Shown here: piece by piece, positions 1 to 45,284 of the stretch
Layout: each line of letters opens with the position of its first letter
How positions within the stretch are numbered: the first letter of the stretch is position 1
Assembly (NCBI GenBank): GCA_030066875.1
Contig: JASJAS010000041.1
Coordinates: 1-45,284, forward strand
From: Acidimicrobiia bacterium
GTDB taxonomy: Bacteria > Actinomycetota > Acidimicrobiia > Spongiisociales > UBA5794
Direction of reading: 5' to 3'
DNA length: 45,284 bases
Translations under genes and position numbers: made by a program
Notes under the pieces: model-generated
Told to the model about the DNA's origin: nothing
What the model saw: only the letters and a program-made list of their open reading frames with translations
Database searches by the model: none

Positions 1-58
1 GAGGTATTACCTCAACGGTTTTCAAGACCGTCGCCTTCGTCCGCTCGGCCATCCCTCC
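1..58 (-). tRNA. tRNA-Ser (anticodon TGA), 3' part outside window
   Basis: Read on the minus strand the gene begins GGAGGGATGGCCGAG, a typical serine tRNA acceptor and D-arm start. It continues to the anticodon stem-loop with loop CTTGAAA, which gives anticodon TGA. The start of the long variable arm is present, but the T arm and 3' acceptor strand lie before base 1. It is one of three tRNA-Ser genes in the first 2.3 kb. Confidence 0.9.
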
Positions 59-78
59 AGATCAACACTCCCTCTCCC

Positions 79-309
79 GGCAGAGGGAAGTGCTCACGAA
101 TCGGAGCAAGAGAGCCCAGCGAACAGCTGGGCCTCTCGCCGCGGAGAGAGTGGGATTCGAACCTTCTCCGCGATCTCACGACCACAACAAAGGGCCAAAC
201 CGTCACCTCTCACCCGAGCCCATGGGCAGAGGGAACTGCCCACGAATCGGAGCAAGAGAGCCCAGCGAACAGCTGGGCCTCTCGCCGCGGAGAGAGTGGG
301 ATTCGAACC
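79..309. repeat. 85-bp direct repeat (79-163 and 225-309) holding a tRNA-Ser 3' end and hairpin
   Basis: Bases 79-163 recur at 225-309, offset by 146 bp, with two mismatches near the left end. On the minus strand each copy holds the T-loop and acceptor 3' strand of a tRNA-Ser, followed by a GC-rich hairpin (GCCCAGC...GCTGGGC) that probably ends transcription. The right copy belongs to the intact tRNA-Ser(CGA). The left copy has no tRNA body in front of it, so it is a tail-plus-terminator duplicate. No integrase is nearby. The rest of 59-287 holds no credible gene. Confidence 0.8.
141..171 (-). repeat. Orphan tRNA-Ser T-arm/acceptor minihelix, copy 1
   Basis: On the minus strand this 31-nt stretch reads GCGGAGA, then AGGTTCGAATCCCAC, then TCTCCGC. 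The outer seven bases pair and the T loop TTCGAAT lies inside. It looks like the top half of a serine tRNA folded on itself, without D or anticodon arms. A copy with one mismatch lies at 2398-2428 in the opposite orientation. It could be a tRNA remnant, an old attachment site or a small RNA decoy; the sequence alone does not decide. Confidence 0.55.
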
Positions 310-376
310 CACGGAACCCCATAAGAGATTCAACGGTTTTCGAGACCGTCGCCTTCGTCCGCTCGGCCATCTCTCC
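288..376 (-). tRNA. tRNA-Ser (anticodon CGA)
   Basis: The acceptor strands GGAGAGA and TCTCTCC pair. The anticodon loop is CTCGAAA, giving CGA. A long variable arm typical of serine tRNA is present and the T arm is GTGGG-TTCGAAT-CCCAC. Length is 89 nt with discriminator G, and CCA is not encoded. A GC-rich hairpin follows at about 256-283 and is a likely terminator. Confidence 0.95.
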
Positions 377-430
377 ATTGCTGCCGACGGGACCGCCGAC
401 CGGCGGATTGTAACCAGTCCCGCGATTGAC

Positions 431-883
431 TCATCGGCGGGCGGAGAAGAACTCTTCAAGCAGTTTCTGCGCTTCTTCTTCTCGCACCCCTGCGACCAGA
501 TCACACCTGTGGTTGAGGCGTTCGTCCTGTGGGATGTTAAAAAGACTCCACGCGGCGCCGGCCTTCGGGTCGGGAGCGGCATAGACGATACGGTCTATAC
601 GGGCCCAAACAGCCGCCATCGCACACATCGCACACGGCTCCAGGGTTACGACGAGGGTGTGGCCGTCAAGACGCCAATCTCCCCGCGCCTGGGACGCAGC
701 GGAAAGCACCAGCATCTCGGCGTGTGCGGTGGCATCCCCCAATTCCTCGCGCCGGTTGTGATTTGCGGCAACCAGCGTGCCGGCGGAATCAAGCAACACT
801 GCCCCGATGGGGACATCGCCGTGGTCCAAGGCCAAGCGAGCCTCGGCCAAGGCGTGGTCCATTGCGACGGTGAAGTCGGTCAT
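431..883 (-). CDS. tadA: tRNA-specific adenosine deaminase TadA
   Basis: The 150-residue protein is a zinc-dependent cytidine/deoxycytidylate-deaminase fold enzyme. It converts A34 to inosine in the tRNA-Arg(ACG) anticodon. The zinc-binding and catalytic motif HAE is at residues 54-56 and PCAMC at 83-87, and length is normal for bacterial TadA. The ATG start lies exactly six bases after TACGCT with no Shine-Dalgarno sequence, so the mRNA is probably leaderless. It sits beside tRNA-Ser genes, a neighbourhood common in actinobacteria. Confidence 0.95.
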   Translation of the reverse strand: MTDFTVAMDHALAEARLALDHGDVPIGAVLLDSAGTLVAANHNRREELGDATAHAEMLVLSAASQARGDWRLDGHTLVVTLEPCAMCAMAAVWARIDRIVYAAPDPKAGAAWSLFNIPQDERLNHRCDLVAGVREEEAQKLLEEFFSARR

Positions 884-889
884 ACAAGG

Positions 890-895
890 AGCGTA
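890..895 (-). promoter_or_regulatory. -10 box for leaderless tadA
   Basis: The minus strand reads TACGCT, then six bases, then the tadA ATG. This places the expected transcription start on the start codon. No convincing -35 box was seen. Confidence 0.4.
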
Positions 896-957
896 ACCAG
901 GTGGAATACCTGATCCAATGGAGGGTCTGGTGGGGTTGCGGGATCGGGCGCAACTCT

Positions 958-963
958 TAGGGT
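958..963 (+). promoter_or_regulatory. Possible -10 box for the CPBP gene
   Basis: TAGGGT ends six bases before the ATG, which fits a leaderless start. The same bases could act as a weak ribosome site (AGGGTGAA), so the reading is uncertain. Confidence 0.25.
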
Positions 964-969
964 GAAGTC

Positions 970-1764
970 ATGGCACAGGGGACCAGCACAATCGGGGGTC
1001 ACCGAGCCAGACGGGTCGCGAACTGGCACCTGCTCAGCGCACTCCTGGCGTTGATTCTCGCTCCGCTGGGCGCGGTTCACTTCAGCCTGGCAGCAGTGGC
1101 CGCGGCTCTCTCCCTGGCTGTTGCCGCTCTCGCAGCCCGCACCCGCTCCTGGCCCACTCTCCGCCTTGCTGCCTTTGCTGCGATCCTGGCGTTGGGGACT
1201 CTGGCCAAGGCTCCCTTGACGATTTGGATCGGCGTCGCCCTGTTGGCGGTCGCAGGTGTGCGGTGGCGCGGCCTAATCCCGGAGACCGGTTGGTTGCCAC
1301 CGGGAAGAGTGACCCGAGCCGCCTGGTGGCTCAGTGCCGCCACGGTGGTGGTCGCAGCTGTGGCCCTTACCGTGTGGGCTCATTCGACCAATAGCTTCGG
1401 GGGATCGACAGATGAGTTGGCCGAGACGCTGCGCGACTCTCCGCGTACTTTGCTCTGGGTTGGTGGGGCCGGTTTCGTCTTGATCAACGCGGTCGCCGAG
1501 GAGATTGCCTACCGACGCATCGCCTATGAAGCCGCCTTCTCGATACTTCCGCCGAGCGCAGCAATCCTGCTGCAGGGAATCGCTTTCGGTGCAGCGCATG
1601 TCGCCGGCTTCCCCGCTGGATTGCTTGGTGTTGGTCTTGCCACCGTGTACGGAGTCACACTCGGAGCGCTGCGGTTCATGACCGGTGGGATGCGCCTGCC
1701 GATCCTGGTGCATATCGCGGCGGATGCGACCATTGTCACGCTCTTTATCACGGTCCTGCTCTAG
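970..1764 (+). CDS. CPBP-family intramembrane metalloprotease
   Basis: A 264-residue polytopic membrane protein with about eight hydrophobic segments. The C-terminal half carries the CPBP/Abi (CAAX-protease-like) signature: EEIAYRR at 177-183, GAAH with histidine 210, and HIAAD with histidine 248. These glutamates and histidines form the proposed metal-binding active site within the membrane. Bacterial members are linked to prenyl-protein processing, bacteriocin immunity or regulated proteolysis, but the substrate here cannot be read from sequence. It is divergent from tadA and stands alone. Confidence 0.88.
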   Translation: MAQGTSTIGGHRARRVANWHLLSALLALILAPLGAVHFSLAAVAAALSLAVAALAARTRSWPTLRLAAFAAILALGTLAKAPLTIWIGVALLAVAGVRWRGLIPETGWLPPGRVTRAAWWLSAATVVVAAVALTVWAHSTNSFGGSTDELAETLRDSPRTLLWVGGAGFVLINAVAEEIAYRRIAYEAAFSILPPSAAILLQGIAFGAAHVAGFPAGLLGVGLATVYGVTLGALRFMTGGMRLPILVHIAADATIVTLFITVLL

Positions 1765-1776
1765 CCAAGTCCGACA

Positions 1777-1861
1777 GGCAGGAACCTGCCCGATTCCGCT
1801 ACGCAGAGTTCGGCTACCGACAGCTCGGGCCTCTGGCCCGAGCAGCCGCCTTGCAGGCGGC
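1777..1861. terminator. Three consecutive GC-rich hairpins between CPBP gene and SRP RNA
   Basis: Three perfect inverted repeats follow one another: GGCAGG-AA-CCTGCC (1777-1790), GCTCGGGCC-TCT-GGCCCGAGC (1823-1843) and GCCGCCT-TGC-AGGCGGC (1845-1861). They sit between the stop of the plus-strand CPBP gene and the 3' end of the minus-strand SRP RNA, so they probably stop transcription from both sides. None is followed by a T tract. Confidence 0.6.
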
Positions 1862-1915
1862 CGTGCACCCGCCGTCGGATGGAATGCATCCGGCGCAATC
1901 CGGGTGGTTGACTCC

Positions 1916-2013
1916 AGCCAGGCTGTCCTACGGCACCCGGGTGCTAACCGCTTAGGGCTGCTTCCTTCCGGACCTGACCCGGTTCACGGCGCCCCGCCGC
2001 GCAGGACCCGGCC
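1916..2013 (-). ncRNA. ffs: Signal recognition particle RNA, small bacterial type (4.5S)
   Basis: The minus strand contains GGTCAGGTCCGGAAGGAAGC, the conserved apical domain that binds Ffh. The flanks close a long hairpin: GCCGGGTCCTGCG at the 5' side pairs with CGTAGGACAGCCTGGC at the 3' side. At about 98 nt it is the short form without an Alu domain. It guides ribosomes making membrane and secreted proteins to FtsY/SecYEG. The ends are taken from the pairing and may be off by a few bases. Confidence 0.93.
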
Positions 2014-2032
2014 TTCATCATCAACACATCCC

Positions 2033-2108
2033 GGTGCTAGACCCGGAAACACGTCACCCTCGGGCGGGGATTCGGTCCCGCATGAGAGGGTTTCGGGTTC
2101 AGGGCACC
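2033..2108. other. Unexplained 76-nt extended hairpin upstream of SRP RNA
   Basis: Nested inverted segments close one long stem: GGTGC (2033) with GCACC (2104), ACCCG with CGGGT, ACCCTC with GAGGGT, and an apical GCGGGG...CCCGC stem with loop ATTCGGT. It starts 20 bp upstream of the SRP RNA 5' end and overlaps where its promoter would lie. I recognise no RNA family. It could be a separate small RNA on either strand or a leader processed from the SRP transcript. The rest of 1862-2178 shows no gene. Confidence 0.45.
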
Positions 2109-2178
2109 CCTAGTACCCCACCTAGCACGGCACCGGCAATGGTAACCAGTTGCCGTGCTGCTAACTTCACGAACTCCA

Positions 2179-2269
2179 GGAGGGATCGCACAGTCTGGCC
2201 TAGTGCGCGCGCCTGGAAAGCGCGTAAGCGGGGTGACTCGCTTCGTGGGTTCGAATCCCACTCCCTCCG
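2179..2269 (+). tRNA. tRNA-Ser (anticodon GGA)
   Basis: Acceptor strands GGAGGGA and TCCCTCC pair. The anticodon loop CTGGAAA lies in a GCGCG stem and gives GGA. A long variable arm follows, then the T arm GTGGG-TTCGAAT-CCCAC. Length is 91 nt with discriminator G and no encoded CCA. A strong hairpin terminator follows within seven bases. Confidence 0.95.
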
Positions 2270-2275
2270 CATAAC

Positions 2276-2310
2276 GCAAGAAGACGGACCCTGTCGGGTC
2301 CGTTTCTTGC
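2276..2310 (+). terminator. Terminator of tRNA-Ser(GGA)
   Basis: GCAAGAA and ACGGACCC pair with GGGTCCGT and TTCTTGC around a TGTC loop, with one bulged G. The descending arm contains TTTCTT. This is the clearest intrinsic terminator in the window. Confidence 0.8.
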
Positions 2311-2397
2311 ATCAGAAACGAGGATTCGAGCAACGCCCACTGCCCACGAGCCGGCGCTTGAACTCCACTATCGGCCCACAAACGTGTGGGACCGATG

Positions 2398-2428
2398 GCG
2401 GAGAAGGTTCGAATCCCACTCCCTCCGC
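2398..2428 (+). repeat. Orphan tRNA-Ser T-arm/acceptor minihelix, copy 2
   Basis: GCGGAG, then AAGGTTCGAATCCCACTC, then CTCCGC. It matches the minus-strand copy at 141-171 at 30 of 31 positions. The last 24 bases of the neighbouring tRNA-Ser(GGA) locus (2248-2271) are repeated exactly at 2406-2429, 158 bp away. No tRNA body precedes it. Confidence 0.55.
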
Positions 2429-2449
2429 AACTCAGCACCCCAGTCCCCG

Positions 2450-2455
2450 TACACT
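2450..2455 (+). promoter_or_regulatory. Possible -10 box for the SLH protein gene
   Basis: TACACT lies 28 bases before the ATG and predicts a leader of about 22 nt. The same hexamer precedes the 2-hydroxyacid dehydrogenase gene. No clear -35 was seen. Confidence 0.35.
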
Positions 2456-2483
2456 TCAGCACACGCGAGGAACCGGGGTTCTC

Positions 2484-3548
2484 ATGGCACGACGGACGCT
2501 GACACTTTGGGCGATCACACTGCTCGCGGTCGCACTGGTCGCCCCCGTCTCTGCGAGCCACAACTTCTCCGATGTTCCCGATGGACACACCTTTCACACC
2601 GACATCGCCTGGCTGGCCGACGTCGGGATCACCCTGGGCTGCAACCCACCAACCAACGACATGTACTGCCCCGGCAACAACGTCACCCGCGGCCAAATGG
2701 CCGCATTCCTGGTACGCGCCCTCGAACTCACCGACAGCGGCACGGGCAACTATTTCACCGACGACGACGGCAGCGTCTTCGAAGACGACATCGACAAGCT
2801 CTACGTCGCAGGCATAACCCAAGGCTGCAACCCACCGACCAACGACATGTACTGCCCCGGCAACAACGTCACCCGCGGCCAAATGGCCGCATTCCTGAAC
2901 CGGGCTCTCAACGAGCCACCGGCAATGGTCACCGACGTCGTGGCAACGCTCAGCGGCGGCAGCGGTGAGATCGACGTGTCATGGACCGGTGCCGTCGAGC
3001 CCGACGTGGTGACCTACAACGTCTGGTACAGCTTCGAGCCCGGAGCAGCCAAGAGCCTCCTCACCGACATCTATTTTGGACCTGCGTTCAGAGCCCCCGA
3101 CCGGATATACGTCACCGACTTCCCTCGATCGCTCACCAGCGGCAAAGACTGCTACCAGGTCAGCGCGGTCGACAGCGGTGGCCTCGAGGGTCCCCGTTCG
3201 GCTGAGGCGTGCTTTGACTCCACGCCCGGGCCACCCAGCCAGGTCATGAACGTCACGGTGGGTCTTGGCGGCGGCAGCGGAGAGGTCGATGTGTCGTGGG
3301 ACCCGGTCCCCGAACTGGATGTTGATCACTACAACGCCTACTTCAGCGAGCAGCCGGGCGGGCCGTACGGCCTCGTTCTGGAGCCGTACTTCTTCGGGCC
3401 GGACACCAAGCCCGGCGGGCGGATCTTCTTCATCGATTGGCCCGTCGCACAAACCGATGGCGAGTCCTGCTACCTCATTTCGGCGGTGGATCTGAGCGGC
3501 AACGAGGGCCCCACGTCGGTCGAAGCCTGCTTCGACTCCGGGGGCTAG
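2484..3548 (+). CDS. Secreted SLH-domain protein with two fibronectin-III-like domains
   Basis: A 354-residue exported protein. Residues 1-25 form a signal peptide (MARRTLTLW, hydrophobic core, cut near ASA/SH). Residues 28-137 carry two S-layer-homology-type repeats, each containing GCNPPTNDMYCPGNNVTRGQ; the paired cysteines could form disulfides. Residues 142-354 hold two Fn3-like beta domains, both starting near GGGSGE(I/V)DVSW. The ATG at 2484 was chosen over the longer ORF because the signal peptide starts there; upstream is tRNA-locus DNA. A role in cell-wall anchoring or adhesion is inferred from the domains. Its stop overlaps that of the convergent menG. Confidence 0.88.
   Translation: MARRTLTLWAITLLAVALVAPVSASHNFSDVPDGHTFHTDIAWLADVGITLGCNPPTNDMYCPGNNVTRGQMAAFLVRALELTDSGTGNYFTDDDGSVFEDDIDKLYVAGITQGCNPPTNDMYCPGNNVTRGQMAAFLNRALNEPPAMVTDVVATLSGGSGEIDVSWTGAVEPDVVTYNVWYSFEPGAAKSLLTDIYFGPAFRAPDRIYVTDFPRSLTSGKDCYQVSAVDSGGLEGPRSAEACFDSTPGPPSQVMNVTVGLGGGSGEVDVSWDPVPELDVDHYNAYFSEQPGGPYGLVLEPYFFGPDTKPGGRIFFIDWPVAQTDGESCYLISAVDLSGNEGPTSVEACFDSGG
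2637..2897 (+). repeat. 75-bp near-perfect repeat within SLH gene
   Basis: Bases 2637-2711 recur at 2823-2897 (offset 186) with a single mismatch, encoding the second half of each SLH repeat. Even silent positions match, whereas the first halves of the repeats differ. This suggests recent duplication or gene conversion. Confidence 0.9.
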
Positions 3549-4171
3549 GTCTTCTCCAGGACGACCCCGTAGACAAACCCGAGCGGTCCCATGCGCCACA
3601 GCGCCACCCGCCGCAAGGGCGTCTCGGCAAACATCTCCTCCGGTGGCGGCAGTTTGTCGAGCGACTTGTGCAAATAGACGTACTCCTCGCGGGCCCGAAC
3701 CGCAGCACCCACCAGCGGGAGGGTCACCGCCGACCCGGCACGATGAACTGCGGCCAGCCGTTTGTGCCTGGGCCGTCCCAACCCGACGACACCGAGCCTG
3801 CCTCCCGGACGCAGCACACGGGCGACCTCGGCGACGGTTTGCTCGACTGAATCCAGGTTCCGGAACACATACGCACTGAAGACCGCGTCGAACTGGTTTT
3901 CAGCAAAGGGGAGCCGCTCTCCGACGCCCACAAGACATCGTTCAGCGTTGTTGTGCGCCAGCATCTCCTGCGAAGGATCGAGAGCGACAACCTCGCGATC
4001 CCCAAACACAGGGTTGGCAGCTCCGGTGCCGCCGCCGAGGTCCAGTATGCGACCTCCGGGTAGCAGCTCGACCACCCGCTGCCGCCACTTCTGTTCCTGG
4101 CCAAGCGACAACAACCGGTTGACTGCGTCGTACTTGCCGGCGATGTCGGCGAACACCGACCCGTTGCTCAA
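3545..4171 (-). CDS. menG: Menaquinone biosynthesis C-methyltransferase (MenG/UbiE family)
   Basis: A class I SAM-dependent methyltransferase of about 208 residues. FADIAGKYDAVNRLLSLG is the characteristic UbiE/MenG N-terminus. DLGGGTGAA is SAM-binding motif I, and the segment FDAVFSAYVFRNLDS follows. It would methylate demethylmenaquinone, the last step of quinone synthesis at the membrane. The ORF-track entry runs on through serS in another frame. I start at TTG 4171, two bases after the serS stop; GTG 4156 is an alternative. It is the last gene of the serS run, and its stop overlaps the SLH gene stop. Confidence 0.85.
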   Translation of the reverse strand: MSNGSVFADIAGKYDAVNRLLSLGQEQKWRQRVVELLPGGRILDLGGGTGAANPVFGDREVVALDPSQEMLAHNNAERCLVGVGERLPFAENQFDAVFSAYVFRNLDSVEQTVAEVARVLRPGGRLGVVGLGRPRHKRLAAVHRAGSAVTLPLVGAAVRAREEYVYLHKSLDKLPPPEEMFAETPLRRVALWRMGPLGFVYGVVLEKT

Positions 4172-4173
4172 GA

Positions 4174-5421
4174 TCAGCCGATCGTCTCGAAACCGACGTA
4201 ATCCCGCAACCCCTCCGGAACCACGATGGTGCCGTCGGGCTGCTGGTAGTTCTCCACAATCGCGATCAGCCAGCGCCCCATGGCGATAGCGGTCCCATTG
4301 AGGGTGTACGCCAGCCGGTTGCCGCCATCGTCCCGGAACCGGATCTTGAGCCGCCGCGACTGGTAATCCGTGGTGTTCGAAGTCGAGGTGATCTCCCGGT
4401 AGCGACCTTGCCCCGGAAACCACGCCTCGATGTCGTACTTCTTCGCCGCCGACGCACCCAAATCCCCCGCAGCAATGTTCATCACCCGGTATGGGAGCCC
4501 CAGTCCCTGCACCAACTCCTCCTCGCGGGCAAGCAGAAAGTCGTGCTCGTCTTGCGCCGCGTCCGGGTGGACGAACGAGAACATTTCCACCTTGTCGAAC
4601 TGGTGGACTCTGAAGATGCCCCTGGTGTCCTTGCCGTAGGTGCCTGATTCTCTGCGGAAGCATGTCGAGAATCCGGCGTAGCGCAGCGGCAACCGCTCCT
4701 TGTCGAGGATCTCGTCGGTGTGCATCGCCGCCAGCGAGACCTCGGAGGTCCCCACCAGATAGAGATCGTCGTCGGCCAGGGCGTAGACCTGATCACGGTC
4801 TCCGGGAAAGAAGCCTGTGCCGTAGAGGGCCTGGTCGCGAACCAGTACAGGGGGCACGACCGGCGTAAAGCCGTGAGCTTCCAGTTTGTCTAGCGCATAG
4901 TTGACCAGGCCGAATTCGAGCCGGACCAGTGGTCCGAGAATGTAGCCAAACCGGCTTCCCGATACCTTGGCAGCACGCTCTACGTCGAGGAAGCCATGTC
5001 GTTCTCCCAGTTCGACATGATCGAGGAATTCCCCGGTCTTAGGCTCACCCCACCTGCTCAGCTCTTCGGCGTCTTCTTCCTCGGTGCCTTCGGCCGCGGT
5101 TGGATCGACCAGGTTCGGCAACGAAACCCAGATGTCGTTGAACTCCTCGTCGGATGCATCGGCCTTCGCCAACGCCGTCTTGTATGCGTCGGAAAGCTCC
5201 CCGGCGCGGGCAATGGCGGCTTCCCGCTCATCCCCTTGCGCCTGCGAAATAGCCTTGCCGGCATTCTTCTGTTCCGCCCGAATCTCTTCTGCGGCAGTTC
5301 GCTCGGAGCGGCGACGCTCGTCGAGAGCCACCAGAAAATCGAGGTCCAGGTCGATGCCGCGCCGCTGTAGTGATGCAGCCACCGTGTCGGGATCGGACCG
5401 AAGGATGCGTGGATCAATCAT
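4174..5421 (-). CDS. serS: Seryl-tRNA synthetase
   Basis: A 415-residue class II aminoacyl-tRNA synthetase that charges tRNA-Ser (and tRNA-Sec where present) in the cytoplasm. Residues 1-105 form the predicted N-terminal coiled-coil arm that grips the long variable arm. The catalytic core contains TSEVSLAAMHTDEIL, the motif 2 region FRRESGTYGKDTRG, and the motif 3 region with LNGTAIAMGRWLIAI. Length is normal. It overlaps the upstream DUF4446-type gene by four bases (ATGA), so translation is probably coupled. Three tRNA-Ser genes lie within 5.4 kb. Confidence 0.97.
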   Translation of the reverse strand: MIDPRILRSDPDTVAASLQRRGIDLDLDFLVALDERRRSERTAAEEIRAEQKNAGKAISQAQGDEREAAIARAGELSDAYKTALAKADASDEEFNDIWVSLPNLVDPTAAEGTEEEDAEELSRWGEPKTGEFLDHVELGERHGFLDVERAAKVSGSRFGYILGPLVRLEFGLVNYALDKLEAHGFTPVVPPVLVRDQALYGTGFFPGDRDQVYALADDDLYLVGTSEVSLAAMHTDEILDKERLPLRYAGFSTCFRRESGTYGKDTRGIFRVHQFDKVEMFSFVHPDAAQDEHDFLLAREEELVQGLGLPYRVMNIAAGDLGASAAKKYDIEAWFPGQGRYREITSTSNTTDYQSRRLKIRFRDDGGNRLAYTLNGTAIAMGRWLIAIVENYQQPDGTIVVPEGLRDYVGFETIG

Positions 5422-5879
5422 GATCGCGGCAGGTTACCGCTGCTCGCCCTGGTGACCGCGGCCTTCTCTTCCGGGGAGAGTTCCTCGACCCCAATGAAGT
5501 CACGCACTTCCTTGGTGAATACCCGCACGTCGAGCCGGCCCACCAGGATCGAGATGACGATCCCATCCCCCTCGGAGCTGAGCAGAGCGATTGAACGTGA
5601 CATGTTGCCGGCGATGTCACCGAACGCGTCGTAGTTGACAACCCCCGTGTGGACGATGGCATGAGGTATCAAGTGCTCGACCGCCGCCAGCCGCGGCTCG
5701 AAGGCGTTGGCTACTGCGTCGAGCCGACCGAGTTCGTTGTCCACTCCGCGGAGGATGTTGAACACGTTCTCGTCAGCCGGAACCGAGTTGAGTCTTCTGC
5801 GGAGGCTATAGAGCTGGATCGCAAGCACCAGTGCGATCAGCAATGCCACGATTGCCACAATCAGAGCGACTTCGATCAT
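5418..5879 (-). CDS. DUF4446-family membrane-anchored protein
   Basis: A 153-residue protein with one N-terminal membrane helix (residues 3-23), a short coiled-coil-like linker, and a globular domain with VNYDAFGDIAGNMSRSIALL and GDGIVISILVGRLDVRVFTK. That pattern matches DUF4446, a conserved family of unknown function in Gram-positive bacteria. It overlaps both serS downstream and the membrane protein upstream by four bases, so the three form a tightly coupled operon. Confidence 0.8.
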   Translation of the reverse strand: MIEVALIVAIVALLIALVLAIQLYSLRRRLNSVPADENVFNILRGVDNELGRLDAVANAFEPRLAAVEHLIPHAIVHTGVVNYDAFGDIAGNMSRSIALLSSEGDGIVISILVGRLDVRVFTKEVRDFIGVEELSPEEKAAVTRASSGNLPRS

Positions 5880-6889
5880 TCCGCGTTCCTCTTGAAGACC
5901 AGGGACCAGGTGTTGTCATCGGTCACGTCGTCCACGCCTTCTTCCAGCGACGCTACCGCGGTAATGGTGTACACCGCACCAGGCTCGGGATCCAAATCCT
6001 CGAACGTCAGAGTTTCCGATGCGCCCGGTTCGATAGACGGAATCACCTTGCCTAGTGGAGCAATCTGCTCGGCTGACGCGGTCCGGCGCATGGTGATGAC
6101 GAGGCTCACTCGCTCCACCACCACGTTGCCGGTGTTGCTCACAGTCACTTCCAAGGCGAAGTCTTCCGAGGCCGGTATGGCATACACACCAGCGGCCCCT
6201 TCGCTGACGGGCTCGGGGATTGTTGTCGCGATGACGGCGACGTCGCTCAACTCCGAAAGGGTGCCAAGGCGACGGAGCCGTTCGGCGATCACCGTAGCGT
6301 TGTAGAGCGCGGCGAACTCGTCCTGCGTATACGTGAAGACAGGGAACTCCATGGGCACGAGTTCCTGGTCGAGCCGGGCGACGCTGTCGAGCACGCTGAT
6401 GTACGCCCTGTCACCAAGCTGGAGCAACTCGAAGGCAGCACCTAGCTCATCGTCTCCGGACAGGTCACCCTCTTCCGCATCGAGCACCGCGGTGATGGCA
6501 TCATCCAGTGAGTCGATGGCGTCGTCCCAAGCCTCGACGGCGACGGTCATTCGCCCGGCAACCTCGGCGATCGATCGGGTCACGACCGCTTCCCCGAGAG
6601 TTCGGCGCGCGTCGTTGGCCTCAGCAGCAAGCGTCTCCAATCGCTGAATCACCTCGGGGCGCTCCTCTTGGCCGAGCCCCTGGAGGAGAGTGCCCAGTCG
6701 CTCCGCCATCTCCGAGTGCCGGGCGGCCACCGATTCTGCCGTGGACAGATAGTCGATGCTTTCCCGTCGTTCCGTGCGGTAACGGACCGCGAGCGCGACG
6801 ACACCGACGATTAGCAGGATGAGGACGAGCACGGCCAAGGTGCGTCGCCGTCGCGACCGTCGAGGCGGCCGATAGTCGGAATATGCCAT
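5876..6889 (-). CDS. Membrane-anchored extracytoplasmic protein of unknown function
   Basis: A 337-residue protein, not recognised as a named family. A basic N-terminus (PPRRSRRRR) precedes one membrane helix at about 18-40, giving an N-in topology. Residues 45-190 are alpha-helical and acidic, with coiled-coil character. Residues 230-337 look like a beta-sandwich adhesion or CARDB-like domain (ALEVTVSNTGNVVVERVSL, then IEPGASETLTFEDL). It heads the operon with the DUF4446-type gene, serS and menG. Confidence 0.7.
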   Translation of the reverse strand: MAYSDYRPPRRSRRRRTLAVLVLILLIVGVVALAVRYRTERRESIDYLSTAESVAARHSEMAERLGTLLQGLGQEERPEVIQRLETLAAEANDARRTLGEAVVTRSIAEVAGRMTVAVEAWDDAIDSLDDAITAVLDAEEGDLSGDDELGAAFELLQLGDRAYISVLDSVARLDQELVPMEFPVFTYTQDEFAALYNATVIAERLRRLGTLSELSDVAVIATTIPEPVSEGAAGVYAIPASEDFALEVTVSNTGNVVVERVSLVITMRRTASAEQIAPLGKVIPSIEPGASETLTFEDLDPEPGAVYTITAVASLEEGVDDVTDDNTWSLVFKRNAE

Positions 6890-7104
6890 GTGCTGCGGGC
6901 CTAGCTGGGTGCAGTGTGGTCAATCCACCGGTGGTGGCGCGGTTCGCTGCTGCCGTCTCCAGCGCGTGTGAACCGCGAAGTCGGAGTATGGCATTTGGTG
7001 GCTGCAAGCGGCGAAAACCTGGCCAGCTCCTGGCTGGCTCCAGGCCGGAACCACTCCCGGCCGACGTGGTCTCGGCGGAAATGGCTGCGGCAGACCCGGT
7101 TCTG

Positions 7105-7140
7105 GCGGACATAGTCGCGGTATATCGAAGGTATGTCCGC
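7105..7140 (-). terminator. Inverted repeat downstream of tRNA-Leu
   Basis: GCGGACATA (7105-7113) pairs perfectly with TATGTCCGC (7132-7140) around an 18-base loop. It lies just past the 3' end of the minus-strand tRNA-Leu, so it may end that transcript, although no T run follows. The remaining 6890-7104 shows no convincing gene. Confidence 0.4.
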
Positions 7141-7161
7141 AAGAAGCGCTCGCCAGCTGAG

Positions 7162-7245
<84 letters not shown>

Positions 7246-7333
7246 GCGGGGGCCAGGATGGTATCACCTCCGCAGCCCAAGCGAGCTAGCCATGCACGCC
7301 GCCTGATCCGGTTCTGAGCCCGGGTGTGCTTCG

Positions 7334-7339
7334 TAGACT
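7334..7339 (+). promoter_or_regulatory. -10 box for leaderless MFS gene
   Basis: TAGACT ends six bases before the ATG at 7346, and no Shine-Dalgarno sequence is present. The transcription start would coincide with the start codon. Confidence 0.4.
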
Positions 7340-7345
7340 GCGCCG

Positions 7346-8983
7346 ATGGCCACAACAGTTGCACCGCTGCGCATCCGCCGTTTTCGCACCCTCTGGGTGG
7401 CATCGATCTTCTCGAACGTCGGCTCGTTTCTGCAAGCGGTCGCGGCTTCGTGGCTGATGCTCGAACTGACCGGGTCGGCCACGTGGGTCGGGTTGATGGC
7501 CGCCTCGGCGACACTGCCGTTACTCTTCCTCGCCCTGGCGGCAGGAGCAGTCGCCGACATGTTCGATCGCCGGTGGGTGTTGGTTGCAGCCCAACTGCTG
7601 ATGGGCGCTTCCGCAGCCGCCATGGCGGTGCTCACCGCGCTGGATCGAATCACCCCCGGTGTTCTGCTCACCCTGGGGTTGCTACTCGGAGTGGGTCTTG
7701 CCTTCAACTTGCCCGCCTGGCAGGCAACGGTGCCCGACCTGGTACCGCGTGGAATGGTGGCAAGCGCGGTTGCGCTCAACTCCGTCGCGTTCAACGTCGC
7801 GCGAGCCGTTGGGCCTGCGCTGGGCGGCTTGATCATCGTGGTATCGGGACCAGAGCTGGCCTTTGCGCTCAACGCTTTCTCCTACCTCGGGGTGATCACG
7901 GTTCTGATTGCTTTGGCCAGAGTGATGCCGACACCGGACCGGGAAGAGACCTCAATGGTCAATGCCATCGCACTGGGGATCCGCTTTGCCCGATTCACAC
8001 CCCAGTTCCGGCGAGTGCTCAACCTCGCCGCCATGTTTGCGCTGACCTCGGCCGTCGTTCAGGCGATTCTCCCCAACCGAACCGAGGAGCTCGGTGGAGA
8101 CGCCGGCGCGTACGGTCTCTTGCTGGGAGCCATGGGTCTTGGCGCCCTGTTCGGGGGCTTCAGCAGACAATTTGTTACCGAGCGATTGGGCGGAGCGACG
8201 CTGCCAATCGCAATTGGTGTCTTCGGCCTTGCCGGGACCGCATTGGGGATCGTCGGATCCGTCGCCATGGCGATTCTCACCCTCTTGATCGCCGGCGCCG
8301 CTTGGGTGTGGACCCTGGCCACGATGAACGCAACCGCCCAGCTGCTTTCGCCAGAATGGGTGCGGGGTCGGGCGATGAGCCTCTACACATTGTCGTTTGT
8401 TGGGCTGCTACCCCTTGGCTCGATCCTCGCCGGGTGGATCGCCGACCGCATCGGCGCCGACGGCGCCAACATCGTTTTGGGTCTGGGCGCAGCCGTGGTC
8501 GGCCTTGTGATTGCCCCAATGCTTCGCATCCCGGCTCTCGACGAAGTCGAAGCACCCGAATTCGATGAAGATCGCGATCACCCAGAGCACGTTGACACCG
8601 TGGGAGGCCCGGTGCTGATCACGACCGACTGGGAGATCGATCACGAGCATATGGACGAGTTTCTCCAGGTGATGCAGGAGGTGCGTCTCGTCAGGCTGCG
8701 CACGGGTGCATATCGTTGGCGGCTCTACAGGGATGCTTCTGAACCGCACCGTCTCTCCGAGTTGTTCCTGACGGTGTCGTGGGCCGAGCATATGGCCCAG
8801 CACCGGCGCATTGACGACGCCGGCGCGGCAATCCTGCTGAAGGCGCGGAGCCTCGATGCCAACGGACGGCCGACCACCACGCACCGGGTCGCGGTGGATG
8901 TCGAACACTCGGAGAACTGGGAGGAGCTCCACGCCGCCCACGAGGAGTACCACCGCTCCGACGGATCGATTCCCCTTCGGTGA
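7346..8983 (+). CDS. MFS transporter (EntS/MFS_3 type) with C-terminal monooxygenase-like domain
   Basis: A 545-residue inner-membrane transporter. Residues 10-400 carry about 12 hydrophobic segments of the MFS_3 family (enterobactin-exporter-like), starting RIRRFRTLWVASIFSNVGS and including the loop ADMFDRRWVL. Residues 420-530 form a soluble alpha/beta domain (TTDWEIDHEHMDEFLQVMQE, then SELFLTVSWAEHMAQHRR) like the antibiotic-biosynthesis-monooxygenase-like tail often fused to this family. It probably exports a small hydrophobic compound by proton antiport; the substrate is unknown. No regulator is adjacent. Confidence 0.88.
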   Translation: MATTVAPLRIRRFRTLWVASIFSNVGSFLQAVAASWLMLELTGSATWVGLMAASATLPLLFLALAAGAVADMFDRRWVLVAAQLLMGASAAAMAVLTALDRITPGVLLTLGLLLGVGLAFNLPAWQATVPDLVPRGMVASAVALNSVAFNVARAVGPALGGLIIVVSGPELAFALNAFSYLGVITVLIALARVMPTPDREETSMVNAIALGIRFARFTPQFRRVLNLAAMFALTSAVVQAILPNRTEELGGDAGAYGLLLGAMGLGALFGGFSRQFVTERLGGATLPIAIGVFGLAGTALGIVGSVAMAILTLLIAGAAWVWTLATMNATAQLLSPEWVRGRAMSLYTLSFVGLLPLGSILAGWIADRIGADGANIVLGLGAAVVGLVIAPMLRIPALDEVEAPEFDEDRDHPEHVDTVGGPVLITTDWEIDHEHMDEFLQVMQEVRLVRLRTGAYRWRLYRDASEPHRLSELFLTVSWAEHMAQHRRIDDAGAAILLKARSLDANGRPTTTHRVAVDVEHSENWEELHAAHEEYHRSDGSIPLR

Positions 8984-9022
8984 ACGCTCCTCCTCCTGAG
9001 GGGAAGTAAACCTGGGCGGACG

Positions 9023-9028
9023 TACAAT
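9023..9028 (+). promoter_or_regulatory. -10 box for leaderless fhaA
   Basis: TACAAT ends six bases before the fhaA ATG at 9035. It is close to the TATAAT consensus, and no ribosome site is present. It is the best of the leaderless promoters in this window and may drive fhaA-fhaB. Confidence 0.5.
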
Positions 9029-9034
9029 CCACCC

Positions 9035-9697
9035 ATGGGTCTGGCACGTAGTCTGGAGCGTCGCCTGGAGCGGTTGGCCGATGGCATCTCGGCGGCCGTG
9101 TTTCGAGGCAAGATGCACCCCGTTGACCTCGCCAACCGGCTGATCCGTCAAGCTGACCTCCTCGAGACAGATGAAGTCGCCGGGCCAACCATCCCCAATC
9201 GATTCGTGGTGGCCGTCAACGAAGCCGACCTCACCCCCGGCATCGACCGTGAGCAACTGGCCATCGAACTCAGCAGTGTTCTCAGCGAGACCGCCGCCGG
9301 TCGCGGCTGGAAGATCGGTGGGCCGATTGCGGTCGAGCTGACGATCGACCCGTCCATCGGGCGCGGGTCCATCAAGTGCGCAGCAACCCAGGCACCGGCT
9401 TCGCTGCCCGCCTGGGCCGAACTGGCTGAGCATCGCGGGGACCGGAGCTTTGGCGTCGGCGACAATCGCACCTTGATCGGCCGTTCCGATCAGGCCGACG
9501 TACAGCTCAGCGAAGCGGAGGTATCTCGCCATCATGCGATCCTGTTTCGGGAGGGAGGCTCGGTGTGGATAGCCGACCTGGACTCCGCCAACGGGACCAC
9601 AATCAACGGTCGATCGGTCGCCAGCGAACCCGTAGAGATCGGGACAGGCGATATGCTGGCGTTCGGCCCAGTCACATTTGCCGTCAGAGTCCTCTAG
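9035..9697 (+). CDS. fhaA: FhaA: DUF3662 and FHA domain protein
   Basis: A 220-residue cytoplasmic scaffold. Residues 1-120 match the N-terminal DUF3662 domain (MGLARSLERRLERLADGISA, then MHPVDLANRLIRQAD). Residues 145-220 form a forkhead-associated domain with LIGRSDQADVQLSEAEVSRH and DLDSANGTTINGRSV, the residues that read phosphothreonine. In mycobacteria FhaA binds phosphorylated MviN (MurJ) and PknB to control wall synthesis. This protein is shorter than mycobacterial FhaA because the variable linker is small. fhaB follows seven bases downstream. Confidence 0.92.
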   Translation: MGLARSLERRLERLADGISAAVFRGKMHPVDLANRLIRQADLLETDEVAGPTIPNRFVVAVNEADLTPGIDREQLAIELSSVLSETAAGRGWKIGGPIAVELTIDPSIGRGSIKCAATQAPASLPAWAELAEHRGDRSFGVGDNRTLIGRSDQADVQLSEAEVSRHHAILFREGGSVWIADLDSANGTTINGRSVASEPVEIGTGDMLAFGPVTFAVRVL

Positions 9698-9704
9698 GAG
9701 CACC

Positions 9705-10118
9705 GTGCCTGCCCTGTTCCTCAACCTGCTGAAACTGATCTTCATCGCGCTGATCTACCTCTTCCTGTGGCAGATCGGTCGGTCGATCGGTGCACACATC
9801 GGTCCGTCACAGTCCGTGCGACGCTCCAAGAAGGGAGGCGAGATGGTGGTCGTCCGGTCGGACACGATCGCAGGACAACGCTTCCCCATTGGTGCTCCTG
9901 CCGTCCTAGGTCGCGCTGAGGACGCCGATATCTACATCGACGACGCCTACGCCTCGGAGTATCACGTCCGTATCGGTGTCCAGGACGATTCGGTGTTGCT
10001 CAACGATCTGGGTTCCACGAACGGCACTTACGTCAACGGTCGCCGCGTTACCGTCCCGACCGCACTTCAGAAGGGTGATGCAGTCCAGATCGGAAAGACG
10101 ATCATCGAAGTCCGCTAG
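9705..10118 (+). CDS. fhaB: FhaB: membrane-anchored FHA domain protein
   Basis: A 137-residue protein starting at GTG 9705. The ORF-track start lies inside fhaA, while this one follows AGGAG at a short distance. One membrane helix (residues 3-23) is followed by a basic linker and an FHA domain with VLGRAEDADIYIDDAYASEY and LNDLGSTNGTYVNGRRV. FhaB (FipA partner) in mycobacteria recruits phosphorylated partners to the division machinery. Its TAG stop shares a CTAG with the stop of the convergent histidine kinase. Confidence 0.92.
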   Translation: MPALFLNLLKLIFIALIYLFLWQIGRSIGAHIGPSQSVRRSKKGGEMVVVRSDTIAGQRFPIGAPAVLGRAEDADIYIDDAYASEYHVRIGVQDDSVLLNDLGSTNGTYVNGRRVTVPTALQKGDAVQIGKTIIEVR

Positions 10119-11332
10119 TCGTCTGCCTGAAGCCTCGGGATGCGGAAAGTGAACAGGCTGTAGCCATCCCGGTAGTCGTAGGTCAGCGTTCCCCCCATCG
10201 CCTCGGCGAGATAGCGGGAAACAGTCAGTCCCAGGCCGATGGAGCCCGGTCCATGGCGCTCGGTGTGCGATCTGCCGTAGGCCTGGAAGATCGCGTCACG
10301 ATCCTCCTCCGGTATGCCGGCACCGTCGTCCGATACGACGATGACCGCGCTCTCCCCGACAGCGGATACGGTCACTCGCACCTGCGGTCCTCCGTACCGG
10401 AGCGCGTTCGAGAACAAGTTGCGAAAGACCTGTCTGACTCGCATGGGGTCGGCCAGCGCAGTCGCCGGATCGAGGTCAAAGGTCACCTGCTGTTCCCCGC
10501 CGGTGAGTGGTACCGAACGGGCGACCGACCTGACCTCAGCAACCAGGTCGACGCTCTCGGCGGCGACATCGAGATGTCCTGCTTCGGCCCTAGTAATCAC
10601 GAGCAGATCCTGGACGATGGCGGCAACCTCGGCGCTTTGGGAGGCAATGACAGTGGCGAACTGCTTGACCTCCGCGTCGGTGAATTCATCGATCCGGTCA
10701 CGCAGCTCGGAAGCGAATCCGACAACGGCGGTCAGCGGAGTCCGCAGCTCGTGGCTGATTGAGGCGATGAACTCCAGTCGCGACCTCTCCATCGCAAGCA
10801 GTGCCTGGTTACGAACTTGGAGCTGCTCGTTGAGGCGGCTTTGCTCGACGACTGCAGCCAGGTGGCCCGCGATGGGCTGGACCAACTTGAGGTGATGCTC
10901 GGTGAAGACACCTTGTTCTTTGCTGTTGAAGAACAAGCAGCCCTTGACTTCATTGGCGACTACGAGCGGGCAACTGAGCGAGGACCGCATTCCCTCGTCG
11001 ACGAGCAAACGAACCGGGTGGTCAGGGGCACAGCCCTCGGCGTATCCGGACAGGTCATTGTCGATAAACGCCGTGCGAAAGCGCACCCGATCGATCGGTT
11101 TGTTTCGCCGATACGCATACCCGACCGGGAGACAATTCGAGTCGTAGGCGGCCTTCACCCAAGTGGTTGTCAGGACATAGCCGCGGTCGTCGAGAACGGC
11201 GTACTCGACGCGGTCGAAGGGCAGCAGCGCTCGCAAATCGTCATAGAGCGTGTCGAGAATGCCCGCCAGGTTCCAGGCCGAATTGAGGCGGCTCGTGGCG
11301 CGTAGGAGCGAAGCCATCTCACGTGACGTCAC
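10115..11332 (-). CDS. GAF-domain sensor histidine kinase
   Basis: A soluble histidine kinase without membrane segments. A GAF-type sensor occupies about residues 5-165. A HisKA dimerisation domain with the phosphoacceptor motif SISHELRTPLTAV follows, then a HATPase domain with NLFSNALRYGG (N box), DDGAGIP (G1) and GSIGLGLTVSRYL (G2). I start at GTG 11332, six bases after GATAAG. The track's TTG at 11482 adds 50 residues with no domain character and remains possible. There is no response regulator next to it. It interrupts the conserved fhaB-pstP order on the opposite strand. Confidence 0.85.
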   Translation of the reverse strand: MTSREMASLLRATSRLNSAWNLAGILDTLYDDLRALLPFDRVEYAVLDDRGYVLTTTWVKAAYDSNCLPVGYAYRRNKPIDRVRFRTAFIDNDLSGYAEGCAPDHPVRLLVDEGMRSSLSCPLVVANEVKGCLFFNSKEQGVFTEHHLKLVQPIAGHLAAVVEQSRLNEQLQVRNQALLAMERSRLEFIASISHELRTPLTAVVGFASELRDRIDEFTDAEVKQFATVIASQSAEVAAIVQDLLVITRAEAGHLDVAAESVDLVAEVRSVARSVPLTGGEQQVTFDLDPATALADPMRVRQVFRNLFSNALRYGGPQVRVTVSAVGESAVIVVSDDGAGIPEEDRDAIFQAYGRSHTERHGPGSIGLGLTVSRYLAEAMGGTLTYDYRDGYSLFTFRIPRLQADD

Positions 11333-11590
11333 CGGCGCCTTATCGGTGCCGGGAGAGAGCGACTGATCCGAGTCGACAGCCAACAGTTGTACTCCGTTCT
11401 CTACGCGTGCGGGGCCGGTGCGATCAACCAAATGTCGACCAACCGGCCTCACCGCTTGAGCCGAGCAACGCTGCCGTTTCAACCTATCGTTCGCTTAGCA
11501 TGCAGCCATGGCGACAGCTGTTGGCTCGCAATAACGCGTGGGAGCGATATCTTGTCGACCTTGGACGAGGAATAGGCGCTTTGTGATCCA

Positions 11591-12310
11591 ATGAGATTCA
11601 CCTGGGCAACCGCAACACACGTCGGCCTGGTCCGCTCTGGAAATGAAGATTCCGTGCGGCCCTTCGACGACGGCTCCACTGAGGAGGCCGTTGTTGTTGC
11701 GGTTGCCGATGGAATGGGTGGAGCCGTGGCAGGCGAAGTCGCCTCACGGGTTGCCATCGAAGCCGCTATGGCGGAGGGCGCCGACGCGGAGATCAGCCCA
11801 GCCGACCGGGTACGGGCCGGGAACGACGCCGTCCTCTCCGCTATCGGTGAGGACTACACGCTCAGCGGCATGGGCACAACCCTCACGTTGGGGCTATTCG
11901 ACCCCTCCGGCTTTCTGCATGTTGCTCACATTGGGGATAGCAGGCTCTACGTCTTGCGGAACGAGGAGCTGCAACAAGTGACCACAGACCACACGCTCGT
12001 GGCCGAATTGGTGGCCCTTGGGCAGATCACGGAAGAGCAGGCAGAGACACACCCGCGCCGCCATTTGGTAACGAGGGTGATCGGAACCGACACGATCACC
12101 GTGGACGAGCTCGAGATCGCCATCGAGCCGGGTGACCGGATCCTTCTCTGCTCCGACGGGTTGACCACGATGCTTCGTGACCCCGACGTGGCGGATTTGC
12201 TGCGCGCCGCGACATCAGCCTCAGATGCCGCCTGGTCGCTGGTCGAAGCTGCCAACGCGGCGGGGGGCACCGACAACACGACGGTCGCCGTGGTCGACGT
12301 CTCGCCGTGA
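11591..12310 (+). CDS. pstP: PP2C-type Ser/Thr phosphatase PstP
   Basis: A 239-residue catalytic domain that removes phosphate from Ser/Thr targets of PknB. PPM-family metal-site motifs are visible: RSGNEDSVRPF, VADGMGGAVAGEVAS, GMGTTLTLGLF, HIGDSRLYVLR, LLCSDGLTTML and GGTDNTTVAVV. Mycobacterial PstP carries an extra membrane helix and outer domain; this one ends after the catalytic domain, so it is probably soluble. Its stop overlaps the ftsW start by four bases (GTGA). Confidence 0.93.
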   Translation: MRFTWATATHVGLVRSGNEDSVRPFDDGSTEEAVVVAVADGMGGAVAGEVASRVAIEAAMAEGADAEISPADRVRAGNDAVLSAIGEDYTLSGMGTTLTLGLFDPSGFLHVAHIGDSRLYVLRNEELQQVTTDHTLVAELVALGQITEEQAETHPRRHLVTRVIGTDTITVDELEIAIEPGDRILLCSDGLTTMLRDPDVADLLRAATSASDAAWSLVEAANAAGGTDNTTVAVVDVSP

Positions 12311-13602
12311 CTCGCAACGCCGAGGCGGCGCTGCTGGCTGCAGCAGCGATCGTCGCCGCCATGGGTGTTGCCCTTGTCAACTTTGCGGCCGGTACCGGGC
12401 TCGATGCTCAGGTTGCTCTCACCTTCCTCGTCTTCGGCGTGAGCTTTGGCTCGATTCACATGGCGCTGCGACGCTGGGCGCCGGAAGGCAACCCCTATCT
12501 GTTTCCGATTGCCGCGTTCTTGGCTGCAATCGGCTTCACCGAGATCTACCGGCTCGACCCCGGTCTCGCTGCCATTCAGCGTTGGTCGCTTCTGCTGGCC
12601 GGCGCGGTCACGACCGCGTTGTTGTTGTTCTTGCGGGACGAGGGCGTCGTCGTCCTGCGGCGGTACCGCTACCTGTTCCTGGCGACCGCGGTCTTGCTTC
12701 TATTGCTGCCGCTGCTGCCAGAAACCTGGGTTCTGCATGGGGCCGAGGTCAGCGGTTCCCGCTTGTGGGTCCGGCTTGAATTGCCGATGGGCACCCGGTC
12801 CCTCAGCTTCCAGCCAGGGGAGATTGCCAAGGTACTTCTCGTGATCTTCCTGGCGTCGTACCTAGCCGATCGGCACGTTGCCATGGCGCAGACCGGGCGC
12901 AAGCTGGGGCCGATTCGGCTTCCCGAGCCACGCCAGCTCGGGCCGATTCTCATCGCTGCCGGTGCCAGCTTCGCCGTGCTCGTCTACCAACGCGACCTGG
13001 GGGCGTCCCTCTTGCTCTTCGCGCTGTTCGTAACCATGGTCTACGTGGCCACCGGACGAGCCGCCTACCTCGCCACCGGAGCTGCCCTCGTTGTGGCCGG
13101 CGGGTTCATTGCGTATCGGACTTTCGAGCACGTGGAGCGCCGGGTATTCGCTTGGCTCCACCCCTTCGAGGACTTCGCTGATGCCGGGTACCAGATCGTC
13201 CAGGGTCTGTTTGCGATGGGCAGCGGGTCGCTCACCGGCAGCGGTCTGGGCTTGGGCAGACCGGATCTCATCCCGGCAGCATCGACCGACTTCATCTTTG
13301 CCTCGGTCGCCGAGGAGATGGGGTTTGCCGGGTCGATCGCGGTCTTGGTTGCATACGGCCTCTTCGTCGCGGCCGGGTTCGGCATTGCCATTCGCTCTCG
13401 TGACGTCTTCCGCAAGTTCCTTGCCGCGGGGCTGACCATCGTTGTCGCCGTGCAGGCCATTCTCATTCTCGGTGGGGTGCTGCGGCTCCTCCCGGTGACC
13501 GGGATCACACTGCCATTCATGTCCTACGGCGGGTCCTCGTTGCTGGCCAACATGGTTCTGGTTGCGTTGCTCGTCAGGACGTCACATGGAGAACGCACAT
13601 GA
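12307..13602 (+). CDS. FtsW/RodA/SpoVE-family peptidoglycan polymerase
   Basis: A 431-residue membrane protein with about ten to twelve helices. The SEDS glycosyltransferase family signature includes ALFVTMVYVATGRAAYLATG, then DAGYQIVQGLFAMGSGSLTG, then ASTDFIFASVAEEMGF, and near the end LPVTGITLPFMSYGGSS. SEDS proteins polymerise lipid II glycan strands with a partner class B PBP. Here pbpA directly follows with ATGA overlap, the pair seen as rodA-pbpA in mycobacteria. Whether it serves elongation or division is not settled by sequence. It begins with GTG. Confidence 0.93.
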   Translation: MTRNAEAALLAAAAIVAAMGVALVNFAAGTGLDAQVALTFLVFGVSFGSIHMALRRWAPEGNPYLFPIAAFLAAIGFTEIYRLDPGLAAIQRWSLLLAGAVTTALLLFLRDEGVVVLRRYRYLFLATAVLLLLLPLLPETWVLHGAEVSGSRLWVRLELPMGTRSLSFQPGEIAKVLLVIFLASYLADRHVAMAQTGRKLGPIRLPEPRQLGPILIAAGASFAVLVYQRDLGASLLLFALFVTMVYVATGRAAYLATGAALVVAGGFIAYRTFEHVERRVFAWLHPFEDFADAGYQIVQGLFAMGSGSLTGSGLGLGRPDLIPAASTDFIFASVAEEMGFAGSIAVLVAYGLFVAAGFGIAIRSRDVFRKFLAAGLTIVVAVQAILILGGVLRLLPVTGITLPFMSYGGSSLLANMVLVALLVRTSHGERT

Positions 13603-15080
13603 ACCGCCCCATCCGGGTTCTCGCCATGGGCATTTTCGCGATTTTCACAGTGCTCATAGCCGCGGTGACCTATCACCAGGTCATCGTCGGGCCCGACTAT
13701 CGCGATGACCCCCGCAATGTGCGTGTCGCCACCGGTGTCACCGGGCGGGAACGGGGAACCATCATCACCGCTGACGGCGTTGTTGTTGCTGTGTCTGAAG
13801 CCGACCCCGACGACCCGCTGAGCTTCCGCCGCAGCTACCCGGAGGGTGAGCTGTACGGACATTCGGTCGGCTACTCGACCCTGCTGTTCGGCAACCATGG
13901 AATCGAGGCCCTCCGGTCCGATGAATTGGTATCCGACCGTGACGCCACCATCTCGGGCGTCATATCGGCCTTGCTTGGAGGAGACGTCCGCCCCAAGGGC
14001 CTGCGGCTGACTCTGGAACACCAGCTGCAGTCGGTTGCGCATGCGGCGCTCGGAGCCCAGCACGGCGCCGTGGTCGCTCTCGACCCCCGCACCGGCGCGA
14101 TCCTCGCCATGGTTTCAACGCCGGATTTCGATCCAAACCAATTGGTCGGTTCGGCGGCGGCCGCAGCGGGAGACGCTCTCGACGCCGATCCGAACCAGCC
14201 GCTCATCAACCGGGCGACAGAGACCCTGTATCCGCCGGGCTCCACGTTCAAGGTCATCACGTCTTCCGCGGCATTCGAGTCCGGCGTTGCTTCGACCGGT
14301 ACACCATTCCCCAACCCCGTTGAGCTGGAGCTTCCAGGCTCGACGGCCACTATCTCGAACTACAACGGACAGGCCTGCGGACCCGGTGCCGAGGTTCCCC
14401 TCTCGACTGCCTTCATCAACTCCTGCAACACGATCTTCGGAATGCTGGGAATGGAAGTCGGCGCAGACCAGCTGGTGGGTTCGGCACAGTCCTATGGCTT
14501 CAACTCGGAGATCCCGATCGATTTGGCGTCTGTTGCTTCCTCGATCCCACCGGCCTCCGAGTTCGAGTTTGACCTTCCCGGGGTCGCTCAAAGCGCAATC
14601 GGTCAACGCGACGTGAAGGCCACTCCGCTGCAGATGGCTTTGGCGGCCGCGGCCGTAGCCAATGACGGCGAAATCATGGTTCCGTATCTGGTGCAGGAGG
14701 TCTTCAATGCAGAGGGAATCGTGCAGGAGTCGGCGGAACCCGTGGTTTGGCTACGAGCTACCACGCCGAGCGCGGCCCGGGCGCTAGCCGACTTGATGGA
14801 GGGTGTTGTCACATCAGGGACCGGACGCCGCGCCTCCGTACCTGGAGTACGCGTCGCAGGCAAGACCGGCACAGCCGAGGTGCCTGGTGCTGCCCCGCAT
14901 GCGTGGTTCATCGGCTACGGCCCCGTTGCCGCGGGCCCGGAGGATCCCCAGATCGCCCTCGCCGTATTGGTGGAATCGGGAGGTGACGCCGGCGAAGCGG
15001 CTACGGGTGGCACGGTGGCTGCGCCGATAGCCCAAGCCGTGTTTGCCGAGTTCTTTGGCCTCGCCACGGAAGGGAGCTAG
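13599..15080 (+). CDS. pbpA: Class B penicillin-binding protein (PbpA type)
   Basis: A 493-residue transpeptidase anchored by one N-terminal helix (residues 7-27). The small pedestal domain occupies about residues 35-140. The transpeptidase domain has the catalytic triad of motifs: STFK at 215-218 (nucleophile Ser215), SCN at 275-277 and KTG at 422-424. It cross-links peptidoglycan with its SEDS partner encoded just upstream. Length matches mycobacterial PbpA. Confidence 0.94.
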   Translation: MNRPIRVLAMGIFAIFTVLIAAVTYHQVIVGPDYRDDPRNVRVATGVTGRERGTIITADGVVVAVSEADPDDPLSFRRSYPEGELYGHSVGYSTLLFGNHGIEALRSDELVSDRDATISGVISALLGGDVRPKGLRLTLEHQLQSVAHAALGAQHGAVVALDPRTGAILAMVSTPDFDPNQLVGSAAAAAGDALDADPNQPLINRATETLYPPGSTFKVITSSAAFESGVASTGTPFPNPVELELPGSTATISNYNGQACGPGAEVPLSTAFINSCNTIFGMLGMEVGADQLVGSAQSYGFNSEIPIDLASVASSIPPASEFEFDLPGVAQSAIGQRDVKATPLQMALAAAAVANDGEIMVPYLVQEVFNAEGIVQESAEPVVWLRATTPSAARALADLMEGVVTSGTGRRASVPGVRVAGKTGTAEVPGAAPHAWFIGYGPVAAGPEDPQIALAVLVESGGDAGEAATGGTVAAPIAQAVFAEFFGLATEGS

Positions 15081-15114
15081 GAGTTCCACTTGTGCTTGTA
15101 GTCCCCAGCCTCGT

Positions 15115-15120
15115 TACCAT
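15115..15120 (+). promoter_or_regulatory. Possible -10 box before pknB
   Basis: TACCAT ends eight bases before the pknB GTG, within the 48-bp gap after pbpA. It would allow pknB expression apart from the upstream operon, with almost no leader. No good -35 was found. Confidence 0.3.
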
Positions 15121-15128
15121 TTGCCACC

Positions 15129-17315
15129 GTGACTGAACCCCGCGTGCTCGAAGGCCGCTACCGCATTACAGGACATCTCGCCCGTGGCGGCATGGGCGAT
15201 GTCTTCTCCGCGGAAGACATTGCTCTCGGCCGGCGGGTTGCAATCAAGATCCTCCACCCGCAGTTCGCCCGTGACGAGGCCTTCGTTTCCCGTTTTCGCC
15301 GCGAGGCGCAGAACGCTGCCGGCCTCAACCACCCCAACATCGTCAGCATCTACGACTTCGGGAAACACGAGGACACCTACTTCATGGTGATGGAGCTGAT
15401 CCAAGGGAGGACGCTGCGCGACATCCGCAAGTCTGAAGGCCTGCTGCTGCCGCGCCGTGCCGCCGAGATCGCAGCGGAGACCGCGGCTGCCCTGACTGTG
15501 GCACATCAAGCCGGGGTATTTCACCGGGACATCAAACCGGGCAACATCATGCTGACCCCCGACGGGAGCGTGAAGGTCACCGATTTTGGGATCGCCCGGG
15601 CACTCGACGACTCCGAGGAACTGACCCGCACCGGCGCGGTTATCGGCACAGCGACCTACTTCAGCCCAGAACAGGCACAGGGACTACCTGCCGATGCTCG
15701 CTCCGATATCTACTCCCTCGGAGTAGTTCTCTACGAACTGCTCTGCGGCCAGGCTCCCTTCACCGGAGAAAGCCCGGTGGCGGTGGCCTACCAGCACGTT
15801 GCCGAATACGCCATGCCTCCCAGCGGGATCAACCCCGACGTGCCGGCCGGTTTGGAGGCCGTCGTTGAACGGGCAATGGAGAAGGATCCGGAGGCTCGCT
15901 ACCAGTCTGCCGAGGATCTGCGAGCCGACCTGCTCCGCTACCTACGCGGAGAAATGACGGTGGCCCATCAGATGACCATCGAGCAGGAGGCTGTTGCGGC
16001 CGCGGTCCCGACGCCGGCGCCTTCTCCAGCCACCCAACCGTCGGCCCAGACACGGCTGATGACCAGCCCCGCTCCACCGCCCACAGCGACACCCGACGAG
16101 ACTGCGCGTCATGTGGCGCAGTATCCCGACAGGGAGCGAAGCCAGACCAGTTACATCCTGGCGATTGTCGGGTTGATCGCCTTGCTGGCCGTGGGAATCT
16201 TCATGTTGTGGCAGCTGCTCTCAGGACCGTCGGCTCCTGAGGAGCCGGAGACGGTGGTGGTACCTTCGCTCGACGGCCTGAGCCAGAGCGAAGCTACCGA
16301 CCTCCTTCAGGAAGAGGGGTTCCGCATATCGTTCCGACAGGTGCCGAGCCTCGAGGTCGATGAAGGCCTGGTCATCTCCACTGAGCCGGCTGCCGGCGAG
16401 GAGGTCGAACCGGGCACGAAGGTCACTCTCGTGATTTCCGCCGGACCGGAGCAGTTCCCCATTCCGAACGTGACAGATATTCCGATTGAGCAGGCGCGCG
16501 AGCGCCTCACGAGCGACGGGTTCGTCGTGGGGACCGAGACCCCGCAGGACAGCCAGGACATCGCCGCGGGCCTGGTCATCAGCCAATCGCTCCCGGCCGG
16601 AACCGAGGCCGATCCGGGCACCGTGATCAATCTGGTGGTCTCTGCCGGGCCTCGCTTCCTCACCGTGCCCGACCTCGAGGGTGTGCCGCGAACGACGGCG
16701 GAGGAGGAGTTGACCCGACTCGGCTTCGAAGACGTCGTCGTCGAGGACGAATTCTCCGACGAAATGCTCGAGGGATTCGTCACCCGTACTGATCCTCCGG
16801 CATCGCAGCTCGCGCAGCGCGACGAGACGGTGACCATCTACGTATCGAAAGGCCCCGAACCGTTCCCGCTGTCAGACCTGACCGGAAGGACTGTCGAGGA
16901 GGCCCAAACTCTTGCCAGCGAGCGCGGTTTGATCATCGTGGTGGATGTCGAAACGGTGGAGGTCACGGCCGCCAGCGGCCTGGCCGGCAAGATTGCAGCT
17001 CAAGACCCTTCGCCCGGGACCGAGGTGGTGTTTGGCGACGAGATCAATGTCCGGCTGGGCGTGTTGCTCCAGGTAGAGGTTCCCGACCTCACCGGCATGT
17101 CTGAGGACGATGCCCGGACCCAGTTGCTCGAACTCGGTTTGACTCTCAACGTCGTTGGCACGGTGGAGGTACCTCCAGATTCCGGGCTGGAAGGTCTGAT
17201 CGGTTCGCAGGATCCGGCCGTTGGCACCATGGTCGACGATGGTTCGACGGTGACCGTGGCGATCGGAGTGGTTACGGAAGAGCCACCGCCCGATGACGGC
17301 GACGACGGGAACTAG
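15129..17315 (+). CDS. pknB: Serine/threonine protein kinase with PASTA repeats (PknB/PrkC type)
   Basis: A 728-residue transmembrane kinase starting at GTG. The kinase domain is residues 10-275: glycine loop GHLARGGMGDVF, catalytic lysine 40 (VAIK), HRDIKPGN with Asp134, DFG at 152-154, and GTATYFSPEQAQG. A Pro-rich linker and a membrane helix at about 341-363 follow. Five PASTA repeats then run from about 374 to 715, the outer sensor for muropeptides and lipid II in this family. Mycobacterial PknB has four repeats. It ends a cluster with pstP, ftsW and pbpA and has no PknA partner here. Confidence 0.96.
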   Translation: MTEPRVLEGRYRITGHLARGGMGDVFSAEDIALGRRVAIKILHPQFARDEAFVSRFRREAQNAAGLNHPNIVSIYDFGKHEDTYFMVMELIQGRTLRDIRKSEGLLLPRRAAEIAAETAAALTVAHQAGVFHRDIKPGNIMLTPDGSVKVTDFGIARALDDSEELTRTGAVIGTATYFSPEQAQGLPADARSDIYSLGVVLYELLCGQAPFTGESPVAVAYQHVAEYAMPPSGINPDVPAGLEAVVERAMEKDPEARYQSAEDLRADLLRYLRGEMTVAHQMTIEQEAVAAAVPTPAPSPATQPSAQTRLMTSPAPPPTATPDETARHVAQYPDRERSQTSYILAIVGLIALLAVGIFMLWQLLSGPSAPEEPETVVVPSLDGLSQSEATDLLQEEGFRISFRQVPSLEVDEGLVISTEPAAGEEVEPGTKVTLVISAGPEQFPIPNVTDIPIEQARERLTSDGFVVGTETPQDSQDIAAGLVISQSLPAGTEADPGTVINLVVSAGPRFLTVPDLEGVPRTTAEEELTRLGFEDVVVEDEFSDEMLEGFVTRTDPPASQLAQRDETVTIYVSKGPEPFPLSDLTGRTVEEAQTLASERGLIIVVDVETVEVTAASGLAGKIAAQDPSPGTEVVFGDEINVRLGVLLQVEVPDLTGMSEDDARTQLLELGLTLNVVGTVEVPPDSGLEGLIGSQDPAVGTMVDDGSTVTVAIGVVTEEPPPDDGDDGN

Positions 17316-17331
17316 CGGCTCCTCGACCCGC

Positions 17332-17889
17332 TCACTCGAGAAAGTTGGCGAGAAGGTCCTTGCCCGCCGTCGTCATGATGCTCTCCGGGTGGAACTGCAC
17401 GCCGGTAATCGGGAGCTGGCGATGGCGGATTCCCTGCACCACACCGTCTTCGGAGTGGGCGACGGCCTGCAGCTCATCGGGTAGCACGACCGTCGCCAGT
17501 GAGTGATAGCGGGTTGCCTCAAACGGATTCGGGATGTCACTGAAGATCCCCATGCCGTCGTGCGTGATCGGTGAGACCTTGCCGTGTCGAGGCTCTGGCG
17601 CCAGGTCGACCGAACCGCCGAACGCAACCGCAATCGCCTGGTGACCGAGGCACACACCAAGGGTGGGGATCTCCGCGCCGAATGCTTTGATGAACTCGAT
17701 GGAGTTGCCGGCACTCTCCGGGCGACCCGGCCCCGGTGAGATGACCAAGCGGTCGAAGCCCTGCGCTGCATCATCGCCGGGTGAGAGCGCGTCGTTACGC
17801 ACCACAACCGGTTCGGCACCGAGCTCACCCAGGTACTGAACCAGGTTGAAGGTAAAAGAGTCGTAGTTATCGATGACGAGCACCCTCAT
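17332..17889 (-). CDS. pabA: Glutamine amidotransferase subunit of aminodeoxychorismate or anthranilate synthase (PabA/TrpG)
   Basis: A 185-residue class I glutaminase that hands ammonia to a chorismate-using partner (PabB for folate, TrpE for tryptophan). MRVLVIDNYDSFTFNLVQYL is the typical start, followed by the oxyanion motif SPGPGRPESAG and the triad Cys80 (GVCLGHQ), His167 and Glu169 (FHPES). The true start is ATG 17889, not the longer ORF. The partner gene is not in the window. It overlaps the small membrane gene by four bases, and a PabA/TrpG gene next to pknB is a known actinobacterial arrangement. Confidence 0.93.
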   Translation of the reverse strand: MRVLVIDNYDSFTFNLVQYLGELGAEPVVVRNDALSPGDDAAQGFDRLVISPGPGRPESAGNSIEFIKAFGAEIPTLGVCLGHQAIAVAFGGSVDLAPEPRHGKVSPITHDGMGIFSDIPNPFEATRYHSLATVVLPDELQAVAHSEDGVVQGIRHRQLPITGVQFHPESIMTTAGKDLLANFLE

Positions 17890-18038
17890 CCGACGGTGCC
17901 TCCTTGATCGAGGAGAACGGTGCCGAGCCAATCGTAGAAAAAGTGAAGCACGACCAAGAGGACCGCAGTGAGCACCACCGCCTGAGTGATCCGGATCCCA
18001 AGCGGGCCGGGTAACACACGCCAGATGCGGCGGATCAT
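17886..18038 (-). CDS. 50-residue single-pass membrane protein
   Basis: The protein starts MIRRIWRVLPGPLG and has one long hydrophobic helix (about residues 16-40), ending YDWLGTVLLDQGG. It overlaps the sortase stop by four bases and the pabA start by four bases, so it is translated between them in one operon; that coupling is the main support. I do not recognise a family. It could assist sortase localisation, but that is a guess from position. Confidence 0.65.
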   Translation of the reverse strand: MIRRIWRVLPGPLGIRITQAVVLTAVLLVVLHFFYDWLGTVLLDQGGTVG

Positions 18039-18841
18039 GACATCACCTCGATCACGTCGTGGTTGGGACCAAAGACGAGCTCGGCAGCAACAACCAAGCG
18101 CTGACGTGCGGAGAACTTGGGATGACAGGTGGTGAGAGTGAGCCAGGCACCCTCGCGGGGGTCGGCAACCCACACGTCGGTCGGTTTGACGACCCGAATC
18201 TCGCGCACCGCGTAGATGTGGGTGCCGAGCGCGGTGTCGACCTCGATCCGGTCGCCCGGATCCAGAGCATCGAGTTCATGAAATGGCTGGCCCCAGGTGG
18301 TGCGATGGCCGCTGATAACGGCGTTGCCGGGCTGCCCGGGCAGCGCAGTGTCTGGCATGTGGCCGGCACCGGTGCGCAGATCGACCGTGCGTACACCTTC
18401 AACGACGTTCCAGCCCTCCTCGAGCCGCTCCAGTTTGGGGATGCGGATGAGGGCAAAGGCGGCACCAAGATCTGGCGGAGACTCGACGCGGAGGATCAGT
18501 GGCTCGGAATCGTCGATGGTCGCTCCCCCGTTTCCACCCGAGCCGTCCCCGGAACCGCCTCCGGACCCGCCCGGACCGTCGCTACCCGTCTGGCTCGGGA
18601 CTACCACAACCTCAGAGATCTCGGTCTCCTCCCACTGCTCGAGACGCTCGAGCGCCAGCTCGGATTGGTTCTGTTGGGCGAACCAGCTGGTCACAAAGAG
18701 CTGGTGAACCACAAAACCAAGTGTGAAAACGCCCAGGTAGATGAGGGTCCAGCCCAGATTGTGGAGGACCCGCAGCCCGCGGGTAGAAGCCGCGGCGAGG
18801 GCTTCGGTCTCAACCTCGGGTGCTACCTGGGCGTCTGTCAT
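18035..18841 (-). CDS. Class E sortase
   Basis: A 268-residue membrane transpeptidase. It has a cytoplasmic N-terminus, a helix at about 30-50, and a low-complexity Gly/Ser linker at about 85-106. The sortase domain has catalytic His179 (VISGHRTTW), Cys239 (LTLTTCHPKF) and Arg247 (ARQRLVV). Class E sortases join LAXTG-type proteins to the wall cross-bridge, and sometimes build pili, in GC-rich Gram-positives. No LAXTG substrate was found in this window. AAGGA lies before the ATG. Confidence 0.93.
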   Translation of the reverse strand: MTDAQVAPEVETEALAAASTRGLRVLHNLGWTLIYLGVFTLGFVVHQLFVTSWFAQQNQSELALERLEQWEETEISEVVVVPSQTGSDGPGGSGGGSGDGSGGNGGATIDDSEPLILRVESPPDLGAAFALIRIPKLERLEEGWNVVEGVRTVDLRTGAGHMPDTALPGQPGNAVISGHRTTWGQPFHELDALDPGDRIEVDTALGTHIYAVREIRVVKPTDVWVADPREGAWLTLTTCHPKFSARQRLVVAAELVFGPNHDVIEVMS

Positions 18842-18956
18842 CTAGATCCTTGCCTGGCGAAGCGGTCTCAGCACCTGGTCATGCGATGGCAGAGTACCCG
18901 GGACCCGGCGGCCGCCATTGCAGAGTATCGGCTTTTGGGTATTAGCCTTTACGCCC

Positions 18957-19211
18957 ATGCCTGTCTCGAAAAAGCGAAAGAAAGCTGCCAAACGCCGACC
19001 CACCCCGCCCAAGCGGGTCGATCCGGTGCAGGAGAAGGGTCCGTCGCCTACATGGTACGTGGTGACGATGTTCAGCCTGATGGGCCTCGGCGTCATCATC
19101 ATCCTGGCGAACTACATCAACCTGCTACCCAACAGCCCGTCAAATGCCTGGCTACTCATCGGGCTGGGGGGCATCGCCGGCGGCTTCGCTATGACCCTGA
19201 ACTATCGATAA
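18957..19211 (+). CDS. crgA: Cell division protein CrgA
   Basis: An 84-residue protein with a strongly basic N-terminus (MPVSKKRKKAAKRRPTPPK) and two membrane helices (about 32-52 and 62-80) linked by the NYINLLPNSPSNAWL loop typical of CrgA. In mycobacteria it bridges FtsZ, FtsQ, FtsI and CwsA, and in Streptomyces it restrains Z-ring formation. ATG 18957 is chosen over the longer ORF because the basic tail starts there. Its stop lies inside a perfect palindrome. Confidence 0.92.
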   Translation: MPVSKKRKKAAKRRPTPPKRVDPVQEKGPSPTWYVVTMFSLMGLGVIIILANYINLLPNSPSNAWLLIGLGGIAGGFAMTLNYR

Positions 19212-19230
19212 CTACACGCGTGTAGTTATC
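19207..19230. repeat. 24-bp perfect palindrome at crgA stop
   Basis: GATAACTACACG is followed directly by its own reverse complement CGTGTAGTTATC, with no spacer. The palindrome includes the last bases of the crgA stop codon and lies between convergent genes. It could be a bidirectional terminator with a CGCG loop or a dimeric protein-binding site. There is no T tract. Confidence 0.75.
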
Positions 19231-19274
19231 CACTCTGTTGCCCACATCTGGGGAAAAGTCGCGAAAACGCCTAT

Positions 19275-19706
19275 TCAGGTAGAGATCTTGAAGACAGGGT
19301 GGGCGGCCGCCTCCGCCTCGAACTCCTCTACCGGGGCGTCCTGATCAGCGTCGAAGTATCGGCGGACCACCGAGACTTGTTGGACATACTTCTTGAGAAT
19401 GGGCGCCGCGGCGGCTGCGTCGAGTTCGGTCAGCGTGATCTCCTCAACCGTACCCCCCTGGGAGAGCTCGGCGACACCGGCGTCACGCACGTTGTAGACC
19501 CAACCGACAATCCCAAACGGCGCAACCAGGTACCTGTCTTCTCCTTCGGTAACAAGCGTCACCGGAGTTGTGCGTTCCAGGCCGCTCTTCCGACCCAGGG
19601 TGGTCAACAGGTAAGTGCGCTTGTCGAACTTCCCCTTGCGCACCCGCCCGGCGACCAACCGGTTGATCATCTTGCGTACCGCTCCAAGACGATAGGTCTT
19701 TGCCAC
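19275..19706 (-). CDS. F420-type nitroreductase-like protein (Ddn family)
   Basis: A 143-residue protein resembling the deazaflavin(F420)-dependent nitroreductase family of actinobacteria: LLTTLGRKSGLERTTPVTL, then DRYLVAPFGIVGWVYNVRD. This split-beta-barrel family uses reduced F420 to reduce quinones or nitro compounds. The GTG at 19706 follows GGAAGAGG at a normal distance, and the longer ORF start lies in unrelated sequence. Its substrate is unknown. It is convergent with crgA. Confidence 0.85.
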   Translation of the reverse strand: MAKTYRLGAVRKMINRLVAGRVRKGKFDKRTYLLTTLGRKSGLERTTPVTLVTEGEDRYLVAPFGIVGWVYNVRDAGVAELSQGGTVEEITLTELDAAAAAPILKKYVQQVSVVRRYFDADQDAPVEEFEAEAAAHPVFKIST

Positions 19707-19750
19707 TCGCGACCTCTTCCGTAGGCAAGGCCGAGCGTAGCCGATGGTGC

Positions 19751-19984
19751 CTAGGAGATTTCGACCATGTCTTCTCGACAGTGGCGGGGGGCCACGGGGT
19801 TCGCCTCCTGGGCGTGAGTGACCGTGAGCCGCATCCCGCAAACGACACATCGATAGTCGACGGCGATCTCCTTCACATCGTCCGGATCGGGGTCATCAGG
19901 CTGAGGAATCAGCAGCAATCGGATAACCCAGAGCGTCATCGCGATGATCGACACACCAATCGCGATGGCGATAACCAACTGCAT
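19751..19984 (-). CDS. Small membrane protein with CxxC...C zinc-ribbon-like tail
   Basis: A 77-residue protein with an N-terminal membrane helix (residues 3-27), an acidic Asp/Pro linker, and a short tail with CVVCGMRLTVT and PRHC. The three cysteines and histidine could hold a metal. I recognise no family. It starts nine bases after the thiolase stop, so the two are probably co-transcribed. Confidence 0.7.
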   Translation of the reverse strand: MQLVIAIAIGVSIIAMTLWVIRLLLIPQPDDPDPDDVKEIAVDYRCVVCGMRLTVTHAQEANPVAPRHCREDMVEIS

Positions 19985-19993
19985 CGGGCGGTG

Positions 19994-21163
19994 CTATGCG
20001 TCGATGAGTTCGATGATCGTGCCGTTGGCCATACCGCCGCCTTCACACATCGTCTGCAGTCCGTAGCGGGCCCCGCGTCGCTCCATCTCGTGAAGGAGCG
20101 TTGTCATCAGCTTGGCCCCGGAGGCACCGAGCGGATGTCCGAGCGCCATGGCCCCGCCGTTGACGTTGGTCTTTTCCCAGTCGGCACCGGTCTCTTTCAG
20201 CCACGCAGAGATCACGGTGCCGAACGCCTCGTTGACCTCGAACAGGCCTATGTCGTCCAGGGTGAGACCGGCCCTTTCCAACACCTTCTCCGTCGCCGGG
20301 ATCGGGCCTTTGAGCATTGTTACCGGGTCCACCCCGACCACGGCGAAGGCCTTGAAGCGGGCCCGCGGTGTGAGGCCGAGCTCGTTCGCCTTCGCCTCGC
20401 TCATGACGAGCACGGCCGCGGCTCCGTCGGTTATCTGCGACGAGTTGCCAGCGGTGACGACACCGTCCTCCTTGAAGGCCGGTTTGAGACCGCCCAGCGC
20501 TTCCAAGGTCGTGGTGGGACGGATTCCCTCGTCCCGGGTCATGAGTTCGGTGGTGCCGTCTTCGTCCTTCACCTCGATGGGAACGATCTCGCGGTCGAAC
20601 CTGCCCTCTTCAGTGGCTCGCATAGCTCGCTGGTGGGAGTCGAGGGCGAGTTGATCGATCTCTTCACGGGAGATCTCGAACTCCTCGGCGATCATCTCGG
20701 CCGAGATACCCTGAGGGACGATGCCGTTGTCGTAACGCTCGAGCATGGCCGGGCCGAAAGGCAGGCCGGGACCTTGCTGCATGGTGATCGCCATCGGAAC
20801 CCGCGTCATCGACTCGACGCCGGCCGCGATGACCACGTCATATGAGCCCGACATCACGCCCTGTGCCGCAAAGTGCACAGCCTGCTGGCTCGACCCGCAT
20901 TGTCGATCGATTGTGATGCCGGGAACGTGCTCAGGGAAGCCGGCTGCGAGAAGGGCATTGCGTCCCACATTGACGCTTTGCTCGCCGGTCTGAGTGACAC
21001 AGCCCATGATGACGTCATCGACCTCGCCGGGGTCGAGGTTGTTCCTCTTGACGAGTTCCTTGAGTACTTCAGCCGCCAGATCGACAGGGTGCCAGTCCTT
21101 TAGCTTGCCGCCGCGCCTCCCACCCGGGGTGCGAACGGCATCGATGATCACTGCGTCTGCCAT
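19994..21163 (-). CDS. Acetyl-CoA C-acetyltransferase (thiolase)
   Basis: A 389-residue thiolase that cleaves or forms beta-ketoacyl-CoA. The acyl-accepting cysteine is Cys89 (DRQCGSSQQAVH). The catalytic His lies in GGAMALGHPLGASG and the second Cys in MCEGGGMANG near the end. Length is normal. Sequence does not decide between acetoacetyl-CoA thiolase and a beta-oxidation thiolase, and no partner acyl-CoA dehydrogenase is in the window. GGAGGG precedes the ATG, only 35 bases after tRNA-Ala on the same strand. Confidence 0.94.
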   Translation of the reverse strand: MADAVIIDAVRTPGGRRGGKLKDWHPVDLAAEVLKELVKRNNLDPGEVDDVIMGCVTQTGEQSVNVGRNALLAAGFPEHVPGITIDRQCGSSQQAVHFAAQGVMSGSYDVVIAAGVESMTRVPMAITMQQGPGLPFGPAMLERYDNGIVPQGISAEMIAEEFEISREEIDQLALDSHQRAMRATEEGRFDREIVPIEVKDEDGTTELMTRDEGIRPTTTLEALGGLKPAFKEDGVVTAGNSSQITDGAAAVLVMSEAKANELGLTPRARFKAFAVVGVDPVTMLKGPIPATEKVLERAGLTLDDIGLFEVNEAFGTVISAWLKETGADWEKTNVNGGAMALGHPLGASGAKLMTTLLHEMERRGARYGLQTMCEGGGMANGTIIELIDA

Positions 21164-21201
21164 CAGTCGTTCCCTCCGATTATGGTGCCGGTGAGTAGTG
21201 G

Positions 21202-21275
21202 TGGAGACGATCGGATTTGAACCGACGACCCCCTGGTTGCAAACCAGGTGCTCTGCCAGACTGAGCTACGTCCCC
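21202..21275 (-). tRNA. tRNA-Ala (anticodon TGC)
   Basis: The gene starts GGGGACGTAGCTCAG and has anticodon loop TTTGCAA in a CCTGG/CCAGG stem, giving TGC. The 3' acceptor CGTCTCC is followed by A and an encoded CCA (21199-21201), unlike the serine and leucine tRNAs here. No terminator separates it from the thiolase gene downstream. Confidence 0.95.
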
Positions 21276-21327
21276 AGGAGTGCACGCATTGTATATGCGG
21301 CCGCGGTCTTCGGATACTTCGCGCCAA

Positions 21328-22161
21328 TCAGGCGAAGAACGCCCGGGAGATCTCGTATTGCTCGGCAAGGCCTTTCAGGTGCCGCGGGCTCAGCAGTTCG
21401 AATTCGACGCCACGGACCCGGCCGGCCGCTTGACGCAATCGGTCGGTGACCAGCGCTTGTCCGCCATCGGCAGTGTCGGTGACACGAGCGGCCACATTCA
21501 CAACATGGCCCAACAGGTCGTTGTCGGTCGCTAGGACGCTGCCCTCGTGTCCCCCCACCCGTACGTGGAGCGGACCTGCGCTGAGGGCAGCGAGCTCCAC
21601 CTCGGCCAGAACAGCTGCCCGGGGTTCGGCAAAACTCAGCATGTGTCCGTCGCCGATGGTCTTCACAACCGTGCCGCCCCGACCGCGGACAATCGAATCA
21701 ACCGTGTCGTAGTGGTCGCGCAACATCGCACTCGCCTCGCGGTCCCCTTTCTCGCTGGTGTACTCCGTGAATCCCTCGAGATCACTGAATACAACCGCCC
21801 GGCTGATCGCCGGAAGAGTCTCGCCAGTGGGCGCATCCTCGGCTAGGACTTCTAGCGGGCGCACCTGCAGTCGTTCGAGAACCGATGGTTCGTCCGACGC
21901 TATGGCCGCCAGCCGGTCGCGGAACTGGCGTAGCGCTGTGTCGAAGTTCGTGCCCTCCGGGAGAGTACGCAGGGTGGCTTCGTCCACGAGCCCAACCTCG
22001 AGCAACGGGGCGAACTTGTTGGGGTCCTCGGCGTATTTCTCGGCAATCTTGGCCGCGATCATCTGTTTCACGTTTGCGGCTATGTCCCCCGGCTTCATCT
22101 TGCCACTGCGCAAATCTCCGAGGCTGCTCGCAGCGTCCGTCTTCTTCCTCTTGCGCGCCAT
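21328..22161 (-). CDS. Class III adenylate/guanylate cyclase-domain protein
   Basis: A 277-residue cytoplasmic protein. Residues 1-115 are helical and unassigned. Residues 120-277 form a class III nucleotidyl cyclase domain: FSDLEGFTEYT with the first metal-binding Asp, KTIGDGHMLSF with the second, and GHVVNVAARVTD with the transition-state Asn region. The substrate base is not certain. ATG 22161 is used because it lies seven bases after TAGCGT with no ribosome site, which suggests a leaderless mRNA; the longer ORF adds nine residues. Confidence 0.88.
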   Translation of the reverse strand: MARKRKKTDAASSLGDLRSGKMKPGDIAANVKQMIAAKIAEKYAEDPNKFAPLLEVGLVDEATLRTLPEGTNFDTALRQFRDRLAAIASDEPSVLERLQVRPLEVLAEDAPTGETLPAISRAVVFSDLEGFTEYTSEKGDREASAMLRDHYDTVDSIVRGRGGTVVKTIGDGHMLSFAEPRAAVLAEVELAALSAGPLHVRVGGHEGSVLATDNDLLGHVVNVAARVTDTADGGQALVTDRLRQAAGRVRGVEFELLSPRHLKGLAEQYEISRAFFA

Positions 22162-22168
22162 GGCGCCA

Positions 22169-22174
22169 ACGCTA
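22169..22174 (-). promoter_or_regulatory. -10 box for leaderless cyclase gene
   Basis: The minus strand reads TAGCGT, then seven bases, then the ATG. No Shine-Dalgarno sequence is visible. Confidence 0.35.
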
Positions 22175-22246
22175 CCGGAAGCGAACACGCCGCCGTTCCA
22201 CTAGAAATGAGCTGTCCTCTGCCTGTTAAACTCGCCTGCCCGTAGG

Positions 22247-22321
22247 GGGCCCATAGCTCAGCTCGGTTAGAGCGCATCCCTGATAAGGATGAGGTCCCTG
22301 GTTCAAATCCAGGTGGGCCCA
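22247..22321 (+). tRNA. tRNA-Ile (anticodon GAT)
   Basis: GGGCCCATAGCTCAG starts the gene. The anticodon loop CTGATAA in a CATCC/GGATG stem gives GAT. T arm CCTGG-TTCAAAT-CCAGG and acceptor TGGGCCC-A complete 75 nt. CCA is not encoded. It stands apart from rRNA genes. Confidence 0.96.
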
Positions 22322-22327
22322 CAAACA

Positions 22328-22352
22328 AATCCCTCGTGCTTGCGGGGGGATT
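22328..22352 (+). terminator. Likely terminator of tRNA-Ile
   Basis: AATCCCTC pairs with GGGGGATT (one G-T pair) around a nine-base loop, six bases after the tRNA. A short T-rich stretch (CTAGTTTGG) follows. Confidence 0.5.
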
Positions 22353-22518
22353 CCCTAGTTTGGTCATTTCCTGCCGACGCCTCGGGGACCTGCATGCTGC
22401 GTAGCACTAGCGGCGGATGCTGCCAGGGCGACCCTCTGCACCTCGACGCCCATTGGTACGTTGAGGGTGTTGTACCGTGTCAGTAGCGACGTCCTCTCGA
22501 ATCAGAAAGCGGGGCGCC

Positions 22519-22944
22519 ATGGCATTGTCACTTTCCCCCGACGTCCGAGCCATCATTGAATCCGGGCGGCTCGCCCATTTCACCACTGTCTCAGCTGATG
22601 GCCGCCCGCACACCACAATCGTGTGGGTAGGACTCGACGACGACGAGATCGTGATCGGGAAGCTCCAACCCGACCAGAAGGTAGCCAACATCACCAGAGA
22701 CCCACGGGTATCGCTTTCGATGGAGGCCGAAGGCGACCAGTACGGCATGCAAAACTACTTGGTCGTCGAAGGCAACGCCCGCATCACAAAGGGCGGAGCA
22801 CCCGAGCTGCTCAACCAACTTGCCCAGCGATACATTGGATCAGGCACTGAGTTCCCACCCATGCCCAATCCGCCACCCGGGTTCATCATCCGCGTGACTC
22901 CGAGCAAGGTCCGGGGAATGGGCCCATGGGGCACTCAGCTCTGA
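22519..22944 (+). CDS. PPOX-class flavin/F420-binding split-barrel protein
   Basis: A protein of about 141 residues in the pyridoxamine-5'-phosphate-oxidase-like fold: GRLAHFTTVSADGRPHTTIVW, then DPRVSLSMEAEGD, then YLVVEGNARITKGG. Such actinobacterial proteins often bind F420 or FMN and reduce small substrates. The basic N-terminus expected for substrate-phosphate binding in true PdxH is absent. ATG 22519 follows GCGGGG; GTG 22477, with GAGGG upstream, is an alternative adding 14 residues. Confidence 0.83.
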   Translation: MALSLSPDVRAIIESGRLAHFTTVSADGRPHTTIVWVGLDDDEIVIGKLQPDQKVANITRDPRVSLSMEAEGDQYGMQNYLVVEGNARITKGGAPELLNQLAQRYIGSGTEFPPMPNPPPGFIIRVTPSKVRGMGPWGTQL

Positions 22945-23010
22945 CGATCACGCTCCTGACAACGGAAGAGTTGAAGCCTGCCCCCAGCTCATCGAGCTTG
23001 GCGACTCGAA

Positions 23011-23256
23011 CTACCAGGCGCTGGTTACCTCGCTCATGTGGATCCAGGCAACAAACGATTTGGCGTCGCTGGATTCTTCTTCCGCGACATAGGACAGGGC
23101 CCATTCGAGGACGAGCTTGTCGCTGAACCCACATCCGGTGAGAAACGGCCGTGCTTCCTTGGCGAGTAGACGGGCGCTTTCGAGCTGAGCCGGGGTGGGA
23201 GTCTGATCGCGAGCGACGATCCTGCGCGGGTGCCTGGGGAGCGGGCACGTTGTCAT
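23011..23256 (-). CDS. Small hypothetical protein, 81 residues
   Basis: No family is recognised. The protein has a basic N-terminus ([14 protein letters not shown]), then a helical stretch and an acidic segment ([14 protein letters not shown]). A strong ribosome site AAGGAG lies five bases before the ATG, and CATAAT lies further upstream as a possible -10. These signals, and the absence of another gene in the space, support a real short gene. The longer ORF-track start has no such signals. Confidence 0.6.
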
Positions 23257-23439
23257 GCTGACTCCTTGGTGCTTCCCCACCATTATGAACCAGGCCAGTG
23301 CACTGGGGAAGATGCGTCGCTCAGGAATGCCATGGCTGGAAACCCACCGCTTCTTGCGGATATGCCTACCAAATGACGAAGCCATGTCCGCCAGAACGTG
23401 TACGGACACCGGACGTATCGATGAGTGCACGTGGCTCCG

Positions 23440-23445
23440 TACACT
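23440..23445 (+). promoter_or_regulatory. -10 box for leaderless 2-hydroxyacid dehydrogenase gene
   Basis: TACACT ends seven bases before the ATG at 23453, with no ribosome site between. Confidence 0.4.
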
Positions 23446-23452
23446 CCCAACC

Positions 23453-24439
23453 ATGCGTGTCGCCGTCTTCAGCACCAAGCCATACGACAAACGGTTTCTC
23501 AGTGCCGCTGCCGAGGAAACCGATCATGAGCTCGAGTTTTTCGAGGCTCGGCTGGATCGAACAACAGCAGCATTGGCGGACGACTTCGACGTCGTGTGTG
23601 CGTTTGTCAATGACGAGCTGGGTGCCGCCACGTTGCTCCGTGTCGCCAAGACGGGGCCAAAGCTGATCGCCTTGCGCAGCGCCGGTTTCAATCATGTCGA
23701 CCTGGAGTCTGCGAAGAGCCTGGGCTTGCCGGTTGTCAGGGTGCCTGCCTACTCGCCACGTTCGGTGGCAGAGCACACTGTGGCCTTGATGCTGGCTCTG
23801 GACAGGAAGATCCATCGCGCTCATGCCAGGGTCCGGGAAGGGAACCTCTCCCTCGACGGCCTTCTCGGATTTGACCTAGGCAGCCGCACCGTCGGGATCG
23901 TCGGTACCGGGAAGATCGGCGTAGCGGTCGCCAAGATTCTGTCCGGCTTTGGCTGCAGGCTTCTCGGCTACGACGTCTACGAGAACTCTGACGCTGTGGC
24001 GGCCGGCGTTGAGTACGTGGATCTGGCAACGCTCTGGGAGGAATCGGACGTTGTCTCTCTCCACGCACCACTGACGCCCGAGACACATCACCTGGTCGAC
24101 GCCTCCGCCATTGCGACTATGAAGGACGGGGTGATGGTGATCAACACGAGCCGCGGCGCGCTGATCGACACGGCTGCAGTGATCGAGGGCCTCAAGTCTG
24201 GGAAGATCGGACACTTGGGTCTCGACGTGTACGAGGAGGAGGGGGATCTGTTCTTCGAAGACCTGTCCAACACTGTCATCCAGGACGACGTGTTCTCCCG
24301 TCTCCTCACGTTCCCCAACGTTCTCATAACGGGCCATCAGGCGTTCTTCACGGTTGAAGCCCTGGAAGCGATCGCCACCGCCACCATCGCCAACATCACC
24401 GCGTTCGAAGAGGGTCGAGTTTCCGGCAACGAGTTGTGA
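23453..24439 (+). CDS. ldhA: D-2-hydroxyacid dehydrogenase, D-lactate dehydrogenase type
   Basis: A 328-residue NAD-dependent enzyme that interconverts a 2-oxoacid (probably pyruvate) and the D-2-hydroxyacid. The N-terminal [16 protein letters not shown] and [11 protein letters not shown] are typical of Ldh[10 protein letters not shown] binds [12 protein letters not shown] holds the catalytic Arg, and [12 protein letters not shown] is a D-lactate-dehydrogenase-type loop. The late [11 protein letters not shown] carries the catalytic His. The track start is 66 codons longer, but that extension is not homologous in character and the leaderless promoter sits at 23440. Confidence 0.92.
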
Positions 24440-24539
24440 ATCACTTTGCGATCTGGTCCAGAACCCTCAACCGTTCCAGCAGTCTGGGTCCAAAGCCCTC
24501 GGAAGGAGACGTGCCGGAACGCTTTGTTTTCGCGGTCTA

Positions 24540-24563
24540 GGGGATAATCCATAGATAGTCCCC
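24540..24563. other. Weak inverted repeat before the secreted-protein gene
   Basis: GGGGA and TCCCC flank a 14-base AT-richer loop within the 167-bp gap between the dehydrogenase and the next gene. It could be an operator or a weak terminator; nothing else is evident in the gap. Confidence 0.2.
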
Positions 24564-24606
24564 GGCACTGGGTACGCTCCCGCGGACCAGCACTAGGTGG
24601 GCTCTG

Positions 24607-25158
24607 TTGCGTCGTTTCCTGTCAATCCTCTCGGTTTCGCTGCTGCTTCTCGGCATTGCGGCTGCCGCTCGCGCCGGCGGCTCGTGGTTGGAGCCGCCGC
24701 GGGAACGCTTCGAGCCCGGCGATGTTGTGGAATTCTCTGCCACGGTGACGATTGGCCAGCACGGCTGGCTCGAGGACGGTCCCTTCTTCGCATACCTTCG
24801 CGGCCCCGAGGGCACGGCGACCGATCCGGTCGGGAAGCTCCTCATCTCCGAGAAAGGCTCCTCTGCCGACGTTTCCATCGGCTTCACCCTCGCTGCAGAC
24901 ATACCGCCCGGTGAGTACCGGGTCGAGGCATGCAACGATCCATGTACCACGGGTCTCGAGGACCTCGTCGGAGGCGTTCTCTACGTCGCCGTTGATCCTC
25001 CTGATCCGTCTGCGGATCCGGCTAGCCAACGGGCCTACCAGGCACTCGCTCCTCCTCCAGCACGACAAACCGGATTCGATGTCGCTTGGCTGGCGGTTCC
25101 GGCCGCGCTCAGTCTGACCGTGCTCGTCCTGGCGGGCGCGATACGCGGTCGCAACTGA
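24607..25158 (+). CDS. Secreted, C-terminally membrane-anchored protein of unknown function
   Basis: A 183-residue protein starting at TTG 24607. It has a signal peptide (residues 1-23, cut near ARAG), a single beta-sandwich-like domain at about 25-135 (FEPGDVVEFSATVTIGQHGW, then IPPGEYRVEACNDPC), a Pro/Ala linker, and a C-terminal helix at about 158-178 followed by GRN. This resembles a type I wall-facing membrane protein. Two cysteines in CNDPC may form a disulfide. No family is recognised. Its stop lies 10 bp from the convergent hydrolase stop. Confidence 0.75.
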   Translation: MRRFLSILSVSLLLLGIAAAARAGGSWLEPPRERFEPGDVVEFSATVTIGQHGWLEDGPFFAYLRGPEGTATDPVGKLLISEKGSSADVSIGFTLAADIPPGEYRVEACNDPCTTGLEDLVGGVLYVAVDPPDPSADPASQRAYQALAPPPARQTGFDVAWLAVPAALSLTVLVLAGAIRGRN

Positions 25159-25168
25159 GGACTCCCCG

Positions 25169-26179
25169 CTATGCCCCGGCCGTTCGTTGGACGTACTGGG
25201 CAGAGAGGGACAGAGCACGCAGCGTCTCCGGATGGTTGGGAAGCAAGGCCGGCCACACGTGGTACATGTCGGGAGCGAGGTGAAGCACCGTGTCACATCC
25301 GGCGCGCGTTGCCGCGTCAACGAGACGCACCGCGTCGTCGCGGATCATCTCTCGACCTCCAGCGAAGACAACAAGAGGCGGGATGCGGTCGAAGTCACCG
25401 TAGATCGGAGAGGCGTAGGGATCCCTCGGATCATGATCACCCAGGTAGATGGTGTTCGGGTGAATCTCGACCGATGGGATGTAGTCCGTAGCGCGATTCT
25501 CGCGAATTGAATCCGCGGTGTGTTCCAGATCCGCATACGGTGAAAACAGCAGCCCGCCGGCGGGCAACGGTTCGTTTTCGTCGCGCAGCCGGAGCAGCAA
25601 TGCCGCGGCCAGGCCGCCACCGGCGCTGTCGCCCCCAACGAACAGTCGGCCCGGAGGTACCCCCTCAGCGAGCAGCTCCTTATAGGCGGCCATTGCGTCC
25701 TCGAGCGCAGCCGGGAACTGATGCTCCGGCGCCAATCGGTAGTTGGGCACATGCGCCTCCGCTCCGATGGCCCAGGCGAGGTTGGCGACCCAACGACGGT
25801 GGGTGGCGGCGCTGCCGGCGAGGTATCCCCCACCGTGCAGGTACAAGAGCACATACGGCAGCTCAGGGTCGAGCCCGGTCGCTATCGCCTCATGCTTCTC
25901 AGCCCGAAGACCGGCCAAGTCTGTCTTACGAACCCGGAGCACCCGACGGAGCCGTTTTGGCAACGGCGGATCGATCCTCTGCTCGAGCCGGCTCCGGGCT
26001 TGTGGGTCGGGGTGCTCCCGGGCAGCGTCCAGAAACGCTCGCAGCGCGACCATGCGCAGCTCAACCGCCCAGCTCCAGGAAGCGATAGCCGGACCGTGAA
26101 TGAGTCTGTGCCAGGTCCGCCGCAACACCGCCCAGAGGACCGCAAGCCCCAACCGCAGGCTCACCAGCACGCCCTTCAT
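25169..26179 (-). CDS. Alpha/beta hydrolase of the hormone-sensitive-lipase family
   Basis: A 336-residue esterase or lipase. The HGGG oxyanion motif is at 115-118 and the nucleophile Ser185 is in GGDSAGGG. An Asp lies in the later VVFAGGREMIRDDAVRL region and a His in DMYHVWP. An N-terminal hydrophobic stretch (5-20) could tether it to the membrane. Substrate is unknown; the family takes short to medium acyl esters. TATCGT six bases before the ATG suggests a leaderless transcript. Confidence 0.9.
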   Translation of the reverse strand: MKGVLVSLRLGLAVLWAVLRRTWHRLIHGPAIASWSWAVELRMVALRAFLDAAREHPDPQARSRLEQRIDPPLPKRLRRVLRVRKTDLAGLRAEKHEAIATGLDPELPYVLLYLHGGGYLAGSAATHRRWVANLAWAIGAEAHVPNYRLAPEHQFPAALEDAMAAYKELLAEGVPPGRLFVGGDSAGGGLAAALLLRLRDENEPLPAGGLLFSPYADLEHTADSIRENRATDYIPSVEIHPNTIYLGDHDPRDPYASPIYGDFDRIPPLVVFAGGREMIRDDAVRLVDAATRAGCDTVLHLAPDMYHVWPALLPNHPETLRALSLSAQYVQRTAGA

Positions 26180-26185
26180 ACGCCC

Positions 26186-26191
26186 ACGATA
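26186..26191 (-). promoter_or_regulatory. -10 box for leaderless hydrolase gene
   Basis: The minus strand reads TATCGT, then six bases, then the ATG. No ribosome site is present. Confidence 0.4.
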
Positions 26192-26226
26192 CGACTCGTT
26201 TGCGGATCGTTGGAATCCGGTCGGTG

Positions 26227-27288
26227 CTAGGCGTCGAGCATCGCGCCTTCGGCGTCCGCTTCATCTCCGGATTCCCAGTGCCAGAAGAAGTCGTGGTCAC
26301 CGAAGAACCTGGGCCCATGAGGTCCGAACCCGTCAAACTCGAAACGGAGATCGTCCAAGTCGAAGCCTTCTGGGAAGAAGCGTTCGGGATCGAAGTCGTC
26401 GAAGTCGAACTCAAAATGGCGTAATCCGAAGGGGAACCCGCCAGAGAAGTCGATGCCCTCCAGCATCTCCTTGATGCGTTCGGCCTGTTCTTCGCTCAGC
26501 GTTCCGTCGGCTACTAGATCATCAATCCGCGCTAGGGCATCGTCGCGCGCCCGGTCCAGGGTTTGCTCGAGATCAACGCCCATCTCCTCGAGCGCCTCTT
26601 CAAGAGTCAAACCGGATTCGAGGAGCTCCTGGAGTCCCTCAAAGTCGAAGTCGAATTCCTCGATGAACCCGCGCAGCTCGTCACCAAACAACCGGAACTT
26701 CTCTCCGTCGAACTCGAAGTCGTCGGGCAGTGGACCAAACCGAAAGTCATGGTCGCCAAACGGAAAGCCCTCAGGAAGCTCGAGGTCGGGGCAATCTTCC
26801 GAGCTCTCGACCCCGTCGGGCCCGATGCGGAAGCGGAAGCAGTCGAAGTCTCCGTCGAATTCGCCGGGGCCGAACCGGAAGAGCGGACCGCGATGCCCAA
26901 AGGGAAAGCTACCGGGCAATTCAAAGGCCTCGATGCGCTCCTTCACTGCGGCTGCTTCATCTTCGCTGAGGATGCCTGCATCGACCGCGCTATCGACCGC
27001 ATCAAGTGCCTTCTCGCGAATCTCCTCGACCAATGGCTCGATATCGGCTTGCAGGTCGGCAATGATCTCGCCCAGTTCTCCCTCGCCAAGGGTGTCCGGA
27101 TCTGCCATGAGGCGCTCGAGCAGACCGTTGACACGATCGAGCGAATCGGTGACGGCGGTGTCGTCAGCGCCGTCCGAATCTTCGACGTCTTGAGCAAAAG
27201 CGAGCGATGCACCTACGAGTAGGCCCGCTACCAGAACCGCCCCGCCCATAGCGGCGGCGACCGTTGTACGCAGACTCTTGATACTCAT
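26227..27288 (-). CDS. Secreted acidic Asp/Phe/Gly-rich protein of unknown function
   Basis: A 353-residue exported protein. A signal peptide (residues 1-33, ending FAQDVED) leads into a very acidic mature chain. Two helical units (ILSEDEAAAVKERIEAFEL and TLSEEQAERIKEMLEGIDF) are each followed by SFPFG/GFPFG and Phe/Asp-rich stretches; FPFG occurs three times. Two cysteines (DCF, DCP) are present. The helices resemble the periplasmic metal- or stress-binding repeats seen in many actinobacterial secreted proteins, but that match is loose. ATG 27288 follows GGAAGG and is preferred to the longer ORF. Confidence 0.78.
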   Translation of the reverse strand: MSIKSLRTTVAAAMGGAVLVAGLLVGASLAFAQDVEDSDGADDTAVTDSLDRVNGLLERLMADPDTLGEGELGEIIADLQADIEPLVEEIREKALDAVDSAVDAGILSEDEAAAVKERIEAFELPGSFPFGHRGPLFRFGPGEFDGDFDCFRFRIGPDGVESSEDCPDLELPEGFPFGDHDFRFGPLPDDFEFDGEKFRLFGDELRGFIEEFDFDFEGLQELLESGLTLEEALEEMGVDLEQTLDRARDDALARIDDLVADGTLSEEQAERIKEMLEGIDFSGGFPFGLRHFEFDFDDFDPERFFPEGFDLDDLRFEFDGFGPHGPRFFGDHDFFWHWESGDEADAEGAMLDA

Positions 27289-27441
27289 CCAGCAATCCTT
27301 CCGACGAGGGCTCTGCGAATGCACCTTCAGACATCGTATTAAGCGACGACTGCGACTTGGCTAAGAATCTCCTGAGAATGGCGACGAACAGGGACGCCAC
27401 GGCTCCGGGCACCCAGGTATCCTCAGCCGCGGAGGGTCGAC

Positions 27442-28872
27442 ATGCTCTACATCGATGGAGAGTGGCGGGGGGCGGCGTCCGGATCGAGTTTTGAGGTGAT
27501 CAACCCGGCGACGGGAGAAAGCATCGGCGACGTGGCCGACGGGACACGTCAGGATGCCGCAGACGCCATCCTTGCCGCTTCGGGTGGGTTCTCTGGGTGG
27601 TCCCGATTCACGGCCTTTGAGCGGGCTGAGTACCTGTATCGCGCATACCAGCTGATGATGGAGCGCAAGGAAGCTCTGGCACGGTTGATGACCGAGGAGC
27701 AAGGCAAGCCGCTCAAGACCGCTCGCAATGAAGTGCAATATGCCGCCGACTTCTTCCTCTGGTATGCCGAGGAGGCCAAGCGCACTTACGGCGACGTGCT
27801 CCCGGCGCCGCGCTCCGATCAGCGTTTCCTGGTGATTCGTCAGCCGGTTGGCGTGGTAGCGGCGATTACGCCGTGGAATTACCCGGTGTCGATGATCACC
27901 CGCAAGGTGGCCCCGGCATTGGCTGCCGGTTGCTCAATCGTCGTGAAGCCAGCCGAGCAGACGCCCCTGTGTGCCATGGAGGTCTTCAACGTCATTCACG
28001 ACGCCGGCATCCCGGCCGGTGTAGCCAACCTGATCGTCACCGCCGACCCAGCTCCAATCGGAGCCGAGTTTGTCGAGAACCCGGCCGTTGCCAAGATCAC
28101 ATTCACCGGCTCCACCGAGGTGGGCACCATGCTGGCGGGCCGCGCAGCCAGCCAGATGAAGCGGCTCTCGCTCGAACTCGGAGGACATGCACCGTTCATC
28201 GTCTTCGACGATGCCGACCCGGCATATGCGGCCAAAGGCGCTTCTCTAGTGAAGTTCCTCAACACCGGTCAGGCCTGCATCAGCCCCAACCGCATCTACG
28301 TCCACAAAACGATCATGGAACCGTTCCTGGCAGTGCTGGAGGAACGCGTTTCTCGCTTGCGCGCCGGTAACGGATTGGCCGATGACACCAGCATCGGGCC
28401 ACTAGTGGACCACGCCGCCCTGGAGAAGGTGGACCACCAGGTCCAGGACGCGGTCGGTCACGGCGCCCGGCTACACAGCGGCGGACACCGCCTCACCGAC
28501 GGAGGACTCGATCGGGGGTTCTTCTATGCGCCGACAGTCCTCTCCGGCGTTACGCCCGAAATGGAGATCTACAACAACGAGACCTTCGGACCGGTCGCCC
28601 CCGTGATCTCGTTCACCGACGAGGTCGAGGTCCTGGCTCTCGCCAACAGGACCACCTACGGCTTGGCCGCCTACGTGTACACACAGCAGTTGGGCAGGGC
28701 GATGCGAATGTTCGAAGAGCTCAACTACGGAATCATCGGCGTCAACGACATCAACCCGACCGCAGCAGCAGCTCCCTTCGGAGGAATGAAACACTCCGGC
28801 GTTGGCCGGGAGGGCGGACGCGAAGGCATCGCCGAGTATCTCGAAACCAAACTCGGCGGCTTCTCGGTCTGA
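27442..28872 (+). CDS. gabD: NAD(P)-dependent aldehyde dehydrogenase, succinate-semialdehyde type
   Basis: A 476-residue enzyme that oxidises an aldehyde to the acid. TPWNYPVSMITRKVAPAL is the cofactor-binding region. The general base Glu245 is in LELGGHAPFIVFDD, and Cys279 in NTGQACISPNRIYV is the nucleophile. The C-terminal KHSGVGREGGREGIAEYLE pattern is typical of succinate-semialdehyde dehydrogenase. The exact substrate is inferred. GGAGGG lies upstream of the ATG. Confidence 0.9.
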   Translation: MLYIDGEWRGAASGSSFEVINPATGESIGDVADGTRQDAADAILAASGGFSGWSRFTAFERAEYLYRAYQLMMERKEALARLMTEEQGKPLKTARNEVQYAADFFLWYAEEAKRTYGDVLPAPRSDQRFLVIRQPVGVVAAITPWNYPVSMITRKVAPALAAGCSIVVKPAEQTPLCAMEVFNVIHDAGIPAGVANLIVTADPAPIGAEFVENPAVAKITFTGSTEVGTMLAGRAASQMKRLSLELGGHAPFIVFDDADPAYAAKGASLVKFLNTGQACISPNRIYVHKTIMEPFLAVLEERVSRLRAGNGLADDTSIGPLVDHAALEKVDHQVQDAVGHGARLHSGGHRLTDGGLDRGFFYAPTVLSGVTPEMEIYNNETFGPVAPVISFTDEVEVLALANRTTYGLAAYVYTQQLGRAMRMFEELNYGIIGVNDINPTAAAAPFGGMKHSGVGREGGREGIAEYLETKLGGFSV

Positions 28873-28913
28873 GTCCGATGCGAGCCTCCGTCGGCTGAGT
28901 AATCTCACCCACC

Positions 28914-29645
28914 ATGGCTTACCAGGAGACCCCGCTCGACGACTCCATACCCTACGAACCGCACGTAGGTCAGACGAGGCAGTACTGGCGCGACATAATC
29001 CTCGGCGTCAACGATGGACTCGTCTCGACGATCCTTCTCGTCGCGGTTGTCGTCGGGGGCGGATTGACCACCAGCCAAGTGCTGCTGACCGCCATCGGTG
29101 GCGCCGTCGCCGGCGCCATCTCCATGGGAGCCGGGGAGTACCTGGCCACCAAATCGCAGACGGAAGTGCTGGCACGAGAGATCAAGCTCGAACGCGACCA
29201 CATACGCGACCACCGTGATATGGAAGTTGCCCAATTGCGCGACATGCTCAGTGACCTCGGCATCGCGGACACCGATCTCGACGAGGCCGTAGCCATACTC
29301 GCTAGAGACGACGCCAGGCTGCTGAATTCGATGAAGGTCCTGGAATTCGGCATGGTCGACAGCGAGGAGCGCTCACCATACGCCGCGATGTTCGCCTCGG
29401 CGCTGTTCTTTGCGGCCGGGTCGCTGCCCTCAGTTCTTCCGTTTGTGTTTGTCGACTCGCCCCAAGCCGGGTTTGCCATTGCAGCCATACTGACCACGAT
29501 CGGGCTGTTTGCAGTCGGGGCGGTCAAGAGCATGGTCACCAAGACCAACCCGATCCGATCCGGATTCGAAAATCTGGTCATTGCCGGGATCGGCGGGGTC
29601 ATTGCCTACTGGGTGGGCTATCTGTTCGATCGTGCCGTCGGCTAG
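28914..29645 (+). CDS. VIT1/CCC1-family membrane transporter
   Basis: A 243-residue membrane protein of the vacuolar iron transporter family. DIILGVNDGLVSTILLVAVV is the conserved first helix with its Asp, and AISMGAGEYLATKSQTEVL the second. A soluble helical loop with acidic residues follows, the likely metal-binding domain, then three more helices. Family members move Fe(II) or Mn(II). TAATCT lies eight bases before the ATG, hinting at a near-leaderless mRNA. Confidence 0.9.
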   Translation: MAYQETPLDDSIPYEPHVGQTRQYWRDIILGVNDGLVSTILLVAVVVGGGLTTSQVLLTAIGGAVAGAISMGAGEYLATKSQTEVLAREIKLERDHIRDHRDMEVAQLRDMLSDLGIADTDLDEAVAILARDDARLLNSMKVLEFGMVDSEERSPYAAMFASALFFAAGSLPSVLPFVFVDSPQAGFAIAAILTTIGLFAVGAVKSMVTKTNPIRSGFENLVIAGIGGVIAYWVGYLFDRAVG

Positions 29646-29660
29646 CTACGCTGGAGCACG

Positions 29661-29786
29661 ATGAAACGGCTTATCGCTCTTGCACTATTTGCTGCTGCTG
29701 CCGCCGCCTACCTCAAGCGGCCGGTCAAACAGCCTGCACCCACCGGTTCGTGGGGCCCGGCCGAGCACCAGAAGACCACCCTCTGA
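29661..29786 (+). CDS. Tiny membrane protein, 41 residues
   Basis: Not in the ORF track. ATG 29661 encodes MKRLIALALF, an alanine-rich helix, then a short polar tail ending EHQKTTL. It starts 15 bases after the transporter stop, preceded by TGGAG, and stops two bases before the next gene's GTG. That tight spacing is the main evidence that it is translated. No family is recognised. Confidence 0.5.
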   Translation: MKRLIALALFAAAAAAYLKRPVKQPAPTGSWGPAEHQKTTL

Positions 29787-29788
29787 CC

Positions 29789-30547
29789 GTGCGCCTGGCT
29801 CTCCAACAGAACGGAGAGGTCGCCACTCGGGCCGGGCGCATCCTCCTGGCCGAACGCGGCCTGACCGCGCTGGGCCTAGTGGACAAGCACCCGACCGAGA
29901 AGGATGATCGGCTGGAGCATGTGGAGGTGCTCGCCACCTACGACGCCCTAGTAACCGATAGCGAAGCCCCCCACGCCGACATTGAAGCCGCCCTCACAGC
30001 CGGGATCAGCTGCGTGGTCTGGGAGGATGCCGAAGGGGCGACCGCCGAATACGCGGAAGCTTACGAGGAGGCGGGGCTCCAACTGCTCACAGGATGCAAT
30101 CTCGGTAGCGGCATCGCTCCCGCCCTCACCGCCCACGAAGTGGCGGCAACCGGCACAGTGCTCGACGTCACCACCGCCTGGACCGAACCGGGCACCCCCC
30201 GTCGTCGTGGCGAAGCCATACCCTTCCCCGAACCAGTGGGCTCCCGCTGGGCGGAACCCCGGGAGACTATGTATACCGACCGCGCCTATGTCGCCCGGAT
30301 CGGCGGCAGCTGGGCCGCAGCCATGGCCCGGGTAACGGGAGCAGCCGAGGGCGGCGTGGTCACCCGAATCGTCGGCGTGGCGGATCTAGCTGTCCATCTC
30401 GAAGCCCTCGCCCTGGCAACCGGAGCTCTCGTTGTGACCGACTACCCGCCAGGCGCCAACCGACCGGCCGACCTCGCGGACACCTATCTGAGCCGGGCAC
30501 TCGACCTGGGCTTGGACGTCGCCTCACACACTCATCACAACGAGTGA
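29789..30547 (+). CDS. Unknown protein with Rossmann-like N-terminus
   Basis: A 252-residue soluble protein starting at GTG 29789. The longer ORF would overlap the tiny membrane gene. The first 130 residues have alternating strands and helices like a nucleotide-binding dehydrogenase (GLTALGLVDKHP, TYDALVTDSEAP, CVVWEDAEGATAEYAE), and TGCNLGSGIAPALTAHEV may be a loop at the cofactor. The rest is unassigned. No catalytic motif is certain, so a function is not given. It is translationally close to the genes on either side. Confidence 0.72.
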   Translation: MRLALQQNGEVATRAGRILLAERGLTALGLVDKHPTEKDDRLEHVEVLATYDALVTDSEAPHADIEAALTAGISCVVWEDAEGATAEYAEAYEEAGLQLLTGCNLGSGIAPALTAHEVAATGTVLDVTTAWTEPGTPRRRGEAIPFPEPVGSRWAEPRETMYTDRAYVARIGGSWAAAMARVTGAAEGGVVTRIVGVADLAVHLEALALATGALVVTDYPPGANRPADLADTYLSRALDLGLDVASHTHHNE

Positions 30548-30584
30548 CCGGAACACATTCGTCTCCCGCGTCGTTGTTTCCACC

Positions 30585-32645
30585 ATGCGCCTACTCCTAG
30601 CCGGGTTGATCGTGGCGCTGCTGGCAGCGGCATGCACCAGCGGCGCTGTCACGGATGCACCGACAACGACGGAACAACCCGCTTCACCATCCACGACCTC
30701 GGCAGATGAGGAGCCGCCCCGGCCGACCCAACCTACCCAGTCCTTTGCGGGCACTGTCCCTGCCCCAGAGTTCCCTGCTGGATTGGACTGGCTCAACAGC
30801 AACGGACCGATCGCCCTCGAGGAACTCCAGGGCAAGATCGTGCTGCTCGACTTCTGGACGTACGGCTGCATCAACTGCCTCCACATCATCCCTGACCTAC
30901 ACCAACTCGAGGAGGAGTATTCCGAGGAGCTAGTGGTCATCGGGGTCCACTCCGCCAAGTTCATCAACGAGGGCGAAACCGAGAACATCCGGCAGGTGGT
31001 GATGCGATACGGCATCGACCACCCCGTCGTGAACGACAAAGACTTCCAGGTATGGAGCGCCTGGGGAGCCCGGGCTTGGCCGACGATCGCGCTCATCGAC
31101 CCTGCGGGCAATGTCGTCGGCACCCATGCCGGCGAGGGCGTCTATCCGTTGGTGCAGCCAGTCATCGAAGCCCTGATCGCCGAGTTCGACGAGCAGATCG
31201 ATCGAACGCCATTCGAGTTCACCCCGGAGAGCGCCACCAGCGCCAACACCATCCTGTCGTATCCAGGCAAAGTCGCCACCGACGACTCCGGCGCGACGGT
31301 GTTCATTGCGGATAGCGGACACCACCGCGTCGTCGCCGCCGACGCCACAACCGGGGAAATCAATGCGGTCTATGGGAGCGGTCGGGCCGGCTTTCAGAAC
31401 GGAGCCGCACTCGAAGCCCAATTCGATTCGCCCCAGGGCCTCGCCTACGACGACGCGACGGGGCTGCTCTACGTCGCCGACACCAACAACCACGCAGTTC
31501 GCACCATCGACACCGCCACCGGCGAGATTTCGACACTGGCGGGTACCGGTGCGCTCAGCTGGCCACCCGCCGCGGGTTTGTTCGAAGACGTCCGGTTGAA
31601 CTCGCCGTGGGGCCTGGCACTACGGGACGAGCAGCTTTGGGTTGCAATGGCGGGCTTTCATCAGATCTGGGTGATCGATCTCAGCGGCAATGTCGCTTTC
31701 CCTGCGGTGGGGAGCAGCATCGAGGGTGTTGCCAACGGAGCACTGGCTGCCGCTGAGCTCGCACAGCCGAGCGGAGTCACATTCGACGGAGCCGGCCGGC
31801 TGTATTTCGCCGACTCGGAGTCGAGTTCGATTCGGTGGGCCGACGTCTTCTCGCCCGACGGTGCGACTGGGCTGTTGTCCGGCAGCGAGACCAACCTTTT
31901 CGACTTCGGTGATCTCGACGGGGTAGGCAGTGAAGCCAAGTTGCAGCATCCCCTGGCAGTGGTGTGGGACGAGATGAGCGGCGACCTGATCATCGCCGAC
32001 ACCTACAACAGCAAGCTGAAACGCATCGACCCCGACACCGGAGAAACCACCACGTACCGGGGCGGAGGACACGGTTGGCGGGACGGGACAGAGCCCTTGT
32101 TCTATGAACCGGGCGGGCTCGCCATCGCCGGCGGCAACCTGTTCGTTGCAGACACCAACAATCACGTCATCCGGCGTGTCGACTTGTCGACCGGTGATAC
32201 CTCCACGCTCGTGCTTCACGGCATCGAAGACTTCACCCCGCCGCCCGACACCGACGCCTATCAGGGCACCATCGTCACGCTGGATCCCTTGGAGACGGCC
32301 GCCGGTTCGGGTGTGATCCGGCTTTCTATCGAACTCCCCGAGGGACACAAGGTGAACGAGGAGGCGCCGTCTTCCCTCGCCCTGAGCACGGCGAATGGGA
32401 ACGTGATCCTCGATGAGGGCAACGAGCAGTCCCTAACCGGCGCAACACTTCCCGTCGATCTGGCCGCAACGTTCGCTGCCGGCGAGGACGTCATCACTGC
32501 CGATGTGACCCTCCTCTACTGTCGCAACGACTCCGAGGGCTTGTGCATCATCGAACAGGTCCGGTTTGTGCAACCCGTGCTGGTTTCAGAAGCCGGGGTC
32601 GACACAATCGAGCTGCCTCACACGGTGGTGCTGCCCAATATCTGA
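30585..32645 (+). CDS. Lipoprotein with thioredoxin-like domain and NHL repeats (NHLRC2-like)
   Basis: A 686-residue exported lipoprotein. The signal peptide ends in lipobox LLAAAC, with lipidated Cys17. Residues 55-205 form a thioredoxin-like domain with WTYGCINC (Cys95 and Cys98) and a cis-proline WPTIALID. Residues 210-550 carry NHL beta-propeller repeats (LYVADTNNHAVRTIDTATGE, LIIADTYNSKLKRIDPDTGE, LFVADTNNHVIRRVDLSTGD). A C-terminal beta domain has LLYCRNDSEGLC. This order matches NHLRC2-type proteins. Its redox partner is unknown. Confidence 0.9.
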   Translation: MRLLLAGLIVALLAAACTSGAVTDAPTTTEQPASPSTTSADEEPPRPTQPTQSFAGTVPAPEFPAGLDWLNSNGPIALEELQGKIVLLDFWTYGCINCLHIIPDLHQLEEEYSEELVVIGVHSAKFINEGETENIRQVVMRYGIDHPVVNDKDFQVWSAWGARAWPTIALIDPAGNVVGTHAGEGVYPLVQPVIEALIAEFDEQIDRTPFEFTPESATSANTILSYPGKVATDDSGATVFIADSGHHRVVAADATTGEINAVYGSGRAGFQNGAALEAQFDSPQGLAYDDATGLLYVADTNNHAVRTIDTATGEISTLAGTGALSWPPAAGLFEDVRLNSPWGLALRDEQLWVAMAGFHQIWVIDLSGNVAFPAVGSSIEGVANGALAAAELAQPSGVTFDGAGRLYFADSESSSIRWADVFSPDGATGLLSGSETNLFDFGDLDGVGSEAKLQHPLAVVWDEMSGDLIIADTYNSKLKRIDPDTGETTTYRGGGHGWRDGTEPLFYEPGGLAIAGGNLFVADTNNHVIRRVDLSTGDTSTLVLHGIEDFTPPPDTDAYQGTIVTLDPLETAAGSGVIRLSIELPEGHKVNEEAPSSLALSTANGNVILDEGNEQSLTGATLPVDLAATFAAGEDVITADVTLLYCRNDSEGLCIIEQVRFVQPVLVSEAGVDTIELPHTVVLPNI

Positions 32646-32655
32646 GCGGTGGCCG

Positions 32656-34599
32656 CTACGGGAAGGCCGGCAGTGCGAGTTCGAAACGCGTGGCGCCTTC
32701 GACCCTGCGGTACTCGAGGGATCCATCCATCAGACCCGCCAGCCGGCGCGACACCGCCAGCCCGAGGCCGACCGAGCCGGGTTGCGCGACCTTGTGCTCG
32801 TCGCCCCGTTCGTAGGCATCGAAGATACGGGACTCGATAGGCGCGGGCACTCCCCTCCCATTGTCGACCACCGCAACTACGACTGCCTCATCACGGTCGA
32901 AGACCTCGATCCAGATCTCCGGACCCCCGTAGCGGCTCGCGTTGGAGAGCAGATTGCGCACGATCTGACGGAAGCGCAGCGGATCTGCCCACAGCTTGTC
33001 CCAACGGGCGGTGTGTCGTACCTCAACCGGTTCGCCTCCTTGCTGGTGAGCATGAGCCTCGATGACTGCCGCCAGCTCTGAGCCGATGTGGGCGAATTGG
33101 GAATGCAGCGACAAGGTCGAGACGTCGGCTCGCGCGCCGACGAGCAGATCCTCGATGAGATTTGACAGCTCGCTACTTTCGTTGGCGATGAGCGACACCA
33201 TCTCATCGAGCTCCGCCTCCGAGAACGAATCGCGCCGCTCCCCCAACTCATGGCTGAGACCCATCACCGTCGTCAGCGGCGTTCGCAGCTCGTGACTCAC
33301 CGTTGCGATGAACTGATCCTTGCTGCGCACCTGCTCTTCAAGCCGCTCTTTGAGATGGGTGAGCTCCTCGAGAGAATCCTCCAGGCGACCGTTGCGGAGC
33401 GAAACCGAGATCTTGTCGGCAAGGGCTCCCAGGAGCTTCACATCCGATGCCCCGAAACCTCCAACGTCGGAAAGAGGTTCGGTGACCACGACGGCACCGA
33501 TGGGGCCCGTGTCTGTCGTGAGGGGCGCAGCCATGATCTGGTCGCTTCTCAGGCTGGCGTTCGGGATCGGGGGCAACTCGGTGAGTACCCGCGGCTCGGC
33601 GAGCTGCTCGAGCCACCCAAACAGGTCATGGCCGGGCAGCATGCCAACCGGCACCATCGCCCGTACCGTGCCCGTCGAGTTGATGGTCGTCTGGAAGACA
33701 CGTCCCTGAGCCGCTTGATCGAGCAACAGGACGTCGACCCGTTCCGACTCGAACATCTTCTGCGCTTGGGATGCCGCTGCCTCCATGGCGACGTCGATCT
33801 GAGGTGAGGCATGCAGCAGGCGCGTCATCTCATAGAGCGATTCGAGCCGGTAGCGCTCTTGTTTCTGGCCCATGTACGCCCGATAGGCGGCATACAGCAC
33901 GATTAGCGGCAAGGCTGCCAGCCAAGCTGCCGCCGGACGCAGCTCATAGAGGGTGACGCCGAGAATGGCGATGGAAGCATTGACTGCGGCTCCCATCGTG
34001 CTCAGCGAGAGGACTTCGATTATCTGCTCTCTGGTGAGATTGCCCCCCGTTGCCCGGATAGCAAGATGCACCAGCGCGTTGGCCACGACGTTGCCAAGTG
34101 CAACCGCCGCGATCGCCGCCGCCCATCCTGCGGGCCCGAACGGATCGGCCGACCCGACCACCGTCCGGAAGAAGAAGACGGTGAACGCTGTGACCAGGCT
34201 GAACTGGCCGAGGTTGAAGACCAGCTTGAGCAACGGCTGTCGACGATTCGCGGTCAGCGCCACCGCGTTCCCAATCAACTGTGCCGCCATCACCACAATC
34301 GGAGCAGCGAAGAACAACCCGAGAACCAGCGGGATCTCGCTCATCGAGAACGATTGGGTATTCCGTTTGAACTTGACGTGGACGACGGTGATCTCGCCGA
34401 TGTAGAACACCGCGGCAAGGAACAACAGCGGGATCGTTCGCGCCGCCGGCAGCGGCTCCAGGTCACGCATCGACCACGCAGCCCCGCCCGCCATCGCGGC
34501 GACCATCACCGCCAGCGCCCACACGCGCTGCTCACCGGTGGTTCTCGAGATCAGCCCCCTGAAGCGAGCGGCGACTGATGTCTCCTCGACATCTCTCAT
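32656..34599 (-). CDS. Membrane-bound sensor histidine kinase with GAF domain
   Basis: A 647-residue protein. Residues 25-270 hold about eight membrane helices, like a MASE-type sensor. A GAF domain follows at about 275-410, a short coiled coil, then HisKA with TVSHELRTPLTTVMGLSHEL and HATPase with NLLSNASRYGG, DNGRGVP and GSVGLGLAVSRRL. No response regulator is nearby. ATG 34599 follows GGGAG; the upstream ATG at 34635 lacks a ribosome site. Its kinase core resembles the kinase at 10115, so the two may be paralogues. Confidence 0.88.
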   Translation of the reverse strand: MRDVEETSVAARFRGLISRTTGEQRVWALAVMVAAMAGGAAWSMRDLEPLPAARTIPLLFLAAVFYIGEITVVHVKFKRNTQSFSMSEIPLVLGLFFAAPIVVMAAQLIGNAVALTANRRQPLLKLVFNLGQFSLVTAFTVFFFRTVVGSADPFGPAGWAAAIAAVALGNVVANALVHLAIRATGGNLTREQIIEVLSLSTMGAAVNASIAILGVTLYELRPAAAWLAALPLIVLYAAYRAYMGQKQERYRLESLYEMTRLLHASPQIDVAMEAAASQAQKMFESERVDVLLLDQAAQGRVFQTTINSTGTVRAMVPVGMLPGHDLFGWLEQLAEPRVLTELPPIPNASLRSDQIMAAPLTTDTGPIGAVVVTEPLSDVGGFGASDVKLLGALADKISVSLRNGRLEDSLEELTHLKERLEEQVRSKDQFIATVSHELRTPLTTVMGLSHELGERRDSFSEAELDEMVSLIANESSELSNLIEDLLVGARADVSTLSLHSQFAHIGSELAAVIEAHAHQQGGEPVEVRHTARWDKLWADPLRFRQIVRNLLSNASRYGGPEIWIEVFDRDEAVVVAVVDNGRGVPAPIESRIFDAYERGDEHKVAQPGSVGLGLAVSRRLAGLMDGSLEYRRVEGATRFELALPAFP

Positions 34600-34674
34600 C
34601 GCCACTCCCTTCATCGGCTCTTGCCCGACGGCCATCAGGCGTTACATATCCGTCGGCACTTCGCTACCGCCCTA

Positions 34675-36465
34675 TTAGCCCCAACTGAGCCCGAGCCAGG
34701 TGGAATCGCTCCACGACGTGCCGGACCACGAGGTACCAGACCAGGACGTGCCAGACCAGCTGGTCCCCGACCACGAAGTGCCGGACCACGAGGTCCCGCT
34801 CCACACATAGTCTGACCAGCTGGTACCTGACCAGGAGGTACCACTCCAGGATGTGCCCGACCAGGACGTACCACTCCAGGATGTGCCCGACCAGGACGTA
34901 CCGCTCCAAGACGTGCCGTTCCAGTCGCCACCGTCCCAAGACATGTAGTTCGCCGCGTACTTGGCCCACACCTCGGAGATAAAGCTCTTGCCGAAGATGT
35001 CTTGCTCGCCCTCCAGCACCACTCCGTCGACCGCAACGTGATGCGAGCCGCGGGCACCTTCTAGTGAGCCGGACCCATTGCCGTACCAGCCGCTGCTCTG
35101 CAACGAGAGGTCCTCGTAATCTTCTGCCTCTTCGAACTCGTCCTCTAGCTTGTCGAGGTCGATGAGCCCGGCTTGGGCGCACTGGGCGTTATCCGCCGCA
35201 ACCTCGCGACTCGTCTCCATCAGCGCCGCTTTGACCTCGTTGGGCGTCAGGTCCGGGAACTGGCTGAGCATGAGCGCTGCTGCTCCAGAGACCACTGCGG
35301 AGGCTTGCGACGTACCCGAGCCGAGGAAGAGCCTGTCTCCGATACGGGCTTCGGGATAGTTGACGTCGGCCGAGGAGCCCGGGTTGCGCAGGCTGATGAT
35401 CGAGCGACCCGGGGCAAGTACGTCGATATGCCGGCTGCTGGTGCCACAGTTGGTGAAGCCGGCGACGTAGTCGTTGCTGGGGCTAGCGGTGTAGTTCGAA
35501 TCCGAGGCGCCAACCGCGATGACGTGGGGTTGAAGTGCGGGGTTGCGGAGGGGAAGCGAATTGCCGTCGTTGCCCGAGGCGACTACTACCACGATCCCGG
35601 CACGCCATGCCTGTTCAACCGCGAACGCAAGGGGATCGAGCTGCGCCGACTGGGTGGAGTCTGTCCCGTAGGCGAGGTTCAGAACCCGGATGTTCATCCC
35701 GTTGTCGTTCTTGTGCTGGACGACCCAGTCGATGGCGGCAATCACCTGGGAAACGTCGACGGCGCCTTCATAGTTGGCGACCTTGACATTGATGATCCGG
35801 GCGCCAGGTGCCACTCCCCTGAAGCCAGCGCTGGTGCCGTCGTCGCCGGCGATGATTCCGGCGAGGTGGGTCCCGTGTCCGTATGTGTCCATGTAACGGA
35901 GGTCATCGGACTGCGATTCGAAGGAGAGGTCCGGTCCGTTGATGACCTTGCCCGTAGTGGTGAGGCCCTGCACCGGGACAACACCCGAGTCGATCAGCGC
36001 AACATCCACACCGTCGCCGTAGTAGCCGTCCTTCCAGAAGTCGTCTGCCTCAATGGTGTCTTCGACTATCGACTCGAGCGACCCGGCGTAGTTGTCGGCC
36101 AGGCTGGCGGAAATCCCTGTGGCGTCTTCCCAGCCGTCGTCATCATCGAGAATGTCCAGCGCCCCGTCTTCGACCACCGAGGAAACGGCAAGATGACGTT
36201 GGAGCTCGGCTACGCCGTCTGCCGGCACGACGGCCGAGAACCCGCCGATGATCGCCAGCGGCTCAGCGACGTCGCCGCCCACCGCGGCGACGGCCGCTTC
36301 GGCAGCTGCCACATCCACGGCCGTGACGATCACGTTGATGTCTTCGCCGTCGGCACGAGCCGGCGATGGCGCCGCCACCATGACGAGAGCGGTGGCGAGA
36401 GCGGTCAAAAGGATCAGAACAATGCGGGCGCGGCTGAGCGAGCCGCGGCCTAGGGAAAGAGTCAT
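34675..36465 (-). CDS. Secreted subtilisin-family serine protease (S8) with WSGTS repeat tail
   Basis: A 596-residue exported protease. Signal peptide residues 1-38 (ending APSPARAD). Residues 42-110 resemble an I9-type inhibitor prodomain. The S8 domain has Asp159 (DVALIDSGV), His197 (YGHGTHLAG), Asn299 (ASGNDG) and Ser386 (GSGTSQASA). A linker leads to 14 pentapeptides of the form WSGTS, then WSDST and the end. The ATG at 36465 is preferred over GTG 36474 because AGGAAG is better spaced. The tail could attach the protease to the cell surface, which is inference. Confidence 0.93.
   Translation of the reverse strand: MTLSLGRGSLSRARIVLILLTALATALVMVAAPSPARADGEDINVIVTAVDVAAAEAAVAAVGGDVAEPLAIIGGFSAVVPADGVAELQRHLAVSSVVEDGALDILDDDDGWEDATGISASLADNYAGSLESIVEDTIEADDFWKDGYYGDGVDVALIDSGVVPVQGLTTTGKVINGPDLSFESQSDDLRYMDTYGHGTHLAGIIAGDDGTSAGFRGVAPGARIINVKVANYEGAVDVSQVIAAIDWVVQHKNDNGMNIRVLNLAYGTDSTQSAQLDPLAFAVEQAWRAGIVVVVASGNDGNSLPLRNPALQPHVIAVGASDSNYTASPSNDYVAGFTNCGTSSRHIDVLAPGRSIISLRNPGSSADVNYPEARIGDRLFLGSGTSQASAVVSGAAALMLSQFPDLTPNEVKAALMETSREVAADNAQCAQAGLIDLDKLEDEFEEAEDYEDLSLQSSGWYGNGSGSLEGARGSHHVAVDGVVLEGEQDIFGKSFISEVWAKYAANYMSWDGGDWNGTSWSGTSWSGTSWSGTSWSGTSWSGTSWSGTSWSDYVWSGTSWSGTSWSGTSWSGTSWSGTSWSGTSWSDSTWLGLSWG
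34714..34923 (-). repeat. Tandem 15-bp repeats coding WSGTS units
   Basis: Fourteen in-frame 15-bp units (WNGTS, six WSGTS, WSDYV, six WSGTS). One 30-bp pair is exact (34841-34870 and 34871-34900). Elsewhere Ser alternates between AGY and TCN codons while the amino acid stays the same, so protein-level selection has kept the motif. Confidence 0.92.
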
Positions 36466-36555
36466 TGGCCCCACGCTTCCTATCGCTTCCTTGCGAAACT
36501 CGACTTCACAGCTGCATTTATCGACAGAACCGAGGGTAAATCTTGGGAGTCATAA

Positions 36556-36575
36556 AGCCCGATGACGAAGGGGCT
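36556..36575 (-). terminator. Possible terminator after the gyrBA-DUF3566 run
   Basis: On the minus strand AGCCC pairs with GGGCT around a 10-base loop, followed by TTATG. It lies 43-62 bases past the DUF3566 stop and before the protease gene. The stem is short, so the call is tentative. Confidence 0.35.
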
Positions 36576-36617
36576 AGTCCCTGGCGAGACGGAGGAAATA
36601 TGGCGGGGTGACCGGTC

Positions 36618-37097
36618 TTAGCCGGTGGTGACGCGTTCTCGTTCGGGCGTCCGCTCGACGGGAGGGTCGCCGTTTCCCTCGCGGCGCGCCGGAGTTGGCT
36701 TCCAGCTGAAGGTGCGCGGCGCCGGAGCCTGTTGCGGCTGGGCGACGTTATAGGTCTCCTCCAGCACGGTGACCTCTACGCCGCCGACGAGATCAGAAAT
36801 CAGGTTGTAGATAACAGCACCCAAGGTCATGAAGGCGGTCATACCGATGACCCCGATGCCGGCGAGCAACGCGGTGATCCTGAAGTAGAGCGGGCCGTCG
36901 ATGGTCAACTCGATGGTCACCGCGTCGAACAAATCGACGATCCTCTCCGGTATGCCCTTCTGGATGACCAGTGACCACATCACCCACATGCCGAGCACGA
37001 ACACGAGTCCGGCGATCGCGTTGAAGATCAACGATGCCTTGAGCACCGTCCACGGATCGACTTTTCGAATGATCCGGCGCACACGCCGAACTGCCAT
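36618..37097 (-). CDS. DUF3566 transmembrane protein
   Basis: A 159-residue membrane protein with two or three helices (AIAGLVFVLGMWVMWSLVI; ALLAGIGVIGMTAFMTLGAVIYNLISDLVGGVEVTV) and a Pro/Arg-rich tail. Length and helices match DUF3566, a family found directly after gyrA in actinobacteria. Function is not established. ATG 37097 follows AAGGAG at eight bases; the ORF track extends 20 residues further without a ribosome site. Confidence 0.88.
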   Translation of the reverse strand: MAVRRVRRIIRKVDPWTVLKASLIFNAIAGLVFVLGMWVMWSLVIQKGIPERIVDLFDAVTIELTIDGPLYFRITALLAGIGVIGMTAFMTLGAVIYNLISDLVGGVEVTVLEETYNVAQPQQAPAPRTFSWKPTPARREGNGDPPVERTPERERVTTG

Positions 37098-37245
37098 ATC
37101 GAGGCTCCTTGGGATGCCGCGAGTGTAATGGCCTCTCGTTCCAATCCAACGCCACATTTGCGGCCGCGGTTCCCCGCATCACGTCGCTATCGCTTCGCGA
37201 AGGGTCGCGCTACCGCTCCACAACCCTCGAGATCGGGACAAGTCG

Positions 37246-39690
37246 CTAGTCGGAGTCCTCTTCGTCCTCGTCACGGGGCACCAGCGCTGCCGCGGCAAGC
37301 GTCGTGCCTTCACCCAGGCTCATCACCTTGACACCGGTAGACGCCCGCTTCTGCCTGCTGATCTCTCCCGCCCCCTGCCGAATGACGATCCCGTCGCTGG
37401 AGGTGACGAAAATGTGGTCCTCCCGAGTCACCGCCAAGGCGGCAACCAACTCCCCGCGCACCCGGGTCAGCTTCATTGCCTTCACCCCAATGCCGCCCCG
37501 CTTCTGACAAGGAAACTCGCTCATTGCTGTTCGCTTGCCGTAGCCACCGCTGGTGAGAAACAGGATCTCCTCGCCGTTGCTGACGGTTGCTGCAGACACG
37601 ACCTCGTCTCCCTCGCGCAGCTTGATACCCCGAACCCCGCGAGTGTCCCGACCCATAGGGCGTGCATCTTCCTCGGAGAAGCGGATTGCCATACCGTCTC
37701 GAGTAACCATGACGAGATCGGAGTCACCGGAAGTAGCCCGTACCGCGACCACCTCATCACCCTCTACGAGATTGATCGCCACCAGAACCTGGTTGCGTGA
37801 GTCGTAATCGACGAACTTTGACTTCTTGACCTGACCCATCCGGGTGAACGCGACCAGAAACCGATGTGACTCGTAGTCCCGAGTGTCGATGATCGCCTCA
37901 ATCTTCTCATCCGGATCCATCGGCAACACCGACTGGACGAGAACACCCTTCGCGGTCCGCTCCTTGCGCGGCAATTGGTGAGCCCGTACGCGATAGACCT
38001 TTCCCTTGTTGGTGAAGAAGAGCAGATAGGCGTGCGCCGAGGTATGCAACACGTGCGTAATCAGGTCGTCTTCGCGTAGATCAGCACCTTTGATCCCGCG
38101 GCCGCCTCTCCCCTGGCGACGGTAGGTCTGCGCCAGCACCGACTTCACGTAACCCGCCTCCGACGCCGTGACCACTAGCTCCTCATCGGCGATCAGATCC
38201 TCGAGCGACAGGTCGCCCTCGTCGGCAATGATTCGGGACCTCCGTCGGTCGCCGTACTTGTCCTTGATTGCCCTGAGTTCCTCGGAGAGGATCTCCCGGC
38301 GGCGCTGCTCGGAGTCGAGTATCGACTTCAGCTCGGCGATCGTCGCCTGCAGATCGTCGTACTCCTGCCGCAGCTTGTCGGTCTCGAGAGCGGTGAGTCG
38401 GCGCAGTGGCATGTCGAGAATGTGGTTCGCTTGGATCTCGGACAGCTCGAAGCGCTCCATCAGAGTGCCGCGAGCAGTTTCGACGTCGGCGGAACCGCGG
38501 ATGATCTGCACGACTTCGTCGATATTGTCCAACGCAACGAGAAGGCCCTCGACGATGTGGGCGCGGGCCTCGGCCTTCTTCAACCGGTAGACGCTGCGTC
38601 GCTCGATTACCTCGAGTTGATGATCGACGTAGTGGCCGACCATCTCGGCGATGCTGAGGGTCCGCGGTACGCCATCCACCAGCGCCACAGAATTCACGCC
38701 GAAGGAATCCTCGAGCTGTGTGTGCTTGTACAGCAGGTTGAGCACGACCTGGGGGTTGGCGTCCTTCTTCAGCTCGATGACCATGCGGATGCCGTCTTTA
38801 TTGGTTTCGTTGCGCAGATCGGCGATACCGACGATGGTCTTGTCCTTCACCAGATCCGCGATCTTGGTCATGACCCGATCGATCGAAACCTGGTAGGGGA
38901 TCTCGGTGACGATGATCGCCATCCGCTTGCGCTTGGTCTCAACGATGTCCGAGACGGCACGCATCCTCACCGAGCCCCGTCCCGTGAGCAGCGCCTCCTT
39001 GATGCCCGGGGTGCGCACGATGTAGGCCCCCGTAGGGAAATCGGGACCGAGTACGTATTCAGCCAGGTCTTCGGCGGAAGCGGCGGGGTTGTCGATCTTG
39101 TGCAGGGTGGCGTCGATGATTTCGCCCAGGTTGTGAGGCGGAATATTGGTGGCCATACCAACGGCGATCCCGGTCGAGCCGTTCACCAGGAGGTTGGGGA
39201 ACCGCGAGGGCAGCACCGTGGGCTCCTGGCGTTCCCCCGAGTAGTTGTCTGAGAAGTCGACGGTTTCCTCATCGATGCTTTCGAGCAGATGCATCGCGAT
39301 GGGTGCCATGCGCGTCTCGGTATACCGCATCTGCGCCGGCGGGTCGTCGACCGACCCGAAGTTGCCCTGCGGCTGAACCAGCGGGTAGCGCTGGGAAAAA
39401 TCCTGACCGAGTCGTACCAAGGCGTCGTAGATCGCGTCGTTGGAGTGCGGATGGAACCAACCCATGACGTCGCCGACCACGCGAGCACACTTGCGGAAGG
39501 GAGTACCCGGCCGAATACCGGCGTCGTACATCGAGTACAGGATGCGGCGGTGAACCGGCTTCAAACCATCACGCACGTCGGGGAGTGCCCGGGCCACGAT
39601 GACCGACATGGCGTACTCGAGGAACGAGTCCTCCATCTCCCGTTCGATCTCGATTGGTCTGATTCGCGATGCTTCGTCTTCGTTGGGCAT
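37246..39690 (-). CDS. gyrA: DNA gyrase subunit A
   Basis: An 814-residue subunit that cleaves and rejoins DNA during negative supercoiling. The active tyrosine is Tyr123 (MRYTETRM). The C-terminal beta-pinwheel has RRQGRGGRG, the GyrA box needed for DNA wrapping, which separates it from topo IV ParC. The quinolone-determining loop reads HPHSNDAIYD rather than the usual HPHGDxAxYD. It starts 15 bases after gyrB. Confidence 0.97.
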   Translation of the reverse strand: MPNEDEASRIRPIEIEREMEDSFLEYAMSVIVARALPDVRDGLKPVHRRILYSMYDAGIRPGTPFRKCARVVGDVMGWFHPHSNDAIYDALVRLGQDFSQRYPLVQPQGNFGSVDDPPAQMRYTETRMAPIAMHLLESIDEETVDFSDNYSGERQEPTVLPSRFPNLLVNGSTGIAVGMATNIPPHNLGEIIDATLHKIDNPAASAEDLAEYVLGPDFPTGAYIVRTPGIKEALLTGRGSVRMRAVSDIVETKRKRMAIIVTEIPYQVSIDRVMTKIADLVKDKTIVGIADLRNETNKDGIRMVIELKKDANPQVVLNLLYKHTQLEDSFGVNSVALVDGVPRTLSIAEMVGHYVDHQLEVIERRSVYRLKKAEARAHIVEGLLVALDNIDEVVQIIRGSADVETARGTLMERFELSEIQANHILDMPLRRLTALETDKLRQEYDDLQATIAELKSILDSEQRRREILSEELRAIKDKYGDRRRSRIIADEGDLSLEDLIADEELVVTASEAGYVKSVLAQTYRRQGRGGRGIKGADLREDDLITHVLHTSAHAYLLFFTNKGKVYRVRAHQLPRKERTAKGVLVQSVLPMDPDEKIEAIIDTRDYESHRFLVAFTRMGQVKKSKFVDYDSRNQVLVAINLVEGDEVVAVRATSGDSDLVMVTRDGMAIRFSEEDARPMGRDTRGVRGIKLREGDEVVSAATVSNGEEILFLTSGGYGKRTAMSEFPCQKRGGIGVKAMKLTRVRGELVAALAVTREDHIFVTSSDGIVIRQGAGEISRQKRASTGVKVMSLGEGTTLAAAALVPRDEDEEDSD

Positions 39691-39705
39691 GGGGCTGCGG
39701 TGTCC

Positions 39706-41670
<1,965 letters not shown>

Positions 41671-41688
41671 TCAACTAACAAGGATGTC

Positions 41689-41694
41689 ATTATA
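41689..41694 (-). promoter_or_regulatory. -10 box upstream of gyrB
   Basis: A perfect TATAAT on the minus strand lies 57 bases before the gyrB TTG. No clear -35 is at the usual spacing. It could drive gyrB and gyrA separately from the dnaN-recF-DUF721 run. Confidence 0.45.
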
Positions 41695-41731
41695 GGCGAA
41701 AACCCAGCGTAACCGGGCGTTTCTGCAAGGT

Positions 41732-42079
41732 TCACAGACCCTCCGAGAAGTCCTGGCGACGACCCACCCGGAGCCGAATCTGGGCGATCTCTCCTTGACC
41801 CACGTGGGTCTCGAGACTGCTGCGAATCTGTGCCTGTCGGAGCCGCAGCCGCGACGCGGTACTTCCGTCGGCAACCTCGACGGTGAGTACGCCTTGTGAC
41901 AGCCGCACCGGACGGGAGTTGTGGCTTGCTTCGGCGCCGACGACTTGGGGCCAGATGGTCTTGACCAGTTCGAATGTTGCCAGGTGACCTTCGGTGACTC
42001 GCTCCAGAACGGCTTCGAGTGTCTTATCCACGGCGAGGAGGCCGCGGTCGGGGTCCTCTCCGGTCCAGGGATTCTTCAT
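41732..42079 (-). CDS. DUF721 (DciA-like) protein
   Basis: A 115-residue protein with a DUF721/KH-like region: LEAVLERVTEGHLATFELVK, then IWPQVVGAEASHNSRPVRL and GVLTVEVADGSTASRLRL. DciA proteins are the ancestral loaders of the replicative helicase DnaB. Its place between recF and gyrB is standard in actinobacteria and fits that role. It begins 13 bases after the recF stop. Confidence 0.88.
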   Translation of the reverse strand: MKNPWTGEDPDRGLLAVDKTLEAVLERVTEGHLATFELVKTIWPQVVGAEASHNSRPVRLSQGVLTVEVADGSTASRLRLRQAQIRSSLETHVGQGEIAQIRLRVGRRQDFSEGL

Positions 42080-42092
42080 GGTGGAGCCTCGG

Positions 42093-43202
42093 TCATGTCA
42101 ACTCCCCTGCGGCGACCCGCCACCGCTTTCCTATGTCTGGAACCTCATCATCGCGGGCGCTAGTGACAAAAACCTGGCCGTGGGGCAACAGCGCGGTGAC
42201 CCCATCTGCCCGTCCCGGATCCAGCTCCGAAAACACATCATCGAGCAGCAGGATTGGGGGACGCCCGTGTCTCTCGTTGAGCAACTGGTAGGCGACAATA
42301 CGCAAGCTCAAAGCGACCGAACGTTGTTCTCCCTGACTGGCTCGCACCCGCACTTCTCGACCTTCGAGGCTGAAGCTGGGGTCGTCGCGGTGCGGTCCCG
42401 CACTCGTTGCCCGCGTTTCCATGTCGCGCTGATGCCTTTCCGTCAGCGCGTGCAGCAATGCTGATTCGAGGGATTCAGGGTTTGGGTTCCCGAAGTCGGG
42501 TATGTCGCCAACTTCGACCCAGCTTGCGGAGTAGCTAGGCAGCAAAGTCTCATGTTCTCCGCCAACGGTGCGATATGCCTCCGACAGCCGGTCGCGTAGC
42601 CGAGCGAGTAGCCGCAGACGGTTGGCCAGTACCCGCCCGCCTGCCTCAGCCAGGCGGGCATCCCAAACTGCGAGCGTCATTGGGTCGGTGTTCCTGCCTT
42701 CCTGTCTCAGGAGGGTGTTGCGCTGGCGGAGCGCCTTTTCGTATTCCCGTTGGTCTGCTCCGACGGTTGGCACCAACTGCGCACCCAGATCGTCCAGGTA
42801 CTCGCGACGCAGCGCCGGGCCTCGTTTCACCACGTCGAGATCATCCGGCAAGAACGCCACGACGGGAGCCAGTGCGGCAACGTCACTGAGTCGCTGTGGC
42901 CGCTTCTCGTTGACGAGCACCTGACGCCGGCCGCTGATCGGGATTTCGACGGCGATGTCGACGCTACTCCCTGCGTCTCGGAAACTGCCCCTGGCTATGG
43001 CACGCTCAGCTCCCGCCTGGATGAGCGCAGCATCCGGTGTGCGTCGGAAAGACTTCTGCAACGACAGATACCCGATTGCCTCCAGCACGTTCGTCTTGCC
43101 GGCGCCGTTGCGTCCAATCAGGACGTTGACGCCCGGTTCCGGTTCGAACCGGAGGCTCTGATAGCTGCGGAACTGGCTGAGCTCCAGCCAGGCAAGATGC
43201 AC
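42093..43202 (-). CDS. recF: DNA replication and repair protein RecF
   Basis: A 369-residue SMC-like ATPase that helps load RecA at gaps. Walker A is GRNGAGKTN near the N-terminus. The signature region VRASQGEQRSVALSLRIVAY and Walker B PPILLLDDVFSELDPGR lie late. It starts at GTG, 16 bases after the dnaN stop. Confidence 0.96.
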   Translation of the reverse strand: MHLAWLELSQFRSYQSLRFEPEPGVNVLIGRNGAGKTNVLEAIGYLSLQKSFRRTPDAALIQAGAERAIARGSFRDAGSSVDIAVEIPISGRRQVLVNEKRPQRLSDVAALAPVVAFLPDDLDVVKRGPALRREYLDDLGAQLVPTVGADQREYEKALRQRNTLLRQEGRNTDPMTLAVWDARLAEAGGRVLANRLRLLARLRDRLSEAYRTVGGEHETLLPSYSASWVEVGDIPDFGNPNPESLESALLHALTERHQRDMETRATSAGPHRDDPSFSLEGREVRVRASQGEQRSVALSLRIVAYQLLNERHGRPPILLLDDVFSELDPGRADGVTALLPHGQVFVTSARDDEVPDIGKRWRVAAGELT

Positions 43203-43218
43203 GGGACTCTCGACGCAG

Positions 43219-44298
43219 CTACAAGCGGACGGGCATCAATAGATACCGGAATGAATCATCATCGGCTGCCGTCAACAGACCGGGCTTCAGCGGATTGATA
43301 GTCTCGAGAACCAGATTCTCCGACTTCATCGCAGCAACCCCGTCCGTGAGATACCGGGTATTGAAGGCGATGACCATGTCCTCACCCTCATAGGCAGCTT
43401 CGATGTACTCCGTTTCACCGCCAACGTCCTGCCGAGTAACGCTGAGTTCAACACCCCCGGCACCAAGACTGAGGCGCACCGGAATGTGGTCCTCTGCTAC
43501 CAGTGAGGCCCGGCCTACTGCGTCCAGCAGCGCTTCTTGGTTGATCGTGAGCCTGTTGGGATAACCGTCGGGAAGTAGCCGCCGGTAATCAGGGAATGAG
43601 CTTTCGATGACCCGAGCCGTCATACGTCCGCGGTCGGAACCGAAGGTTCCTTCCCGCTCCCCTATGGCAACTGCCATCTTCTCCGCCCCAATGGTGCGAC
43701 CCAGCTCCTTCAGAGCCCGATACGGGATGAGTGTCGTGTTCACACCGGCAGTACCGGGCAAATCCCGCACTGCGAGACGGTATGAATCCGTGGCTACCAG
43801 ACGCAGATGATCGCTCTCAGTCTCGAACAGGACGCCGGTCAACGTGGGCCGTCCATCATCCGTCGACGCCGCTATTCCCACCTGGTGCAGTGCCGCAATC
43901 AGGGCCTCGCCGTCCATTTCGACTCCCCCAGCAACGCTTCCTCCGGCAACGTCCGGGAAGTCATTCACGTCGAATTCGCGCAGGTTGAACCGAGGACCAT
44001 TGCCCGTGATCTCGACTTCACCGTCCTCGGCGTTGAACGAGACCGCCCCCGGTGGCAGCTTTCGAACCGCTTCCGCCACCAGCTTCGCCGGTACCACCGT
44101 GCTGCCTTCTTCGAGAACCTCCACGGGAAGTGACGTCTCGATTGTGATCTCAGTATCGGTCCCGGTCACCTCTAGGTTTCCACCTGTGACTTGGCACAAC
44201 AGCCCCTGCAGGATGGGTAGTGCCGACCTTGTTCCTACCGCCCTACCGGCTCGGGTGAGCACATCTGCAAGGTCATCTCTTTCAGCTCTGATACGCAC
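43219..44298 (-). CDS. dnaN: DNA polymerase III beta sliding clamp
   Basis: A 359-residue three-domain clamp that holds the polymerase on DNA. It starts MRIRAERDDLADVLTRAGRAVG and contains RSALPILQGLL, then GEALIAALHQVGIAASTDDGRPTLTGVL, and ends with YLLMPVRL, the typical clamp C-terminus. Start codon is GTG. It follows the putative origin. Confidence 0.97.
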   Translation of the reverse strand: MRIRAERDDLADVLTRAGRAVGTRSALPILQGLLCQVTGGNLEVTGTDTEITIETSLPVEVLEEGSTVVPAKLVAEAVRKLPPGAVSFNAEDGEVEITGNGPRFNLREFDVNDFPDVAGGSVAGGVEMDGEALIAALHQVGIAASTDDGRPTLTGVLFETESDHLRLVATDSYRLAVRDLPGTAGVNTTLIPYRALKELGRTIGAEKMAVAIGEREGTFGSDRGRMTARVIESSFPDYRRLLPDGYPNRLTINQEALLDAVGRASLVAEDHIPVRLSLGAGGVELSVTRQDVGGETEYIEAAYEGEDMVIAFNTRYLTDGVAAMKSENLVLETINPLKPGLLTAADDDSFRYLLMPVRL

Positions 44299-44483
44299 AG
44301 TTGGATCCCTCTTCTTCGATTGTCATAGATTCAAAAGAGTAGTCGTAGTAGTAGGCACTGTGGATTGTGTACAGGTGACAAATGTGTCGGGATTCATTGG
44401 CTAATCCGCTCCACAAGCGGTGTGGATAAGCGCCGCTGTTTCCACAGTGAGTCGGTTTGACAAGAGCCGCCATGTGGAGAACA
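44299..44483. other. Putative origin of replication (oriC) between dnaA and dnaN
   Basis: This 185-bp gap holds a perfect DnaA box TGTGGATAA (44421-44429), TGTGGATTG (44359-44367), TGTGGAGAA (44473-44481) and GTTTCCACA (44438-44446). Directly before the 44359 box the plus strand reads TAGTCGTAGTAGTAG then GCAC, which fits a DnaA-trio, short GC spacer and DnaA box. An AT-richer stretch (44310-44340) precedes it. The gap also has to carry dnaN transcription signals. Confidence 0.7.
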
Positions 44484-45284
44484 TCAAGTTGTCCTCAGAT
44501 CATGGGACAAAGAAGTCACGTCCTTGTACACATCGGCATCGGACTGCATGAGACCGCGGATCTTGTCGACCGCATGCAAGACCGTCGTGTGGTCACGGTC
44601 GCCGAAGGCTCTGCCGATTTTGGGTAGAGATAAGTCCGTGTACTCGCGACAGAGATACATAGCAACCTGTCGGTAGCGGGCGAGTGGCTGACGACGGCTC
44701 GGCCCGACGAGATCATCGCGCGTGTGCCCGCTGAAAGATGCCACCCGGTTGATGATGTCGTCGCAAGTGAGGGGCTTGGTGTCGAGCGCCGGCACGAGAT
44801 CTCGTAGCACCTCCTGTGCCATCTCCAACGTGATGATCTCGTGGGTGAGCGCCGCATAGGCAGTGACGCGGGTCAAGGCGCCCTCGAGTTCGCGAATGTT
44901 GGTGAGCACACTCTCGGCAATGAACTCGAGAACATCTCGGGGAACAGGCGCTGGAGCAAACTCAGCGTTACTGCGCAGAATCGCCAACCGAGTTTCGACA
45001 TCAGGCGCCTGAATGTCAGTGAGCAGTCCCCACTCGAACCGGCTGCGTAGTCGATCCTCCAGCGTCGTGAGATGACGAGGATGTCGATCAGAAGTGATAA
45101 CGAGCTGTTTGTCTGCCTCATAGAGAGAGTTGAACGTGTGGAAGAACTCCTCGAGGATCTGCTCCTTGCCATCGAAGAACTGAACGTCATCGAGAAGAAG
45201 CAGGTCGATGGTGCGGTAGCGCGCCTTGAACTCATCCATCCGCTTGCGACGGATGCCGTTGATGAACTCGTTGAAGAACTGCTC
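44484..45284 (-). CDS. dnaA: Chromosomal replication initiator DnaA, N-terminus outside window
   Basis: The C-terminal 266 residues of DnaA. The frame stays open past the track start to the window edge (...EQFFNEFINGIRRKR-MDEF), so the real start lies beyond base 45284. Walker B LLLLDDVQFF, the sensor and arginine-finger region (LRSRFEWGLL), and domain IV with the DNA-binding signature GDRDHTTVLHAVDKI are present. It binds DnaA boxes in the adjacent gap and opens the origin. Confidence 0.97.
   Translation of the reverse strand, partial: EQFFNEFINGIRRKRMDEFKARYRTIDLLLLDDVQFFDGKEQILEEFFHTFNSLYEADKQLVITSDRHPRHLTTLEDRLRSRFEWGLLTDIQAPDVETRLAILRSNAEFAPAPVPRDVLEFIAESVLTNIRELEGALTRVTAYAALTHEIITLEMAQEVLRDLVPALDTKPLTCDDIINRVASFSGHTRDDLVGPSRRQPLARYRQVAMYLCREYTDLSLPKIGRAFGDRDHTTVLHAVDKIRGLMQSDADVYKDVTSLSHDLRTT

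Follow-up and report, generated by a model that had tools for sequence, protein, structure and literature searches.

The dnaA-dnaN intergenic region at 44299..44483 (185 bp between the limits of the two open reading frames) very probably belongs to the chromosome origin, oriC, as its unwinding part, and is of the basal unwinding system (BUS) type. We favour this reading because the region holds the best site in the window (the whole stretch of DNA analysed, 45,284 nt), because its core is conserved in 79 of 80 regions, and because the density of DnaA boxes, the skew minimum of a related chromosome (G030), the gene neighbourhood and an A+T-rich stretch point the same way. An oriC with DnaA-trios had been proposed here in the initial annotation, and the order of the elements, their strand, their position between dnaA and dnaN, their class-wide conservation and the G030 skew all agree with that proposal. 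The reading is weakened by a broken fourth trio and a weak distal tandem box in the window copy, and by uninformative skew in two further relatives (G007 and G118). No oriC for Acidimicrobiia was found described in the literature searched; the origin is now likely fixed for this class, and the Bacillus-type unwinding module appears to hold there. What emerges is an ordinary, well-supported origin, in which the BUS plan itself is already known and the register of box spacing is a modest variation at the level of the class.

The window forms the end of contig C119 in a draft genome of 171 contigs and 3.16 Mb, whose nearest relatives are uncultured Acidimicrobiia. Its last genes all lie on the minus strand and comprise dnaA (3' part), dnaN, recF, dciA, gyrB and gyrA. 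The dnaA fragment (44484..45284, minus strand; Pfam Bac_DnaA and Bac_DnaA_C) is cut by the contig end. The assembly is split within this gene, with its start at the end of contig C36 (C36:26346-26549), its 3' part ending C119 and its middle absent. On the other side of the intergenic region lies the sliding clamp gene dnaN (43219..44298, minus strand; Pfam DNA_pol3_beta domains). The gene for the ancestral replicative helicase operator DciA (dciA, 41732-42079, minus strand) is found between recF and gyrB, three genes downstream of dnaA and beside the origin. Between the trios and dnaN, the stretch 44299..44339 is 39% GC as against 62.5% in the window, and only 0.07% of the window's 41-bp stretches are equally A+T-rich. 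This stretch likely serves both as the continuation of unwinding and as the dnaN leader.

Reading the sequence directly, the order of trio, GC spacer and DnaA box that had been noted is present on the plus strand at 44340-44367. The DnaA-trios TAGTCGTAGTAGTAG occupy 44340..44354 on the plus strand, in conserved columns, and divide into TAG TCG TAG TAG TAG; read 3'->5', the run is GAT GAT GAT GCT GAT, so that the three units nearest the box are unbroken, the fourth is broken and the fifth is intact. Only three trios are unbroken because the fourth unit (TCG) lacks the middle A. The earlier description of a DnaA-trio next to a DnaA box stands for three trios, with the run broken at the fourth. 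Three trios is the published minimum for a BUS (PMC8287927), and all trios are intact in a relative of the same genus as the source genome (L011). A 4-bp spacer, GCAC (44355..44358, plus strand), of the same length in most class members, leads to the trio-proximal DnaA box TGTGGATTG (44359..44367, plus strand), which reads CAATCCACA in dnaA sense, carries two mismatches and is nearly invariant across the class. The tandem partner of the proximal box is the distal box TGTGTACAG (44366..44374, plus strand), and the two overlap by 2 bp. The distal box is degenerate in the window, where it appears as CTGTACACA with three mismatches, and is strong in most relatives.

Further boxes lie toward dnaA. 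A weak box in the opposite orientation, CGCTCCACA (TGTGGAGCG in dnaA sense; three mismatches), is located at 44407..44415 on the minus strand, followed by the perfect consensus box TGTGGATAA at 44421..44429 on the plus strand and by another opposite-orientation box, GTTTCCACA (TGTGGAAAC in dnaA sense; two mismatches), at 44438..44446 on the minus strand; all three positions are conserved. The sequence and the alignment also support a box with one mismatch, TGTGGAGAA (44473..44481, plus strand), which adjoins the dnaA stop codon. The perfect box reported initially is therefore present, and the weaker boxes are more numerous than the two that had been listed with it.

The published rules for a BUS call for a DnaA box that has at most two mismatches and lies no more than 16 bp from the trios, and for at least three consecutive 3'-NAN-5' trios; a tandem pair of co-oriented boxes is the commonest arrangement, though not an obligatory one, with up to four mismatches allowed in the second box and the boxes at most 3 bp apart (PMC8287927). 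In the window, the first box (CAATCCACA) stands 4 bp from the trios with its two mismatches, three GAT units precede a GCT, and the second box has three mismatches and a 2-bp overlap with the first. The clustered DnaA boxes adjoin dnaA and dnaN, as is required of an oriC. When a score built on these rules (PMC8287927) was applied across the whole 45-kb window, the trio-spacer-box module obtained the highest value (7, as compared with 3 for the next site); of 500 dinucleotide-shuffled versions of the region, 1 reached this score. The 3.16-Mb genome contains a single match to the short pattern TAGTAG-N2-8-TGTGGA, and the reversed control has 6 matches. The uniqueness of this pattern was set aside as weak evidence, since chance matches are common across other genomes, and the argument therefore rests on position and conservation.

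Conservation was assessed in a lineage set consisting of the window and 79 related loci. Across these 80 intergenic regions, which measure 158-264 bp with a median of 187, the core CCACA-N3-5-CTAYYAM is kept in 79 at no more than one substitution, and a stricter, exact form of the core pattern is found in 74. The alignment contains six conserved box positions, at about 3, 38, 55, 69, 110 and 117 in dnaA sense, and the boxes, the 4-bp spacer and the trios stand out in it as conserved islands amid variable DNA. If no more than one mismatch is allowed, boxes are likewise concentrated between the two genes (67 loci): their density there is 6.9 per kb, as compared with 1.6 per kb near the start of dnaA and 0.2 per kb inside the gene.

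The position of the origin was also approached through GC skew. For the complete 2.21-Mb chromosome of G030, which belongs to the same order as the source genome, the cumulative skew computed base by base over a 60-kb stretch has its minimum at 1357679, a local value whose exact base is not to be over-read and which falls inside the dnaA-dnaN region (1357632-1357820). The best skew step genome-wide, from 20 sampled stretches, lies at 1360000. Skew placing the origin elsewhere had been named as the finding that would speak against the proposal, and in this relative the minimum coincides with the proposed site. G007 and G118 were discarded as skew references, as their skew is too weak and irregular to place an origin, and G007 may be a joined assembly. 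Within the 45-kb window itself, the skew on the dnaN side is for the most part negative, which is what a replication fork travelling that way from the origin should produce.

Two explanations would deprive the region of an origin function. The match between trios and box could have arisen by chance in a leader rich in A+T, and the short TAGTAG-N2-8-TGTGGA pattern is indeed not rare genome-wide; yet the position and spacing of the trio-box match are kept in 79 of the 80 regions, and boxes were found at only 1 of 1584 positions when control offsets of 10-25 bp were searched, so that we give this explanation next to no weight. It is also conceivable that the boxes only regulate dnaN transcription and that the origin lies elsewhere, given that DnaA acts as a transcription factor as well (PMC4447404) and that the region is the dnaN leader. 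Such a role would have to account for trios that are kept in register with the box throughout the class and for the G030 skew minimum, both of which argue against it as the sole function and make it very improbable.

A further alternative concerns how much of the origin the region represents. Most of 70 relatives have an inverted box pair, TTCTCCACA-N2-3-TGTGGATAG, a short distance upstream of the start of dnaA, and contig C36 of the source genome carries it as TTCTCCACAGCTGTGGATAG (L242:1436-1455). Since this pair is conserved and is also present on C36, a bipartite origin of the B. subtilis kind is possible, in which the dnaA-dnaN region would be joined by looping to a box cluster upstream of dnaA; 44299-44483 would then be only half of oriC, and a single origin of 185 bp may be incomplete. 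In B. subtilis, the dnaA promoter region contains box clusters, as does the interval between dnaA and dnaN (PMC4447404), and the upstream pair resembles that bipartite oriC, with boxes on both sides of dnaA and a loop between incA/B and incC, although its function here is putative. Against this, the pair comprises few boxes, is without trios and may only autoregulate dnaA transcription. It could act in the autoregulation of dnaA or form a second part of the origin, and we regard the bipartite arrangement as a serious possibility that nonetheless falls short of an even chance.

The tandem boxes beside the trios are set in a register that appears to be characteristic of the class. In relatives, the two co-oriented boxes have the consensus TTnTCCACAATCCACA, with an offset of 7 bp and hence an overlap of 2 bp; the bases shared with the distal box account for CA in place of TT at the start of the proximal box. 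Of the 63 near relatives in which the offset could be read, 52 have 7 bp (9 have 8 bp, 1 has 9 bp and 1 has 17 bp), and a second sample of the class, covering about 25 families and sharing at least 4 genomes with the first, has 7 bp in 32 of 32 readable regions. Of the other Actinomycetota sampled, 17 have an offset of 9 bp, 10 of 8 bp and 1 of 6 bp, and none has 7 bp. A one-base overlap (8-bp offset) does occur outside the class, and overlap per se is thus not unique to it; no paper on overlapping DnaA boxes at an unwinding site was found in the literature searched. The 7-bp register probably reflects one ancestral change that was retained, as opposed to many independent ones. Whether it amounts to a distinct BUS geometry is, in our estimation, evenly balanced: with a 7-bp offset, the DNA-binding domains of the two DnaA molecules would be rotated by ~70 degrees as compared with the 9-bp offset seen elsewhere in the phylum, the segment from the AAA+ end to domain IV of DnaA unchanged in length. 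A shift in the length of the domain III-IV segment was considered as the cause of the register and rejected, with 102 residues between the landmarks both in and outside the class. Within the class, one position in domain IV is almost always proline (103 of 106); outside it, the residue varies. If the geometry is indeed distinct, the seating of the first two DnaA protomers would vary between lineages. The 7-bp and 8-9 bp registers provide a natural series on the freedom of these protomers at the hand-over to the trios.

The module closely resembles the B. subtilis incC BUS (DnaA-box#6/#7 and trios), with co-oriented boxes, a short spacer and 3'-GAT-5' trios on the matching strand (PMC6669920, PMC8287927, PMC10721633); both are located between dnaA and dnaN, and boxes further upstream could act by looping. 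Unlike incC, the window copy has three unbroken trios followed by a broken one, together with a degenerate distal tandem box. The 2-bp overlap of the Acidimicrobiia boxes also departs from the spacing of at most 3 bp between boxes in the BUS search rules, a comparison that concerns those rules and not the B. subtilis spacing. Sequence, position, conservation and the skew of one relative are observed for this origin; each binding, unwinding and loading step would, by analogy, follow the B. subtilis BUS (PMC6669920, PMC10721633). DnaA-ATP would bind the distal boxes (the best being at 44421-44429 and 44473-44481) as well as the tandem pair at 44359-44374, on which two protomers would be seated. 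From there, the DnaA oligomer may grow onto the TAG-trio strand (44340-44354) and strip off its partner strand. The A+T-rich stretch would then open toward dnaN and the helicase would be loaded there, with DciA as a likely assistant.

The origins of Streptomyces and Mycobacterium also lie between dnaA and dnaN, and large-genome Actinomycetota (L202 and L203) share a CCACA-N4-CTACTAC core. Streptomyces oriC extends over about 950 bp (PMC4285127) and that of M. tuberculosis has 13 boxes, with opening at -500 to -518 from dnaN (PMC2607554), whereas the region in the window has only 185 bp and six box positions. That it is far smaller than these origins, as had been stated initially, is correct, but its size is no anomaly: lengths in 69 sampled Actinomycetota regions have quartiles of 221, 292 and 522 bp, and 12 of the 69 are 200 bp or shorter. 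Compactness was therefore dropped as a special trait.

Elsewhere in the window, a subtilase (S8 peptidase; 34675-36474, minus strand) ends in a C-terminal array of WSGTSWSGTSW repeats, with the coding DNA forming a 15/30-bp repeat array.
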